Source: Saprospiraceae bacterium (lineage in GTDB: Bacteria; Bacteroidota; Bacteroidia; Chitinophagales; Saprospiraceae). Taken from it: 64,000 bases of DNA. The translations under genes were made by a program, and so were the position numbers. Below the pieces are notes generated by a model, which saw only the letters and a list, made by a program, of their open reading frames with translations, did no database searches and was not told the origin of the DNA. This document shows, in pieces, positions 1 through 64,000 of the stretch. Positions within the stretch are counted from its first letter, which is position 1. Each line of letters begins with the position of its first letter. The stretch is from positions 1-64,000 of the forward strand of contig JABDMH010000056.1 in NCBI GenBank assembly GCA_013001595.1. The letters are read 5' to 3'.

Positions 1-3000
1 ACCCGATACTGGTCCCTTCTGTGAATGGATTTGGTCGGTTTTGATAAAGCTTAAAGGTATGATCGATGAGGTTTGACTGATCGAATACCATGGCGATGTC
101 TCGATCTACACCACTTGCGTCGTAAGCCTCTGTGCGGGTCACCTTGTTGGTAAATGTCAGCACCTCACTGATGCGGATATCTCGCTTGGCAACTAGGTCA
201 AGGTAGAAAATCGGTTGCGATTCATCTAGTCGCATTACTTGAGCTTCCTTGTCAAACCAAGAAGCGGTCAACCATCCTGCTGACAAATGATCTAGGTTGA
301 AATGCTGTTTACCAAGGTCGGCGAAATTCGCACCTATCACATCTTCAATGCCTACATGGCTGGCATCGAAACTCAATGTAAATTGAAATCCGTTCAACTC
401 CCGCAGATCTCGAGAGGTGATCGCAATTCTCTGTCTCTCACCGCGTTCAAGCAGATTATCATTAGCCTGTAGAATCACAGCATCGTTAGAGCGTGGTGCC
501 CGGCGAGCAGGATCATTATCTAGGTTGACATCTCCAATTTTCACTCCTGTGAAATCAACCCGCATGACCGAAAGCATCGGATTAATATGATAAGCTTCAC
601 TTTGAGTACGGCGATCAAAGAATCGCCAACTTGTATTGTCGGATAGTCGATCAGATTTACCGAGAATCAGCTGACGAAACTCTATGATGTCGCGTGGAGA
701 TATCTTACCATCAGCATTGGCATCTGCGGCTATTTCTCGGTGCCACGTAGGCAGTGCTTCCTTGCCAATCAAGTGTTTTTGGATATCGATCAAGTCTCTG
801 GTAGAGACTCCATTGATGTGGTCCGTATCCTTGAAAGGCTCGATGTAGGCTTTACTGCCAGTAGGCAACTCAAATCGGTATGCACCACGCAACATTTCCT
901 CACTCATCATAACTGAGCCGTCTTCATCTTTAATGGAGACATCGGCTTGTTGAATCACCCAATTGGACTCAGTGAGCAGTACCCCGCTGAGTAAGCCAAG
1001 GTCATTTTCTCCCGATCCACAGATGTCATTGTTGTCTTGGACAATGAGTACGATCTCGCAATAATCCCAGGTGTCGGTTTCATCCAGGACGTACATGCGC
1101 AGCACATGCGTTCCAATGTCGGCGCACCCGAAAGTCAAAGACGTACTGTCAGGCAGCGCTGGCTCACCATCAGCAGATCGATCCAGACGGAATTCCAGCT
1201 GGTCGGGATCGCTGCCGCAAGCTGGTGCGCTGCTTACATCAAATTCATTTGCCCAAATGGTGCCCATCGCGGTATCGATCTCTCCATTTCCATCTCGATC
1301 CATGGCGTTTAGCTGGAGTGTGAGACTGGTGATGCAAATGGGCGCTGGCTTCTTACGCGGCTCAACAATAAACTCCTTCTTGCAGTGGCTCTCATTTTGA
1401 CAGTCATCAGTAATGATGGTCTTTAGTTGGTAGACACCTGGCAATAGGCCTGGCACACTGATCGCATATGCAGAGCTCGTATCACTGTTCAACTTTCCGT
1501 CATCCGAGCTAATGGTGGCTCCGGTTTTATCATCTATCAATGTCCAACTGAAGTCTAGCACTCCACACTCATCTTTCACTTCTACCATCGTGTTAAGATC
1601 ATACGTACATGACGAAGATTCTATCACATCCGGTAAGTCTATGTTGCATTCTGGTGGTACCGTATCGATTAGAATGATCTTTTGCACATGGCTGAAATAC
1701 TTGCCGGCATATCGGTCATCAAACCACCAAGCCACATCTTTCGGAAATTCATCTAAATGGCACCAATCTGCAAAGCACCAGGTTCGGAAGATTTTGTAGC
1801 AGCTTTCATCACCACCTACGATCTTGTAGACCTTGTCATAATAACCGACTCCGATCAGCTTACAATCATCTTTAAATACATAAGTGGGTTCGCCGGTGTA
1901 TTTTGGATGGACTACACCTGCTGCATTGCCATTTCCTGAAGGATCGTATTCCAAACCACAGTCTTCTAAAATGACGTCTTCAGGCATTTTAAACATAGAC
2001 CTGCTCAATGCACAGTCGCTCTGGATCCATATGGTTTGATATTTCGTGATGGTATCTACTTTGTGACCCACATCATCGATCTGACACTGGCCGACAAAAT
2101 GGAAAGTACGCTTAATAAATCCATTGCCGCAATGATCAAGATTGACCCAAGGTTGGTCTTCAAAGCATAGTAAACCACAGTCATCGGCTATCTGACCACG
2201 ATATCGAGTGATGATGGTCGTATCATATACCGCTTCATAGTGTTGGTATGTTTTCCATTTGTATCCAAGGTGTTCATCATAGAATAAGCTATCCTTCGTG
2301 ACTAGTATGGAGTCACATCTTACATTGTTATATGCAAATGGGGTCTTCAGCGGCAGGTTATCGTATTGGTCATAGGCTACTTTATCATAACCGCCAAGTA
2401 GGCTGTCCAAAAGTGTGAAATCACCCTCCTGAGCTTGATGCACTGCTTCTTCATAGAAAGCTTTATAGCTGGTGCAGCTCATGGTAAGATCAAATAGGTC
2501 GCTGACAACTTCTGGAGGAGTCTTGTCCTCCACATAAACTGTGGTCCAACATTTACTCCAATTGCACCAATAGTCCATAGCAAGCACCTCGACGGTGACT
2601 TCACCACAGGCATCGCTGCAGCAGAATGGTACTTCTTTTGACCATCCGCCACCGATTTGTGACACCAAATCAAAATCGCGGTAAATACTTTCGCTAAAGA
2701 AGGGTGCTGGAAAGTCAGGCAAGTTGCTAGTAAAATCAAAGCCTAATTTGGTGCATACATCTCCTACCTGAATTGGGTCATTGGTACAGGTAAGTGTTGG
2801 ATCTGCAAAGATCTGTTTCAAATATTCTTCATTGACCTCATAGGGATGATCTACACACTCTAGTGTGGCATACTTGATAAGGTCATACCACCAACCGCCA
2901 ATGATAAAATCGCTGCATGCACTTTCATCTTCACATAGCCATCGCAGCGTCTCTGCATAGTGCGCTTCGATGGGGTCAATGTGTTTATCTTGTTCTAAGA

Positions 3001-6000
3001 CGGCGCAATAGAGTGAATCATGGTGTTCGGTACCGCAGTAGGATACTACATTGTCACATAAGTTGACACCACATGCAGTTGCCCAATCAGCTCTTCGCGC
3101 CAGAAGCAGGCTGATGCCACAATTGTCCCAGCTGCCTTCATCAAATACCTCGGCAGCCACCCAGACGGTAGTGTCGCTGATGGTAACATTAATTCCCTTA
3201 TCACAGACTGCTACAGGTTTGGTGAGGTCCTTTACATAGAAGTAGCAAGTGTCAAGAGTGACGTTGTGACAATGATCATATGCCTCATAGATAATAGGAA
3301 TGGGATCCTCACTGCGAGGAATTTTGGCTGTTTCATGTGATTCCCATTTGTCAGTTGCTGGGTTGTACGTTAAGACATAGGATCCGATATCAGGAATCCT
3401 TGCTTTCACGATTTTCACATCTGAGCAAGTATCAGAAGCATAAACTGGAGGAATATAGGTGTGTCCCTCACAGTCGTGATTACCCGCGGGTACAAATATG
3501 ACTGGCTTGTCTAACGCTGGAAAGGCCAAACTATCGGCTACCAGCGCTTTATCAAGATCTTTTTTCAGATAAGGGCCTAAGGTATCATAGATCATAAGCC
3601 ACTGTACGCAACTATCAATGAAGTCTCCGGTGCAATTGTTTTTGATCAGCCAGGTTCTGCGCAGTGTCATTGGACACTCGGAGCTAAACTCAAGATCCTT
3701 GTATTGGATAAGAATGTCACAAGCCTTCGAGGGCTGGGGCCATAGCGGTAGATCTCCTACCATAGGCACGCCAGTCTCTAGAGGTGAAGGGTGACCATTT
3801 TCATCTCGCAGATAATTGGAGTGACAGTATACACTGTCTCGCTCAGGTGGACAGATGAAATCAGTAAAATCGAGTCCCCGAACAAAGATGGTATCTGTAC
3901 AGAAATACTCTTCCTTTTGATAATTCACCCGCTGTGTTCGAACAATATACTTGACGATGTTTTCATCGCAGTTTCCGATGGTGACTTCATAGTCTATCAC
4001 AGTGGCTGTTACCGTATCCACACAATTAGCTACCAGCCTGCACCTTGGGAAGGTGTCATTAAGCACTTGCTCATCTACAAAAGGATGTATGCAGTCAATC
4101 GTATCAGACTCCGTTGTCATGAATCTAGGAGTGGATTCAATGATGCTGATGGCTACAGAATCCTCAATGGTTCGACCACAAGGGTCATCGGTGACCGCTA
4201 AAGTCAGTACCACCCGACCATTCATCATGTCCAAGGTGCTCGGACAGTAGAATCGAGCTCCCGCATAACTATTGTCATCGAGGAAAGATCCAGTTCCACT
4301 TGATGTCCAGCTGGCACTTGTCGCTCCGCTGCCATTGGCACTAAAGCTGGTGCCCAAGGCTGTAAGGTCTACGCATTGAACGCCGCAGATTTCCATTGAA
4401 TCACCCGCCTCGACCATGGCTGCCGGACGACCGGTAAGGTTGATGGCACCCATGATGGCACAATTTTGTGTGCCGGTCGTATCATCGTAGTAGATGGTAT
4501 AAGGTAACATGGGGATCATCACAGGATTAGTGAGGGGCATAGTCATCAGGGCATCAGAAAAAAGCTCAGTGGTCATGTCTCCACGATATCCCTGATCGCG
4601 TAGAAAAGCGAGTGCATCAAAATCAGTACCCGGACAGATCACCACATTGAAATCTTGTGGTCCAGAGCTGACGCGGATCTCGCGTAAGGTAACTTGTGAA
4701 ATCGAGAAGCAGGCTGGATCTGTGCTGCTACTCACTCGCGCATAAAGTACTACATCTACGTCGCATACGGTGACGGTAGCTGCTGTGATCTCATTTTGTA
4801 AACTATCCGCATCGTTAAAGGTATTGTAGAAAGTTACCTGGTTCAATCCACTGGTGTCTACACAAGACTCAATGGCGGCTAAGGTAAATACTGCACAGCC
4901 AGTCATTGGATCTTCACATTCAAATTTGATCGCATTGACCGCAGCTGGACCACCAAATCCAAAATCTAGGTCATGCCGATTATTTGCCTCTTCGTCCATG
5001 CAAAACATGGCCACAGCAAATCCTGGCAGCATGTCGAGATCGGCATTGGAATCAACCAAGCTATCTGTGCCCATATGCAATGGACTTGCCATACCACTAA
5101 ATCCTAACGCCGTTAATTGATCCAGATCTATTCGTATTTCATAGCAATGGCCTTCACGAAGGCCACCAAAAGTATAGTTGCCAGAGGCATCTGTGGTGGT
5201 TTGATCGATGATGGCCAGGCTGTTGTCTTTATCGTGCAGCACCAATTCAATGCCTTCGATGCCCATTTCGGCGGGGTCCTGAATACCATTTCCGTTGCCA
5301 TCACACCACAGATAGTTTCCCGCTTCTCCAAGATGCATTGAACGGGCAAACTCGATGTCTCCGAGACCATTTGCTTTTCCCAAGTTGAATTGATCTACGA
5401 AAAGGTAGCTATGAGTTTGGTCGCCATTTTCCGTGCTGTAGAAATGAATGCCCTGCGTAAAAGCACCAGCAAATTCAAAATGTTCTAAGAAGGTTTCACG
5501 AGGGTTATGCACAGTGGTGACCACCTCATTGGTTCCACGCAGGATACCCATTCCTCCGGTTACGGTCTCACCATGGTGGGCAATGTCTTGTGATCTAAAT
5601 CCATCTCGGTAGAAGAATTCTCCGTCATAACTTGGCCCATCGTCATCGGTATAGTAAAGGCCGTCATCAAAATTGGTCAGCTCCAAGGCATAATCACCCG
5701 CAGGCATTTTAAATGCTTTGAGAATGTCTCCTGAAGCATATCCAATAATCCATCGGGTATTGCCAAGAATGGTGCTGTAATTGAGGTATCCTGTCTGATG
5801 CGCCCAGCGATCCATTAGTCCGATGACCATAGAACCATCTTCAGCAAAGTTGATGTCTGAAATCAACGGTTGTGGATAGGAGCACAGCAGCGCACCTTGG
5901 AATGAACGTTCATCGTCCAACGGAATATGGGTTTCTTCCCAGGTTTCTACCCAAGGCATCCATGCTGCGGTGCGTAATACCTGAGGTCCTTCCTGATCGG

Positions 6001-7747
6001 CATTGGAGGCTCGCTCTCGTGGATAGTTGAGTTTGAAAGCCACTTCTTCATGCAAGCCCGCAGCCATATTATTGGGATCAAAAGACATAACATACCCGTG
6101 TAGATGGTCTCTTGATTGTGATATGGATGCGTCAGATGTGAGGCCGAGGTATCCCTTGCCATCATGGAAGGAGAGCCCCCATGGCCTTAGCACCCCGGTG
6201 GTCATCATACTTTCACCATTGATTTCAATTCCCTGGACTACAGCCTCGAAGACTTTACCGCCAAATTGACCTTTGAACTCCAAGGTGAGGGTCTCACCAG
6301 TGGAGTTTACATCGATCTTCTTGGTGATGGCTCGATACTTAGAACCGGCTTCTTTTACAATGTCAAAGTCATTTAAAACGAGTTTTCCTTCCGCATAAAC
6401 GTCAAAAATCCGGTCCCCTTCGACATGATTAAATGGCTCGATAAAATGTAAGATTACTTCATATTTTTCTTCTTGAGGTACAGGAATGTCATAGGTGAAA
6501 TCTCGGCCTTTACGCCAGGTTTGATATACATGAGCATCGGAAGTACCTTCCGCTACATTCATGGTGTTTGCTACGTTAAACTTCTTAAAGTCGCTTTTCC
6601 CTCCCGACGAATATTTGTTTCGATCCCATGCCACTCCGTTAGCATCTGTAAAAGCCTCTGCACCCTTGTCGTTCTTATTGCCTCCCACGTTAATGCATTT
6701 CCGAAATCGGTAGCGAAGATCTGGTAGGTTGCCCAGTTCATCAATCATGTAATGTTTGAGATTGGGCGCCGTGACATTTATTTCATCCTGAGAGACATCC
6801 ATCTGAATGAGGGAACGCTGATGTAGGTTCACGATCCAGAGTTGCTCTTCATCTTCTGTCACATCAATGTCTCCATAGGAGAGTTTACCGACTTTGTCAA
6901 AGGCATCAATATCATAGGATGCGCGATCAACCAGTTTTTCAACGGTAGTGAGTGCATAAGGGGTTGTCTCATCTATCACGTCGTCGGTGAGGGTCCGTTT
7001 TACTGTGCCTAGATCAATTTCGGGACCAACAGCAGGCTTATAACCTTGGAGGTCAAAACTACTCACTTTAGGGGTTTCCCCTGGGCTGTTGTAATCTAGT
7101 GTGTATATGGCTCCTGGGCCCTCTGGTCCCATTTCCACATGTCTTTTTAGAATGGAGGATGCAAAGACGCGCTCGAGATTTCTTTGATAGGCAATTCCCC
7201 ACGTCGATCCTACTTTGTCAATGGTGACATCGATTCTTGGATTGACCTCGTCACCACCATATTGGGAGGCCACACCATCCACGTTGTAAGGAAAGGATAC
7301 GATGGCCGGGCTTGTACTCTTATTGGCCGCGGAACCCTTTTCATAGCATGGAATAATGATTTGGGTGTTTTCAAGATCAATAGTTTCGGGCTTGCTGATC
7401 GGCACATCGACAATGGCACCATCGTCTACAAAAAATATCGAGGTGGGACCAGCGACTCCTTGCAGCAATTGGTCGCTATACCCAGATACTTGTATGCGCA
7501 TACGTGACGGTACATCATTGAGGATAAAGGAGCCCACTCCATTGGCTTCAAATGGGTGAATAGCACCCTGCTCATCGACACCACCTACTGATAGTCCACT
7601 GAGGAGTGCTTCATTAGTTTCGCGAGTGCCATTATTATTAGCATCGTGAAATGTGTTGACCACGATGGCAGCATGCGAATCGAGGTAGGAACATACCAAA
7701 AAGGGTAGCATCAATAGCCACACCCTTGTTCTTGAGTTGGTGTTCAT
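1..7747 (-). CDS. Giant T9SS-secreted adhesin-like protein with malectin, dockerin and cohesin-like domains (3' end outside window)
   Basis: Continuous reading frame of 2582 codons from ATG at 7747, still open at position 1, so the C-terminus is missing. Order seen: signal peptide (about 1-27), SdrD B-like domain (about 29-110), a propeller-like stretch, a malectin-type carbohydrate-binding domain (about 345-510; INVGG start, FDVYAEG and FIEPF motifs), more propeller-like sequence to about 790, a second SdrD B-like domain (about 812-876; GNGNGIQDPAE), a long Cys-rich Ig/HYR-like region, a dockerin-like pair of Asp-rich loops (about 2304-2360), a cohesin-like domain (about 2416-2560), and a T9SS tail beginning YQNRPNPF at the window edge. 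This is a large cell-surface or released protein, probably glycan-binding or adhesive; the function is inferred from domains only. nadA lies upstream on the same strand behind a hairpin-rich 295-bp gap. Confidence 0.85.
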   Translation of the reverse strand, partial: MNTNSRTRVWLLMLPFLVCSYLDSHAAIVVNTFHDANNNGTRETNEALLSGLSVGGVDEQGAIHPFEANGVGSFILNDVPSRMRIQVSGYSDQLLQGVAGPTSIFFVDDGAIVDVPISKPETIDLENTQIIIPCYEKGSAANKSTSPAIVSFPYNVDGVASQYGGDEVNPRIDVTIDKVGSTWGIAYQRNLERVFASSILKRHVEMGPEGPGAIYTLDYNSPGETPKVSSFDLQGYKPAVGPEIDLGTVKRTLTDDVIDETTPYALTTVEKLVDRASYDIDAFDKVGKLSYGDIDVTEDEEQLWIVNLHQRSLIQMDVSQDEINVTAPNLKHYMIDELGNLPDLRYRFRKCINVGGNKNDKGAEAFTDANGVAWDRNKYSSGGKSDFKKFNVANTMNVAEGTSDAHVYQTWRKGRDFTYDIPVPQEEKYEVILHFIEPFNHVEGDRIFDVYAEGKLVLNDFDIVKEAGSKYRAITKKIDVNSTGETLTLEFKGQFGGKVFEAVVQGIEINGESMMTTGVLRPWGLSFHDGKGYLGLTSDASISQSRDHLHGYVMSFDPNNMAAGLHEEVAFKLNYPRERASNADQEGPQVLRTAAWMPWVETWEETHIPLDDERSFQGALLCSYPQPLISDINFAEDGSMVIGLMDRWAHQTGYLNYSTILGNTRWIIGYASGDILKAFKMPAGDYALELTNFDDGLYYTDDDGPSYDGEFFYRDGFRSQDIAHHGETVTGGMGILRGTNEVVTTVHNPRETFLEHFEFAGAFTQGIHFYSTENGDQTHSYLFVDQFNLGKANGLGDIEFARSMHLGEAGNYLWCDGNGNGIQDPAEMGIEGIELVLHDKDNSLAIIDQTTTDASGNYTFGGLREGHCYEIRIDLDQLTALGFSGMASPLHMGTDSLVDSNADLDMLPGFAVAMFCMDEEANNRHDLDFGFGGPAAVNAIKFECEDPMTGCAVFTLAAIESCVDTSGLNQVTFYNTFNDADSLQNEITAATVTVCDVDVVLYARVSSSTDPACFSISQVTLREIRVSSGPQDFNVVICPGTDFDALAFLRDQGYRGDMTTELFSDALMTMPLTNPVMIPMLPYTIYYDDTTGTQNCAIMGAINLTGRPAAMVEAGDSMEICGVQCVDLTALGTSFSANGSGATSASWTSSGTGSFLDDNSYAGARFYCPSTLDMMNGRVVLTLAVTDDPCGRTIEDSVAISIIESTPRFMTTESDTIDCIHPFVDEQVLNDTFPRCRLVANCVDTVTATVIDYEVTIGNCDENIVKYIVRTQRVNYQKEEYFCTDTIFVRGLDFTDFICPPERDSVYCHSNYLRDENGHPSPLETGVPMVGDLPLWPQPSKACDILIQYKDLEFSSECPMTLRRTWLIKNNCTGDFIDSCVQWLMIYDTLGPYLKKDLDKALVADSLAFPALDKPVIFVPAGNHDCEGHTYIPPVYASDTCSDVKIVKARIPDIGSYVLTYNPATDKWESHETAKIPRSEDPIPIIYEAYDHCHNVTLDTCYFYVKDLTKPVAVCDKGINVTISDTTVWVAAEVFDEGSWDNCGISLLLARRADWATACGVNLCDNVVSYCGTEHHDSLYCAVLEQDKHIDPIEAHYAETLRWLCEDESACSDFIIGGWWYDLIKYATLECVDHPYEVNEEYLKQIFADPTLTCTNDPIQVGDVCTKLGFDFTSNLPDFPAPFFSESIYRDFDLVSQIGGGWSKEVPFCCSDACGEVTVEVLAMDYWCNWSKCWTTVYVEDKTPPEVVSDLFDLTMSCTSYKAFYEEAVHQAQEGDFTLLDSLLGGYDKVAYDQYDNLPLKTPFAYNNVRCDSILVTKDSLFYDEHLGYKWKTYQHYEAVYDTTIITRYRGQIADDCGLLCFEDQPWVNLDHCGNGFIKRTFHFVGQCQIDDVGHKVDTITKYQTIWIQSDCALSRSMFKMPEDVILEDCGLEYDPSGNGNAAGVVHPKYTGEPTYVFKDDCKLIGVGYYDKVYKIVGGDESCYKIFRTWCFADWCHLDEFPKDVAWWFDDRYAGKYFSHVQKIILIDTVPPECNIDLPDVIESSSCTYDLNTMVEVKDECGVLDFSWTLIDDKTGATISSDDGKLNSDTSSAYAISVPGLLPGVYQLKTIITDDCQNESHCKKEFIVEPRKKPAPICITSLTLQLNAMDRDGNGEIDTAMGTIWANEFDVSSAPACGSDPDQLEFRLDRSADGEPALPDSTSLTFGCADIGTHVLRMYVLDETDTWDYCEIVLIVQDNNDICGSGENDLGLLSGVLLTESNWVIQQADVSIKDEDGSVMMSEEMLRGAYRFELPTGSKAYIEPFKDTDHINGVSTRDLIDIQKHLIGKEALPTWHREIAADANADGKISPRDIIEFRQLILGKSDRLSDNTSWRFFDRRTQSEAYHINPMLSVMRVDFTGVKIGDVNLDNDPARRAPRSNDAVILQANDNLLERGERQRIAITSRDLRELNGFQFTLSFDASHVGIEDVIGANFADLGKQHFNLDHLSAGWLTASWFDKEAQVMRLDESQPIFYLDLVAKRDIRISEVLTFTNKVTRTEAYDASGVDRDIAMVFDQSNLIDHTFKLYQNRPNPFTEGTSIG

Positions 7748-7800
7748 GGTGCGTAGTTTAGGTTAATTGTTCAACAACCACTTGGGCTGCAAATCCTTAT

Positions 7801-8027
7801 ATATCAATACATTATGACATGTGTTGATATGAAGAATCTAACCTCTATTAATAGCAAAAATCGCACCAGGTTTTGTGCAGAAGCCACTGAAATACAGTGG
7901 TTAACTCTTTTGCAATAACTACATGTGAGTTTTTTTATTCCCCTTAGACAGGAATTAAGTCATTATCGAGTGGATGTCAATCGATAACATCACTACCAGG
8001 GTCAGTGATGGCAAAAGTATGCCATCA
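7801..8027. repeat. Cluster of five short hairpins between nadA and the giant secreted-protein gene
   Basis: Five inverted repeats stand in a row: 7801-7830 (ATATCAA arms continuing through ACAT/ATGT, 12 pairs with one G.T, 6-nt loop), 7863-7878 (GCAC/GTGC), 7882-7902 (AGCCACTG/CAGTGGTT), 7963-7987 (TTATCGA/TCGATAA) and 8006-8027 (TGATGGC/GCCATCA). Read on the minus strand they follow nadA and precede the giant gene by about 50 nt. The 7863-7878 hairpin is followed on that strand by GATTTTT and could end the nadA transcript; the 7801-7830 hairpin would lie in the leader of the giant gene. No gene was found in 7748-8042. Confidence 0.5.
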
Positions 8028-8042
8028 TGGAGTAGCCTTTGA

Positions 8043-9077
8043 TCAGTCTTGATCCTCTTGCGGATGTAAGCCTAAGCCCGCTTTTTCAGATATTTCCAAC
8101 ATCCGATTTATGGATTTGACACCCTCCTCAATAATCCAGTCTTCCAGTAGGATTTCTGGTTCTTCGTGCTTCATACATAGGTACAGCTTTTCTAAGGTGT
8201 TCCTTTTCATATGCGGACATTCGTTGCATGCACACGTGTTATTGGGGGGAGCGGGAATAAAAGTCTTATGGGGAGAAGCTTTCTCCATCTGGTGGATTAT
8301 TCCGACTTCTGTAGCAACAATGAAGTGAGTCGAATCGCTTTCCTTGGTATAATTGAGCAATCCTGTGGTGGAGCCGATGAAGTCGGCACCCTCAAGGATG
8401 TGTGCTTCGCATTCCGGATGTGCAATGAGTTCAGCGTTTGGAAACTGAAGTTTAATCTTGGTGATTTTCTCATGAGAAAAGATCTCATGCACCATACAGG
8501 TTCCGTTCCATAGGATCAGGTCCCTTCCAGTTTTCTTCTGAAGGTAAGCACCAAGGTTTTTGTCAGGTGCAAAAATGATCTGTTTGTCTTCTGGGATACT
8601 TTCGATGATGTGTACTGAATTGGTGGAGGTACAACAAATGTCTGTCAGCGTCTTCAGCTCAGCAGTGCAATTAATGTAACTGACAACTACCGCCTCTGGA
8701 TGTCTTTCTTTGAATTTCCTAAAAAGATGTGGGGGGCAAGAATCTGCCAGTGAGCAACCAGCCTTGAGGTCCGGTAGCAGTACTTTTTTGGTAGGTGAAA
8801 GCATTTTGGCGGTCTCAGCCATGAAATGAACACCCGCGAATACAATAATATCGGCGTCTGTTTGTGCTGCTTTTTGAGAAAGTCCCAAACTATCGCCGAT
8901 GTAATCTGCAATATCCTGTATTTCAGCTTCCTGGTAGTAGTGGGCAAGGATGATCGCATTTTTTTCGCTCTTCAAACGCTCAATTTCTTCATGCAGGTCT
9001 ATGGTAGGATCGACTTCGAGGTCCAAAAATCCTTTCTTGGTAAGGTTTTCCTTAGCTATTTGTAAATCTATATTCAT
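8043..9077 (-). CDS. nadA: Quinolinate synthase NadA
   Basis: 344 aa. The cytosolic 4Fe-4S enzyme condenses iminoaspartate with dihydroxyacetone phosphate to quinolinate in de novo NAD synthesis. Diagnostic stretches are [20 protein letters not shown] near the N-terminus, the Cys in [26 protein letters not shown], and the C-terminal CACNECPHM, which supply the usual cluster cysteines. The frame is open upstream to 9218, but those 47 residues are not part of the family and the family start fits ATG 9077, giving normal length. Its neighbours are a hairpin cluster downstream and the divergent prc gene. No nadB or nadC lies beside it. PnuC, which imports an NAD precursor, is encoded 11 kb away. 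Confidence 0.93.
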
Positions 9078-9383
9078 TGATAGGTGCTTCTTAAGTTTGT
9101 CGCTGTTACAGTGAGAACAGCTGCGTGAATTTAAAAGTTTTGAGCGATCATCTAGTAGTGTAATCTCAAGTACCATCACAAATGATTTATTTCCCTTTGT
9201 ACTTATTGGTTTGGCCATTTCAAAGGAGGCATTCTTTTTGATACTAAAAACAATGCAGCGACTATCTCGTTATGATTACGTTAAATCCCTAAGGGTAAGG
9301 CAGTACCTGCATCAGAGTTCATTCAAAAACCATTATATTTAAACGGCTCTTTAAGTTATTAACCTATTTACGCAGATTCTAAC
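9078..9383. other. Divergent intergenic region nadA / prc
   Basis: 306 bp between the chosen nadA start and prc. The open frame running into it from nadA (to 9218) is judged non-coding. It must hold promoters for both divergent genes, but I found no convincing TAnnTTTG match on either strand, and no strong hairpin. Confidence 0.4.
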
Positions 9384-11468
9384 ATGGTATTGAGGAGTTC
9401 AATCATCTTGCTGATGACGCTGGCCAGTGTTGTCTTCAACACCTTTAATCCAGGAGAACCAGATTTAGATAAAAAGGAGTTTTTTACCCTTCAGGCGGTC
9501 GTAAAATTTATGGATAAGGTGCACTATGCACCCCGTTCATTGGATGACGAAGTATCCGCATATGTTTTTGAATCCTTTCTCGAGGCCATCGACCCATCAA
9601 AGCGTTTCTTGACCCAAGAAGATATTGACCAACTCGATGACTTTGAGTTTGACATTGACGATCAAATTGCTACTGGTTCCTTCGAGTTCTTGGATTTATC
9701 TGTAGCGTTGATATCTCAGGCTATTGACCGCACTGCCAATCATTTTGACGAGCTCATAGCCATAGACATTGATCTCCATAGTGAGGATAGCATCACCATC
9801 GATCCTGATACTCGCGGATTTGCGAAAGATGATGAACGCCTTAAAGAATATTGGAGAAAACTCATCCAATATGAGACGATGGTCAAAGTCGGCAGCCTTA
9901 AGAAGTCTGCCCTAAAAGACGAAGAACCGAAAGATGAAGCTACCCTGATCGTTGAGGCTAAAGAAGACATCAAAAAGAATTTTACAGGTTGGTTTGCTCG
10001 CCTCAAGAAGCTGCGGCGATCAGATCGCTTTGAAGACTATTTAAACGTGATCACAAGTGCCTATGATCCACATTCCAGCTATTTCAGCCCCCGAGAAAAA
10101 GAATCCTTTGATCAGGAAATGTATGGGACATATGAAGGGATAGGTGCTCGATTAATGCCGGAAGGAGAATTGACCAAAGTTACTCAGATCATACCTGGAG
10201 GTCCCGCATGGAAGCAACAGGATTTGGAGGTGAATGACTATATAGTGATGGTAGCTCAAGATGGTGCAGAAGCCCAAGATGTAAGGGGTTGGCGTCAAGA
10301 TGATGTGATTGATTTGATCAGGGGTAAGAAAGGGACCAAAGTAGTGCTCACCGTGAAGAAAAAAGATGGGAGCCTGAACGAAGTGACCATTGTTAGGGAT
10401 AAAGTAGTCTTGGAAGAAGGCAATGCCAAGTCACTTATGCTGAATCTGGGAGAAGATTATCCAGAGATCGGTTATATCCTACTTCCGAAATTCTACTTCG
10501 AATCGGGAGACAAATCGGGCTGTGCCGAAGATGTTGGCAAGGAAATCAAGAGATTGAAAGATGAAGGAGCCCAGGGATTGATCTTAGACCTGCGAAATAA
10601 TGGGGGTGGATCTCTTTCAGAAGTGGTTGACATGAGTGGGTTGTTCTTTGAAAAGGGTCCAGTGGTTCAGGTCAAATCTCGAGATCGCAAGCCTTATATT
10701 TTGCGAGATCAAGATGCGTCTGTACAGTATAATGGTCCGCTGATCATTATGGTGAATCATATGAGCGCTAGTGCCTCAGAGATTATTGCTGCAGCATTAC
10801 AAGATTACAATCGGGCTGTAATTGTAGGTAGCAGTTCGACCTTTGGCAAAGGAACTGTGCAAAGGTTTGAAGAATTGGATCGTTTTGTTGTCGGCAACAA
10901 TAATTTAAAACCTTTGGGCGAGGTTAAAATTACCACCCAAAAGTTCTATAGAGTTAATGGAGGGTCTACTCAATTAAGGGGTGTGACGCCCGATATCATC
11001 TTGCCGATGCCCTACAACCACATTACTATTGGTGAGAAGGAATTCGAAACTCCACTCGCATGGAGTGAAATTGAGCCGGTGAGCTATCATCGCTATACGG
11101 ATGATATTGATCGAGAAAACCTAAAGGGTAAAAGTAGTAAACGAGTGGCTGAAAGTGACATCTTCCAACTAGTGCGGCAACGGGGAGAATCATTAAAACT
11201 AGAGGAAGAACGGGAAGGAACCCATCGTTTGGATATTGATACCTATCAACAGATGCGTGCCGAGCGAGAAGCTAAGAATAAAAAGTATCGAGATTTGTTT
11301 ACCCCAATAGATTATCTCCAAGTCAGAAATCCAGCATCGGTGCTGGACTACATTGCGCTTGACAATACAAGACAGGCCAACAATGAAGACTTTATCAAGG
11401 GTGTCAAAAAGGACATTTATATTGAGGAGACGCTTCGCATCATGCAAGATATGATAAGTCATCCTTGA
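9384..11468 (+). CDS. prc: Tail-specific / C-terminal processing protease Prc (S41A)
   Basis: 694 aa periplasmic serine protease that recognises non-polar C-termini of substrates. It has an N-terminal hydrophobic signal segment (about 1-20), the long N-terminal region of the Prc/Tsp subfamily, a PDZ domain around residues 235-325, then the S41 catalytic domain. By alignment to E. coli Tsp the catalytic Ser is the middle Ser of SASASE (S463) and the general-base Lys is K489 in FGKGTVQ; the spacing is one residue longer than in Tsp because of SSST before FGKG. The Tsp-type C-terminal extension (DUF3340-like) follows. Length agrees with the family (about 680-720 aa). It is monocistronic, convergent with pgk and separated from it by a terminator-like hairpin. 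Confidence 0.93.
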   Translation: MVLRSSIILLMTLASVVFNTFNPGEPDLDKKEFFTLQAVVKFMDKVHYAPRSLDDEVSAYVFESFLEAIDPSKRFLTQEDIDQLDDFEFDIDDQIATGSFEFLDLSVALISQAIDRTANHFDELIAIDIDLHSEDSITIDPDTRGFAKDDERLKEYWRKLIQYETMVKVGSLKKSALKDEEPKDEATLIVEAKEDIKKNFTGWFARLKKLRRSDRFEDYLNVITSAYDPHSSYFSPREKESFDQEMYGTYEGIGARLMPEGELTKVTQIIPGGPAWKQQDLEVNDYIVMVAQDGAEAQDVRGWRQDDVIDLIRGKKGTKVVLTVKKKDGSLNEVTIVRDKVVLEEGNAKSLMLNLGEDYPEIGYILLPKFYFESGDKSGCAEDVGKEIKRLKDEGAQGLILDLRNNGGGSLSEVVDMSGLFFEKGPVVQVKSRDRKPYILRDQDASVQYNGPLIIMVNHMSASASEIIAAALQDYNRAVIVGSSSTFGKGTVQRFEELDRFVVGNNNLKPLGEVKITTQKFYRVNGGSTQLRGVTPDIILPMPYNHITIGEKEFETPLAWSEIEPVSYHRYTDDIDRENLKGKSSKRVAESDIFQLVRQRGESLKLEEEREGTHRLDIDTYQQMRAEREAKNKKYRDLFTPIDYLQVRNPASVLDYIALDNTRQANNEDFIKGVKKDIYIEETLRIMQDMISHP

Positions 11469-11512
11469 ATGCACTCCGGAAAGTGCCAACTTCATAAAAT
11501 GGAAAGATTGCC

Positions 11513-11543
11513 AAAAGGACCATTTTTGATTTGGTGACCTTTT
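11513..11543. terminator. Putative bidirectional terminator between prc and pgk
   Basis: AAAAGG at 11513-11518 pairs with CCTTTT at 11538-11543, with CC/GG extensions inside. Both genes converge here, and the stem ends in an A-run on one side and a T-run on the other, as expected of a terminator shared by both strands. The stem contains an asymmetric bulge. Confidence 0.5.
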
Positions 11544-11579
11544 CGGATGGATTCAACCTTAGACTATGGCGTAAAGTAG

Positions 11580-12785
11580 TTAGCCCCTGATGGCTTTGAT
11601 ACCAGGCAGTTCCTTCCCTTCTAAGTATTCCAGCATGGCACCACCTCCTGTAGACACGAAGCTGACCTGATCAGCCAGATTCATTTGAGTCACTGCCGCG
11701 ACGGAATCTCCACCACCAACCAGGGAGAAGGCACCTGCCTTAGTAGCATCTGCAACAGCTTGTGCAATGGCTTTTGTGCCGCTGGAAAATGCATCCATTT
11801 CAAAAACGCCCATTGGGCCATTCCATAGCATGCATTTTGCCTTGCCAATTGCCCTAGAAAAATCGTCAATGGCTCTAGGTCCTATATCTAACCCCATCCA
11901 ACCAGGCTCAATTTCTGAGCTGCTAGAAACCTTATGGTTTGCATCGGCGGAAAAATCATCCGCTACCATTGAGTCAGCCGGCAATAAGAGTTCAACTCCA
12001 TTCTTCTTCGCTTTTTCCAAAAGATCTAAAGCAAGATCCAACTTGTCTTCTTCAACCAATGATTTTCCTACAGATCCTCCTTGTGCTTTCATAAAGGTAT
12101 AGGCCATACCACCACCAATAATTAGGATATCTACAGAGCTAAGGAGCTTTTCCAACAGTAGAATTTTGTCCGAGACTTTGGCTCCTCCCACGATGGCAGC
12201 AAGTGGCCGAGGTGGGTTGTGCAAGACTTTGTCGGCGTTTTCAATTTCCCGTTCAATCAGGAATCCAAAGCCTTTTTTATCAGTATCAAAGTATGATGCA
12301 ACCTGTGTTGTGGAAGCGTGGGCTCGGTGAGCCGTTCCAAAAGCATCATTGATGTATACATCACCAAGGTTTGCCAGTGCTTTTGCAAAATCCTGATCAC
12401 CTGATTTTTCTCCTTTATTGAAGCGGGTGTTCTCTAAAACTAAGACCTCACCTGGCTTAAGTCGGGCACTTTTAGCGACGGCTTCCTCACCGATGGTGTC
12501 GTTTGCAAATCGTACTGGCCGCTTCAATAGATCAGCAAGATGAGCTACCACATGTCTTAGGGTAAATTTATCTCGATCGATGCTGCCATCTGCTTTGAGT
12601 TTCTTGAGTGGTCTCCCTAGATGGGACATCAGAATAACAGAACCACCCTCGTCCAGTACATGTTGAATAGTGGGCAAAGCTTTACGGATACGAGTATCGT
12701 CTGTAATGTCAAAATCTGCGTTTAAGGGCACATTAAAGTCGACGCGCATTAAGACCCTGTTTCCTTCAAAATTCATCCGTTTCAT
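11580..12785 (-). CDS. pgk: Phosphoglycerate kinase
   Basis: 401 aa, full length for the family. It transfers phosphate from 1,3-bisphosphoglycerate to ADP in glycolysis, in the cytosol. The N-terminal signature RVLMRVDFNVPL and substrate-binding SHLGRP are present, as are the AIVGGAKVSDKI segment, the hinge and nucleotide-binding GGGMAYTF, and the C-terminal GGGDSVAA and STGGGAMLEYLEGKELPG. The start ATG 12785 lies about 25 nt downstream of the transcription start expected from the TAnnTTTG match at 12819-12826. The gene next door on the other strand is a decayed methylglyoxal synthase gene. Confidence 0.96.
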   Translation of the reverse strand: MKRMNFEGNRVLMRVDFNVPLNADFDITDDTRIRKALPTIQHVLDEGGSVILMSHLGRPLKKLKADGSIDRDKFTLRHVVAHLADLLKRPVRFANDTIGEEAVAKSARLKPGEVLVLENTRFNKGEKSGDQDFAKALANLGDVYINDAFGTAHRAHASTTQVASYFDTDKKGFGFLIEREIENADKVLHNPPRPLAAIVGGAKVSDKILLLEKLLSSVDILIIGGGMAYTFMKAQGGSVGKSLVEEDKLDLALDLLEKAKKNGVELLLPADSMVADDFSADANHKVSSSSEIEPGWMGLDIGPRAIDDFSRAIGKAKCMLWNGPMGVFEMDAFSSGTKAIAQAVADATKAGAFSLVGGGDSVAAVTQMNLADQVSFVSTGGGAMLEYLEGKELPGIKAIRG

Positions 12786-12818
12786 GTTAGTGTATTTTCT
12801 ACATTATCATAGGACCTG

Positions 12819-12826
12819 CAAAAATA
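12819..12826 (-). promoter_or_regulatory. Bacteroidota -7 promoter element for pgk
   Basis: On the minus strand this reads TATTTTTG, a perfect TAnnTTTG. It lies 34 nt upstream of the pgk start, leaving a leader of about 25 nt. No well-spaced -33 TTTG was found (a TTTG sits only 10 nt upstream). Confidence 0.55.
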
Positions 12827-12918
12827 GTATAAAGTACAAAGCGCATGTAGAAGTAACGATCTTTTAATAAAAGCACATTTCATCTTCTGCTTTGGCCACT
12901 TACCTTCGCAGGTAAAAC

Positions 12919-13294
12919 ATGACCATTAGGATTGCATTATTGGCGCACGATGGTAAAAAAGGCAGAGTTGGTATCTTTTGTCTTGCAGCATAAGGAGCAT
13001 CTTTGCAGATGAGGACTTGTATACAGCTACCACAGGGAAGCGTATGAGTCAGGCTGGGCTGGTCGTAAGTAGTATTTTGTCTGGATCGGTAGGGGTGATG
13101 TTTAAATTGCAGCCATGGTGCCCACTGATCAGTCGGATGTGGTTATCTTATTCAGAGATCCACTGGGAAAGCATGATCATTAACCAGATGTGCAAATGCT
13201 GATGCGGATCTGTGACGTACACAATGTACCTTTAGCAACAAATTTTGGAGCTGCCATGTTGATCCTCAGGGGATTCAAGGCTACAGATCCATGA
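12919..13294 (+). pseudogene. mgsA: Decayed methylglyoxal synthase gene
   Basis: Joining three frames gives a complete MgsA-like protein of about 125 residues: MTIRIALLAHDGKK (12919-12960), AELVSFVLQHKEHL (from 12962), YTATTGKRMSQAGL and SSILSGSVG (frame of 13008), then IAAMVPTDQSDVVILFRDPL, MLMRICDVHNVPLATN and LILRG. It has three frameshifts (about 12961, 13004-13010, 13091-13096) and two in-frame TAA codons (13103, 13181). The LFRDPLGKH and CDVHNVPLATN motifs are diagnostic of methylglyoxal synthase (dihydroxyacetone phosphate to methylglyoxal). The old stop TGA 13292-13294 overlaps the uvrC ATG (13291), so the two were once translationally coupled. Flanking genes are intact, so sequencing error is unlikely. 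Confidence 0.85.
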
Positions 13295-15102
13295 CAAGAG
13301 AAGATTTCAAAAAAATATCAGATACGCTACCCCGTCAACCGGGTGTTTATCAATACATTGATAGCGAGGATATAGTCCTTTACGTGGGTAAGGCCAAAGA
13401 TTTGCGTAGTAGACTGAGCTCCTACTTCAATAGCCGGAAGCATCAGATGAATAAGACGCGTGTAATGTTGAAACATGCTCAGCGTATTGATGTCACTGTG
13501 GTCGATACAGAAAGTGATGCCTTTCTCCTAGAAAACACATTGATCAAAAAATTTCAGCCGCGATACAATGTGGATCTTAAAGATGGAAAGTCGTACACCT
13601 ATTTGTGCATTAAAAACGAGCGTTTTCCCAGGGTCTTCTTTACCAGAAAATTGAAAAAGGATGGATCTACCTATTTTGGGCCCTACACGTCCAAATGGCG
13701 AGCAAGAATCTTACTTGGTCTCATCAAAGACTTATTCCCTCTACGTACTTGCAATTATCATCTTTCGCCTGGAAATATCGCAGAAGGCAAGTTTAAAGTT
13801 TGTCTAGAATACCATATAAAGAACTGCTTTGGACCATGTGTTGGTCTGGAGGAGGAATCGATCTATTTGGAGCGCATTAATCAAGTTAAAAACATTCTCA
13901 AGGGTTATTTCAAACCTGTCAAGGACCATCTTCTCCATGAGATGCAGTTGGCGGCAGAGCAGTTGGATTTTGAGCGAGCTCAACGATGGAAAAGTAAAAT
14001 GATCGCCTTCGAAGACTACCAATCCAAGTCTACCGTGGCCAGCATTCACCTTAAGGACATCGATGTATTTTCCATTGATGTGGAAAATGATGAGGCCCTT
14101 GTGCATTATATGAAGGTGGTAAATGGAGCCGTTATCAATACTTATGTGGCCGAGCTGACCCTTAAGATAGCTGAAGATGCCGAAGATCTGCTAGCTTATA
14201 CAGTGCCTCGCATTCGAGAAAAGTTTAATAGTCAAGCACCGGAGATTGTAGTGCCCATAGAGATAAGTCTTGGAGGTGAAGAGAACATCAAAATTATAGT
14301 TCCACAACGTGGCGATAAAAAGAAGCTTCTTGAACTTTCAGAGAAAAACCTGGTGCTTTTTAAGATGCAGAAGCGGAAGGAGCAGCTAAACAGGAAGAAT
14401 AAGCAAACACATAGCGAACGAATTCTTCGGACCCTGGCTGGAGACCTCCAGATGGATGGACTGCCATATCATATAGAGTGCTTTGACAACTCGAATATGC
14501 AGGGGAGCCACCCGGTAGCTTCCTGTGTCGTTTTTCGCAATGCAAAACCAGCCAAAAGAGACTATCGTCACTACAATATTAAGACGGTGGAAGGTCCGGA
14601 TGATTTTGCTTCGATGGAAGAAGTGGTGTTTAGACGCTATCGTCGCTTGCTGGAGGAGGATCAAGCATTGCCCCAGCTGATCATCATTGATGGAGGTAAG
14701 GGACAGCTGAGTTCTGCTGTGAAGAGCTTACAGGAATTGGGTATTGCCGACAAGATTACCATCATCGGCATTGCCAAAAGACTGGAAGAAATCTTTTTTC
14801 CGGGAGACTCGGTGCCCTTGTACATCAATAAGAAATCAGAATCCCTGAAGCTTATCCAGCAATTGCGGAATGAAGCACATCGGTTTGCAATCACTTTCCA
14901 TCGGCAAAAGCGTTCTCAACATTTTACGAGTTCAGAACTCACCTCAATTAAGGGCATTGGCATGAAAACAGCAACCAAATTACTCACTCATTTTAAGTCA
15001 GTAAAACGAGTGAAAGAGGCCAGGGAGGAAGATCTATTGCAGGTGGTCGGAAAGGCAGCTACAGCAGCGATAAAAAAACATTTTGAGACGAAGACGCAGT
15101 GA
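13291..15102 (+). CDS. uvrC: Excinuclease ABC subunit C
   Basis: 603 aa, normal length. UvrC makes both incisions around a lesion after UvrA/UvrB loading (nucleotide excision repair). Domains: GIY-YIG nuclease (about 14-95; PGVYQYID and LYVGKAKDLRSRL), Cys-rich segment (CLEYHIKNCFGPCVG), UVR helix pair (about 205-240), RNase H-like second nuclease (about 380-540; HIECFDNSNMQGSHPVAS, IIIDGGKGQL) and C-terminal helix-hairpin-helix (ELTSIKGIGMKTATKLL). The ATG overlaps the stop of the mgsA remnant. A long palindrome starts directly after the stop codon. Confidence 0.96.
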   Translation: MTREDFKKISDTLPRQPGVYQYIDSEDIVLYVGKAKDLRSRLSSYFNSRKHQMNKTRVMLKHAQRIDVTVVDTESDAFLLENTLIKKFQPRYNVDLKDGKSYTYLCIKNERFPRVFFTRKLKKDGSTYFGPYTSKWRARILLGLIKDLFPLRTCNYHLSPGNIAEGKFKVCLEYHIKNCFGPCVGLEEESIYLERINQVKNILKGYFKPVKDHLLHEMQLAAEQLDFERAQRWKSKMIAFEDYQSKSTVASIHLKDIDVFSIDVENDEALVHYMKVVNGAVINTYVAELTLKIAEDAEDLLAYTVPRIREKFNSQAPEIVVPIEISLGGEENIKIIVPQRGDKKKLLELSEKNLVLFKMQKRKEQLNRKNKQTHSERILRTLAGDLQMDGLPYHIECFDNSNMQGSHPVASCVVFRNAKPAKRDYRHYNIKTVEGPDDFASMEEVVFRRYRRLLEEDQALPQLIIIDGGKGQLSSAVKSLQELGIADKITIIGIAKRLEEIFFPGDSVPLYINKKSESLKLIQQLRNEAHRFAITFHRQKRSQHFTSSELTSIKGIGMKTATKLLTHFKSVKRVKEAREEDLLQVVGKAATAAIKKHFETKTQ

Positions 15103-15264
15103 TAAGGGATTGTTCAATAATAAGTTCCGATTTAGACGATGTTATTTTGAATTTAGAAAAGGCATAAAAAATAAGCATAGTGGAGCTACGTGAGTTTTTT
15201 ATAACGCAGTATAAATTCAAAAGAACCGGTATAAACAGGGAAGTTATTATTTATCGGTCCCTAA
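15103..15264. repeat. Long imperfect palindrome (family B) directly after the uvrC stop
   Basis: About 162 bp folding back on itself. The outer arms begin AAGGGA at 15104-15109 and end TCCCTAA at 15258-15264; both arms share an AATAATAA(G/C)TTCC segment, and the inner arms TTTTGAATTTA (15145-15155) and TAAATTCAAAA (15212-15222) are perfect over 11 bp. The centre holds ATAAAAAA/TTTTTTAT and a small hairpin around GTGGAGCTACG. It fills the gap between convergent uvrC and the DUF2279 gene, starting on the base after the uvrC stop and ending 11 bp before the other stop. It resembles MITE- or REP-type palindromes of Bacteroidota and could act as a terminator; no transposase gene is near. Confidence 0.7.
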
Positions 15265-15275
15265 GATCGTCAACA

Positions 15276-16289
15276 TTATAGGAAGAGCCAATGCCATCTA
15301 AAGTTGCCTTGACTATTTAGTTCAATAGTAGGAGCGGGTACTTTAAAGACATTAAGGATGCTAAATATGGAGCGTAGCCAGGGGCGAGATGTCGGTATGT
15401 GGGTGAAATCAATATCGGGTGACAAATACCATTGGCGCTTTCTTGGGTATTGCTGGCTGGAAAGGGAGTATCGAGCAGCACCTTCCTGCCAGCTATTGGT
15501 AGTGCCACCGTAGATATTGTCGGCACCATACCCAATGCTGAGACTTAGCCATTTCGGTAAACTGGAAGACCGAGAGAAGGATGCTGGATTGACGGACAGC
15601 CAAATGGTCTGTGCATTGTAGTCTTTGAGATAACGTTCGAGAAGATGGGCACCAAATAGATCATTCGTTCGCTGGTAGAGGGAGCTTTCCTTCGTGCCGT
15701 CATCAGAGAGGATGGGTTGCTTGGAATACTTTCTCGGCCACGAAGAAATCTTTAAGCGAAATCGTTGTTCGCTCCAATGCAATTGCTGACTAAGGAACAA
15801 AGCAGATCCCAATATATTATATGCCATATCGGGCCAAGACCATCCCCACCTGCTAGAGTGTGCATCCAAGAATTCTACGGTTGTCTGCAGTAAAAGTCCT
15901 GAACCAGCTCCTGCCCAGATCGAAGCTTTATCAGGAAGTCCCGCCCATTTGAGACCGTGGTAACAAAACTCAGATTCAAAATAGGTGGTAAATGAGTGGC
16001 CAAATTTGTCCATGTTTTCCCACTGCCCGGCATCGTTGAAGAAGTGAAATGACCTGCGATCGAACTCTTTGTACCAGGCCTCATTGAGGCCGATCACCGC
16101 AGCACCATAGACAAGCGCCCCAGTACCGGCAATGATCATAAAACGCTCTTTGCGAAAGGTGTCGATATCAACGGATGACTGGGCAAAGAGCGAGGAGGGA
16201 GATAGAAATATATTGGAGCTGAAAACAACTAGGCTGGAGCACAAGTAGAACCTACATGACCATTTTTTGCAATATTTAATACCTAACAC
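15276..16289 (-). CDS. DUF2279 family envelope protein
   Basis: 337 aa. It has an N-terminal hydrophobic segment ending in SSLFAQSS (signal peptide, about 1-38), a second hydrophobic stretch (IIAGTGALVYGAAVIGLNEA) and the DUF2279 core: WENMDKFGHSFTTYF, then WAGAGSGLLLQTTVEFLDAH and WGWSWPDMAYNILGSALF. The C-terminal half is rich in aromatic residues and alternating strands, suggesting an outer-membrane-associated part. The function is unknown; YfiM-like lipoproteins of the same family are also uncharacterised. It is monocistronic, divergent from porP/sprF and convergent with uvrC. Confidence 0.75.
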   Translation of the reverse strand: MLGIKYCKKWSCRFYLCSSLVVFSSNIFLSPSSLFAQSSVDIDTFRKERFMIIAGTGALVYGAAVIGLNEAWYKEFDRRSFHFFNDAGQWENMDKFGHSFTTYFESEFCYHGLKWAGLPDKASIWAGAGSGLLLQTTVEFLDAHSSRWGWSWPDMAYNILGSALFLSQQLHWSEQRFRLKISSWPRKYSKQPILSDDGTKESSLYQRTNDLFGAHLLERYLKDYNAQTIWLSVNPASFSRSSSLPKWLSLSIGYGADNIYGGTTNSWQEGAARYSLSSQQYPRKRQWYLSPDIDFTHIPTSRPWLRSIFSILNVFKVPAPTIELNSQGNFRWHWLFL

Positions 16290-16307
16290 GTTGTAAATAA
16301 TAAAGGG

Positions 16308-16315
16308 TATTTTTG
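16308..16315 (+). promoter_or_regulatory. Promoter element of the porP-porE pair
   Basis: TATTTTTG, a perfect TAnnTTTG, with a TTG at 16291-16293 about 15 nt upstream as a partial -33 element. Expected transcription start about 16322, giving a leader of about 70 nt before the PorP/SprF ATG. Confidence 0.55.
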
Positions 16316-16394
16316 AATAAATACACCTGGTCCATTAATATTGCAATCATACATCATATAAGACAATCTATTTGATCTTAACGCATACCAATTT

Positions 16395-17429
16395 ATGATT
16401 TTCAAGAATAGAATCCTTCCCATCATATGCTTTGCAGTGTTTGGATCGACCCTATATGGCCAAGACCTTCATTTCACCCAGTTTAATCTTGCACCACTCA
16501 CTTTTAACCCGGCATTAAGTGGTGCATTTTATGGTACTGTTCGCATTGGTGGTGTATATCGTGATCAATGGGGATCTTCATATTCTACACCGGCTTTCTA
16601 TGTAGATTCTCCAATACTAAGGGGTTTTAGAAAATTAGACTGGATCGGAGTTGGGCTGTCTGTGACTTCAGACAAAGGAACTGCAGAATATGTGCCGTTT
16701 CAATCGGGTGGCGGTAGTCAAGGTCATACCGGCACGCTGTCCACAGGAGGCGCACTGGGATCCATCGCTTATCATTTTTCACTTGATGACAAACGCAATA
16801 CAGTTATTGCGCTCGGTATCCAGGGTGGTACGCTGGCCCGAAAGGTGCGCGATGAATTCGAATTTGAAGATCAATTGCTGAATGGGGGTGTTTCGATGGA
16901 CATGTTGCCGACCGATATGAATGATTCTAAGAGCATCCTTGATGTTTCTGCCGGGTTGACGCTAACCAGTAAAACTGTGGGAGAATCCTACTTGCGCGTC
17001 GGCGTTAGCACCATGCACATTAATCGGCCGAGGACATCGATTTTGGGGAGTGGAGGTGGAAAGTTGCCCATGCGGATTGTTGGATATGGTACCTACCACT
17101 GGGATGTAAATGAAAAATTTCTTGTGTTACCTTCTGTACTTTACCAGACCATGGGCCCAGCAAGTGAACTGTCTATGCAAGGAATGGCTGGATATAAAAT
17201 GCCCAAAGAGAATCTGATCTTGAAAGGAGGGCTCGGTTATCGGGTTGGCGATGCGTTGGCCATATTAGTTGGCGCTGATTATAAAGACGTGAGGGTAGGC
17301 CTGAGTTATGACATCAACGCCTCTGAACTAAGTTCACCCAATAGTTCGTTTGAAATAGGGGTAGCTTACATCGCTAAGATCTATAAGCGTCCCAAAGTCG
17401 ATCCAGTCATATTCTGTCCACGGTTTTAA
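16395..17429 (+). CDS. PorP/SprF family type IX secretion outer-membrane protein
   Basis: 344 aa. It has a signal peptide (about 1-22, ending LYGQ) followed at once by the family hallmark DLHFTQFNLAPLTFNPALSG and the GGVYRDQW motif; the rest is a predicted beta-barrel of amphipathic strands (for example GGLGYRVGDALAILVGADY and VGLSYDIN). Proteins of this family sit in the outer membrane and, with a PorE-like peptidoglycan-binding partner, serve the T9SS, including attachment of particular secreted adhesins. The partner gene follows after 8 bp. Several paralogues usually exist per genome, so this need not be the core PorP. Confidence 0.92.
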   Translation: MIFKNRILPIICFAVFGSTLYGQDLHFTQFNLAPLTFNPALSGAFYGTVRIGGVYRDQWGSSYSTPAFYVDSPILRGFRKLDWIGVGLSVTSDKGTAEYVPFQSGGGSQGHTGTLSTGGALGSIAYHFSLDDKRNTVIALGIQGGTLARKVRDEFEFEDQLLNGGVSMDMLPTDMNDSKSILDVSAGLTLTSKTVGESYLRVGVSTMHINRPRTSILGSGGGKLPMRIVGYGTYHWDVNEKFLVLPSVLYQTMGPASELSMQGMAGYKMPKENLILKGGLGYRVGDALAILVGADYKDVRVGLSYDINASELSSPNSSFEIGVAYIAKIYKRPKVDPVIFCPRF

Positions 17430-17437
17430 TAATTTGA

Positions 17438-19852
17438 ATGATGACTTTAGAAAGAGTTTGCTACATCTGCTGTTTTTACTTGATGGTCTCTGTGCTCGTA
17501 GCACAGCCGCTCTCTGAGATACCCTACGCGTACAAACTAGAGGCTGCAGATACAGCTTTTGCGAGACAGGATTATTACAATGCCGTTGAATTGTACGAAG
17601 AATGCTATCGCGAGACCAGAGAACCAGAGATCGCCAGAAAGATAGCCTACTCACACGACCGGATGCGTGACTACAAACGTGCCGAACGATGGTATCAGCG
17701 CCTCATACAAAGGGATACCGGCTATGCCTTTGCCGACTTTCACTTTGAGTATGGACGGTTGCTGAAGAAAAATGCCAAATACGACCGCGCTGAAACTGTT
17801 TTTAACGATCTACAAGCTAGCGGTAAAGTGCCCAGATTGAGGGATCGCATTGAGTCGGAGTTGGTGGGTGTCGAATTGGCCCGAAGGCTGAAAACCCCAG
17901 ATGATATCTTGGTGGAAAGCATTGGAAATAAAGTCAACACAAGAAATTCAGACGCAGCGCCAGCAGTTGACCTAGATGGTAACTTGTACTATGTGGCCTT
18001 TGATTCAGATGAAATCATAAAGGTTACCAACAAAAGTGATGACTACCATGCCAAGATATATAGAGCTCGTCGCGATAGTAAAGGCAAATTTCAAAAGGGG
18101 AAACCTATAGCAGATAAGATTAACCGACCAGGCTTTCATAATAGTCATGTTGCCTTCTCCAAAGATGGAGAACGCCTGTATTTCACCCGTGCCATTGCCA
18201 AGGGTGGAGAGATCGTCATATCAGATCTATACTACTGCGACAAGGAAGGGCGTGGCTGGGGAGCGCCACAACGCATATCCTCACTAAATGGTGATTTTGT
18301 TTCGAAACATCCCAGTGTGGGAGAGCTATTTGGCTCAGAGGTGCTCATTTTTTCTTCCAATCGACCTGGCACACTCGGGGGGCTTGATTTATTCTACGCC
18401 CCTATTAAACGCGACGGGACATTTGGCCTACCTGTAAATCTAGGAGAAGCCATAAATACTGGGGGAGATGAGATTACACCGAAATACCATGAACGTATGC
18501 TTTACTTTAGCACAGATGGACATCCTACCATTGGAGGCTTTGATATCTACCGATCCGAGTGGGATGGTAGTGCGTTATTGCCTGCTGAACATATGGGCAA
18601 GGGAATAAATACATCAGTAGATGACTTGTACTACACACCTGGTGATGATGAAGCCGGATTCCTCGTATCAAATCGTGATGGGACCCGCTCGCTGAAGAGC
18701 AAGACTTGTTGCGATGACATTTTCACTTTTGAGAAGAAGACCATTATTCTAAAATTGCTAGCCTCCGTATTTGATAAAGTCACAGAAGATTCACTACTGG
18801 GTGCAACCATTGAAATGTTTACCAAGGTCGGTGAAGAACTTAGTCTTCCGGACGTGCAAAAAAATGAGGAAGGAAATGACTTTGACTTTGCCGTTGATCC
18901 CGATAAGGCCTATCAGGTCATTGTTAGTAGGCCGGGATACTATTCTGACACTGCAGAGTTTAATACAGTAGGAGTTAATGTCTCTAAGAATTTTAGAGGC
19001 ACCTTCAAGTTGGTACCATTGCCTAAAGAAGAGAGCGATATACCCGAGAGTGAGGTGCTAACGAGATTTGAACCCATCCGATTAAACAATATCTACTATG
19101 ACCTAGATGATGATCAGATACTGCCCGACGCTGAGCAGGATTTGGACTTCATCTATGATTTGATGATCAAGTATCCGGAGATGGTCATTGAACTGTCAAG
19201 TCACACCGATGCTCGTGCCTCCGACGCCTACAACTTGGATTTATCACAACGACGAGCAAATTCTGCCAAAAAATATCTGGAAGTCAGGGGTGTTGATGGG
19301 GTAAGAATCAAACCGGTGGGATATGGTGAAAAGAAGATTTTGAATAAATGTGTCGATGGTGTCCAATGTACCGAGGCTGAACATCGTCTGAATAGGCGTA
19401 CTGAATTCACCATTATTGAAGGGCCACAGACGATCGAAGTAGAACGCAGGGTAAACAAAAAGGCTCCTCAGCGCATGGAAGACAAAAAGGAGACTTCCGA
19501 GGATGACGGAGGCTCAGCCAGCCTCAATCCAGGGATACCAAAGCTGGAATTTGAAAGGACAGAACTTGATCTGGGATCGATTCGACAAGGTCAAAAAAAA
19601 AAAGAAGTACTCTTCTTCACAAATACCGGAACAGCTGATCTAATCATCGAAATTGCATCTGCATGTGAGTGCACTGAACTCGATTGGCCCAGGGATCCGA
19701 TCAAGCCGGGCGAGCAAGGTAAAATAGACATCGTCTATGACAGCGCGGAGAAAGAAGGATTGCAAGAGGTGACGGTAGATGTGTTTGCCAACACCGAACC
19801 ACTGGTTACCCAAGCGTTTTTCAAGGTATTTGTAGCAGTGGAAGATCAATAG
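17438..19852 (+). CDS. PorE-like OmpA-family protein (TPR, PD40 propeller, OmpA) with extra C-terminal DUF1573 domain
   Basis: 804 aa. Order: signal peptide (about 1-22), TPR-like helices (about 30-140), WD40/PD40-type propeller (about 160-430; AFSKDGERLYFTR, LIFSSNRPGTLGGLDLFYA), carboxypeptidase-regulatory-like domain (about 445-525), OmpA C-terminal peptidoglycan-binding domain (about 545-660; YYDLDDDQILPDAEQDLDFI, SSHTDARAS, LSQRRANSAKKYL), a charged linker, then a DUF1573 Ig-like domain (about 695-800; FFTNTGTADLIIE). PorE normally ends after the OmpA domain and ties the T9SS to peptidoglycan, so the DUF1573 extension is unusual. Eleven A residues (19593-19603) lie at its start. It probably forms an operon with the preceding PorP/SprF gene. 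Confidence 0.88.
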   Translation: MMTLERVCYICCFYLMVSVLVAQPLSEIPYAYKLEAADTAFARQDYYNAVELYEECYRETREPEIARKIAYSHDRMRDYKRAERWYQRLIQRDTGYAFADFHFEYGRLLKKNAKYDRAETVFNDLQASGKVPRLRDRIESELVGVELARRLKTPDDILVESIGNKVNTRNSDAAPAVDLDGNLYYVAFDSDEIIKVTNKSDDYHAKIYRARRDSKGKFQKGKPIADKINRPGFHNSHVAFSKDGERLYFTRAIAKGGEIVISDLYYCDKEGRGWGAPQRISSLNGDFVSKHPSVGELFGSEVLIFSSNRPGTLGGLDLFYAPIKRDGTFGLPVNLGEAINTGGDEITPKYHERMLYFSTDGHPTIGGFDIYRSEWDGSALLPAEHMGKGINTSVDDLYYTPGDDEAGFLVSNRDGTRSLKSKTCCDDIFTFEKKTIILKLLASVFDKVTEDSLLGATIEMFTKVGEELSLPDVQKNEEGNDFDFAVDPDKAYQVIVSRPGYYSDTAEFNTVGVNVSKNFRGTFKLVPLPKEESDIPESEVLTRFEPIRLNNIYYDLDDDQILPDAEQDLDFIYDLMIKYPEMVIELSSHTDARASDAYNLDLSQRRANSAKKYLEVRGVDGVRIKPVGYGEKKILNKCVDGVQCTEAEHRLNRRTEFTIIEGPQTIEVERRVNKKAPQRMEDKKETSEDDGGSASLNPGIPKLEFERTELDLGSIRQGQKKKEVLFFTNTGTADLIIEIASACECTELDWPRDPIKPGEQGKIDIVYDSAEKEGLQEVTVDVFANTEPLVTQAFFKVFVAVEDQ

Positions 19853-19856
19853 ACCG

Positions 19857-20023
19857 CTAGTGGATTGTAGCACTCAAATTAAGTATATCAGTTGATTTCT
19901 TTTGCACCAACTCATCATCATCAATATCCTTACGTAGCTTCGGCTATGTGCGGTATTGCTTCTTTGATTTGGCACAAAACAATTTCAATTGATACTACTC
20001 ATCTGAATGTTACAGTCCACTAG
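19857..20023 (+). repeat. Long palindromic element, family A copy 1 (167 bp)
   Basis: Both ends read CTAGTGGA-T/C-TGTA inward (19857 onward, and the complement from 20023), and the arms can be paired almost to the centre, where TACGTAGC and GCTATGTG close a TTCG tetraloop. It shares TTGCACCAACTC (19902-19913) and an ATCCTTA-GTAGC segment with the element at 41993-42185, at the same 45-nt distance from the end. It begins 4 nt after the porE-like stop, in the same direction as that gene, and ends 13 nt before pnuC. It is probably a MITE- or REP-like unit, and may also terminate transcription. Confidence 0.8.
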
Positions 20024-20036
20024 TTTACTGGTTGGC

Positions 20037-20633
20037 ATGAACGACATCATTGCTTATGCTCTGGACTTAGGCTGGTTACAATGGCTTGCGGTGTTTTTTA
20101 ACATTGGCTACGTGGTCCTTGCCGCAAAGCAAAACATTTGGTGTTGGCCAGTTAGTATCGTGGGAGTGACCATCTTGTTTTTTATCCTTTTGGATGAGCG
20201 TTTATACTCGGACGCCACCCTGCAAGTCTTTTATGTGGTGATGTCCATCTATGGGTGGAGCACATGGTCACAGCGCAGCCCGGAACTTAAGCGTTCCATA
20301 AAAACCATTGAGGCGAGCGTCCACTTTCGCACACTAGCTATCGGAATTTTAATGACCATCCTCTTGGGATGGTTTTGGCGTTTGTTTGGAGCTGCGATGC
20401 CCTTTATCGATGCATGCACTACTGCTTTCAGCATATTGGCCACTTTCATGGTTGCTGAAAAAATCTTGTCTAATTGGATTTATTGGATCATCATTGATGC
20501 GATTTCAATCATGGTATATTGGATTCGTGACATCCCCCTGATAGCACTACTATTCGTCATCTATGTGGTACTGGCCATCTTTGGATATAGAAGTTGGAAA
20601 AGGCAGTTTGAGATGCAAGTTTCACAATCGTAG
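20037..20633 (+). CDS. pnuC: PnuC family nicotinamide riboside / NAD-precursor transporter
   Basis: 198 aa inner-membrane protein with about seven hydrophobic segments. Family features are the conserved aromatic cluster QNIWCWPVSIVGV after the first helix, YSDATLQVFYVVMSIYGW and NWIYWIIIDAISI. PnuC takes up nicotinamide riboside (or thiamine in PnuT variants) by facilitated diffusion. No thiamin riboswitch was recognised upstream, so the NAD-precursor role is favoured. A frame open to 20007 would place ten extra residues inside the repeat element, so ATG 20037 is chosen. Confidence 0.9.
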   Translation: MNDIIAYALDLGWLQWLAVFFNIGYVVLAAKQNIWCWPVSIVGVTILFFILLDERLYSDATLQVFYVVMSIYGWSTWSQRSPELKRSIKTIEASVHFRTLAIGILMTILLGWFWRLFGAAMPFIDACTTAFSILATFMVAEKILSNWIYWIIIDAISIMVYWIRDIPLIALLFVIYVVLAIFGYRSWKRQFEMQVSQS

Positions 20634-20641
20634 AATGCCTT

Positions 20642-20664
20642 TTATTTAGATTAGATCTAAATAA
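20642..20664. terminator. AT-rich hairpin downstream of pnuC
   Basis: TTATTTAGA (20642-20650) and TCTAAATAA (20656-20664) form a perfect 9-bp stem with a 5-nt loop, 8 nt after the pnuC stop and about 40 nt upstream of the nqr promoter. There is no following T-run, so it may be a weak terminator or an operator-like site for the nqr operon. Confidence 0.4.
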
Positions 20665-20706
20665 TTGGCACAGTTTAAAACGGGAAGGGTTATCTAAAAA
20701 GCTTTA

Positions 20707-20714
20707 TATATTTG
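20707..20714 (+). promoter_or_regulatory. Promoter element of the nqr operon
   Basis: TATATTTG, a perfect TAnnTTTG. Expected transcription start about 20721, which leaves about 43 nt to the GTG start of nqrA. The best -33 candidate upstream is only TTTA. Confidence 0.55.
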
Positions 20715-20763
20715 CGCTGAATTTGGTATAGGCCTTTGAGGCTATGCTCAATCATCAAATAAA

Positions 20764-22377
20764 GTGGCAAATCGAATCCTTAATCTCTCTATTAAAACGC
20801 TGTTTTTGAGTGTATTACCGACCGGGCTGCTGCTTGCCCAAACCAATACCGGAAGCAATATGAGTTATATAATTTTGATCTTAATTGCTGCCATTATCTT
20901 TCTCGCAGCGGTCTACATTGTAACAGAAAATTTGATTGATATCAGTGCCGCTAAAAGCGGTACATCTGTTTCGGGTGGTAGTTCTGGACTTCTGAAACCC
21001 AAGGCTCCCAAATATGTGGACGGACCCTTTGTCCAATTGAAGAAGGGGCACGATATAAACTTGGAGGGGAAGATCTTATCTGATGAAGTAGCGGATGTCT
21101 CCGTATCTACATATGCCATTCAGCCACCAAATTTCGTGGGCATGTCACCCATTCCCAAATTGACGGTTGACCAGGGGGATGAAGTCAAAGCTGGTGATCA
21201 AATCTTTTTTGACAAGAAACGCCCGGCAATTAAATATGTAGCACCTGTCAGCGGAGAAATTGTAGCGATCAACCGGGGAGAAAAACGTTCGATTGCCGAG
21301 GTGGTCATATTAGCGGACAAAGAACAACAATATCGCGCTTTAGATAGCATCGATCTGGATACGATCTCCAGGGATGATCTGGTTGCATTCTTGCTGGATT
21401 GTGGCGCTTGGCCCATGATTCGCCAACGCCCTTTTAATATTGTAGCTGACGAAAAAATCGTACCCACAAATATTTTCATTTCCACATTTGATACGGCTCC
21501 ATTGGCACCAGACCTTTCTATTGCTGTGAAAGGAAACGAGCAAGCTTTCGCGACTGGTATTAAGTTGCTATCCAAGCTCACCACGGGTGATGTCCACCTA
21601 GGCCTTAGCGCCAATGGTAAGGCCCCAACTGCAGAGATATTTGGAAATGTTGATCATACCAAGAAGCATTGGTTCGCCGGACCACATCCTGCAGGAAATG
21701 TAGGTGTGCAGATACACCATATAAAACCTGTAAGCGCCGCTTCGCCAGCTTGGACATTGGGGGTACAAGAAGTCATTACGCTAGGAAAACTCATCAACGC
21801 CAGTCGATTTGATGTATCCAGAATCGTGGCCATCACGGGAGAATCCGTGGTAAAGCCCAAGTATGTACGAGTGATACAAGGAGCGAAGATAAGTGACTTG
21901 TTGGCAGATCAACAGGTACCAGATGATGCTAGATGCATCTCGGGTGATGTGCTTGCTGGTACGAGAAAACTGCCAGAAGGTTTTCTGAATTACTATGACG
22001 ACCAGCTGACGGTGATTCCAGAAGGTAAGCACTTTCAGCTTCTTGGATGGCTGACTCCTTTCAAGATGCAACCAACGGTATCGAAGGCCCTCCCTGCCTA
22101 TTACCTAAATAGCACGTTTAAGGTCGATACCAATACCTACGGTGAAGAACGGGCTTTTGTAGTCACTGGGCAATATGAACGTATGCTGCCCATGGACATT
22201 TACCCTCAGCACCTAATGAAAGCTATTTTGATACGTGATTTTGAGAAAATGGAAGGCCTGGGTATTTATGAGTTGGTTGAAGAAGATGTTGCACTCTGTG
22301 AATTTGCTTGCACATCTAAGCAACCCCTTCAGCACATTTTGAGATCGGGCTTGAACGTCATGTTAGAGCAAGGTTAA
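20764..22377 (+). CDS. nqrA: Na+-translocating NADH:quinone reductase subunit A with N-terminal membrane anchor
   Basis: 537 aa from a GTG start. NqrA is the quinone-facing subunit of Na+-NQR and is normally about 450 aa without membrane segments. Here about 85 residues precede the family core: a signal-like stretch (TLFLSVLPTGLLLAQ, about 13-27), a transmembrane helix (YIILILIAAIIFLAAVYIV, about 35-53) and a Ser/Gly-rich linker. The core starts near FVQLKKGHDINLEGK and continues with the biotinyl-lipoyl-like region, HPAGNVGVQIHHIKPV, and the C-terminal CEFACTSKQPLQ segment. An in-frame ATG at 20860 is an alternative start that would keep the helix but lose the signal-like part. First gene of a complete nqrABCDEF operon. 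Confidence 0.9.
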   Translation: MANRILNLSIKTLFLSVLPTGLLLAQTNTGSNMSYIILILIAAIIFLAAVYIVTENLIDISAAKSGTSVSGGSSGLLKPKAPKYVDGPFVQLKKGHDINLEGKILSDEVADVSVSTYAIQPPNFVGMSPIPKLTVDQGDEVKAGDQIFFDKKRPAIKYVAPVSGEIVAINRGEKRSIAEVVILADKEQQYRALDSIDLDTISRDDLVAFLLDCGAWPMIRQRPFNIVADEKIVPTNIFISTFDTAPLAPDLSIAVKGNEQAFATGIKLLSKLTTGDVHLGLSANGKAPTAEIFGNVDHTKKHWFAGPHPAGNVGVQIHHIKPVSAASPAWTLGVQEVITLGKLINASRFDVSRIVAITGESVVKPKYVRVIQGAKISDLLADQQVPDDARCISGDVLAGTRKLPEGFLNYYDDQLTVIPEGKHFQLLGWLTPFKMQPTVSKALPAYYLNSTFKVDTNTYGEERAFVVTGQYERMLPMDIYPQHLMKAILIRDFEKMEGLGIYELVEEDVALCEFACTSKQPLQHILRSGLNVMLEQG

Positions 22378-22391
22378 GATCAAAAAGGATT

Positions 22392-23636
22392 ATGAGCAAA
22401 CTCTTAGAATTCGTTAAACGTATAGAGCCCAAGAAAGGCACATTCGCACATACTGTCTACGACGGCTTTTTCACATTACTATATACACCAGATGAAGTAA
22501 CTCATGGCGGAACCCACATCAAGGATGGGGTTGATCTCAAACGTACCATGGTTATGGTCGTCATTGCGCTACAGCTCTGCTATGTATTTGGCACCTATAA
22601 TATCGGGCACCAACATTTTGTGGCTTTAGGTGCCTATGAGGGTTTCTTAGATGGATTCCACCTTAAGCTGTTTTTTGGTTTGGGTAAGCTCCTTCCGATC
22701 TTCATTGTAACCCATGTGGTGGGACTTGCTATTGAATTCTATTACGCTTACAAGAAAGGTCATGGTATCGAAGAGGGCTTTTTGGTCTCTGGAGCATTGA
22801 TTCCATTAATTATGCCACCAGATCTACCGCTATGGATTCTTGCCATCTCGGTTGCTTTTGCCGTCTGGATTGGTAAGGAAGCATTTGGCGGTACAGGAAT
22901 GAATATTTGGAACATAGCCCTGCTGGCTCGTGTTTTTGTGTTCTTTGCCTACCCTACTACTATTTCGGGCGATCAAGCTTGGGTAGCTGGTGTGACGAGC
23001 ACTACTCCTGGAGGAGAGGCCATTTATGGATGGTATCATAACCTCTGCAACGGCATATTTGAAATGTTTGGAGCGGCCACATTTGAGGCGAGTGCCAAGG
23101 TCGTGGATGGATTTACCGGAGCGACGCCACTGATACTGGCCTATCAGGGAGGCTGGGATGCCGTGACACAAGTGTATTCTGAAAGTCAGATGTGGTGGGG
23201 AGCAATTCCAGGTTCAATTGGAGAAACCTCAAAACCTTTAATCCTTTTGGGTGCTCTCCTGTTAATATCCCTGGGAATTGGGAGTTGGAGAATTATGGTG
23301 AGTATGATTTTCGGTGCGGCAGTGATGAGCCTACTATTAAATCTCTGGGATGCAACTCCATTTATGACGGTACCATGGTACTATCAGTTTTGGATGGGAA
23401 GTTTTTGGTTTGCGATGGCTTTTATGGCTACGGATCCAGTAACTGCAACATCCACGAATCGAGGTAAATGGATTTACGGATTTTTAATCGGATTCATTGG
23501 CATTATCATTCGAGTACTGAATCCAGCATATCCCGAGGGATGGATGTTGGCGATATTATTATTGAATACTTTTGCCCCATTGATAGATCATTATATCCTC
23601 CAGTCGAACATTAATAAAAGACTTAAACGTGCATAG
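22392..23636 (+). CDS. nqrB: Na+-NQR subunit B
   Basis: 414 aa inner-membrane subunit with about ten transmembrane helices. It carries a covalently bound FMN on a Thr; the matching site here is DGFTGATPL with T245. Other family marks are GLAIEFYYAYKKGHGIEEGF, FGGTGMNIWNIALLARVF and FMATDPVTATSTNRGKWIYG. It lies 14 bp downstream of nqrA and overlaps the start of nqrC by 8 bp. It forms part of the Na+ channel in the complex. Confidence 0.95.
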   Translation: MSKLLEFVKRIEPKKGTFAHTVYDGFFTLLYTPDEVTHGGTHIKDGVDLKRTMVMVVIALQLCYVFGTYNIGHQHFVALGAYEGFLDGFHLKLFFGLGKLLPIFIVTHVVGLAIEFYYAYKKGHGIEEGFLVSGALIPLIMPPDLPLWILAISVAFAVWIGKEAFGGTGMNIWNIALLARVFVFFAYPTTISGDQAWVAGVTSTTPGGEAIYGWYHNLCNGIFEMFGAATFEASAKVVDGFTGATPLILAYQGGWDAVTQVYSESQMWWGAIPGSIGETSKPLILLGALLLISLGIGSWRIMVSMIFGAAVMSLLLNLWDATPFMTVPWYYQFWMGSFWFAMAFMATDPVTATSTNRGKWIYGFLIGFIGIIIRVLNPAYPEGWMLAILLLNTFAPLIDHYILQSNINKRLKRA

Positions 23637-24345
23637 TACAAGATACATCGTCACATTTGTTATTATTCTCACTGCAGTCGTAGCATTGGTTCTGTCTCTT
23701 ATGGCAACGGGCCTAAAACCTATACATGACCGCAATGAAGCGATTTACAACAAGAAGGCAATAATTTCGGCTATCGAAACTGATTTAGGGATGGCTGTAA
23801 ACGACCTCAGTGGTGAGGAAATTCAGTCCATTTTTGATGAAAAGATCAAGCAAGTTGTCGTTGATGACGAGGGAAATGTTTTGGATGGCATACAGGCTGA
23901 GGATGTTGACATGGCTAAGGAAAAGAAGAAACCAGTTCCGGAGCGAAAATTTCCCATTTATGTATATGATGCCCCGGATGGAAAGATATACATCGTCAGT
24001 GTAAGAGGTAGTGGTCTCTGGGATGAAATTTGGGGCAACATAGCTTTAGAAGATGACTTCAACACAGTAGCTGGTGCTGCATTTGATCATAAGGGGGAGA
24101 CACCAGGATTAGGTGCAGAGATTAAAGACAATCCAAATTTTGCCGATCAGTTTGAAGGAAAGAAGTTGTATGGTGAGGGAGGTGAGTTCACTTCCATAGC
24201 AGTCGTCAAGAATGGTGCATCAGGCGTTCATCAGGTTGATGGCATTAGTGGCGCAACAATAACAGGAAATGGTGTGGAAGATATGCTTGAGCTAGGTATT
24301 AAGTATTATGAGCCTTACTTTGAAAAGATCGGAAAAGCAAATTGA
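23629..24345 (+). CDS. nqrC: Na+-NQR subunit C
   Basis: 238 aa from a GTG start that overlaps the end of nqrB. It has one N-terminal transmembrane helix (YIVTFVIILTAVVALVLSL), then a periplasmic FMN-binding domain. The flavinylation motif is GISGATIT with T210 as the expected FMN acceptor, attached by ApbE, for which no gene is in the window. GLWDEIWGNIALE and DHKGETPGLGAEI are typical of the family. The rest of the operon follows at 50 bp. Confidence 0.94.
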   Translation: MHSTRYIVTFVIILTAVVALVLSLMATGLKPIHDRNEAIYNKKAIISAIETDLGMAVNDLSGEEIQSIFDEKIKQVVVDDEGNVLDGIQAEDVDMAKEKKKPVPERKFPIYVYDAPDGKIYIVSVRGSGLWDEIWGNIALEDDFNTVAGAAFDHKGETPGLGAEIKDNPNFADQFEGKKLYGEGGEFTSIAVVKNGASGVHQVDGISGATITGNGVEDMLELGIKYYEPYFEKIGKAN

Positions 24346-24395
24346 TCCTCTGACAAGCGAAAGAATTTCATAAAAGGAAAACTTTGATTTGAGAC

Positions 24396-25115
24396 ATGGC
24401 GGAGACAGCAGTACAACAACCGGCAATAAAAGAGAGAGAGCCGCTCTTCGGGCCTAAGGAAAAGCGCCTCATAACCGACCCTTTAAATGATAACAATCCC
24501 ATCACAGTACAAGTATTGGGGATCTGTTCGGCACTGGCAGTTACTACGTTGGTCTATCCATCGGTGGTGATGGCCATTGCTGTTGTTTTTGTCACCGCCT
24601 TTTCCAGCCTATTCACTTCCTTACTGAGGAAGAGTATTCCCAAGCAGGTTCGTATGATCGTTCAGCTGGTCATCATTGCCACATTGGTTACAGTTGTCGA
24701 GCTAACCCTTAAAGCATTGAATTACGAGGTGTATAAGCAGCTTTCGGTTTTTATCGGCTTAATCATAACCAACTGCATTGTAATGGGCCGATTGGAGGCT
24801 TTCTCAATGGCTAATAAACCCTGGCGGTCTTTCTTAGATGGTATTGGAAATGGCTTGGGATATGGAGCCATATTGATTATTGTTGCACTCTTTCGCGAAC
24901 TACTTGGCAAAGGAACTTTGTTTGCCGGTAGTCCACTCGCTTGGAAAATTATTGGTCCATCTGCAGAATTTATGTTGGATACCAGCAGTATCGGTTGGTT
25001 GGGTTGGTATCAGAATAATAATCTAATGGTACTCTCCGCAGCAGCGATGTTCGTTATCGGCTTACTGATTTGGGCCCACCGAAGTTGGAATCCGAAGTTG
25101 GTAGATGTCTCATAA
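24396..25115 (+). CDS. nqrD: Na+-NQR subunit D
   Basis: 239 aa. An approximately 30-residue charged N-terminal extension is followed by six transmembrane helices of the RnfA/NqrD/NqrE type. Marks are [38 protein letters not shown] and [18 protein letters not shown]. With NqrE it forms the inverted-topology pair that holds the membrane-embedded iron centre in Na+-NQR; the single conserved Cys in each of the paired helices is visible (ICSALA, NCIVMGR). Confidence 0.94.
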
Positions 25116-25134
25116 TTGGAAAAGTAAAGAAAAT

Positions 25135-25734
25135 ATGGATCTCATAAATATATTTATCAAGTCGGCCTTTATTGAAAATTTGGTACTCACCTATTTCTTA
25201 GGAATGTGTTCGTACCTGGCAGTTTCGAAAACAGTAAAGACGGCTTTTGGACTTGGTCTTGCAGTGATTTTTGTATTGGGAATTACTATGCCCATTAATT
25301 GGCTGATTACTACCTACTTGCTCAGTGAGGGGGGGTTGTTGGGCATGGACTTGACTTTTCTTAGGCTGATATTATTTATCGCTGTCATTGCTTCGATGGT
25401 ACAGTTGGTGGAAATGGTGATTGAAAAATTTTCTCCATCCCTATATAATTCATTAGGCATTTTTCTACCCCTGATAACGGTGAATTGTGCCATACTGGGC
25501 GGCTCCCTATTTATGGTCTCGAAGGAGTACAATTTTGCTGAGTCCGTGGCATTTGGATTAGGTGGCGGTTTTGGATGGTTTCTTGCCATCATTGCCATTG
25601 CTGCGATTCGAGAAAAGATAAAATATTCAAATATTCCTGCGCCATTAAGGGGTTTGGGAATTGCATTTATTATTACCGGTTTAATGGGGCTGGCATTTCT
25701 AAGCTTGCTTGGAATCGATCCTGCTGCACTATAG
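25135..25734 (+). CDS. nqrE: Na+-NQR subunit E
   Basis: 199 aa, six transmembrane helices. Family sequence starts [18 protein letters not shown] and continues with [11 protein letters not shown] and [12 protein letters not shown], which supply the conserved Cys residues of the iron site shared with NqrD. An upstream ATG at 25105 overlapping nqrD is in frame but adds ten non-family residues, while ATG 25135 has an A-rich leader and fits the family length. nqrF follows after 31 bp. Confidence 0.94.
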
Positions 25735-25765
25735 CCGTTGATGTTGTAAAAAGATTGAACTGGAT

Positions 25766-27067
25766 ATGATCATTTTAATGTCTTTCATACCAATTATCTG
25801 GGCCATTGTGGTTTTTTCCGCTGTGATACTAGCCCTGTCTTTCATGTTAATATTTGCTAGAAAGAGATTGGTGCCCCAAGGTAACGTGCGTATTGTAATT
25901 AATGGAGATGAAGAGAATCCATTACTGGTATCTCCAGGTAGTTCCTTATTATCTGCCCTTTCTGACAAGAATGTTTTCCTTCCATCTGCCTGTGGCGGCG
26001 GTGGTACTTGTGCCATGTGCGAATGCCATGTGGAAGCTGGAGGGGGTGATGTACTGCCTACGGAGCTTAACCACCTTACGCGAAAAGAAGTTAGTGAGAA
26101 CAAGAGGCTGGCGTGTCAGGTGAAAGTAAGGGAGGATATGGAGGTAAAGGTGCCGGAGGAAATCTTTGGCATCAAGAAATGGGAATGCGAAGTGGTCTCC
26201 AATCGAAATGTGGCATCTTTCATTAAGGAATTTGTGGTTAGGCTTCCTGAAGGTGAGACCTTGGATTTTCGATCTGGAGGATATATTCAAATCGATGTAC
26301 CCAAGATAAAAGTTGACTTTAAGGACTTTGATATCAGACCGCTGCCAGATGATCCGGCAGGTGATGATAAGTTTAAATCTGAGTGGGATAAATTTCAGCT
26401 CTGGGATCTAAGCATGAAAAATGATGAACCGCAGTTTAGGGCATATTCTATGGCCAACCATCCAGCTGAGGGCAACATCGTGAAATTAAATATTCGCATC
26501 GCTACCCCCCCTTGGGATCGCAATGCCAATGGTGGGAAAGGCGGATGGATGGACGTTAACCCCGGCGTTTGCTCCAGCTATGTATTTGGTTTGAAACCTG
26601 GCGATAAGGTTACAATCTCTGGCCCATACGGTGAGTTTTTCATTAAGGATTCGAAGAAGGAGATGCTCTACATTGGTGGTGGAGCTGGAATGGCACCCCT
26701 GCGCAGTCATTTATTTCACTTATTTCAGACTGAAAAGACACGTGATCGCAAAGTGACCTATTGGTACGGTGGTCGATCATTACGCGAATTATTCTACACT
26801 CCAGATTTTAGGGAAATAGAACAGGAGTTCGACAACTTCAAATATAATATTGCACTTTCTAATCCACTTCCTGAAGACAACTGGGATGGATATGAAGGCT
26901 TTATCCATCAGGTGGTGTTGGACAATTATTTATCCAAACACCCCGAACCAGAGGAGATTGAATACTATTTATGTGGACCTCCTTTGATGCTACAAGCTTG
27001 CCTGAAAATGTTTGACGATTTGGGTGTGCCGGAAGAAAATATCGCTTTTGATGATTTCGGTAGCTAG
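25766..27067 (+). CDS. nqrF: Na+-NQR subunit F (NADH-oxidising)
   Basis: 433 aa. N-terminal transmembrane helix (about 5-30), 2Fe-2S ferredoxin domain (about 38-130; ligands in [15 protein letters not shown] and the later Cys of RLACQV), FAD-binding domain with RAYSMANHP, and NADH-binding domain with [15 protein letters not shown] and YYLCGPPLM. This subunit takes electrons from NADH on the cytoplasmic side and passes them through FAD and the 2Fe-2S centre. Last gene of the operon; a 319-bp gap follows. Confidence 0.95.
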
Positions 27068-27386
27068 GCTTTGAAATTCTAAGGACGATATACTTGTTCC
27101 TGAATAAGCTACATTGGGGAAATTCAGAGCATCTCGCCATGCTATTATCAGATCCCTTGCGACCATGTTCTAGCATAAGGTATCTTTTAGGCTCTCACTG
27201 ATTACTATTGGTTTCTACATTGTTCCTTGTTATTTATGTTTAGCAGTTGAGCATCATCTGGTTATGGATGACTTCCTACGTCTTGTCGGAAGACAAGAAT
27301 TGAGCCGACCCGATAGAGGCTAAGTTCATTACTTTTGAGGTATATTCGTAGGATCTTTAAACCACTAAATCGGGTTTATTGCGAAC
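27068..27386. other. Intergenic gap nqrF-metG with hairpin
   Basis: 319 bp without a supportable gene. It contains a compact hairpin at 27281-27298 (TCTTGTC, loop GGAA, GACAAGA; 7 bp) with no T-run, and the metG promoter element at 27330-27337. A weaker ATGCTA/TAGCAT pair with a long loop lies near 27140-27175. Nothing else recognised. Confidence 0.5.
27330..27337 (+). promoter_or_regulatory. Promoter element of metG-lnt
   Basis: TACTTTTG, a perfect TAnnTTTG, 49 nt upstream of the metG ATG; no clear TTTG at -33. Confidence 0.5.
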
Positions 27387-29525
27387 ATGAATCCCCCGAG
27401 CAGATATCTAGTCACTTCCGCCTTGCCCTATGCCAATGGTCCATTGCATATTGGCCATCTTGCGGGTGCGTATCTACCAGCAGATGCTTTTGTTAGATAC
27501 CTTAGGTTGTCAGCCAAGGATGTAGTGTATATATGTGGTTCTGATGAACACGGAGCAGCCATCACCATACGGGCACTCAGAGAAGACACTACTCCGCAAG
27601 CAATAGTAGAAAAGTATCACAAGATGATCAGCGAAGCCTTCGAGCACATGGGCATTTCGTTTGACATTTATCACCGTACTTCGGCAAAGATCCATCACGA
27701 GACTTCACAAGACTTCTTTCAGAAGCTATATGATAATGGATCTTTCATTGAGAAGGAAAATGATCAGTTCTTTGATGCTGAAGCTGGTCAATTTTTAGCA
27801 GATCGGTACATCATTGGTACTTGCCCTAAATGTGGACATGACGAAGCTTATGGAGATCAGTGCGAAAATTGCGGATCTACATTAAGTCCTACTGAACTCA
27901 TCAAACCTAAATCGACCATTAGCGGTAGTACACCAATACTGAAAAAGACCAAACATTGGTATTTACCATTGGAGCAACATGAAGACTGGTTACGGAGCTT
28001 CATCAGTGAGGGATTGTTGGATGGAGAGCAACATCACTACCCCGACGAGTGGAAAAAACATGTAGTGGGTCAATGTAAATCATGGCTTGATGCAGGTCTC
28101 CAACCCAGAGCCATTACCAGAGACCTTGACTGGGGTGTAGATGTACCGCAACAGATTGACGGTGCGAAGGGGAAGAAGCTCTATGTATGGATGGATGCAC
28201 CGATCGGTTATGTATCGGCCACCAAACAATGGGCGAAAGACCACGGAAAGAATTGGGAGGAGTATTGGAAGGACGATGATACGGCACTCGTACATTTTAT
28301 TGGAAAAGATAACATCGTATTTCACTGTTTGATATTTCCAGTTATTCTAAAGCAATACGGGTCTTTTAATCTACCCATTAATGTGCCTGCCAATCAGTTT
28401 GTAAACCTAGAAGGCAGAAAGGTTTCTACCTCAAAAGGCTGGGCTGTTTGGATAAATGATTACCTCAAAGATTTTCCAAATAGGCAAGACGAATTGAGAT
28501 ATTACTCCTTTAAGATCATGCCGGAGCAACGTGACAGCGATTTCACATGGAAGGGATATCAAGAAGCAGTAAATAATGAGCTGGTAAACAATCTGGGCAA
28601 CTTCATACATCGGGTACTGGTCCTTACGAATAAATACTACAATGGTGTAGTGCCTGTTTTTGATGAAAGCATTTCAATCAATGCTCCCCAAGAGTCTGGA
28701 TTACCTACTTGGCACGATTCGGAACTATTGGACCTCTTCGACAAACTTCATGATCTACGCAGCTATTTGAAGTCTTTCGATTTTCGATCTGCGCTAAAGA
28801 CGTTGATGGAAGTTTCCTCAATCGGTAATCAAATGCTGCAACTTAATGAGCCATGGAAGCACGAGAAAACAGATCCTGACACTGTCAAGGTCGTGATGAA
28901 TTTGGGATTGCAATATGTGACTGCCATTAGCGTGGTGCTAGACATCTTCATGCCTTTCTCTTCCAAGAAATTGCGCAGCATGCTCAGCTTAGCACCCATT
29001 CAAGAAAAGGGAGAATTCGTGGATATCATGGATGCACTTTCTGAAGGAAAGCACTTGATCCAGGCTGGGCATAAAATAAACAAAGCTCAACACTTGTTTT
29101 CCCGAATCGATGACGGAGATATTGCTGCTCAGATAAGCAAACTCAAAGCCACTGAGGGAGCCAAGGAAGAAAATGAAGTGGCGGAAGGAGACATGAAGCC
29201 AACAGCTTCTTTTGATGATTTTAGCAAGTTAGACTTGCGTACCGGCACCATCATTTCTGCTGAGAAAGTTGAAAAGACGGATAAGCTGTTAAAGATCTTG
29301 GTGGATTTAGGATTTGAAACACGTACGGTCGTTTCGGGAATCGCAGAGACCTACGATCCGGAAGAGCTGAAGGGGCAGGAGATTGTTATGATTGCTAATT
29401 TGGCGCCTCGAAAAATCAGAGGTGTGGTGTCAAAGGGTATGATCCTGCTCGCTGAAGATGGCAATGGAAAGCTAGGTTTTGTAAGTGCCCCAAAGGGTTG
29501 GGCCAAAGGGGAAGTGGTAAGATGA
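27387..29525 (+). CDS. metG: Methionyl-tRNA synthetase
   Basis: 712 aa, class I synthetase of the long, dimer-forming type. It has the HIGH-type motif PLHIGHLAGAY (about 19-29), a Zn-binding knuckle CPKCGHDEAYGDQCENCG, YVWMDAPIGYVSA, and the KMSKS-type loop GRKVSTSKGW. The C-terminal EMAP/Trbp-like tRNA-binding domain spans about 610-712 (FSKLDLRTGTIISAEKVE, SGIAETYDPEELKGQEI). Its stop overlaps the start of lnt (ATGA), so the two are probably translated together. Confidence 0.97.
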   Translation: MNPPSRYLVTSALPYANGPLHIGHLAGAYLPADAFVRYLRLSAKDVVYICGSDEHGAAITIRALREDTTPQAIVEKYHKMISEAFEHMGISFDIYHRTSAKIHHETSQDFFQKLYDNGSFIEKENDQFFDAEAGQFLADRYIIGTCPKCGHDEAYGDQCENCGSTLSPTELIKPKSTISGSTPILKKTKHWYLPLEQHEDWLRSFISEGLLDGEQHHYPDEWKKHVVGQCKSWLDAGLQPRAITRDLDWGVDVPQQIDGAKGKKLYVWMDAPIGYVSATKQWAKDHGKNWEEYWKDDDTALVHFIGKDNIVFHCLIFPVILKQYGSFNLPINVPANQFVNLEGRKVSTSKGWAVWINDYLKDFPNRQDELRYYSFKIMPEQRDSDFTWKGYQEAVNNELVNNLGNFIHRVLVLTNKYYNGVVPVFDESISINAPQESGLPTWHDSELLDLFDKLHDLRSYLKSFDFRSALKTLMEVSSIGNQMLQLNEPWKHEKTDPDTVKVVMNLGLQYVTAISVVLDIFMPFSSKKLRSMLSLAPIQEKGEFVDIMDALSEGKHLIQAGHKINKAQHLFSRIDDGDIAAQISKLKATEGAKEENEVAEGDMKPTASFDDFSKLDLRTGTIISAEKVEKTDKLLKILVDLGFETRTVVSGIAETYDPEELKGQEIVMIANLAPRKIRGVVSKGMILLAEDGNGKLGFVSAPKGWAKGEVVR

Positions 29526-31267
29526 GCCGCCGATGGTGGATCATGGGATCCTCGGTCTTTGCGGTTGTCTTTACCCTATCCACCTACCTCTTAATTAGCC
29601 GCCAGTTAGACCAGAAACTTTGGGGACATCTGCCGTTATTCCAGTTTTCAGCCGCCTGGCTATTGTTCTTTTTTTTGACTAGTGGAAGGACGCTTACGAC
29701 GAGGCCCGGAATTAAGAATTATGGATTGGCCACTTGTTCTGCGCTCTTACTGACATTGGGATTTCCCCCTTTCCCCTTTCCCTTTCTCATGTTGGGTGCT
29801 TTTGTGCCACTACTGGTTGCATTACATCGCACCCATGGCTTGAGGCAAAAGTTTGTAATGCTACTTCACGCTTTCCTACTTTGGAATATCTGGGCCACAT
29901 TTTGGGTGGCAAATACGGCCTACGCTGCAGGCATATTCGCCAATGTGGTCAATGCACTTCTTATGACCTTACCGGTCCTATTATTTTCCATGATCGTACG
30001 CCGATTGGGTGCATCTGTAGGCCTCGTGGTGTTTGTCAGCACCTGGATTGCATTTGAATTTTTGCATATGCGCTGGGAGCTGTATTGGCCTTGGCTTACT
30101 TTGGGCAATAGTCTATCTAGCATGCCATTCGGCATCCAGTGGTATAGCTATGTCGGCACTCTCGGTGGATCGTTGTGGATCTTAGTGAGCAACCATCTGG
30201 GCTATACACTATATGATAGTGGTAATTGGAAGAGTGCAAGTAGGTGGTCAGTGCTCTTATGTTGGCTCTTGATTCCGTTCATTATTTCTGTGATCACCTA
30301 TGCCAACTGTGAGGATCAGGGTGAAACCATAGAGGTGGTCAGCATTCAACCCAATTTGGAACCCCATTATGAGAAATTCACCTATTCTCCAGATCGTATT
30401 GTTGATCGCTTTATCAAGCTATCAGCCAGTGCAGTAAGGGATTCGACAGATTATCTTTTGTTCCCGGAAACCAGTTTTTCCAGAGTAAACTTGGATCGTC
30501 CATATGATAATCCTTCCATGAGATCACTTCGATCTTACCTGCAGGAGTTTCCAAGGCTTAAGTTAGTGACAGGACTTGATGGATATCGAATTTTACAAGA
30601 TTCCATGGATCTGGCCAGACCCACTACTAGACCTGTGCGAACATCCAGTGGTGAAACGGTTTATTTGGAAGCTTATAATTGTGCCATCCAAATGAATACT
30701 TCGGGCAAATTGCAAGAGAGCTATAAGGCTATGTACGTACCAGGAGCCGAGTATTTCCCCTTTCAAAAGCTGCTTTTTTTCTTACAACCCCTTGTAGACC
30801 GGTTGGGTGGAACCAGTTACGGATACCGCATTCGTTCTAAGTTCGATCTGTTTTCTTCGGAACAGACAGAGATTGCACCCTCGATCTGCTACGAATCGAT
30901 TTTTGGCGAATTTACTAGTCGTTTCATAGCCAAGGGTGCTCAAGCAATATTCATCATGACCAATGATGGTTGGTGGGACAATACCTCTGGCCACAAGCAG
31001 CATGCAGCCTATGCAAGGTTGCGGGCTATTGAAAGTAGGCGAAGCATTGCTCGTTCGGCAAATATGGGTACCTGTTGTTTCATCAATCAACGTGGTGATT
31101 CCTTGCAGGCCACAGCATATGGAGAACCAGGTGCCATTCGCGGAAAAATTGCGCTGAATGATGCCATGACTTTTTATACGAAATGGGGAGATGTACTCGG
31201 ACGAGTATCAGTGTTTATTGCTATCCTTATGCTGCTGCGAGCTGTGGTCAAGAAGATGGTTCCTTAG
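29522..31267 (+). CDS. lnt: Apolipoprotein N-acyltransferase
   Basis: 581 aa inner-membrane enzyme that adds the third acyl chain to lipoproteins. The N-terminal half has about seven to eight transmembrane helices; the second half is a nitrilase-like (CN-hydrolase) domain facing the periplasm. Candidate catalytic triad: Glu in LLFPETSFS, Lys in SYKAMYVPGAEYFPF, Cys in APSICYESIF. MTNDGWWDNTSGHKQH is strongly conserved in Lnt. The start ATG 29522 overlaps the metG stop; an in-frame ATG 24 nt further upstream lies inside metG and is less likely. It serves the lipoproteins encoded nearby (amidohydrolase, M43 protease, small lipoprotein). Confidence 0.94.
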   Translation: MSRRWWIMGSSVFAVVFTLSTYLLISRQLDQKLWGHLPLFQFSAAWLLFFFLTSGRTLTTRPGIKNYGLATCSALLLTLGFPPFPFPFLMLGAFVPLLVALHRTHGLRQKFVMLLHAFLLWNIWATFWVANTAYAAGIFANVVNALLMTLPVLLFSMIVRRLGASVGLVVFVSTWIAFEFLHMRWELYWPWLTLGNSLSSMPFGIQWYSYVGTLGGSLWILVSNHLGYTLYDSGNWKSASRWSVLLCWLLIPFIISVITYANCEDQGETIEVVSIQPNLEPHYEKFTYSPDRIVDRFIKLSASAVRDSTDYLLFPETSFSRVNLDRPYDNPSMRSLRSYLQEFPRLKLVTGLDGYRILQDSMDLARPTTRPVRTSSGETVYLEAYNCAIQMNTSGKLQESYKAMYVPGAEYFPFQKLLFFLQPLVDRLGGTSYGYRIRSKFDLFSSEQTEIAPSICYESIFGEFTSRFIAKGAQAIFIMTNDGWWDNTSGHKQHAAYARLRAIESRRSIARSANMGTCCFINQRGDSLQATAYGEPGAIRGKIALNDAMTFYTKWGDVLGRVSVFIAILMLLRAVVKKMVP

Positions 31268-31374
31268 ATTATATTACCATGATGCGTTGTAGTCAAACTG
31301 CCATTTGAATGGCTTATCTATGGTTGGTCTGGGCAACTTATCCTACATTAGATATTCGTTGAGAAAATGTCCTT

Positions 31375-32985
31375 ATGAGGAATGAATTTGTTGCTTTTGC
31401 TATTCTATCGGTTCTGTTAGTCGTGGGCATTGCGTACTATGTTTGGCCGCCTATGTGGTGGACATTTGTATTGCTCGGGCCACTGCTGTTGCTTGGGCTT
31501 TACGACATGTTTCAGGCTCGACATGCCGTCATGCGAAATTTTCCCATTCTCGGTCGAGGACGGTACATTATGGAAGATTTACGTCCCAAAATGTATCAAT
31601 ACTTCATTGAATCGGATACCAGTGGCCGGCCGATTAATAGAATAAGTCGCAGCATCGTCTACCAGAGGGCTAAGCAGGTCTTAGATACAACCCCCTATGG
31701 TACCCAACTTGATGTGTATGAGGAGGGCTATGAGTGGATCAATCACAGCATTGGATCCAAGCATATTGAACCAGGGCAAGCACAACCTCGGGTGCGTATT
31801 GGTGGGGCAGAATGTACCAAGCCCTATAGTGCGAGTGTGCTCAATGTCTCAGCAATGAGTTTCGGCTCGCTCAGTAAAAATGCCATTTTGGCCCTCAATG
31901 GAGGTGCAAAGATTGGCCAATTTGCGCATAATACAGGGGAGGGCGGGCTGAGTCCCTACCATCTTCAGCATGGTGGAGACATCATCTACCAATTTGGTAC
32001 AGGTTATTTTGGATGTAGAGATATGGCTGGTAATTTCTCACCAGATCTATTTGCCAAGTGTGTGGAGGATGAGCATGTCAAGATGGTCGAGTTGAAGCTT
32101 TCGCAAGGTGCTAAACCTGGCCATGGCGGGATCCTTCCGGCTAAGAAAAATACGCGAGAGATTGCTCGAATTAGGGGCGTAGTACCGGGTACAGATGTAC
32201 TTTCCCCTCCTTCGCACACCGCTTTTACATCACCCTTGGAATTAGTGGAATTTATCCAGAGTCTTCGAGGGTTGTCATTTGGAAAACCGATCGGGTTCAA
32301 ATTATGTATCGGGTGGCGAAGCGAGTTTTTGGCGATCTGCAAGGCCATGGTAAAATTGGATATTTATCCAGATTTTATTGCCGTCGATGGTGGAGAAGGA
32401 GGAACAGGAGCTGCGCCACTAGAATTTACTAATTCTGTAGGCATGCCTTATCGTGATGCAGTGGCTTTTGTTCACAATGCACTTTTTGGTTTCGGCATCC
32501 GGGATAAAATTAAAATCATTGCATCCGGGAAGATCATTTCAGGTTTTGACATCGTGAAGAGCCTGGCACTAGGAGCAGACTTATGTTACAGTGCACGCGC
32601 CATGATGTTGGCACTGGGGTGCATTCAGGCACTAGAGTGCAATAAAAACAATTGCCCAACAGGCGTGGCCACACAAGATCCCGAACTCGTTGCTGGTCTG
32701 TCGGTGTCAGATAAAAAAGTAAGGGTGGCCAACTATCATCGTCAGACTGTACGGAGTTTGATGGAGTTGATATCAGCGAGTGGTTTGGAGTCACCAGATC
32801 AAGTAAGTCGATATTTAATCCACCGCCGGATCAGCCCACTCGAAGTTAGGACCTATGCAGAAATTTATCCCTATATCTCTAGGGGCTCGCTGCTATATGA
32901 AGGTTCGATACCTCCCCATTTTGACCGGGATATGGCTATGGCCAGTCCAGAGAGTTTTTTACCTCGTTTTGTAGAAGTCAACTGA
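31375..32985 (+). CDS. FMN-binding glutamate synthase family protein (membrane-anchored)
   Basis: 536 aa. Two N-terminal transmembrane helices (about 5-45) precede a GltB-like FMN TIM barrel. Marks: SASVLNVSAMSFGSLSKNAI, AHNTGEGGLSPYH, GAKPGHGGILPAKK, VDGGEGGTGAAPLEF, and a Cys cluster LECNKNNCPTGVATQ matching the 3Fe-4S ligand region of glutamate synthase. It lacks the glutaminase domain of true GltB, so ammonia- or thiol-type redox chemistry is possible; its real substrate is unknown for this stand-alone family. A short palindrome (GCCATT/AATGGC near 31300) lies between lnt and this gene. The amidohydrolase gene follows after only 3 bp. Confidence 0.85.
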   Translation: MRNEFVAFAILSVLLVVGIAYYVWPPMWWTFVLLGPLLLLGLYDMFQARHAVMRNFPILGRGRYIMEDLRPKMYQYFIESDTSGRPINRISRSIVYQRAKQVLDTTPYGTQLDVYEEGYEWINHSIGSKHIEPGQAQPRVRIGGAECTKPYSASVLNVSAMSFGSLSKNAILALNGGAKIGQFAHNTGEGGLSPYHLQHGGDIIYQFGTGYFGCRDMAGNFSPDLFAKCVEDEHVKMVELKLSQGAKPGHGGILPAKKNTREIARIRGVVPGTDVLSPPSHTAFTSPLELVEFIQSLRGLSFGKPIGFKLCIGWRSEFLAICKAMVKLDIYPDFIAVDGGEGGTGAAPLEFTNSVGMPYRDAVAFVHNALFGFGIRDKIKIIASGKIISGFDIVKSLALGADLCYSARAMMLALGCIQALECNKNNCPTGVATQDPELVAGLSVSDKKVRVANYHRQTVRSLMELISASGLESPDQVSRYLIHRRISPLEVRTYAEIYPYISRGSLLYEGSIPPHFDRDMAMASPESFLPRFVEVN

Positions 32986-32988
32986 CTC

Positions 32989-34698
32989 ATGAAGGGCATA
33001 TACCGACATTGGTACTTCTTGATCATTTCCCTCGGTGCCTGCACATCTTCAGGTCCCTCTCCAGCTGATCTCGTCATTAAGAATGGCACGTTTGCAACGA
33101 TGAGCAACCTGACAAACGTTCAGGCAATTGCCATCGCTGATGGTAAGATTGTAGCAATTGGAGACACGAATGCATTGGATCTTTACGAATCTGAAAAGAC
33201 CAAAGTGCTAGATGCGCAGGGAGCTTTTATAATGCCTGGCTTTATTGAGGCTCACGGCCATTTTTCGGGCCTGGGAAGTAAACTGCAAGACCTTGATTTT
33301 AGTGGTGCCGAAAATTGGGATGAGATTGTCAATGTAGTCTCCATAGCAGCCCAAAAAGCAGACAAGGGACATTGGATTATCGGGAGGGGATGGCATCAAG
33401 AAAAATGGGAATCCGCTCCAGAGAGGAATCTATACGGCTACCCTTTTCATGATGAGTTGTCTACAGTTTCTCCTTCTAATCCCGTCCTATTGTATCATGC
33501 TTCTGGTCATGCTGTATTCGCAAATGAGGCAGCCATGCAGCAGGCTGGCATCACGTTGGAAACGATCGATCCAAACGGTGGTGCCATTCTCAGATCAAGG
33601 GAAGGTAGAGCCATTGGTGTTTTTGAAGAAACGGCAGCTGCTCTAATCGGAGCAGCATATGAGAGATATCTCGACACCCAATCTGAGACACAACTTTTAG
33701 CGAAATGGAAGGAAGGAATTGAACTAGCTCAGGAAGAATGTCTGACTAAAGGCATTACCAGCTTTTACGATGCTGGATCAACCCTGGAGATCATTGAACG
33801 CTATCGCACTTTTGCTGAGTCAGACCAATTGGATATTAGGCTATGGGTGATGATTCGGCAAAGTGCCCAATCCTTACAATCCGAATTGGGCCGTTTTCCA
33901 TGGCTGGGATTAGGTGATAACTTCCTGACGGTGCGGGCAATCAAGACAGCCGTCGATGGCGCATTGGGATCTTATGGCGCATGGTTGCTCAAACCGTATC
34001 ATGACAAACCGGATTTCGTCGGTCAAAATACCGTGCCGTTGCAAGAGGTGGAGGCACTCGCCACAATGGCCTTGAAGCATGACCTCCAGCTTTGTGTACA
34101 TGCGATCGGTGATCGTGCAAACCACGAAACACTTAATATTTTTGAGCGGTACTATGCCCTGGCTGGCCAACCTAGTGATCTGCGATGGCGCATTGAACAT
34201 GCCCAACATTTGCACCAGCAAGATATCCCTAGATTTAATAAGATCGGAGTTATCGCAGCCATGCAGGGTATACATTGTACATCAGATGCACCTTTTGTAG
34301 AAAAGCGATTGGGATTTGAGCGGTCACGAGTTGGGGCGTACCCTTGGCGATCACTACTTGATGCTGGGGCCATTATTGCAAACGGTACGGACGCACCAGT
34401 CGAAGATGTCGACCCAATTGCTTCCTTTTATGCTTCAGTCACGCGGAAATATCCCGGTCGAGTGGAGCCATTCTTTGCCGCTCAATCGATGACCCGCATG
34501 GAAGCACTTAGATCGTATACGTTGGATGCCGCCTATGCCGGTTTTGAAGACCATATCAAAGGCTCCATAGAAACAGGGAAGTTGGCTGATTTGACCATCT
34601 TAGATAAAAACCTTTTAACTTGCTCTGAGCAGGAAATCCTGCAAACGCATGTTCTATATACGATCGTGGGAGGAGAAATAAAATATCAATTACCATAA
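32989..34698 (+). CDS. Amidohydrolase (YtcJ-like), predicted lipoprotein
   Basis: 569 aa. Lipoprotein signal with lipobox LGAC (Cys about residue 18). The mature part is an Amidohydro_3 metal-dependent hydrolase: N-terminal IKNGTFATM beta-sandwich, metal motif EAHGHFSG, substrate-bound region ATMALKHDLQLCVHAIGDRA, RIEHAQHL, and ANGTDAPVEDVDP. Such enzymes hydrolyse amide bonds in diverse small molecules; the substrate cannot be read from sequence. It is co-transcribed with the preceding FMN enzyme and the following isomerase-like gene (13-bp gap). Confidence 0.85.
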   Translation: MKGIYRHWYFLIISLGACTSSGPSPADLVIKNGTFATMSNLTNVQAIAIADGKIVAIGDTNALDLYESEKTKVLDAQGAFIMPGFIEAHGHFSGLGSKLQDLDFSGAENWDEIVNVVSIAAQKADKGHWIIGRGWHQEKWESAPERNLYGYPFHDELSTVSPSNPVLLYHASGHAVFANEAAMQQAGITLETIDPNGGAILRSREGRAIGVFEETAAALIGAAYERYLDTQSETQLLAKWKEGIELAQEECLTKGITSFYDAGSTLEIIERYRTFAESDQLDIRLWVMIRQSAQSLQSELGRFPWLGLGDNFLTVRAIKTAVDGALGSYGAWLLKPYHDKPDFVGQNTVPLQEVEALATMALKHDLQLCVHAIGDRANHETLNIFERYYALAGQPSDLRWRIEHAQHLHQQDIPRFNKIGVIAAMQGIHCTSDAPFVEKRLGFERSRVGAYPWRSLLDAGAIIANGTDAPVEDVDPIASFYASVTRKYPGRVEPFFAAQSMTRMEALRSYTLDAAYAGFEDHIKGSIETGKLADLTILDKNLLTCSEQEILQTHVLYTIVGGEIKYQLP

Positions 34699-34711
34699 AG
34701 TAGCACATTAG

Positions 34712-35626
34712 ATGAAGCTAGGATTTGTATCAGCGATCTTACCTGACCTTAACCTAAGGGAAGTACTGAGTTTTGCGGGACAGGTGGGATACGATTGTGT
34801 CGAAGTGATGAGTTGGCCTAAGGGTAAGTCCACTCGAAGGTATGCCGGCATCACACACATAGATGTAGAGAGATTTAGTAATGCACAAGGGAAAGAAGTT
34901 AAGGCATTGATGGATCAGTCAGGTGTAGAGATTAGCTCCCTGGGGTATTATCCCAATCCCTTATCTCCTAACGCGGCAGAAAGGAAGGTTGCCGTTGCAC
35001 AAATCAAAAAGGTGATCAAGGCAGCTCATAAGCTGGGACTGCATACTGTGACCACGTTTGTAGGTCGAGACTGGACCAAATCTATAGAGGGCAATTGGTC
35101 CAGTTTTAAACGCATATGGAAGCCGATCATAGAGTATGCTGAGAAGTATCAGGTTCGCATCGGCATCGAGAATTGTCCCATGTGGTTTAGCAGTGATGAG
35201 TGGCCTGGCGGTAAAAACCTGGCAACCACACCTGCGATTTGGAGAAGGATGTTCGCAGAGATTCCCAGTGCCAATTTTGGACTCAACTATGACCCCAGCC
35301 ATATGATCTGGCAACACATGGATTATCTACAACCCATCAAAGATTTTTCGGATCGACTTCATCATATCCATGCCAAGGACGTTCGGTTGGATCAAGATCG
35401 GTTGAACCAGGTTGGGATTATGGCACATCCCAATGATTATCATGCACCTAAATTGCCAGGACTTGGTGACGTAAATTGGGGGAAGTTTTTCTCCTACCTG
35501 ACCGACGTTGGCTATAATGGTCCGGTATGTGTAGAAGTCGAGGATCGTGCTTATGAGGGAAGTCTTGAAGATCGTAAGCGCGCATTAAAACAGAGCTACA
35601 CGTATTTGAGGCAGTACGTAGTGTGA
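34712..35626 (+). CDS. Sugar phosphate isomerase/epimerase family protein (AP endonuclease family 2 fold)
   Basis: 304 aa TIM barrel of the IolE / xylose-isomerase-like superfamily. Seen: metal-binding strand ends GIENCPMW (Glu), [14 protein letters not shown] (Asp, His), HHIHAKDVR (His), and [10 protein letters not shown] (Glu). Because no sugar pathway genes lie beside it, the substrate is open. Last gene of a + strand group of three; its terminator was not clearly identified in the 155-bp convergent gap that follows. Confidence 0.85.
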
Positions 35627-35781
35627 GAAGGATAAGGAGCATTCATTAATCTTCTTACCCTATACCATTGCTGACGCACCGTTAGAAATCACAGATTAGA
35701 GATTTTTTAATTCACTAACCAGACCCAGTAAGTCTCATAAATTTGATCCTACTCAAAGGATAGCTCTATGTCAGTATGCAC

Positions 35782-36600
35782 TTAGTTATTCCCTAAGATC
35801 AAAGGCAGACCATCTCCACCTCCACCGATGACTATAACTTTTGAGTTGGGAGACTCGGCGAGACGTTCCGTGGCTTCAATGCCCTTATCCTGCAAAATGC
35901 GATCATCCAAGCTTGAGCTCAAGATCCTGTTGGCTTCAGCTTTGGCCTTAGCTTCTATCAATAGACGCTCTGCCTCCTGTTGCTGGCGAGTAAGTTTATA
36001 CTCATACTCCAGCGAAGCTTGTTCCTCTTTAAGCTTTCTTTCAATAGCCTCTTTCAATGTTGCCGGAAGTTGGACCTCACGTATAAGTATGGCATCAAGG
36101 TGTATATGCTTGGATTCCACACTATTCGATGTCTCATCAAATATTTCATCCTGAATAGCTTCCCTTTGCGTAGAATACAGTTCTTCAGGAAGGTACTTAC
36201 CGATCACTTCCCTGGTAGCGGAACGTACTTGTGGAAGCAGAATGCGGTTTAGGTATTCTGGACCAATTTCGTCATGCAAATAACCAATCTCTGACTCAAT
36301 GGGATTATAGAGATAGGAGAGTTCAATCGCTATATTTAGACCATTCTTTGAGAGCACTTCCATTTTGTCAAATCCCTCTCGAATACGCACATCATAGATA
36401 TACATTTTATTCCAGGGCCATACAATATGAAATCCTTGGCTGTATAGTTTATCTTTTTCCAGTCCACCTCCGAAGCGCTTAAATAAGACCCCTTTTTCTC
36501 CCGGATCAATGGTGAGGAATGAGGTATTCGTTAAGGTAAGGAAGCCCATTAATACGATAAAGCCTAAAATGGCTAATTTCATAATCTTCGGCTGATTCAT
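35782..36600 (-). CDS. Prohibitin / SPFH-domain membrane protein
   Basis: 272 aa. One N-terminal transmembrane helix (LAILGFIVLMGFLTLTNTSF) followed by a band-7/SPFH domain (FLTIDPGEKGVLFKRFGG; VRIREGFDKMEVLSKNGL), then a long coiled-coil (about 180-240; LKEEQASLEYEYKLTRQQQE) typical of prohibitins. These proteins form large ring assemblies on the inner membrane and often modulate membrane proteases. A TAnnTTTG element lies about 70 bp upstream of the start. Confidence 0.9.
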   Translation of the reverse strand: MNQPKIMKLAILGFIVLMGFLTLTNTSFLTIDPGEKGVLFKRFGGGLEKDKLYSQGFHIVWPWNKMYIYDVRIREGFDKMEVLSKNGLNIAIELSYLYNPIESEIGYLHDEIGPEYLNRILLPQVRSATREVIGKYLPEELYSTQREAIQDEIFDETSNSVESKHIHLDAILIREVQLPATLKEAIERKLKEEQASLEYEYKLTRQQQEAERLLIEAKAKAEANRILSSSLDDRILQDKGIEATERLAESPNSKVIVIGGGGDGLPLILGNN

Positions 36601-36672
36601 ACTTTTATTTTTTACGAGTTGTTACTACTACTAATCACAAACTACCCAATAAGGTTCATGCGAGATAGCCTT

Positions 36673-36680
36673 CAAAGATA
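36673..36680 (-). promoter_or_regulatory. Promoter element of the prohibitin-like gene
   Basis: On the minus strand this reads TATCTTTG, a perfect TAnnTTTG, giving a leader of about 65 nt. Confidence 0.5.
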
Positions 36681-36745
36681 AAACTTCTCAGATACTAGAC
36701 TAAAGGGGTAACCATCTCGATAGGGCAATGGAAAAGCAGAAGAAG

Positions 36746-37720
36746 TCAGACCTTACTCGCGCTGATAATTTCCATGACATGGGCTGCAATCCCTTGCGTC
36801 GATTGTAAGTTCATACATTTGAAATGCCCCTTTGGGCAATCCGAAAACCCGATTTTTGAACAAGGCCTACAGCGAAGATTGCTAACCTCAAATCTAGCGG
36901 ATCGAATTTGATGCCCTGTAGGGTAAAATGGATACATGCCAAATCCGGGAATGGTATTGCCCCAGATCGATATAATGGGCCGCTGCAACGCTGCGGCAAT
37001 ATGCATCATACCCGTATCATGTGTGATGACCACTGCTGCATCTTTGACCCGTGCTGCACTTTCGTCTAGTGAACATGATCCTGCTTGGTTGGTCACATGA
37101 ACCAGCTCCCTGTCAATTTCCGCTCCAGTGGTGCTGTCTTCAACTCCACCAACAATGGTAATCGGAGCGTCGATGTTGGCACAGATCTCTTTGATCATAT
37201 TCTTCGGCAGGCGTTTAGTGGAATGTGCTCCTCCAATAGCGAAAACGACATTGGGAGGTTGGGTCGTATGGTCGGCGTCAGTGGCAACAAAATAGTCAAG
37301 CCCTTGTCCATCATAGCTGACCCTTAAGGTAGCCACAGCATCAAAGTACCTTTCGACAATGTGCTTTTTTGGCAGGCAGTCAACCTTTGTATTTACCATC
37401 AGCCACTTGGCAAGGTTGGCTTTGTGGAATCCTGCAGATGGTGCACGTAGCCCTGCTCGAACACGCATGCTGCGGATGTTTTTGTGCAAGTCAATTACGA
37501 AATCGTAGCTATGGTCCTGTAACCGCATCAATATGGTCTTTAAAGAATCTCCAAGTGAATAGACTTCGTCTACATAAGGATTGTTATCCAGGATCGATCG
37601 AAAGGGAGCCTTGGTCAAGTAATGTACTTCTGCGCCAAGTTGCTTTTTGACACACCGCACGACTGGAGTGGTCAAGACGATATCACCGATTGAGCTGAAA
37701 CGAATAATCAGAATTTTCAT
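36746..37720 (-). CDS. Glycosyltransferase family 9 (heptosyltransferase-like)
   Basis: 324 aa, GT-B fold. N-terminal MKILIIRFSSIGDIVLTTP is the typical ADP-heptose:LPS heptosyltransferase start; the C-terminal half has VVITHDTGMMHIAAAL and PIISIWGNTIPGFGMYP, the nucleotide-sugar site. Cytosolic or membrane-peripheral, it adds a sugar to the LPS core or a related glycan. It lies 38 bp downstream of the M4 protease gene on the same strand; a Cys-rich C-terminal segment (CRPCSKIGFSDCPKGHFKC) is common in Bacteroidota members. Confidence 0.88.
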   Translation of the reverse strand: MKILIIRFSSIGDIVLTTPVVRCVKKQLGAEVHYLTKAPFRSILDNNPYVDEVYSLGDSLKTILMRLQDHSYDFVIDLHKNIRSMRVRAGLRAPSAGFHKANLAKWLMVNTKVDCLPKKHIVERYFDAVATLRVSYDGQGLDYFVATDADHTTQPPNVVFAIGGAHSTKRLPKNMIKEICANIDAPITIVGGVEDSTTGAEIDRELVHVTNQAGSCSLDESAARVKDAAVVITHDTGMMHIAAALQRPIISIWGNTIPGFGMYPFYPTGHQIRSARFEVSNLRCRPCSKIGFSDCPKGHFKCMNLQSTQGIAAHVMEIISASKV

Positions 37721-37758
37721 GCTATGATTCCCTCGGTGTCCTAATGCAAATGGGCGGA

Positions 37759-40700
37759 CTATGACTTACAAATCTTCAAGACATGATGGCCATTGCCATG
37801 ACCAATATGCAAAAAATAGAGTCCTGCCGGTAAGTATTGTACAGGCAGATTAAATTGATCTGAATGGCGCTGCCAGCGTACACTTTTAAGGACCTTACCA
37901 TCTAGCCCATGGATTTCCACTTGATAGTCGCGCTTCCTTTGTACTTGGCTTGTATAGATGTTCAAGACGTCAGCGACTGGATTGGGATACACTTGAATTT
38001 GCTCAGATAAGCCGTCGTCCTCAAAAGTCGGAGTAGACAGATCGCGGTCCCCATTGCTAAACCAGACACCCCATCTTGCTTCCTGTTTTAGAACTGTGGC
38101 CTCCCCAGTGCCATTGATTTTATCGGATGCAACTCCAATTTGACCAATGACATCTACGGTGGAGAAGGTACTTTCAGCTTCAGCATCAAAAATGATCTTG
38201 TCGTCCATTCTGCTAAAACTGGGGTAGCTCAATACTGTATTGTCATAAAGTAGACCCAGTTCACCAGTCTCAATGTTTACGCCCCTAATTTCATAGTCGG
38301 TTTCTACATTGGTTTCATCAATTAAGTCAAAGGCGAGAATGTAAGGTGCATTCTCCGCAAACGTGGGGTTGCCAACACTGATCTTTTCTGGAAGACCGGA
38401 AAACAATTTAGTGATGGTGCCATCTCCAAAAGTATCTGTATCATCATCCCAAACTTTCATAAAACCGATATCCCAGTATTCAATGGACTCGATGGATCCC
38501 GTATTTGTGATTCGATTGAAGGCATCGTACATGAGAAATTCTCCAAAGTGATCCCATTCTATGGCATCCGCAAAGAGGACCTCATCCGTATTGATGTTGA
38601 CTTGAGAAGTTGTAGGATTGTAGAGCTCAAAAATTTTGGATGTACCCATTTCTAAGTCGAAGACAAATATGGAATCTGTTCGTTCTAAAGGTACCGCCGC
38701 CAACTTTAGGCCGTCCCTGGAGATGGCAACATTGTACCAGATGGGGCTGGATTGAAGTGTTCCGGAGCTAAAAGTGGCTGGAGAAACTGACCAATCAAAT
38801 TGTCCAAACCTGATGGTGCCATCAGCAGCCACATATACCATCAGCGATCCGTCATCTGTCACTGATGGAGGCTTAATCAATCCTTCATCAGCCACCGGAT
38901 CCAATAGTACATTGCCTGCTGGGTCAATTAGTGCTAAGGAAGTACGGTCTTCATCAGCGATAAAAATGAGATCATTACCAGGATTAGGCGCTTCCTCTTC
39001 AAAGTAGTTCCCTCCCTCTTCACCAATAATGCCCACTCCATCGAAGGCAGCACGCGCTGCATCAGCTACTTCACTACCGTATCTCATGGTGGAGGCTGCA
39101 ATCACGGCTAATCTGAGGTCGATGAATTGGCTAGATCTGGTTAGGTAGTTGACAAGTACATCATAATATACTTGTTCGGCCACATCGTCTCCTACCTCTG
39201 AGGCAAATAAGAAAAATGCACGATTGGGTATACCACTGTTAATGTGTACCCCACCATTGTCAATGCTATCGGGCACATTGAAAAACTGGCTGTAATGATC
39301 TGGCTGATAACCGCGATCGCCAACTCTGGAACCGCCGTTATTGGGATTTGCCATATTGCGAAGGCCACCACTGCGAAAAATATTTGTATTCACCACATCT
39401 TCGCCAATAAGCCAATCTTCACGATCTACTTGAACCGCGAAGACGTCTGCAAAAGACTCATTCAAAGCTCCCGACTCACCCTGATAGTTGAGATTGGCGG
39501 TAGTCTCTATAACACCATGAGACAATTCATGGACGGTTACGTCCAGGGCCTTTGCCAGAGGAGCACTGAAAGCTTCATTTCCATTGCCAAAAAACATGGC
39601 CTTACCATTCCAAAAAGCATTGTCCATGTCCAGCCCGTCTTCATCGACCACATTAACTACGGAAATGATGTTACCTCCTTGGCCATTCAGGGAGATGCGT
39701 CCAAACTTTTGTTCAAAGTAGTCGAAGGCTACGGACGCGTTAGTGTGGGCAGATACTGCATTCGGATTATTCCAATCCGTGGTTTGAGACACCAGGTCAC
39801 GGACACGAAAGTTATCCTTGCCAGGAAAAGTATTGATGGCATCTAGGGTAATGATGGCACCAACCGGCCTGCCAGGCATAGTTGATGTGACGGCATTAAA
39901 CATCGAAGTTTTAGTTGCGTCAACCAGATAGTGGGTACCCTGATAAAACCAGGTCTGTATTCGCCGGTTTTGAGCATTCAGATCGAACCCAGTACCTTCT
40001 GATTGCTCATTAAAATACAAGGATCGAGCAGCAGGAGGGGCATGATGATGAAATTTGCAGAGACTTTCATATTGATTGATGATGGTCCCCGTATGAGCAT
40101 CTACAAAATATTCGAACCTTGAAGCAGGATTGGGATGACTGGTTATGTGATAGGCCAGTGTAAAAACATCTTCTGAAGGGTATAGCACTAACTCCTTTTT
40201 ATCTGCTTCAAAAAGATCTTGAAGTTGTTGCCTTTGCTCTTCAGCCATCAGATGAATACCCTGCCGTCTAAGGTCTGCTGTCACTACATATGATGCTTCT
40301 TCCACGGAAAGGACAGGTACCATGGATTGAGGCATTTCAGCTTGCTTGGCAATTCCTGTAATGGAGAAGTGCAAGTCTTGTTGGTGTACGGTTAGTTCGT
40401 TACACCAGATGGGCACTTCTTGATAGAACTGTTGGAAGCGAGAATGCTCAATTTCTAGGAAGTGCTGCTCTTTTTGCATTTCCCACCCTTCCCGCAAGGG
40501 GTCGTCAAGGGATTCCTCTAGGAAGGCAAGATGTAATCTATTTTTTGACACACTTCTGGCTTTGCTTGCATCAATTAGTAGACCGGTGGCGTATACAGAG
40601 CGTGGTGGAACGTGTAGGCTTTTTCTTTGGACCATGAATACATGGTCTTTGCTTAAGGCACGTCCGGAGATGCTCGAATAGTTGGATTTTGAAAATGACC

Positions 40701-40875
40701 TTACTTGGCTAGGATGACGACCTGGAATCTCATTGAGTGTGATGGGGCCTATCACCTGAGGGGTATGCTGAACCAGATTCGCCGGTCTTTTCTCCTCAAT
40801 AGATTGTGCTTGCATGGAAAAATGCAGTGCAAGATAAGTGCAGACCATGGCCGCACTGATCGAGTATTTTTTCAT
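37759..40875 (-). CDS. M4 (thermolysin-like) metalloprotease with T9SS sorting tail
   Basis: 1038 aa secreted zinc protease. Signal peptide (about 1-24), FTP/PepSY-type propeptide (about 95-270), M4 catalytic domain (zinc motif HELSH near 450, second ligand in GALNESFADVF), M4 C-terminal helical domain (NRAFFLFASEVGDDVAEQVYY), then a TolB/PD40-like propeller (about 620-930), and a type A T9SS tail (VYPNPVADVLNIY to the terminal LPAGLYFLHI). The ordinary M4 precursor is about 550 aa, so the propeller is an added module. The ATG overlaps the end of a small lipoprotein gene by 4 bp. Confidence 0.92.
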   Translation of the reverse strand: MKKYSISAAMVCTYLALHFSMQAQSIEEKRPANLVQHTPQVIGPITLNEIPGRHPSQVRSFSKSNYSSISGRALSKDHVFMVQRKSLHVPPRSVYATGLLIDASKARSVSKNRLHLAFLEESLDDPLREGWEMQKEQHFLEIEHSRFQQFYQEVPIWCNELTVHQQDLHFSITGIAKQAEMPQSMVPVLSVEEASYVVTADLRRQGIHLMAEEQRQQLQDLFEADKKELVLYPSEDVFTLAYHITSHPNPASRFEYFVDAHTGTIINQYESLCKFHHHAPPAARSLYFNEQSEGTGFDLNAQNRRIQTWFYQGTHYLVDATKTSMFNAVTSTMPGRPVGAIITLDAINTFPGKDNFRVRDLVSQTTDWNNPNAVSAHTNASVAFDYFEQKFGRISLNGQGGNIISVVNVVDEDGLDMDNAFWNGKAMFFGNGNEAFSAPLAKALDVTVHELSHGVIETTANLNYQGESGALNESFADVFAVQVDREDWLIGEDVVNTNIFRSGGLRNMANPNNGGSRVGDRGYQPDHYSQFFNVPDSIDNGGVHINSGIPNRAFFLFASEVGDDVAEQVYYDVLVNYLTRSSQFIDLRLAVIAASTMRYGSEVADAARAAFDGVGIIGEEGGNYFEEEAPNPGNDLIFIADEDRTSLALIDPAGNVLLDPVADEGLIKPPSVTDDGSLMVYVAADGTIRFGQFDWSVSPATFSSGTLQSSPIWYNVAISRDGLKLAAVPLERTDSIFVFDLEMGTSKIFELYNPTTSQVNINTDEVLFADAIEWDHFGEFLMYDAFNRITNTGSIESIEYWDIGFMKVWDDDTDTFGDGTITKLFSGLPEKISVGNPTFAENAPYILAFDLIDETNVETDYEIRGVNIETGELGLLYDNTVLSYPSFSRMDDKIIFDAEAESTFSTVDVIGQIGVASDKINGTGEATVLKQEARWGVWFSNGDRDLSTPTFEDDGLSEQIQVYPNPVADVLNIYTSQVQRKRDYQVEIHGLDGKVLKSVRWQRHSDQFNLPVQYLPAGLYFLHIGHGNGHHVLKICKS

Positions 40876-41330
40876 TTTTTATCCTTTTGTATCAAATCAC
40901 GCAAGATGTGATATATCTGATTGCAACTTTTATGCATCTTTCCCTCTTCCTGCCATACCAAGCGATTTTTCTTTCCATCCACATGAAAGGTTATGAACTT
41001 ATATATGTTCCCTGGTTCTTGGTAAGAGTACTCATCTAGAGCCAGGTTCTTATAACTGGCTATAGATTGTCGCACGGCGGCAGGATCTATGGATGGTAGC
41101 TTGGTCTGCACGGTGTCGAGGGTGCTTTCTTGATAGACTGCACCATTGGTGAGGATGTGATAACTTCTTTCGATTCCAGCTATTCCACCTCCATCTCCAA
41201 TGGTGATGTAGTCATCTGTGTAGGTACTTGGATTGAAGCTGCTCACTTTGCAAGCCATAGGAATAATGAGCATCGAGATAACCAATAGTGAACTGATTGG
41301 TGTGCCCAAGGAGCAAGATGGTAAGAGCAT
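40872..41330 (-). CDS. Small predicted lipoprotein coupled to the M4 protease gene
   Basis: 152 aa. Hydrophobic N-terminus ending in a lipobox-like IIPMAC (Cys 27), then a compact domain with ITIGDGGGIAGIERSYHIL, a pattern I recognise from widespread uncharacterised Bacteroidota lipoproteins, and PGNIYKFITFHVDGKKNRLVW. The stop overlaps the M4 ATG (ATGA), implying translational coupling. In Tannerella, lipoprotein inhibitors (potempins) are encoded next to secreted proteases, so an inhibitor or chaperone role is possible, but no sequence proof is visible. The upstream thiamine-binding-like gene is 15 bp away. M20 (41273) is a less likely start. Confidence 0.7.
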   Translation of the reverse strand: MLLPSCSLGTPISSLLVISMLIIPMACKVSSFNPSTYTDDYITIGDGGGIAGIERSYHILTNGAVYQESTLDTVQTKLPSIDPAAVRQSIASYKNLALDEYSYQEPGNIYKFITFHVDGKKNRLVWQEEGKMHKSCNQIYHILRDLIQKDKK

Positions 41331-41345
41331 GGATCAAAGTTACGC

Positions 41346-41615
41346 TTATTCAGAAAGGTCGATCCAATCTAGGTCAAGCTTTTCGCTAAATACTTTAAAA
41401 ACCAAAGCAGACTTCTGCTCCTGGGAAAATACTTCTTTGATGGCCGACTGTATGGCCGTCATAACAGCATCGATGTGGCCAGTCACCTGGGTACTCATGT
41501 GATTGGTTCGAATCGTAAGGTCAGCATGAGATTTGAGCACTCCAATGAAGTCTAACACCGTCTCACCATAGCTGCTTTGTAAGGGATAGAGGCTGATTTC
41601 AACAGTTATCTGCAT
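41346..41615 (-). CDS. YkoF / MTH1187-like thiamine-binding family protein
   Basis: 89 aa single ferredoxin-like domain beginning MQITVEISLYPLQSSYGETV and including LTIRTNHMSTQVTGHIDAVM. It is similar to the small MTH1187/YkoF group that binds thiamine or its pyrimidine part, normally as a soluble dimer or tetramer. No thi genes are nearby. First gene of a minus-strand group running into the lipoprotein and M4 protease genes. Confidence 0.65.
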   Translation of the reverse strand: MQITVEISLYPLQSSYGETVLDFIGVLKSHADLTIRTNHMSTQVTGHIDAVMTAIQSAIKEVFSQEQKSALVFKVFSEKLDLDWIDLSE

Positions 41616-41681
41616 AGATGTGAATAAATATTTATGTGTTCTAGCTTAAAATCTTAGGAATAAACGTTTATTGGCAATATA

Positions 41682-41709
41682 TTTGTTAAATCTTTAATTA
41701 GTAACTTTT
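41682..41709 (+). promoter_or_regulatory. Promoter-like -33/-7 pair of a candidate small RNA
   Basis: TTTG at 41682-41685 and TAACTTTT at 41702-41709 (one mismatch to TAnnTTTG) are 16 nt apart, close to the Bacteroidota spacing. No + strand gene follows, only a terminator 140 nt on. Confidence 0.45.
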
Positions 41710-41715
41710 TCTCAT

Positions 41716-41888
41716 ATGAAAGAGTATTGAAGATGCTTGAACTTTTTTATTAAGAAAATCGTTAAGATTTAAATAACTGAAAAAGATACTCTTACAAGAG
41801 AGTTTATCATAAAGATGTAGTTTTCTTATTTTGAGACCTTAGTCGAATAGCCCGGATTTGAAATGTCAGATCCCGGGCTTTTCTTTTG
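41716..41888 (+). ncRNA. Candidate small non-coding RNA (about 173 nt)
   Basis: Bounded by a promoter-like pair and a strong terminator, with no open frame of note. AAGAGTAT (41720-41727) is complementary to ATACTCTT (41786-41793), and a U-rich/A-rich pairing inside (CTTTTTTATT with AATAACTGAAAAAG) extends that arm. It does not match an RNA class I can name; 6S-like RNA is one possibility. Both ends are estimates. Confidence 0.45.
41849..41888 (+). terminator. Strong rho-independent terminator
   Basis: AGCCCGG (41849-41855) pairs with CCGGGCT (41873-41879), extended by AT/AT across a bulge, followed by TTTTCTTTT. It points along the + strand, although no + strand gene lies upstream, which supports the candidate RNA before it. 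Confidence 0.8.
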
Positions 41889-41992
41889 GAAGTAATCCGC
41901 GGATACAATTGCACCACCCAAGTCTTGAAAAAACGCACATCTCATCAAAAATAGGCTCATTTATAACGATGGCAGTTTCTGGGAAGCGCTTA

Positions 41993-42185
41993 CTAGTGTA
42001 ACGTCTTGTAAGTAAATGTATAGTTTGGGATAGTTTTTTTGTGCCAGATCGAATCTGTACGCCGACCGAAGCGTCGGTAGAAACAAAACCGAGCATAGCA
42101 TGTGCTACCTAAGGATTTTGGTGATGCAGAGTTGGTGCAAGAGAACATGCCAAACTGTGTAACTATTTGCGAGACGTTGCACTAG
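41993..42185 (-). repeat. Long palindromic element, family A copy 2 (193 bp)
   Basis: Both ends read CTAGTG-T/C-AACGTCT-T/C-G inward (from 41993 and from 42185). On the minus strand it carries TTGCACCAACTC (42140-42129) exactly 45 nt from its end, then ATCCTTAGGTAGC, matching copy 1 at 19857-20023. The inner part also holds CCGAC/GTCGG and TAGC/GCTA hairpins. It starts 1 nt after the stop codon of the ABC ATPase gene and has the same direction as that gene, again as in copy 1. Confidence 0.8.
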
Positions 42186-42186
42186 T

Positions 42187-42948
42187 CTAGTCCTTCAAGG
42201 CAGTGTCTCGCAATCTCTTGAGAAAGGGAGATGCAAACATGAAGTCATGAAGGAGGGCATTGTCACTTTCCAGCACCTCGCTTTTTGTTCCCTTCCATGC
42301 CAGCTCACCTAAGTATAACAAATTGATCGAATCTCCAATCTGCATTACTGAATTCATGTCATGTGTGTTCACAATCGTAGTGATGTTGTTTTCGGTCGTG
42401 ATCCCATCAATCAGGTCGTCAATTAAGATGGATGTCTTTGGATCAAGGCCAGAGTTGGGTTCATCGCAAAAAAGGTATGTAGGCTTCAGGACAATGGACC
42501 GTGCAATGCCTACCCTTTTTTGCATGCCTCCACTCGTCTCAGATGGAAATTTGTAATTGTTTCCCGTCAAGCCAACACGCTCCAGGCAATAGTTCACCCG
42601 GTCGAGTTTTTCCTTTTTGGTCTTATTGGTGAACATATCCAGTGGAAAACGTACATTCTCCTCTACGGTCATAGAATCGAACAGTGCAGATCCTTGAAAA
42701 AGCATGCCAACACGCATCCTTATTTGTCTAACTTGCTTCCTTGTGAGCGACAGAAAGTTGGTATCGTCATACCAAACCTCCCCTGAACTGGGCAATATCA
42801 GTCCTGCCAAGATCTTAAGCAGGACTGTTTTCCCAGCTCCACTCTTACCAATGATCAGATTGCATTTTCCAGTCTCAAAGGTGATGTTGATGTCTCGCAA
42901 GACAGAAGTCTCTCCAAAGGATTTGAATATATTCTTGGCAAGAATCAT
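42187..42948 (-). CDS. ABC transporter ATP-binding protein, Mla-type
   Basis: 253 aa ATPase of the MlaF family, working with the MlaE-like permease in lipid transport between membranes. Walker A IIGKSGAGKTVLL, signature ETSGGMQKRVGIARSI, Walker B YLFCDEPNSGLDP, and H-loop VNTHDMNSV are all present. It overlaps the permease gene by 4 bp. An MlaD-type (MCE) gene, the usual third partner, is not in the window. The stop codon is followed after one base by a palindromic repeat. Confidence 0.9.
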   Translation of the reverse strand: MILAKNIFKSFGETSVLRDINITFETGKCNLIIGKSGAGKTVLLKILAGLILPSSGEVWYDDTNFLSLTRKQVRQIRMRVGMLFQGSALFDSMTVEENVRFPLDMFTNKTKKEKLDRVNYCLERVGLTGNNYKFPSETSGGMQKRVGIARSIVLKPTYLFCDEPNSGLDPKTSILIDDLIDGITTENNITTIVNTHDMNSVMQIGDSINLLYLGELAWKGTKSEVLESDNALLHDFMFASPFLKRLRDTALKD

Positions 42949-43688
42949 GAGGTCATTATTATCGCTATTAGATAATCCGCAAGCAAGATCAGGATATCAC
43001 TAACTACCACGGCACGGGTACTGGCTTTGCCCAACTCTATGGCACCACCCTTTACAAAGTATCCTTGATAGCAAGATACAGTGGTCAAAATAATGCTAAA
43101 CACGAAAGCTTTGACGAACATCATAAAGACAAAATAGGGCTCAAAAAATGATCGAAGACCCTGGACATATTCTGCTTGGGTAATGAGTCCTGTTGGAACA
43201 CTTGCTACATACCCTCCCATAATGGCCAGGAAAGAAGCTACTGCCACGAGGATTGGTATCATGGTAATGGCGGCCACCAACTTGGGCATAATTAGATAAC
43301 TTGCTGTATTCACACCCATCACCTCCATTGCATCAATGTGTTCCTTTTGACGCATTCCTCCGATCTCGGAAGCAATGTTACTGCCCACTTTGCCAGCCAA
43401 TACCAGACAGGTGATTGTCGGCGCTAGTTCAATGATCGTAAGGTCTCTCACCACATAACCGATATAGTATTTGGGAACCACTCCTCCGATCTGATACGCA
43501 AACTGTACAGCTGCTACCGCTCCGATAAAAATGGCGATGAGCATGACGATAACCAGTGATCCGATCCCGATATCATACATCTGTCGGGATGTCTCCCGAC
43601 CATACATGCTGAATTTCTCTGGTTTTGAGAACGCACTGCCCATCATCAATACATACCGCCCAAAATGATAAAGTAAGCCTGTGATCAT
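42945..43688 (-). CDS. MlaE-family ABC transporter permease
   Basis: 247 aa with five to six hydrophobic segments; the family motifs IGSLVIVMLIAIFIGAVAAVQ, VLAGKVGSNIASEIGGMR and EQIDAMEVMG-like HIDAMEVMGVNTASYL are visible. It is the membrane partner of the ATPase with which it overlaps. The frame is open to ATG 43763, but a TATTTTTA sequence near 43716-43723 would put transcription start at about 43709, and the family begins near MITGLLYHFGRYVLM, so ATG 43688 is preferred. The SDR gene is divergent. Confidence 0.85.
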   Translation of the reverse strand: MITGLLYHFGRYVLMMGSAFSKPEKFSMYGRETSRQMYDIGIGSLVIVMLIAIFIGAVAAVQFAYQIGGVVPKYYIGYVVRDLTIIELAPTITCLVLAGKVGSNIASEIGGMRQKEHIDAMEVMGVNTASYLIMPKLVAAITMIPILVAVASFLAIMGGYVASVPTGLITQAEYVQGLRSFFEPYFVFMMFVKAFVFSIILTTVSCYQGYFVKGGAIELGKASTRAVVVSDILILLADYLIAIIMTS

Positions 43689-43877
43689 GTGATCTTCGTA
43701 ATTCTGCGGCAGTAAAAATAAGTTTATTTTTATGGCTGGCTCAGTCATTGAAGCTCGGTCCATTTGGACAGGTCTTCATCACTGAAGGCAGTCGGTTGCT
43801 GAGATACGGAAGGGAAGCAGAACTTAGAGTCCCATGCCTTAAGCGACCCCAACTGATGAAATCCAAGCATAATACTA

Positions 43878-44588
43878 ATGAATGAAAGGACGCGATACGC
43901 AGTAGTAACCGGAGGTACCAAGGGTATTGGAAGGGCCATTTGCCAAAAACTGGCCTCTGAGGGTATGCACGTAGCTGTGTGCGCCCGAAACCAAGCAGAT
44001 CTGGCAACACTGGAAAGTGAATTGGCAGAGTTAGAAATTAGTGTCTTGACTAGAGTTGCAGATGTAAGCAGAAAGCAGGAGGTCTTAGATTTTGTGAAGG
44101 AGATTACAGACCGGTGGCCAAGGATAGACCTCCTAGTAAATAATGCGGGAGTTTTCATCCCAGGGGCCATCCTGGAAGAGGAAGAGGGTAGATTGGAACA
44201 AATGATAGAAACAAACCTATACAGTGCCTATCATTTGACCAGGGCTTTGATGCCGGCGCTGCTAAAGAGTCCCATGGCACATATATTTAATATCTGCTCG
44301 ATCGCTAGCCAGATTGCTTATCCTAATGGTGGCTCCTATACCATTTCAAAATTTGCTTTATTGGGATTGACAAAGGCACTTCGTGCAGAGCTATTAGATA
44401 AAAATGTCCGTGTAACTGCCGTATTACCCGGAGCTACCTGGTCTCATTCTTGGAAAGGAGTGGATCTGCCTGAGGACAGGCTCATGAAGGCACAAGACGT
44501 TGCAGATGTTGTTTTAGCCACCTACAATTTAAGTCCCAGTGCAGTTGTTGAAGAAATCATCTTGAGACCACAACTGGGAGATCTATGA
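43878..44588 (+). CDS. Short-chain dehydrogenase/reductase
   Basis: 236 aa classical SDR. Cofactor motif VVTGGTKGIGRAI (about 9-21) with R/N context suggesting NADP(H), NNAG motif, Ser in NICSIASQIAY, and catalytic YTISK. The substrate cannot be deduced. The stop overlaps the next start (ATGA), so it is translated with the deiodinase-like nitroreductase and may work on related substrates. Confidence 0.88.
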   Translation: MNERTRYAVVTGGTKGIGRAICQKLASEGMHVAVCARNQADLATLESELAELEISVLTRVADVSRKQEVLDFVKEITDRWPRIDLLVNNAGVFIPGAILEEEEGRLEQMIETNLYSAYHLTRALMPALLKSPMAHIFNICSIASQIAYPNGGSYTISKFALLGLTKALRAELLDKNVRVTAVLPGATWSHSWKGVDLPEDRLMKAQDVADVVLATYNLSPSAVVEEIILRPQLGDL

Positions 44589-45268
44589 AGGAATCTGGAT
44601 CTGATGCACCACCTTTCATACGCTATTATCGACCTGAGTTAGACGATGACCAGCTGCTTGCTAGATCCAAAAAGTTTCGTGAGGAATTATCAGAACGCCG
44701 ATCTGTACGGCACTTCTCGCCCCGCCCTGTAGCCAAGGAAGTCATTGAGCATGTGATATTGACCGCCGCCTCTGCTCCCTCGGGGGCTCATAAGCAGCCA
44801 TGGACGTTTTGTGCGATTTCCGATCCACTGATCAAGTCTGAGATTCGGCAAGCGGCAGAACTTGAAGAAAAACAAAACTATGGAGGACGAATGTCGGCAG
44901 CATGGTTAGACGATCTAGAACCTTTTGCCACCAACTGGCAGAAACCCATGCTTGAAACAGCACCGTGGCTGATAGTTGTTTTCCGGCAGATGTATACTTT
45001 GAGCGATCACGAGGAGAAAGTAAAGAACTATTACGTGTCCGAATCCGTCGGGATAGCTACAGGTATTCTATTGGCGGCGATTCATCAGGTAGGATTGGTA
45101 GCACTCACACATACCCCTAGCCCAATGAATTTCCTAGAGCGCATCCTCAATAGGCCCAGCAACGAGCGGGCCTTTCTTTTAATTCCGGTGGGTCATCCAG
45201 ACCCGGAGGCATTGGTCCCTAACCTGAATAGAAAAAAAGTCGGTGAAGTATTGCACTGGCACATTTGA
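44585..45268 (+). CDS. Iodotyrosine-deiodinase-like FMN nitroreductase
   Basis: 227 aa. FMN-binding nitroreductase fold, but the closest known pattern is iodotyrosine deiodinase (IYD): RRSVRHFSPRPV, APSGAHKQPWTF, and the active-site lid. The three substrate-zwitterion residues of human IYD (E157, Y161, K182) correspond to E95, Y99 and K120 with identical spacing (EEKQNYGG; TNWQK). ISVSIA-type helix appears as SVGIATGILLAAIHQVG and the end as LIPVGHPDPEALVP. Bacterial IYD from Haliscomenobacter is known to dehalogenate halotyrosines. It overlaps the SDR gene by 4 bp. Confidence 0.85.
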   Translation: MKESGSDAPPFIRYYRPELDDDQLLARSKKFREELSERRSVRHFSPRPVAKEVIEHVILTAASAPSGAHKQPWTFCAISDPLIKSEIRQAAELEEKQNYGGRMSAAWLDDLEPFATNWQKPMLETAPWLIVVFRQMYTLSDHEEKVKNYYVSESVGIATGILLAAIHQVGLVALTHTPSPMNFLERILNRPSNERAFLLIPVGHPDPEALVPNLNRKKVGEVLHWHI

Positions 45269-45291
45269 GAATTGCTAAGTGTAGTTTTCTT

Positions 45292-46572
45292 TCAGGATCC
45301 AGTATTTCTATTATCGGATGGTGGAAGTATCGGCACATTTTCGATCTTGTTTCCTGCCAGGTTGATGACATTCCCTTCAGTTTTACCCCTTTTGTTCACT
45401 CTTATGCCCTGCCACTGATCACCGCATGCATTGTGTATGCGAGCTTTGAATAGCTCCAACGTACCTTGAGGGGCCACAGAGATAAATCCATCCTTGGGAA
45501 TGGAAAGCCGGCAATTGACCTTTAGGTAACCGCCATCTTCTATTACCAAGTTTCCCTCCAGATCTTTAGCTCCAGACCAGGTAACGCTATCCGTGACGTA
45601 GATCGTCTTTTTCTCATCAAGGTTACACCAATTGGGGACCACCAGCTTTCTTGCTCGGCCACTTTCCCTGCTGATATTCGCATGAACCTTGCCGATCTGG
45701 CAGGGTGAGTAGGCAAATTGATGCGCATTGTAGTCCATGACATTGTTTGATGCCAATGAGTCACAGGGCGGCTCATCCGTTGTGTTCCAGCAATTGGGAT
45801 GTTTAGGCGTGTCTGCACATCCATCATTCGAACTCCACGTGTGGCGAAGACCCAGCACATGACCGATTTCATGGTTGACTAATCCACGATAGGCACTGGC
45901 GGGCTTACCCGTTTCAAAGAGACCTGTGATCTTAACCCCACTTCCTAACGCTACACCAGCCTCGGTTACTTTATAAGACCTTGACTTTACACTGTCGGGG
46001 TGATGCGGCATAATAAATACATTGATGATCGAATCTAGACCAATGCCAAAGCGCTTGATCACATCACGATTGTAGGTATTACGGGCACGACCCTTGGTGA
46101 CAAAGGAAAATAGCTGATCATCATAGTGACAGTAGATGCCATTTTGTTTTTCATATCCACGGCTGGAGGTGATTCGATATCGATATCTAGTAGGTAAAAC
46201 CGGGGTTTCGTTTCCTACAGGCAACGCCATTTTATGATTTTTACCCAGATAGAAATTGGCTGCTTCGATGAGCTCTTTTGCGAAGGCTCTTGCCTTGGAG
46301 CCTTGGTAGTTGTTTGCGCTATCTAATGAGTTCATGAAGTGAACATTTACCCGCAGGTATTTCATGGGTGAATGTTCGAGGTGGTCTGGATCCGGCTGAT
46401 AGGAGGCAGGAATATTGCAGGTCCCTTGATCAAGTTGTCTCGCATCCTGCTCTACGGTAGCCACCTCTTCGAGGGAAAGAATAAGTTGACTTATTTGTTC
46501 ACTACATCCTAGGGAAAGGACCAATAGGGAATTAAGAAAGCATAATTTAGCTAAACATTGAGTCCTCCGCAT
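45292..46572 (-). CDS. M43-family (pappalysin-like) zinc metalloprotease, predicted lipoprotein
   Basis: 426 aa. Lipobox-like LVLSLGC (Cys about 23). The catalytic domain has the extended zinc motif HEIGHVLGLRH (about 230-240), a Cys-rich loop (DGCADTPKHPNCWNTTDEPPC) and the Met-turn NVMDYNAH, all typical of M43. The C-terminal part (about 330-410) resembles the short beta-helix/adhesin repeats seen in Bacteroidota surface proteins; no T9SS tail is visible. The ATG lies inside the end of fabG (22-bp overlap). Confidence 0.88.
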   Translation of the reverse strand: MRRTQCLAKLCFLNSLLVLSLGCSEQISQLILSLEEVATVEQDARQLDQGTCNIPASYQPDPDHLEHSPMKYLRVNVHFMNSLDSANNYQGSKARAFAKELIEAANFYLGKNHKMALPVGNETPVLPTRYRYRITSSRGYEKQNGIYCHYDDQLFSFVTKGRARNTYNRDVIKRFGIGLDSIINVFIMPHHPDSVKSRSYKVTEAGVALGSGVKITGLFETGKPASAYRGLVNHEIGHVLGLRHTWSSNDGCADTPKHPNCWNTTDEPPCDSLASNNVMDYNAHQFAYSPCQIGKVHANISRESGRARKLVVPNWCNLDEKKTIYVTDSVTWSGAKDLEGNLVIEDGGYLKVNCRLSIPKDGFISVAPQGTLELFKARIHNACGDQWQGIRVNKRGKTEGNVINLAGNKIENVPILPPSDNRNTGS

Positions 46573-47294
46573 ATACTAATCACCTGTCCTGTAATGTAGG
46601 TAGCTCGTGGGGATGCCAAGAAAACTGCAAGGTCGGCAATCTCTTCAGATGATCCCATTCTCTTTAAGGGGATGTTCTGTAAAAAAGTTTCCTTGACTTT
46701 ATCATCTAGCTCTCGGGTCATCTCCGTTTCAATATACCCTGGGGCGATGGCATTACAGCGAATATTTCTCGACCCCAACTCCTTGGCTATGGATTTAGTA
46801 AATCCGATGATTCCAGCTTTAGATGCCGCGTAATTTGCTTGACCGGCATTTCCAAATACACCGACTACAGAACTCATATTGATGATAGACCCCTTACGAT
46901 TTTTGAGCATTGGTCTCAATGCATGCTTGGTCAGGTTAAATACTGACTTAAGATTGGCATGCATGACTCGATCCCATTGATCTTCTCTCATTCGCAACAT
47001 TAGCGTATCGTCGGTAATTCCTGCATTGTTCACAAGTACATCGAGCCTGCCTTCAGCCTCTACAACCCTGCCAATTGCATCCCCAGCAGCCTCAAAATCA
47101 GCAGCATCTGACTGAAATGGTATGGCCTTTCCTGATGCACCTTCCAGCGAGGTCGCAAGTGCATCTGCTAAGGCACTAGAGCTGTGATACGTGAAATACA
47201 CGATTGCGCCTTCTTCCACGAATTTCTTAACGATGGCAGCTCCAATACCTCGTGAACCACCCGTGACTAGACATATATGGTCTTCTAGATTCAT
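46551..47294 (-). CDS. fabG: 3-oxoacyl-ACP reductase
   Basis: 247-residue SDR enzyme that reduces 3-oxoacyl-ACP in fatty acid elongation. Seen: CLVTGGSRGIGAAI (about 8-21), VNNAGITDDTLMLRMRE, INMSSVVGVFGNAGQANYAASKAG with the catalytic Tyr/Lys, IAPGYIETEMT, and the terminal ITGQVISICGGLNV. The frame is open to 47438, but the extra 48 residues are not family-like; ATG 47294 has an A-rich leader. The 3' end overlaps the M43 gene, so the two may be co-transcribed. Confidence 0.92.
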   Translation of the reverse strand: MNLEDHICLVTGGSRGIGAAIVKKFVEEGAIVYFTYHSSSALADALATSLEGASGKAIPFQSDAADFEAAGDAIGRVVEAEGRLDVLVNNAGITDDTLMLRMREDQWDRVMHANLKSVFNLTKHALRPMLKNRKGSIINMSSVVGVFGNAGQANYAASKAGIIGFTKSIAKELGSRNIRCNAIAPGYIETEMTRELDDKVKETFLQNIPLKRMGSSEEIADLAVFLASPRATYITGQVISICGGLNV

Positions 47295-47437
47295 ATTTTT
47301 ATTTGTATGCTGGGAAAATGCTAAAAAAATGTCGGCTAAGATGTATTCATAGCAGATTTTATGAGCTGACCTTGTAATTATTCGCTTCACTGCCATTGTC
47401 ACGGTTTGACGAGCGTCCCAGCGCATGCAGCATAGCA

Positions 47438-47445
47438 TAGTTTTG
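47438..47445 (+). promoter_or_regulatory. Promoter element of the acyl-CoA oxidase gene
   Basis: TAGTTTTG, a perfect TAnnTTTG. The expected transcription start (about 47452) is downstream of the longest possible reading-frame start (TTG 47447), which supports ATG 47504. Confidence 0.5.
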
Positions 47446-47503
47446 GTTGCACTTGCAAAACAAATTACCTTCCTATGTTCTTTACATAATCAAATACCTG
47501 TCC

Positions 47504-49798
47504 ATGGCTGTTTCCTCCAAAAACATCTACACACCATCTGTGGTGAGTTTCATTCCCCTACTTTACGTTTCGTGGGCTGATGGCCTACTGAGTCCCAGCG
47601 AGGTGAAGATAATTAAGCGGCGAATCTCTTCATTAGAGAACTTGACTCCAGATGAAAGAGAAATCTTACTGAAGTGGTCTGATCCGAAGGAGTGGCCGGA
47701 CGAAGCGACTTTTAAGCACTGGATGGAGCTGATGAAGGACGCCAGAGCGGATCTTGACGATGAGAGCATCGACTCAGTGGTTGAATTGGGCATGCATATG
47801 GCAAGTCGAGCTCAAGTAGGAGATCAAGACCTACTACAACAATTGCGTGAATCTTTGAGCTTGCTCTCTAGTGAATTGCATATACCAGGGTTAGCCAAGT
47901 TTCGCGCATTAGGTGTCCGTGTGGAAGAGGTACGCTCGAAATGGAGTTTTTCTCCTGGCAGTCTACAAAAGGTGCTGGATGCGGAAAACCAGGAAGTTAT
48001 TGAGCGACTGAAATTATTGCTCACTGACCCAAGTTTTCAGCAAGTTCCCTTGAGAATCAAAGAGGAGTATCGCCTACAGGTGCTAGAGTGGGTTAAGATC
48101 TTAGCGCGTCAGGGATACGGTGCCCTGGGTTTTCCTAAAGCCCATGGCGGCAAAGGAGACATTCTTCAGTATGCCGCAGTTTTTGAGACGTTGAGCTTAT
48201 TTGACTTGAGCTTGGCGGTCAAATTTGGAGTTCAATTTGGTTTGTTTGGAGGTAGTATTCAAAATCTGGGATCAAAGAAACATCATGATTTATATCTACC
48301 TCCAACCGGTTCTGCCGACCTTTTGGGGTGTTTTGCCATGACAGAGACCGGTCATGGATCTAACGTCCGCGATTTAGAGACCTTGGCCACGTACGATCAT
48401 ACCACCCAGACGATTGATATTCACTCACCCACCGAACAGGCCGGAAAGGAGTACATAGGAAATGCCTTACATGCATCGATGGCATCGGTCTTTGCCCAGC
48501 TGATGGTCAATGGTGAATGCAAAGGAGTACATGCGATATTGGTGCCCATCCGGGATGCTGAAGGGAAGGTACTGCCCGGTATTCGCATTGAGGATAATGG
48601 TTATAAGATGGGATTGAATGGGGTTGACAATGGAAAACTTTGGTTTGATCACGTTAAAGTACCTCGTGAAAATCTACTCAATCGCTTTGGGAATATTGAC
48701 TCAGAGGGCATCTATGAAAGTCCGATTGCAAGTCCTGGTAAGCGTTTTTTCACCATGTTAGGTACCCTTGTTGCTGGTCGTATTTGCGTAGCTAAAGGAG
48801 CCCTTGGTGCTGCTAAGGTGGCATTGACCATCTCCATCAAGTATGGATTGAAGCGACGCCAGTTTGGACCTGATGATAATCAGCCAGAAAGACTGATTCT
48901 CGACTATCCCAGTCACCAGCGACGGCTAATGCCAAGACTCGCCAAAGCCTATGCAGCGCACTTCGCCCTCAATAACCTCATACGTGTTTATGCCGGTCAG
49001 AAAAAAGAAGAGTCAAGAATGGTGGAGACCATGGCTGCCGGATTAAAATCCTACGTCACTTGGTTTGCCAATGATGCCATTCAAGAGGGAAGAGAGGCTT
49101 GCGGAGGGAAGGGGTATCTATGGGAAAATAGGTTTGCTGATTTAAAAGCAGATGCGGATATCTTTGCCACCTTTGAAGGGGATAATACGGTACTTCTCCA
49201 ACTGGTGGCTAAGGGTTTACTTACAGACTTTAAGGAAGAATTTAATGCCGGTGGCTTTATGGCATCAATCAGATACTTGGCCTCGCAGGTGGGAGATTCT
49301 TTTACCTCGATCAACCCCATCTACAAAAGGAAGACTGACGCTGATCATCTGAGTGATCCTGCTTTTCATCTCCATGCATTTAGATTTAGAGAGCGCAAAC
49401 TGCTCTATGCCTTGGGAAGTCGAATGAGGACCATGTTCAAGAAAAGAATAACACCCTATGATGTGTTCATACGAACACAGAATCATATGATTGCACTCGC
49501 CAAAGCATATGTCGATAGGCTGGTTCTAGAGCAGTTTCAAGAGGCCATATCAGGGACAATGGACGATGATTTAGTTGAACCTCTGAGCAAGTTGTATACC
49601 CTTTTTGCACTCTCAACTTTTGAAGTAAATAAAGATTGGTATTTAGAACAAGACTACGTTGAAGGGGTAAAAACTAAGGCCATCAGAAGATCTGTGGATC
49701 GATTATGCATGGAGACCAGACTCGATGCCGAACCACTTGTAGATGCATTTGGCATACCTGATGGCATTCTATCTGCACCGATAGCGATCCGGAAATAG
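47504..49798 (+). CDS. Acyl-CoA dehydrogenase/oxidase with N-terminal TerB-like domain
   Basis: 764 aa. Residues about 10-120 look like a TerB-type helical domain (LYVSWADGLLSPSEVKIIKRR), followed by an acyl-CoA oxidase (ACOX) body: FAMTETGHGSNVRDLET, GVDNGKLWFDHVKVPRENLL, KRRQFGP, EACGGKGYLWENRF and ATFEGDNTVLLQ with the catalytic Glu expected in the last. ACOX-type flavoproteins start beta-oxidation of fatty acyl-CoA. The N-terminal fusion is the unusual part. A promoter at 47438-47445 decides for ATG 47504 over the earlier TTG. Convergent with manA. Confidence 0.88.
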   Translation: MAVSSKNIYTPSVVSFIPLLYVSWADGLLSPSEVKIIKRRISSLENLTPDEREILLKWSDPKEWPDEATFKHWMELMKDARADLDDESIDSVVELGMHMASRAQVGDQDLLQQLRESLSLLSSELHIPGLAKFRALGVRVEEVRSKWSFSPGSLQKVLDAENQEVIERLKLLLTDPSFQQVPLRIKEEYRLQVLEWVKILARQGYGALGFPKAHGGKGDILQYAAVFETLSLFDLSLAVKFGVQFGLFGGSIQNLGSKKHHDLYLPPTGSADLLGCFAMTETGHGSNVRDLETLATYDHTTQTIDIHSPTEQAGKEYIGNALHASMASVFAQLMVNGECKGVHAILVPIRDAEGKVLPGIRIEDNGYKMGLNGVDNGKLWFDHVKVPRENLLNRFGNIDSEGIYESPIASPGKRFFTMLGTLVAGRICVAKGALGAAKVALTISIKYGLKRRQFGPDDNQPERLILDYPSHQRRLMPRLAKAYAAHFALNNLIRVYAGQKKEESRMVETMAAGLKSYVTWFANDAIQEGREACGGKGYLWENRFADLKADADIFATFEGDNTVLLQLVAKGLLTDFKEEFNAGGFMASIRYLASQVGDSFTSINPIYKRKTDADHLSDPAFHLHAFRFRERKLLYALGSRMRTMFKKRITPYDVFIRTQNHMIALAKAYVDRLVLEQFQEAISGTMDDDLVEPLSKLYTLFALSTFEVNKDWYLEQDYVEGVKTKAIRRSVDRLCMETRLDAEPLVDAFGIPDGILSAPIAIRK

Positions 49799-49852
49799 GT
49801 AGTAATGTGATGTCCTACTCATAAGATGAGCTATTTTGGATGATGCAGGTTA

Positions 49853-51034
49853 TCAGAGTTGTGCAACGAACAGTTGACCTGACTGCAAAGTAATGATGCG
49901 GGCATGATCGTTGACTGTAAGCAGGATGGCATCCCCTTTTTCAAGAGAACAACTGCCTTCAGTAGCAGTTACTTCGTACGCACCATCAATACATATCATC
50001 AAATTGGCAGCGCTGCTATCAATTTCGACACTGGGTTGAGCGGTCACTGTAGACAACACAAATTCCTGGGCAGGTGTCTGATAGGTCTCCAAACCACCGG
50101 CTTGCTGCTCCGGGTGCACAATTATTGGCCGGTCTTGAGAAAACGAAACCAGTTCTAGCAGTAGCGGTACATCAATGTGTTTGGGTGTGAGTCCACCCCT
50201 GATCACATTATCGGAGTTTGCCATACATTCCACGTTTTGACCTTCAAGATATGCATGTAAGACACCAGGAGCTTGATAAATGCCCTCACCTTTTTTCAGC
50301 TGAACAAGATTCATGAGATAGAGCGATAGAATTCCCCGATCGCATTTTCCCTGTTGGTTGAAGGTTATAAAAGCCCTTGCTGCCCAAAAGTTGATGTCAT
50401 CTTTTGCAAGCTCTCCGCTTTCATATTGAGGTTTTATGCGTTTGCCAAGTGGTTTGAGAAGTGCATTGATGGTTGCTTGATCGGCTTGCATAATATACCG
50501 ATACAAGTGTGCTAGCCCACCTTCGATGAATATTGATTTCAGTGATGCCAATTCTTTACTGCCGTCAAGTGTCGAAAGAATCTGCTCGGTAGATTTAAAT
50601 CCCTGCACCAACCAAAATTCACTCAGGGCCACCATAAGTTCGGGCTTGTGATTTCCATCCTTATATACGCGATCAAAAGCATCCCTGGATTTTCCCTGAG
50701 CATTTTCTTTGATAAACCCTTGCATTGCGGTCTCCTTGTCCGGATGTAGCTGAATAGAAAGCATATTACGAACATCCAACACTTTGAAGAGGAAGGGAAG
50801 GCCCCCATCTTTTTGGGCATGGTTTGGGGGAAAGATCTTTCCGGGATGGTCCTTGATGAATGATCTCAAAGTAGTTTGTGGTAAATTAGTTAAGACGGCA
50901 TCTCCGTCAGGATGACTGCCCAGCCAATATTCCGCATGCGGCACCTGTTCTTTGTTTGCCGTGCCAAGGAGGTTCGGTAGGTAGGAAGTGCCACCCCATG
51001 GATAATTTTTGACGATACCTTTGATTAAGTACAT
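49853..51034 (-). CDS. manA: Mannose-6-phosphate isomerase, class I
   Basis: 393 aa zinc enzyme interconverting mannose-6-P and fructose-6-P. KNYPWGGTSYLPNLLG and AEYWLGSHPDG at the N-terminus, the metal site SIQLHPDKE, and YQAPGVLHAYLEGQNVECMANSDNVIRGGL with ligands and substrate Arg are all typical. It lies 5 bp downstream of pgi, so the operon feeds both glucose-6-P and mannose-6-P from fructose-6-P. Confidence 0.94.
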   Translation of the reverse strand: MYLIKGIVKNYPWGGTSYLPNLLGTANKEQVPHAEYWLGSHPDGDAVLTNLPQTTLRSFIKDHPGKIFPPNHAQKDGGLPFLFKVLDVRNMLSIQLHPDKETAMQGFIKENAQGKSRDAFDRVYKDGNHKPELMVALSEFWLVQGFKSTEQILSTLDGSKELASLKSIFIEGGLAHLYRYIMQADQATINALLKPLGKRIKPQYESGELAKDDINFWAARAFITFNQQGKCDRGILSLYLMNLVQLKKGEGIYQAPGVLHAYLEGQNVECMANSDNVIRGGLTPKHIDVPLLLELVSFSQDRPIIVHPEQQAGGLETYQTPAQEFVLSTVTAQPSVEIDSSAANLMICIDGAYEVTATEGSCSLEKGDAILLTVNDHARIITLQSGQLFVAQL

Positions 51035-51039
51035 AGACC

Positions 51040-52710
51040 TTAGTTGCTTTTAAGTGATTTAAATTTGGCAACCAACTGATTGGTTGATGCATCATGCATT
51101 TCTGACTTGGCCGAACCGGTGAGTTCTGGAGCAAGATCTTTGGCCAAGGCTTTACCCAATTCGACACCAAATTGATCAAAACTGAAGATGTTCCAGATGT
51201 ATCCTTGTACAAAGATTTTATGTTCATACATGGCAATGATTGCACCTAAACTAAATGGCGTTAACCTCTTTAATAGTATCATATTGGACGGACGATTACC
51301 ATCAAATACCTTGAAGGGTAACAACTGATCCATTGCTTCATCAGTTTTGCCAGATTGCGCTAATTCCAACTTAACTTGATCGGCACTCTTACCAGTCATG
51401 AGCGCCTCACACTGAGCAAAAGCATTAGCAGCGAGGAGTGTGTGATGATGATCCAAAGAATGATTCGGTATAGCTGGTAGCAGGAAGTCGCAAGGGATTA
51501 GGCGAGTGCCTTGGTGTAGCAGCTGAAAAAACGAATGCTGGCTATTTGTCCCTGCGTCGCCCCAGATAATGCTTCCCGTTTCGTAGGATACCTCGGAGCC
51601 TGCACGAGTAACCATTTTTCCATTGCTTTCCATACTAGCTTGTTGTAAATAAGATGGCAGATACCGCAAATTTTGGTCATATGGGAGAATGGCTTCAGTC
51701 TCACAGCCATGAAAGTTGCTGTACCATATGCCAAGAAGGGCCAGGACCACCGGAATATTTTCGAGGGGTGGGGCACTGCGAAAATGATTGTCCATCCAGT
51801 GCATCCCACTGAGTAGTCCTGAGAAATGATCAGCTCCGATGGCTACCAAGATGCTAAGGCCTATGGCAGAGGATAATGAATAGCGTCCACCCACCCAGTC
51901 CCAAAATTCAAATATGTTTTCTTCACCGATACCGAAAGCGACCGCTGCATCAATATTGGTGGACAGTGCCACAAAGTGTTTTTTGACATCATTCTGACTG
52001 GCCCCTTCTAAAAACCATTCTCTGGCAGAATGAGCATTGGTCATGGTTTCAATCGTTGTAAAAGTCTTCGATGCAATAATGAACAGTGTAGTCTCAGGGT
52101 CCAATGCAGCTAATGTTTGCTCAATGTGGGCACCATCCACATTAGAAACAAAATGGACTTTTCGGTCGGGATGATGAAATGGAGTCAAAGCTTCACATAC
52201 CATGACTGGACCTAAATCTGAGCCACCGATGCCGATATTCACAAAATCAGTAATGTCTTTCCCTGTATATCCTTTCCACTTTTTATCATCAAACAAACCA
52301 ACGAAGTCCTTCATTCGCGCTAGGACTTCTTGCACTTTTGGAACGACGTTTTCACCATAGACTTCGATATGAGCAGATCTGGGTGCACGTAGTGCGGTAT
52401 GTAGAACCGCTCTGCCCTCAGTTTCGTTGATCAGTTTTCCAGCAAACATTTTATCTATGCCGTCTTTGAGATCAAGCTCTTCAGCCAGATCAGACAACAA
52501 CGCCATGGTCTTGCCATTGATCAGATTTTTGGAATAGTCGAGGAACAGGACCTCTTCAAGTTCTAGTGCAAAATCTTTTGCCCGTTTGCTGTCCTCCGCA
52601 AACATCTTGGCCATCGAGACATCTTTCATGTCTTGGAAGTGATCGGTAAGTTTATTCCAGGCAGCTGTTAATGTGGGATCTTGCTTATGAAGTGTATCGC
52701 TATTAGTCAT
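51040..52710 (-). CDS. pgi: Glucose-6-phosphate isomerase
   Basis: 556 aa, standard length. Signatures: VNIGIGGSDLGPVMVCEAL, FIIASKTFTTIETMTNAHSARE, the PGI_1-type FWDWVGGRYSLSSAIGLSI, and near the C-terminus SFDQFGVELGKALAKDL. It interconverts glucose-6-P and fructose-6-P in glycolysis. First gene of pgi-manA, with a perfect TAnnTTTG 18 bp upstream of the start codon. Confidence 0.96.
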   Translation of the reverse strand: MTNSDTLHKQDPTLTAAWNKLTDHFQDMKDVSMAKMFAEDSKRAKDFALELEEVLFLDYSKNLINGKTMALLSDLAEELDLKDGIDKMFAGKLINETEGRAVLHTALRAPRSAHIEVYGENVVPKVQEVLARMKDFVGLFDDKKWKGYTGKDITDFVNIGIGGSDLGPVMVCEALTPFHHPDRKVHFVSNVDGAHIEQTLAALDPETTLFIIASKTFTTIETMTNAHSAREWFLEGASQNDVKKHFVALSTNIDAAVAFGIGEENIFEFWDWVGGRYSLSSAIGLSILVAIGADHFSGLLSGMHWMDNHFRSAPPLENIPVVLALLGIWYSNFHGCETEAILPYDQNLRYLPSYLQQASMESNGKMVTRAGSEVSYETGSIIWGDAGTNSQHSFFQLLHQGTRLIPCDFLLPAIPNHSLDHHHTLLAANAFAQCEALMTGKSADQVKLELAQSGKTDEAMDQLLPFKVFDGNRPSNMILLKRLTPFSLGAIIAMYEHKIFVQGYIWNIFSFDQFGVELGKALAKDLAPELTGSAKSEMHDASTNQLVAKFKSLKSN

Positions 52711-52727
52711 TTGAACCTATTTCCTGG

Positions 52728-52735
52728 CAAAAGTA
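52728..52735 (-). promoter_or_regulatory. Promoter element of pgi-manA
   Basis: Minus strand TACTTTTG, a perfect TAnnTTTG, leaving a leader of roughly 11 nt. Confidence 0.5.
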
Positions 52736-52793
52736 TATGATTTATGGTTAGGCCCTGATAATAAGAGAAGTTTGAAAGCACTAAATTAAAGGA

Positions 52794-53159
52794 ATGACCT
52801 TGCAGAAAGAGATTGGTGATAGAGGTGAAAAGCTGGCCCAAGAATATCTTCAGAAAGAGGGATTTCTCATCTTGGAAACCAATTGGCGATATAAACGAGC
52901 TGAGATAGACATCATTGCCAAAGATGCAGACACCTTGGTCTTTGTAGAAGTAAAGACACGAAGCTACGATTACTTTGGATCGCCAGATTCATTTATTGAT
53001 GCGCAAAAAGAGGAATTCATGACAGGTGCGGCACACATCTATATGGAGCAAATCGATCATGATTGGGAAGTGAGGTTTGATGTAATTTCGATTCTGTTGG
53101 CCGAGCGGAGACCGCCAGAATTGTCGCACATCAGGGGGGCATTCTTCCATGGTCTTTGA
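52794..53159 (+). CDS. YraN / UPF0102 family endonuclease-like protein
   Basis: 121 aa, full length. Opens with GDRGEKLAQEYLQKEGF and has the nuclease-superfamily motif pattern Glu-(ILETNWRYKRAEIDIIAKD)-FVEVKTR, that is E...D...ExK. The restriction-endonuclease-like fold is known for the family; the cellular role is unclear, although links to recombination and DNA uptake are discussed. Monocistronic. Confidence 0.9.
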   Translation: MTLQKEIGDRGEKLAQEYLQKEGFLILETNWRYKRAEIDIIAKDADTLVFVEVKTRSYDYFGSPDSFIDAQKEEFMTGAAHIYMEQIDHDWEVRFDVISILLAERRPPELSHIRGAFFHGL

Positions 53160-53266
53160 CAGATCAAGTCATATGAATAAGGCAGAAAGATTGGCTGGCA
53201 TTTTCAATCTGTACCTAGTTCTCAAATAGGTTTCAAGATCAGCCTTGAATTTTGCAGATTATCTGT

Positions 53267-53274
53267 TATCTTTG
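53267..53274 (+). promoter_or_regulatory. Promoter element of rpmE2
   Basis: TATCTTTG, a perfect TAnnTTTG, with TTTG at 53251-53254 and a better-spaced CTTG at 53244-53247 as -33 candidates. The leader would be about 20 nt. Confidence 0.6.
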
Positions 53275-53300
53275 CAGCCAAATTTCTAAAAAAGAAAGCA

Positions 53301-53606
53301 ATGCAGAAGGACATCCATCCCGAGAATTACAGACTTGTTGTGTTCAAAGACTTCTCTTGTGATGAAGCTTTTATGGTAAGGAGTTGTGCACCTGCCAAGG
53401 ATACCATAGTATGGGAAGATGGTAAGGAATATCCGTTGGTGAAATTGGAGATATCCAGTAAGTCTCATCCGTTTTTCACGGGCAAGATGAAATTTGTTGA
53501 TACGGCTGGAAGAATTGATAAATTCAACCGTAAATTTGCCAAGTTTGCTAAGCCAGAGAAGGCTACAGAAGAATCTGTGACAAAACCTGAGGAGCAGGAG
53601 GGATAG
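53301..53606 (+). CDS. rpmE2: Type B 50S ribosomal protein L31
   Basis: 101 aa. Begins [20 protein letters not shown] and contains [33 protein letters not shown]-like sequence, typical of the zinc-independent (C-minus) L31; the CxxC motifs of type A L31 are absent. The acidic tail (KPEEQEG) is longer than in many species. A promoter before and a strong terminator after make it a one-gene unit, with the terminator running into the leader of the next gene. Confidence 0.95.
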
Positions 53607-53642
53607 ACATTGGAATAAACCAAGACAGAAAATCATCTTGTC

Positions 53643-53670
53643 GCCTCATGCCTTGCATGAGGCTTTTTTT
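53643..53670 (+). terminator. Rho-independent terminator of rpmE2
   Basis: GCCTCATGC (53643-53651), loop CTT, GCATGAGGC (53655-53663), then seven T (53664-53670). A perfect 9-bp stem. Only 6 nt separate the T-run from the ATG of the GlmU-like gene. Confidence 0.93.
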
Positions 53671-53676
53671 ATCGGC

Positions 53677-54879
53677 ATGCAGCATATCATACTTTTCGAT
53701 TCTGATATTCGAGACAGCCTGTTACCCCTCACGTTTACTAGGCCTGTCAGTGACTTGAGGCTGGGCATCCTAACCATCAAAGACAAGTGGGCTCATCTCT
53801 TTGAGGAAGCCTCCTTCAGCCACATTACGGCAGAGGCCCTTGAGCCACTTTTTCCCATCAATATTCAGGACGAAAACATTCTGATCAATAGTGCGGTCAT
53901 TCCTTCAAGCACATTGCAGTATCGTATTGCAAACCTTCAACCTAATGAAGCCATCATGCTTGATGGTGAGTTGATCGCTACACGATTGCTCAGGCATCAA
54001 TTTGAGTACTTGCTGGATGGTAGTGACCTAGAGGATATTACTGGTTACGAGCTTACAGAAGATGTGCAGATGATCAGACACCTCTGGGAGCTGCCCAGCA
54101 TCAGCAAGAATCAGATTACTGCTGACATGCAACTGCTATCAATGAGTGGTCATTTTTATCCTAAAGACCTGCAAATAAGGGGAGACCACCCAGTCTTTGT
54201 ACATCCTTCTGCTAGGTTGGACAGTGCCATCCTCAATGCCGAGGAGGGTCCGATATTCATTGGGGAAGAGGCGTGGATTATGGATGGCAGCATCTTACGC
54301 GGACCAATTGCCATTGGCCAGCATTCTGTGGTACGGATGGGTGCTAAATTATTTGGAGGTACGGTGGCTGGGCCCAAGTGTGTCCTAGGAGGTGAAGTAA
54401 AGAATAGCACCCTACTTGGATACTCGAACAAGGCCCATGAGGGATACTTGGGCGATTCAATAATTGGTGAATGGTGTAATCTGGGGGCTCTAACCTCGAA
54501 TTCTAACGTACGCAACACCCTCTCTGCCGTACCAGTTTGGAACTACGCAGATCGCACTCGCCAAGAATCAGGACAAGTAAAGTGTGGTGTATTCATGGGT
54601 GATTACTGTCGTACCGCTATTCTTGCACAATTGGGTGCGGGATCCTCCATCGGCGTGAGTTGTCATCTCTATGGAAGTGGGACTTGCCCCCCTTCGGTGC
54701 CCTCCTTTACTTGGGGTGGAATGGAATCCATGCATATCTACCAATTGGAAAGGGCCATTCAAGTTGCCATGAAGGCTCAAGCAAGCAAGGGGATGATCAT
54801 GGGCCAAGGGCATCAAGATCTGCTGAGAACGATTTTTCTGGACACACAGTCTGATCGAGCCAACTTTCCAGACTCGTGA
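53677..54879 (+). CDS. GlmU-like putative sugar nucleotidyltransferase with left-handed beta-helix
   Basis: 400 aa. N-terminal part MQHIILFDSDIRDSLLPLTFTRPVSDLR is characteristic of the Bacteroidota GlmU-related family; residues about 180-380 form hexapeptide (left-handed beta-helix) repeats (SILRGPIAIGQHSVVRMGA, GDSIIGEWCNLGALTSNSNV). True GlmU makes UDP-GlcNAc; this shorter family lacks the standard nucleotide-binding start and its product is unproven. The frame is open 13 codons further upstream, but those codons lie in the rpmE2 terminator, so ATG 53677 is chosen. The end overlaps the next gene by 4 bp (GTGA). Confidence 0.85.
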   Translation: MQHIILFDSDIRDSLLPLTFTRPVSDLRLGILTIKDKWAHLFEEASFSHITAEALEPLFPINIQDENILINSAVIPSSTLQYRIANLQPNEAIMLDGELIATRLLRHQFEYLLDGSDLEDITGYELTEDVQMIRHLWELPSISKNQITADMQLLSMSGHFYPKDLQIRGDHPVFVHPSARLDSAILNAEEGPIFIGEEAWIMDGSILRGPIAIGQHSVVRMGAKLFGGTVAGPKCVLGGEVKNSTLLGYSNKAHEGYLGDSIIGEWCNLGALTSNSNVRNTLSAVPVWNYADRTRQESGQVKCGVFMGDYCRTAILAQLGAGSSIGVSCHLYGSGTCPPSVPSFTWGGMESMHIYQLERAIQVAMKAQASKGMIMGQGHQDLLRTIFLDTQSDRANFPDS

Positions 54880-55544
54880 CCAGGAGGCAAATAAAGTGGT
54901 GGCATAGACTACTTAGCTACCTAATGGAGGTACCAGTCGAAACATTACACAGTGATTACAACCCGGTCCTGCAAGTTAGCTTGGTGCGAAATCGTTTTCA
55001 ATTGTCGACCGAAAATTCGATCTATTCATTTGACGACCTCTATGTCAATTTCTATCGAGCGTTTAAAGATGTTCCACTTCCAAAGCAGGGTTCTAGTGTG
55101 CTCATCCTAGGTCTTGGCCTTGCCAGTATACCGTATATGCTCGAACACCACTTCAAGAGGCATTACCACTACTGGGCGGTAGAAATTGATGAAGCAGTAG
55201 TAGAACTTGCAGGTCGTTATACATTGCCCCGGATCCAGTCACACATCGAAATCTACTGTGCTGATGCAGCTCGCTTTGTGGCCACCTGTGAACAAAAATT
55301 TGATTTGGTGATCGTGGATTTATTCCTAGATGACGTGACGCCCTCTTTTTTGGATGATATCGAGGGCAATGTGCTGGTAAAAGCACTGGTTGGTGCCGAT
55401 GGGTTTGCCATGTACAACAGACTTTATAGATCCGCACATGACCAGGAGCGTACTGAAAAATTTTATGAGGAGGTGTTTAAGAAGTCTTTCGATCGACCAA
55501 ATCGATTAGACGTGGGCGGAAACTGGATACTTCTCGGTGAGTAG
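54876..55544 (+). CDS. Spermidine-synthase-like / class I methyltransferase-fold protein
   Basis: 222 aa from a GTG start that overlaps the GlmU-like stop. Rossmann-type core SSVLILGLGLASIPYMLE, AVEIDEAVVELA, and FDLVIVDLFLDDVTPSF, the pattern of SpeE-like proteins, but shorter than real spermidine synthase and without an obvious putrescine-binding set. A polyamine or methyltransferase role is open. Translational coupling links it to the GlmU-like gene. Confidence 0.72.
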   Translation: MTRRQIKWWHRLLSYLMEVPVETLHSDYNPVLQVSLVRNRFQLSTENSIYSFDDLYVNFYRAFKDVPLPKQGSSVLILGLGLASIPYMLEHHFKRHYHYWAVEIDEAVVELAGRYTLPRIQSHIEIYCADAARFVATCEQKFDLVIVDLFLDDVTPSFLDDIEGNVLVKALVGADGFAMYNRLYRSAHDQERTEKFYEEVFKKSFDRPNRLDVGGNWILLGE

Positions 55545-55546
55545 GC

Positions 55547-55586
55547 AAAAAAAAACCACAGCATCCCTTTAGATACTGCGGCTTTT
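55547..55586. terminator. Bidirectional terminator-like hairpin
   Basis: Nine A, then CCACAGCATC (55556-55565) pairing with GATACTGCGG (55572-55581) over ten positions with two mismatches, then CTTTT. It lies between convergent genes and suits either strand. Confidence 0.55.
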
Positions 55587-55709
55587 ACGAACACACTCAA
55601 AACTATTTTTCGAAAGCAATATAAGAGTATTTCATACATAATGTAAAGTCAACAAGTGATTTTTTTCACTTTTTAACACTTTTTCTAGCGATATGGCTAG
55701 AATATGGGC

Positions 55710-57662
55710 CTAAATGTTCTTCTTATCGAATTTCCAGCGCACAAATGCCTCGATCGCTTCATAGTTGGCTAGGCCAAGTTTGTGGTAACCAATGGCGGTT
55801 TCCTTGTTGCGATCTTCAGCTCGTTCCCAAAACTCTCGTTGATCATTGCCGGGAAAAGGTGGACGATCTTTTTGCGATTGATGCATAAATATCGCTTTGC
55901 GTTTTTTTGCTAATTCCATTGGACTGATGGGCACTGCCATCTCTATTTGATCCAACCTCCATTCGTGCCAAGCACCTCGGTACAACCACAGCCAGCAGTC
56001 TTTTATCCAATCTTTACCTTTGGATTTATCAAGGGCGGCCAAGATGGCGTCCAAACAAACCTTATGGGTGCCATGTGGATCTGCCAAATCACCGGCAGCA
56101 TAGATCTGCTGAGGCTTCACTTCTTGAAGCAAGTTACTGATGATCTTTACATCCTTGTCTGAGAGAGAGCCTTTGGTCGAAAGGCCTGTCTCATAAAAAG
56201 GAAGATCAAGAAAATGCATATTTTCATCAGGGATACCACAGACTCTAGCACCGGCCCTTGCTTCACCTCTTCTGATCAAACCTTTGATTTGTCGTACTTC
56301 AGCAAGGTCTTTTTCACCGGCTTGCTTTCGTTTGAGGTGTTTGGTCGCCCGCTTATAGAGGTCATTAATTTTATCTGTCTTAAGACCTAGGTTTGGCTGA
56401 AATTCCTCAATAAATTCCACGAACCTCAGGGCATCATGGTCATGGACCGCGATATTTCCCGAGGTTTGGTAGGCTACATGGACCTCATGTCCCTGTTCAA
56501 CTAGTCTAATGAAGGTGCCACCCATGGATATTACATCATCGTCTGGATGTGGACTAAAGATAATCACCCGTTTCTTGGCAGGTTTAGCTCGTTCAGGGCG
56601 CTGAGAGTCATCTGAATTGGGCTTTCCACCTGGCCACCCTGTAATGGTGTATTGCAGTCTATTGAAGATCTTTATGTTTATATTGTAAGCGCTGTCGTGT
56701 TCTACAATCAGGTCACTCAGACCGTGCTCACTATAATCTTCATCAGTGAGTTTCAGTATGGGCTTGCCCGTTTTAAGCGACAGCCAAATTGTTGCACGGC
56801 AGATGAGATCGTCTGTCCAGCTACAAAGGCCCACTTGCCATGGAGTTCTGACTTTGGTAAGAGATTGGGCAGCAGCCTGGTCAAGGATAAATCGCACATG
56901 GTCGTGTTTTTGAAGGTAGGAGGCTGGACAGGCGGGAGTTATTTGACCTTCGACCGCTCTTTTTACTACATCTGCTTTGTGCATGCCATAGGCCATGAGG
57001 TATATGGACTTAGCCTTGAAGATGCTAGCGATCCCCATGGTTACAGCGCGATAGGGCACTTTGTCAAATTCAAAGAAATCCTTGATGGCATCTCGTCTGG
57101 TGATGTTGTCCAGTTTCACCAACCGCGTCTTCGAACCCTCCCAAGATCCTGGTTCATTAAACCCGATGTGTCCGGTTCTACCGATGCCCAGAATCTGGAT
57201 GTCTATACCTCCAGCAGCTTCAATCTTTTCCTCATATTCCTGGCAGTAGGCTTCCACCTGGTCCATAGATACCGTCCCATCCGGGATATGAATATTTTTA
57301 GGATTGATATCAATGTGATCAAAAAAGTATTCATGCATAAATCGCATGTAGCTTCTCGCATCTTCGGGTTGCATTGGATAGTATTCATCCAGGTTAAAGG
57401 TGATCACGTTGGAGAAACTAAGTTCCTCCTCCCGGTGGATGCGCACCAATTCCCTGTACAATAGTATAGGCGTAGAACCTGTGGCTAGACCTAAAACGAT
57501 ACTTTCGCCATCTTGCTGTTTCTGACGGACAGCAAGTGCTATTGATCTGGCCACATGTTTGGATGCTTCTTTGGGGTTTTCCCAAATACGAACAGGTATC
57601 TTCTCAGTTGATCTAAGTTGGTATTTTAAAAGGTCCATAAGACGATTTGTTTTTCGAATCAT
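55710..57662 (-). CDS. nagB: Glucosamine-6-phosphate deaminase fused to a PIG-L/LmbE deacetylase domain
   Basis: 650 aa. Residues about 20-300 are NagB (IVLGLATGSTPILLYREL, VITFNLDEYYPM, GIGRTGHIGFNEPGS), converting glucosamine-6-P to fructose-6-P plus ammonia. Residues about 370-620 are a PIG-L/LmbE zinc deacetylase (VIIFSPHPDDDVISMGGT, later AAGDLADPHGTHKVC). This fusion is common in Bacteroidota and could remove an acetyl group before deamination, although this has not been shown here. The N-terminal ATG 57662 is used; the internal ATG 57638 would also give a complete enzyme. Together with pgi and manA it converges on fructose-6-P. Confidence 0.93.
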   Translation of the reverse strand: MIRKTNRLMDLLKYQLRSTEKIPVRIWENPKEASKHVARSIALAVRQKQQDGESIVLGLATGSTPILLYRELVRIHREEELSFSNVITFNLDEYYPMQPEDARSYMRFMHEYFFDHIDINPKNIHIPDGTVSMDQVEAYCQEYEEKIEAAGGIDIQILGIGRTGHIGFNEPGSWEGSKTRLVKLDNITRRDAIKDFFEFDKVPYRAVTMGIASIFKAKSIYLMAYGMHKADVVKRAVEGQITPACPASYLQKHDHVRFILDQAAAQSLTKVRTPWQVGLCSWTDDLICRATIWLSLKTGKPILKLTDEDYSEHGLSDLIVEHDSAYNINIKIFNRLQYTITGWPGGKPNSDDSQRPERAKPAKKRVIIFSPHPDDDVISMGGTFIRLVEQGHEVHVAYQTSGNIAVHDHDALRFVEFIEEFQPNLGLKTDKINDLYKRATKHLKRKQAGEKDLAEVRQIKGLIRRGEARAGARVCGIPDENMHFLDLPFYETGLSTKGSLSDKDVKIISNLLQEVKPQQIYAAGDLADPHGTHKVCLDAILAALDKSKGKDWIKDCWLWLYRGAWHEWRLDQIEMAVPISPMELAKKRKAIFMHQSQKDRPPFPGNDQREFWERAEDRNKETAIGYHKLGLANYEAIEAFVRWKFDKKNI

Positions 57663-57807
57663 GGGCTAAAATACATCATTTTTAAGGCGAGATCTGAAGA
57701 TATTCACAGCGAACGCCAGATTTATGATGGTAGCACTTAGTCTCATGAAAAATAAGATAGAATACCGCCGGTTGCGACTGCATACTAGATAGACCTTACC
57801 GAATGAT

Positions 57808-57815
57808 TACCTTTG
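57808..57815 (+). promoter_or_regulatory. Promoter element of the 57838 gene
   Basis: TACCTTTG, a perfect TAnnTTTG, giving a leader of about 16 nt; supports ATG 57838. Confidence 0.5.
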
Positions 57816-57837
57816 CATATAACTCAAGAATTCATCC

Positions 57838-58443
57838 ATGTTCACTATAAATATCTACTTACGCCTGGCATTGATTATCGTCACATCGGTAGGTGGAACT
57901 GTTTTGGCTTTTCTTTTTGGTTTTTGGTATGCATTTCCCGTCCTTCTGATAGGCATTATTCTACTAGTTGGCTATATCTTACTAGGTACGGTACAGTCTG
58001 CGGCCCTGTTAATGCAGAAAACCGATTTCCTTGGCGCAGAGAAAAGACTAAATATGACTTTTAAGCCTAGATGGCTGTACTCAGCAAATCGCGCATATTA
58101 TTACATGATCAAGGGAGGAATAGCTATGCAATTTAAGCGCAATGACGAAGCTGAATTACTGCTGAACAAAGCCCAGGAAACAGGTTTGCCTTCGGATAAT
58201 GAACGGGCCATGGTTTTCATGCAATTGGCCAACATTGCAGTGGTTAAGAACAACTATCAAGGCGCCAAATCACTCATGCGTCAAGCGAAACAGCAAAAAG
58301 TCACCGAACCACAAATTCGAGAACAACTTAACGAATTTGAAAAAGCATTGAAGAATCAAGGTGCCATGAACAAGATGCGACACAGGCAGCGTGGATCTAT
58401 GATTCAACCAGGAGGGAAAAGAAGAAGACCAAGGGGACGGTAA
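57838..58443 (+). CDS. Predicted two-helix membrane protein with TPR-like domain
   Basis: 201 aa, no known function. Two hydrophobic helices (about 7-28 and 33-52) are followed by TPR-like helices (YYYMIKGGIAMQFKRNDEAE, AMVFMQLANIAVVKNNYQGA) and a very basic tail (KRRRPRGR), which may bind nucleic acid or the membrane surface. It is not linked to a neighbour; the cvpA-like gene is convergent. Confidence 0.75.
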   Translation: MFTINIYLRLALIIVTSVGGTVLAFLFGFWYAFPVLLIGIILLVGYILLGTVQSAALLMQKTDFLGAEKRLNMTFKPRWLYSANRAYYYMIKGGIAMQFKRNDEAELLLNKAQETGLPSDNERAMVFMQLANIAVVKNNYQGAKSLMRQAKQQKVTEPQIREQLNEFEKALKNQGAMNKMRHRQRGSMIQPGGKRRRPRGR

Positions 58444-58485
58444 AACACAGCAGGTCAAAAGTAAAAACACCTCGTACTAATTCAA

Positions 58486-58986
58486 TCATTGCTTATGGGT
58501 CACCTCACTCACATTGGCCTTGAGGAGATTCCAAGCAGTTGATGTCCTTTCATTGATAGGATCCAACCATCTGTACAAATGAGCTTCGGTCTTGACGTGC
58601 TCACTTAAGATCATTGCCTGATCTGTGAAAGTGGTGAGCACACTAATGCAGACTACCATGATAGCTCCCATTATTAGACCCCCAATAGATCGCGACAAAA
58701 TAAGACTTGTTCGGGTCTCTTTGGCTTGTATGAAGACCTGCAAGATGTGAAATAGAGAATACCCAATTAATAATCCAAACAGTACAGCAATGAGTATTTT
58801 GACTAAACCAGTGGAGGGCCCAAGTGAGGCTTCATAGAACGTCAGCGCTAGGGGTGAAACAAATAATGCCCCCAAAAAACCGATCAGTGCACTAAAGAGC
58901 AGGGTGCATCCCTGCAAGGTGGTATTTTGATATCCACCGACAAAGGCTAGGATAATGAGGGAAATACATATGATATCGTAGAGCAT
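58486..58986 (-). CDS. CvpA family membrane protein
   Basis: 166 aa with about four transmembrane helices starting MLYDIICISLIILAFVGGYQ, matching the CvpA/colicin V production family (GLLIGYSLFHIL, SRSIGGLIMGAIMV). The frame is open to a GTG at 59019, but a TATTTTTG promoter element (59019-59026) would start transcription downstream of that GTG, so ATG 58986 is chosen. The role of CvpA in other bacteria is in envelope stress and colicin V export; here it is unknown. Confidence 0.78.
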   Translation of the reverse strand: MLYDIICISLIILAFVGGYQNTTLQGCTLLFSALIGFLGALFVSPLALTFYEASLGPSTGLVKILIAVLFGLLIGYSLFHILQVFIQAKETRTSLILSRSIGGLIMGAIMVVCISVLTTFTDQAMILSEHVKTEAHLYRWLDPINERTSTAWNLLKANVSEVTHKQ

Positions 58987-59018
58987 ATTAGCAGTTGATG
59001 ACCCCAGCTGATTATCCA

Positions 59019-59026
59019 CAAAAATA
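59019..59026 (-). promoter_or_regulatory. Promoter element that decides the cvpA start
   Basis: Minus strand TATTTTTG, a perfect TAnnTTTG. Its predicted transcription start near 59012 excludes the GTG at 59019 as translation start. Confidence 0.5.
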
Positions 59027-59140
59027 CATTAAATATTATCTTAATGTGTTTATTGCTGATAAAGTGTTGTTCATGAGCGATGAAACCATTACATTGGTAA
59101 AATTGTACTAACTTTATCGGAGCATTGTAATGGTGAAAAG

Positions 59141-59677
59141 ATGATTAGAAAAGCCTATTTGATTTGTGTGGTAGCTATGGTGTTTTCTCTAGTAGAAGGA
59201 CAAGATAGACCAACAAATAAGAAGCAAGTCGCACCAGAACTTTCCCTTCCCAGTGTTTTTCTAATCGGTGAATATGAGGAGCAATATACATCCTTGTACC
59301 AGCAATATCAGGGCATTCTGCTTTCGGTTTGCAAAGACGATATGAATGTGGCCTTTGAAAAATGGATGCATATGTTGGACAGTATGGAGTCATATGGGAA
59401 CGAAATAGGATTCAGTTTGAATGGCATTAAAGTACTACTCAACGTCTTTTGGAATGAGGATGGGACAATACAATATCTTTCTTACTACTTAAAACCGAAT
59501 TCACTCAATGTAGATTCAGCCGAGTTGACCGCATTCTTCTCAAGCTTCGTCAGTAGATATAGACTACCCCTCAATGCAGATCTCAAGTTTATGCATAATG
59601 GTACAGCCCAGTTTCCAACTAGATTGATTCCGAGATCTTCCGATAAACCCAAGGATCAAGGCACAACCAAATATTAA
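59141..59677 (+). CDS. Secreted protein of unknown function
   Basis: 178 aa. Signal peptide (about 1-20, ending SLVEGQ), then a small soluble domain (SVCKDDMNVAFEKWMHMLDSM; LNVFWNEDGTIQYLSYYLKP). I recognise no domain; the arrangement resembles other short, lineage-specific periplasmic proteins of Bacteroidota. A TAACTTTA sequence at 59109-59116 may be its -7 element. Confidence 0.7.
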   Translation: MIRKAYLICVVAMVFSLVEGQDRPTNKKQVAPELSLPSVFLIGEYEEQYTSLYQQYQGILLSVCKDDMNVAFEKWMHMLDSMESYGNEIGFSLNGIKVLLNVFWNEDGTIQYLSYYLKPNSLNVDSAELTAFFSSFVSRYRLPLNADLKFMHNGTAQFPTRLIPRSSDKPKDQGTTKY

Positions 59678-59760
59678 ATCTGATGCTAGGAAGCTACTGG
59701 TGCAGATTGGGTCATGATTCTAGGCAACCAAGTCATATTAGCATATTTGACTATATTTCT

Positions 59761-59835
59761 GGCCGGGTAGACTGACCATTTAGATTTAGTAGTTAAATCT
59801 AATATGATCTTGGTCTGAGACAAGGCCGCCCGGCT
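59761..59835. repeat. Long hairpin in the parE upstream gap
   Basis: Nested pairing: GCCGGG (59762-59767) with CCCGGC (59829-59834), GACCA (59774-59778) with TGGTC (59811?-59815 region, 59811-59815), and a perfect TTAGATTTA (59780-59788) / TAAATCTAA (59794-59802) tip. It could be a terminator-like or repeat-derived structure. Confidence 0.5.
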
Positions 59836-60123
59836 AAGCAATTGTGACGGGCATCAAAACATTGACGATCGATCGGCGAAGCTGTGGATGTCCAGGGCAC
59901 ATCCAAGCGAATCAGCGGGTCTGCGGCTGAAATGGAGGGCAGTAGTCCCGGCGTCCCGATAGTTTATTGGGAGGCAACGAAGAAATTCGCAGAAAGAACT
60001 GAAAATTCTTGACAATATTTTGTTTGATAGAGTACTAGATTTATATATAATTATTTGAATTAAAAAGAGCGTGTTTTGGAGATGTGGATTAGGTGCTTTT
60101 GCTGGTCCAGACATCTTCGATTC

Positions 60124-60155
60124 TAGAATGCAAGAATGCAAGAATACAAGAAATT
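60124..60155 (+). repeat. Four 8-nt repeats abutting the parE start
   Basis: TAGAATGC, AAGAATGC, AAGAATAC, AAGAAATT stand in tandem and end directly before the ATG at 60156. The A-rich repeat may serve as the translation initiation region. Confidence 0.6.
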
Positions 60156-62051
60156 ATGGCTCAACAAGAATATACTGAAGACAATATACAGTCACTGGAC
60201 TGGAAGGAGCACATCAGGCTTAGACCTGGCATGTACATTGGCAAGCTGGGAGACGGTAGCCAACCTGATGACGGGATTTATGTGTTATTGAAAGAAGTAA
60301 TTGATAATTCCATCGATGAATATGTGATGGGTCATGGCTCTGTGATAGAAATTGAGATCAAAGAAGGTGAGGTTCGGGTTCGAGACTTCGGCAGAGGGAT
60401 TCCGTTGGGAAAGGTGGTAGACTGCGTCTCGAAAATGAACACTGGAGGTAAATATGATAATCGGGCTTTCCAAAAATCAGTGGGTTTAAATGGAGTGGGA
60501 ACAAAAGCGGTAAATGCCCTATCTGATCACTTCACAGTGACTGCATATCGTGATGGAAAGATGAAGCGAGCTACCTTTAATGAAGGGCACTTAGATCATG
60601 AGTCCAAAATCACTAAATCTGGTCAATCTGCCAATGGAACTGAGATCGTATTTACTCCTGACGGGAAGGTCTTTAAAAATTATAGATTCAGACCAGATCT
60701 TGTGGAAAGACGACTGTGGAACTATGCCTACCTAAATGCAGGTCTCAAACTTAAATTTAACGGTAAACGGATCGTTTCTAAAAATGGTCTTCTCGATCTT
60801 CTGGAGAATAGGACACAAAACGAAGTGATTCGATATCCCATCATCCATCTGAGCGACGATGATATCGAACTGGCCCTAACCCATGGCAATCACTATGGTG
60901 AACAATACCACAGTTTTGTGAATGGACAGTACACTACCCAAGGTGGTACCCACTTGACGGCATTTCGCGAGGGAATAGTAAAAGCCGTAAGAGATTTTTA
61001 CGGTAAGAATTATGATGCTAAGGATATTCGAGCATCGATTATCGCTGCCATCAGTGTCCGGGTTGAGGATCCGGTCTTTGAATCTCAGACCAAGACCAAG
61101 CTTGGTTCAGTACACATGGGCCCGGACAGGGCCACCATCACAACTTTTGTTGGCAACTTCATCAAGAAACACCTCAATGATTTTTTGCATAAGAAGCCAG
61201 AAGTTGCTGAAAAATTGAAGGCCCGCATCCAACAATCTGAACGCGAACGCAAGGAAATTGCCGGGATTAAAAAACTTGCCAATGAGCGAGCTAAGAAGGC
61301 CAGTGTTCACAATAAGAAATTACGCGATTGTCGCATTCATTTAACGACCAAGCGCGCCAAGCTCGAAGATCAATATGCATCGACGATCTTCATCACCGAG
61401 GGAGATTCTGCAAGTGGGTCCATAACTAAAGCTCGAGATGTGCAAAGCCAGGCCGTGTTCAGTTTGCGCGGAAAACCCCTTAATTGCTTTGGCTTGACCA
61501 AGAAGATCGTCTACCAAAATGAAGAACTCAATCTTTTGCAACATGCACTGAATATCGAAGATGGTCTTGAGGGACTTCGATATAATCGGGTAGTTATTGC
61601 CACTGATGCTGATGTTGATGGAATGCACATACGTTTACTTTTATTGACTTTTTTCCTTCAGTTTTTTCCTGATCTGGTGAGGGAAGAGCATTTGTATATT
61701 TTAGATACACCCCTATTCCGTGTCAGAGATAAGAGGCAGACTTTCTATTGTTACAATGAAGCCGAAAGACTGGCAGCCATTGACGCCCTTAAGGGCAAAG
61801 CAGAAATTACCCGATTTAAGGGGCTGGGAGAGATCTCTCCTGATGAATTTGGAGACTTCATTGGTAAAAATATTAGACTGGAGAAGGTATTGCTCCTTGA
61901 AGACACAAATATCGAAGATGTCCTGGCCTATTACATGGGTAAGAACACCATGCAACGGCAAGAATTCATCATAGAAAATCTTAAGGTAGAAATCGATCAA
62001 GTTGATGAATTATCTACTAAGGTTGCCGAAGAAGCAGAGGCAATGGTATGA
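60156..62051 (+). CDS. parE: DNA topoisomerase IV subunit B
   Basis: 631 aa ATPase subunit of a type IIA topoisomerase (decatenation of daughter chromosomes). GHKL ATPase motifs: [33 protein letters not shown] and [30 protein letters not shown] and [14 protein letters not shown]; end [14 protein letters not shown]. The pattern with [13 protein letters not shown] and the short length favour ParE over GyrB. The frame is open to 60093; ATG 60156 fits the family and follows the 8-nt repeats. No parC follows; lon does. Confidence 0.93.
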
Positions 62052-62256
62052 GGAATAGTCATGTGTAGTTATTTAGACCTGTCGTTTTGACCTCCTTAAA
62101 GCAGTTTTAGGCCAATGTAGGTACTCCAGATCGTGGCCAAATAGCAAGTTTTGTCATGTTTATCGCAATGGCATAACAATTGCCCCTTTCATGCCCACAT
62201 TTGAATCTAGATTTTACTGACACTTTGTCGGTGCTACAGAAATTGAGCAAAAAGAT

Positions 62257-64000
62257 ATGTTTGAAAATATCGGATTTATAGATATTCAGGATGATCAGGA
62301 AATGACGCCTTTGATGCCACTCAATACGGAGGGTGAGGAGGATCAAACTGATGTCGAAATGCCTGGATCATTACCGCTTCTCGCCTTAAAAAATACGGTG
62401 CTTTTTCCTGGAATAATAATACCAATCACCATTGGAAGGGATAAATCCATCAAGGCTGTAAGAGCGGCTTACGAATCCAATAAGTTGTTAGCGGTCCTAT
62501 CTCAGAAGAATATGAAAGTAGAGGATCCTTCGTTCGAAGATCTCTACCAAGTGGGAACCGTAGCAAAGATATTAAAGCTTTTTAAGATGCCGGATGGGAC
62601 GACAACTACCATTTTGCAAGGAAGTAAGCGCTTTAACCTGCAGCGTATCACTTCTGAAGAACCATATATGGAGGGAGAAATTGAGGAACTGAGCTATATG
62701 GATGCAGATGATGCCCAGGAGTTTGCGGGGTTACTAACTACGATCAGGGAACTTGCTGCTCAAATTATCAAACTCTCACCAAACATTCCCTCTGAAGCAT
62801 CAGTCATGCTGGGGAACATCAAGAGTGACACCTTCTTATTGGATTTTATCTCTTCAAATCTCGCAATAGGAATGGATGAAAAGCAGGCCATTTTGGAAGA
62901 AGGAGATCTGATGGCCAAAGCTCACGTGATTATGGGTCATATGAAACGTGAGATGCAGCTGCTGGTAGTAAAGGATGAGATTGATGCAAAGGTTAGGGGT
63001 GATATAGACAAGCAGCAGCGAGACTACTTTCTTAGTCAGCAGCTTAAGACCATCCAAGAAGAACTCGGACAGAGCCCTCATCAAGCTGAAATCGAAGAAC
63101 TGAAAAAACGTGCTAAAGAGAAGAGCTGGCCAGAAGAAGTCGCTAAGGTTTTTGAAAAGGAGTTGGCGAAAGTTCAGCGAGTTAATCCTCAAGTGGCTGA
63201 ATACTCCGTACTCCTCAATTACTTGGATTTGCTGTTAGACCTGCCATGGAATGAGTTCACCAAGGATAATTTTGAACTTGCTCATGTACAGAAGGTGCTT
63301 GATAAAGACCACTATGGTTTGGAGAAAGTTAAGAAGCGCATCATTGAACACCTTGCGGTGTTGAAATTAAAGGGTGATATGAAAGCGCCGATTCTGTGTT
63401 TAGTGGGACCTCCCGGTGTTGGTAAGACTTCTCTCGGAAAATCCGTTGCAAAGGCGCTGGATCGAAAATTTGTGAGAATGTCTCTAGGGGGTTTGCACGA
63501 TGAATCAGAAATCAGAGGACATCGCAAGACCTACATCGGAGCTATGCCGGGTCGAATAGTTCAATCCATAAAGAAGGTAGGGTCGTCCAATCCAGTCTTT
63601 ATATTGGATGAGATCGACAAAGTTGGAAAAGATTTTCGTGGAGATCCGTCGAGTGCACTTCTTGAAGTGTTAGATCCTGAGCAGAACTCTACCTTTCATG
63701 ACAATTATCTAGAACTTGAGTATGACCTCTCAAAGGTCATGTTTATTGCAACTGCAAATTCATTGGCCAGCATACAGCCTGCCTTGCTTGATCGCATGGA
63801 GATCATTCAAATCAGCGGCTATTCTGCTGAAGAAAAGCTAGAAATTGCCAAACGGCATCTAATTCCGCAAAGGCGAAAAGAGCATGGACTGAAATCCAAT
63901 CAGGTTACCATTCGTGCCAAAGCACTAAAAGAAATCATTAGAGACTATACCCGCGAATCGGGAGTGAGAAACCTCAGCCGTCAGATTGCCGGGGTGATGA
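62257..64000 (+). CDS. lon: ATP-dependent Lon protease (3' end outside window)
   Basis: 581 codons in the window. N-terminal substrate-binding LON domain (about 38-240; LPLLALKNTVLFPGIIIPIT), long helical linker (about 240-345; QQRDYFLSQQLKTIQEELG), AAA+ domain with Walker A GPPGVGKTSLGK (about 381-392), SLGGLHDESEIRGHRKTYIG, and Walker B PVFILDEIDKVG (about 446-456). It stops in the small AAA+ subdomain at the right edge (SGVRNLSRQIAGVM), so the Ser-Lys protease part is missing. The 205-bp upstream gap has TTTG at 62201-62210 and ACACTTTG near 62220 as weak promoter candidates. Confidence 0.95.
   Translation, partial: MFENIGFIDIQDDQEMTPLMPLNTEGEEDQTDVEMPGSLPLLALKNTVLFPGIIIPITIGRDKSIKAVRAAYESNKLLAVLSQKNMKVEDPSFEDLYQVGTVAKILKLFKMPDGTTTTILQGSKRFNLQRITSEEPYMEGEIEELSYMDADDAQEFAGLLTTIRELAAQIIKLSPNIPSEASVMLGNIKSDTFLLDFISSNLAIGMDEKQAILEEGDLMAKAHVIMGHMKREMQLLVVKDEIDAKVRGDIDKQQRDYFLSQQLKTIQEELGQSPHQAEIEELKKRAKEKSWPEEVAKVFEKELAKVQRVNPQVAEYSVLLNYLDLLLDLPWNEFTKDNFELAHVQKVLDKDHYGLEKVKKRIIEHLAVLKLKGDMKAPILCLVGPPGVGKTSLGKSVAKALDRKFVRMSLGGLHDESEIRGHRKTYIGAMPGRIVQSIKKVGSSNPVFILDEIDKVGKDFRGDPSSALLEVLDPEQNSTFHDNYLELEYDLSKVMFIATANSLASIQPALLDRMEIIQISGYSAEEKLEIAKRHLIPQRRKEHGLKSNQVTIRAKALKEIIRDYTRESGVRNLSRQIAGVM

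Follow-up and report, generated by a model that had tools for sequence, protein, structure and literature searches.

The window, a stretch of 64,000 nucleotides of a Saprospiraceae bacterium (contig JABDMH010000056.1, positions 1 to 64,000 of the forward strand), carries on its plus strand at 41.68-41.89 kb what its sequence indicates to be a free-standing gene for a small RNA, preceded by promoter-like boxes and closed by a strong intrinsic terminator. It likely encodes a trans-acting, Hfq-independent base-pairing small RNA (sRNA), in which a nearly invariant core is predicted to pair at the start codons of its targets, the clearest of them being ftsL (ten genera). As far as sequence comparison can tell, the RNA founds a Saprospiraceae sRNA family without a match in Rfam 15. 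The conservation of the RNA gene and, with controls, the complementarity of its core were computed; transcription, repression and a physiological role are inferred. The features of the locus and of its convergent neighbour are as follows:

41678-41685, plus strand: candidate -7 box TATATTTG, identical in 6/6 aligned relatives and a rival to the promoter of the initial annotation.
41682-41685 (TTTG) and 41702-41709 (TAACTTTT), plus strand: the promoter TTTG-N16-TAACTTTT of the initial annotation, kept here as an alternative that would place the start at about 41715.
41720-41727 and 41786-41793, plus strand: AAGAGTAT and ATACTCTT, the 8-bp pairing of the initial annotation, present in the window.
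41740-41763, plus strand: 5' hairpin H1 in the genus-specific half, with 85.2% of cells paired and 2/9 pairs changed on both sides in six sequences.
41788-41803, plus strand: 5' hairpin H2 (ACTCTT...AGAGT), with 83.3% of cells paired and 1/5 pairs changed on both sides in six sequences.
41810-41848, plus strand: conserved block TAAAGATGTAGTTTTCTTATTTTGAGACCTTAGTCGAAT, from the alignment of 70 loci.
41819-41841, plus strand: nearly invariant core AGTTTTCTTATTTTGAGACCTTA, from the alignment of 70 loci.
41849-41879 and 41880-41888, plus strand: intrinsic terminator, a GC-rich stem followed by the T tract TTTTCTTTT, from covariation and fold.
42187-42948, minus strand: convergent neighbour, presumably an ABC ATPase of the MlaF type, whose cluster lies next downstream in many loci.

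All the pieces described in the initial annotation (TTTG, TAACTTTT, the 8-bp pair, the GC-rich stem and the T-run) were located where it had put them. Its remark that no plus-strand gene explains the terminator also holds, since the flanking genes are all on the minus strand and no plus-strand reading frame of at least 60 aa occurs at 41682-41888. The sole listed frame overlapping the locus is a mechanical minus-strand ORF (41866-42096), and a small ORF as the product was rejected, because stops break all three plus-strand frames of 41690-41888, including the core block. As to the promoter, boxes are indeed present, but their assignment in the window is uncertain between two candidates. The first, TATATTTG, fits what we take to be the Bacteroidota -7 box consensus, TAnnTTTG, and overlaps the TTTG (41682-41685) that had been read as the -33 element; it has no evident -33 TTG of its own in the window. 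In the second, TTTG-N16-TAACTTTT, the TTTG is kept in 6/6 aligned relatives and TAACTTTT is conserved less well. The sites of the RNA locus were not among the output of a generic promoter and terminator scan, presumably because of the bulged hairpin and the Bacteroidota-type promoter.

The stretch 41708-41888 folds at -45.5 kcal/mol and beats 200/200 dinucleotide shuffles (mean -31.6, z -3.9). The folded RNA that had been proposed is only partly borne out. H1 and H2 do better than its 8-bp helix in six close relatives, where jointly 84.5% of their cells are paired, a value equalled by 0/500 shuffles; the 3 pairs changed on both sides in these six sequences are matched by 87/500 shuffles. The long-range AAGAGTAT/ATACTCTT helix, with which H2 competes, is not conserved (in six sequences 59.0% of its cells are paired, against 56.9% in shuffles). 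By prediction the core is only about half open, its unpaired fraction being 0.24-0.55 in ten members, a point against the base-pairing reading; a weak hairpin within it shows no covariation across the 70 loci, so that no verdict comes from it.

As suggested at the outset, conservation was sought in related Saprospiraceae, and the gene was found there with a strongly covarying terminator. A blastn search of 60 relatives gave matches in 17 genomes, the window's own included: all five other searched genomes of the genus match at 75-82% identity (in G005 a contig end truncates the copy), and in nine more genera of the family only the 3' part matches. Two weak, short matches in genomes from outside the family, G044 and G052, were not counted as the RNA. 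A pattern of the 23-nt core, allowing up to 3 mismatches, was found in 87/199 family genomes, 65 of them with 0-1 mismatch. Dropping L006, six weak pattern hits, four duplicates, three 3-mismatch hits and the identical L067 left an aligned set of 70 distinct loci, in which AGTTTTCTTATTTTGAGACCTTA is nearly invariant, preceded by AAAGANGT and followed within ~15 nt by the terminator stem, while the 5' half of the RNA varies between genera. This invariant core, absent from the initial annotation, is the most telling feature of the gene. The terminator forms an 11-pair stem in which 10/11 pairs are changed on both sides and 90.8% of cells are paired over the 70 sequences; the values for the whole structure, in the alignment from which that structure was itself derived, were reached by 0/500 shuffles. 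Upstream of the core, TAnnTTTG occurs within 220 nt in 44/69 loci versus 13.0 +/- 3.3 in shuffles, and TTG-N17-21-TAnnTTTG in 16/69 loci versus 1.2 +/- 1.1. Because the TAnnTTTG boxes lie from ~32 to 213 nt before the core, the length of the RNA seems variable; judging from these boxes it is apparently ~170-195 nt in the window's genus and as little as ~100 nt in others.

Second copies were seen in several genomes. In genus g67 three genomes (G172, G710, G729) contain the core twice, the additional copy differing slightly (TAGTTTTCTTTATTTGAGAC); in G172 (L155, contig C10 72885-72961) this copy is followed by a terminator of its own. Weaker RNA-like second copies with an altered core ahead of a terminator occur at L370 (G072), L168 (G105) and L387 (G162). 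The latter three may be carriers of other seeds.

A covariance model of core and terminator reaches at least 50 bits in 73/199 family genomes, and members with recognisable core and terminator exist below that score (G016, 35 bits; G077, 40 bits). In a 395-genome sample of the class, matches beyond the family all stay below 40 bits, the best of them at 39.2 bits; five outside matches inspected in this sample are terminators without the core, and the lone outside match in a sample of the order (G626, L170) has no terminator behind it. A scan of a genome collection returned at least 80 loci (at least 119 stretches), of which 57 bear Saprospiraceae or Saprospirales in their titles and 71 fit the covariance model; the named species Membranihabitans marinus is among the carriers of the RNA (L241, L260). 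Nine collection loci fail the model; inspection covered six, all with other titles (L199, L211, L216, L225, L266, L267) and none with a terminator, leaving L190, L193 and L235. When mapped onto a tree of 62 MraW proteins, the canonical form of the RNA (34 rows) needs two changes. One group of 30 (support 83/87; midpoint root, many forks weakly supported) contains all 22 genomes without called RNA, all six divergent ones, G112 and G201. This grouping suggests that the RNA probably dates from early in the history of the family and has been lost or become blurred in that group.

A search of 36 RNA-bearing genomes with the reverse complement of the core revealed two species of one genus in which ~24 nt just before the start codon of ftsL can pair with the core, interrupted by a single mismatch and a single gap. 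The gene was assigned to FtsL by Pfam PF19579 in G167 (5.4e-24) and in the window's genome, and it lies between two genes that we take to be mraW and ftsI from their features and gene order. The mraW-ftsL junction was read in 32 and finally in 109 genomes (70 RNA-bearing, 39 without called RNA). At a threshold of -25 kcal/mol, chosen after the data were seen, a junction-core duplex was predicted in 18/70 RNA-bearing genomes versus 0/39 without called RNA (Fisher p 0.0002, which ignores relatedness; presence and absence of the RNA are non-independent cases, since the genomes without called RNA fall within one tree group). Over the same 70 genomes, such duplexes averaged 0.4 for 60 shuffled cores and never exceeded 2, and the reversed core gave 0. 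The contrast shrinks at a looser -21 kcal/mol, with 28/70 RNA-bearing genomes versus 6/39. Among the 32 junctions, six beat all 200 dinucleotide-shuffled and all 200 permuted cores; at -20 kcal/mol the core scored 8 of the 32, a count equalled by one permuted core, and no shuffled core exceeded 6.

Of the 18 strong sites, 15 are at the start of ftsL, between -31 nt and +51 nt of the first possible start codon, and the other three are off the start, two in the 3' end of mraW and one broken up upstream. Eight genera (g3, g26, g62, g70, g75, g87, g93, g108) use a AATAAGAAAACTAC-like register of pairing and two (g25, g107) use the other half of the core, in a GGTCTCAAAAT(A/T)AG register. In 7/7 genera with two readable species of which one has a start site, the second species has the site too. 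Among the genomes with the site is a complete one (locus L369). The codons of the 13 coding-register sites, read by eye, are always AAG/AGG, AAA and ACT/GCT, so that the synonymous positions are those that pairing requires. G098 and G030 have an exact 14-mer at ftsL, yet their duplex energy is above -25. In genus g66 (L395/L419 of G071; L489 of G171) the site falls instead within the 3' end of mraW, some 60-110 nt ahead of ftsL, and the C-terminus of MraW reads NKKTT in G071 versus NKKPI in the g107 query, a change that creates the strong core match. Complementarity of the seed to a start region is found for ftsL in these ten genera and not for ftsL in the window's own genome, which has no strong site (-12.5 to -19.8 kcal/mol depending on the stretch).

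The best-surviving competitor to base pairing holds that the core is a protein-binding or processing signal of a protein-titrating RNA, with the ftsL complementarity as a by-product in some lineages or a matter of chance. For a single seed the core would be unexpectedly long and invariant, both of its boxes, TAGTTTTCTT and TTGAGACC, survive in 6/8 divergent members despite an altered spacer (L158 and L162 are altered in the boxes), and 52/70 RNA-bearing genomes have no ftsL site at -25 kcal/mol, all of which speaks for such a signal. We nevertheless consider it unlikely, because shuffled and reversed cores fail to reproduce the strong ftsL complementarity, the same gene is hit by two registers of one core, and synonymous positions track the pairing.

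Under the favoured base-pairing reading, further candidate targets are suggested by a 14-mer search that gave at least nine exact non-self matches among those listed. Of these nine, three are at ftsL starts, one is in mraW, one is ambiguous and one is inside a gene that we take to be murG-like. Two precede, by 16-19 nt, the starts of two homologous secreted proteins, each from a different genus (41.5% identity over ~500 residues; the SdrD_B domain was tested in one), and one lies 14 nt before the start of an N-acetylmuramoyl-L-alanine amidase (Amidase_3, G117). An automatic rule, which misses one of the SdrD_B-type sites and includes the ambiguous match, places 6/9 listed exact matches at translation starts versus 7.0% of random positions (p 8e-6). 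One-mismatch matches are weakly enriched (7/40 at starts, p 0.02); the seven include ftsB/divIC (PF04977) in G113, a genome that also has an ftsL site. A lytic transglycosylase gene (SLT) of G098 likewise begins with a site of one mismatch. We list ftsB/divIC, peptidoglycan hydrolases and some secreted proteins as further predicted targets, each in one or two genomes. In a GGTCTCAAAATAAGA search with 1 mismatch, most of the inspected second matches other than ftsL are inside coding regions and look like chance. A target scan of the 64 kb window (69 frames) yielded a best value of -19.3 kcal/mol and none convincing, and the best candidate in the window's own genome is a weak one (-18.0 kcal/mol), a site with one mismatch that lies 18 nt ahead of a gene for a secreted leucine-rich-repeat protein.

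The position of the gene also bears on whether it acts in cis, as an antisense RNA or a bidirectional terminator of the convergent mlaF-type gene. In 29/71 loci a member of the mlaF-type cluster follows directly downstream on the opposite strand, and it comes second in 3 more, among which the window is counted owing to the intervening mechanical ORF. Against this stand most of the remaining loci, where different genes adjoin the RNA, and four loci (L008, L011, L082, L093) with the mlaF-type gene upstream on the same strand as the RNA. Moreover, 28/30 genomes without called RNA keep the mlaF-type gene, and a loose core pattern past its stop codon was found in 0/27 readable genomes of this kind (two of them readable for <200 nt); nor does a terminator need an invariant core. 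A cis element is thus very improbable, and since the neighbours change while core and terminator stay, the RNA is not a leader; we rejected a leader, riboswitch or antisense RNA of the mlaF-type gene on the same grounds, varying neighbours and genomes without called RNA that keep the gene with no core beside it. Together with its conservation, the covarying terminator, the enriched promoter boxes and the lack of a fixed neighbour argue for a separate transcription unit, in keeping with the small-RNA gene with its own promoter and terminator that the initial annotation had proposed. Upstream of the RNA in the window (41346-41615, minus strand) lies a small gene for an 89-aa protein, whose cluster is beside the RNA in 7/71 loci, and a tRNA gene (~84 bp) occurs within ~2 kb of the RNA in 4/10 scanned loci (L012, L013, L156, L160).

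With respect to known families, Rfam 15 gave 0 matches at gathering score over the whole window, and ten loci of relatives gave only tRNAs; the best sub-threshold match, an L20 leader (18.3 bits, gathering 58.7), aligned mainly via the terminator. The RNA has no match in phages or plasmids that would indicate a mobile element. A flavobacterial 6S family exists, and the initial annotation had suggested comparison with 6S models, which comparable length and a free-standing gene invite; a 6S-type RNA that binds RNA polymerase is, even so, a negligible prospect here, as searching 41600-42000 at E up to 10 gave no 6S match (RF00013), what is conserved is a block of sequence, and six relatives folded singly share no long bulged helix. 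In the open-access literature searched, no paper joined small RNA, noncoding RNA and Saprospiraceae, and among the matches listed no title or abstract start described such an RNA.

Hfq (PF17209) was over cut-off in 0/80 family genomes, with one weak partial match in the 80, and the same search matched 5/14 control genomes, E. coli among them; pairing must accordingly act without Hfq or via another chaperone. The conserved working part of the trans-acting RNA would be 41810-41848, a seed ahead of the terminator hairpin, and pairing of the core with A-rich sequence around target start codons would block ribosome loading. Bacteroidota mRNAs are described as having no Shine-Dalgarno sequences and as favouring adenine at -3 (PMC6847099). 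With start regions that are A-rich and lack Shine-Dalgarno sequences, a U-rich core could compete with the ribosome at several mRNAs. The outcome would be repression, to judge from the position of the sites and by analogy with DicF on ftsZ, and restraint of septation and wall remodelling is a plausible role in view of the ftsL, ftsB/divIC and hydrolase candidates. A more specific proposal, which we offer tentatively as possible rather than probable, is an old, Hfq-less Saprospiraceae sRNA whose single long, invariant seed is aimed at the A-rich start regions of a regulon for division and cell wall (ftsL, ftsB/divIC, amidase, lytic transglycosylase), by which it would control the supply of the FtsL/FtsB module of the divisome; different targets would dock on different halves of the seed, so that the seed stays constant as the regulon drifts. 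An sRNA this widespread, whose 23-nt core hardly changes, in a family without detected Hfq, offers a handle on base-pairing regulation there and may serve as an example of target sites that, from genus to genus, shift along an unchanging seed. Should the ftsL pairing be true, the RNA also joins the sRNAs that act on the divisome, of which, to our knowledge, there are few.

Trans-acting sRNAs have been described in Bacteroides thetaiotaomicron, of the same phylum (PMC7366714); the comparison in sequence went through Rfam, where the Saprospiraceae RNA has no match. StsR and DicF are likened to the Saprospiraceae RNA by function only, from their descriptions. DicF of Escherichia coli is described as a prophage-encoded RNA of 53 nt whose 5' end is cut from a longer transcript (PMC5069750). 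Like DicF as described there, the Saprospiraceae RNA would be a small RNA with a Rho-independent 3' end that pairs at the start region of a division-gene mRNA and has further targets (PMC5069750). It differs in that DicF targets the ribosome-binding site of ftsZ whereas the predicted target here is ftsL, and in that it seems to be free-standing, chromosomal and family-wide, in hosts without detected Hfq (PMC5069750). StsR of Rhodobacter sphaeroides is reported to bind both the dcw 5' UTR and UpsM, an sRNA that originates from this UTR, to promote cleavage by RNase E and to bind Hfq (PMC8307010, PMC5089854). Its site is thus the dcw 5' UTR, while that predicted for the Saprospiraceae RNA is the ftsL start within the cluster (PMC8307010). 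The action of StsR on the dcw leader, as described, is the nearest regulatory parallel (PMC8307010).
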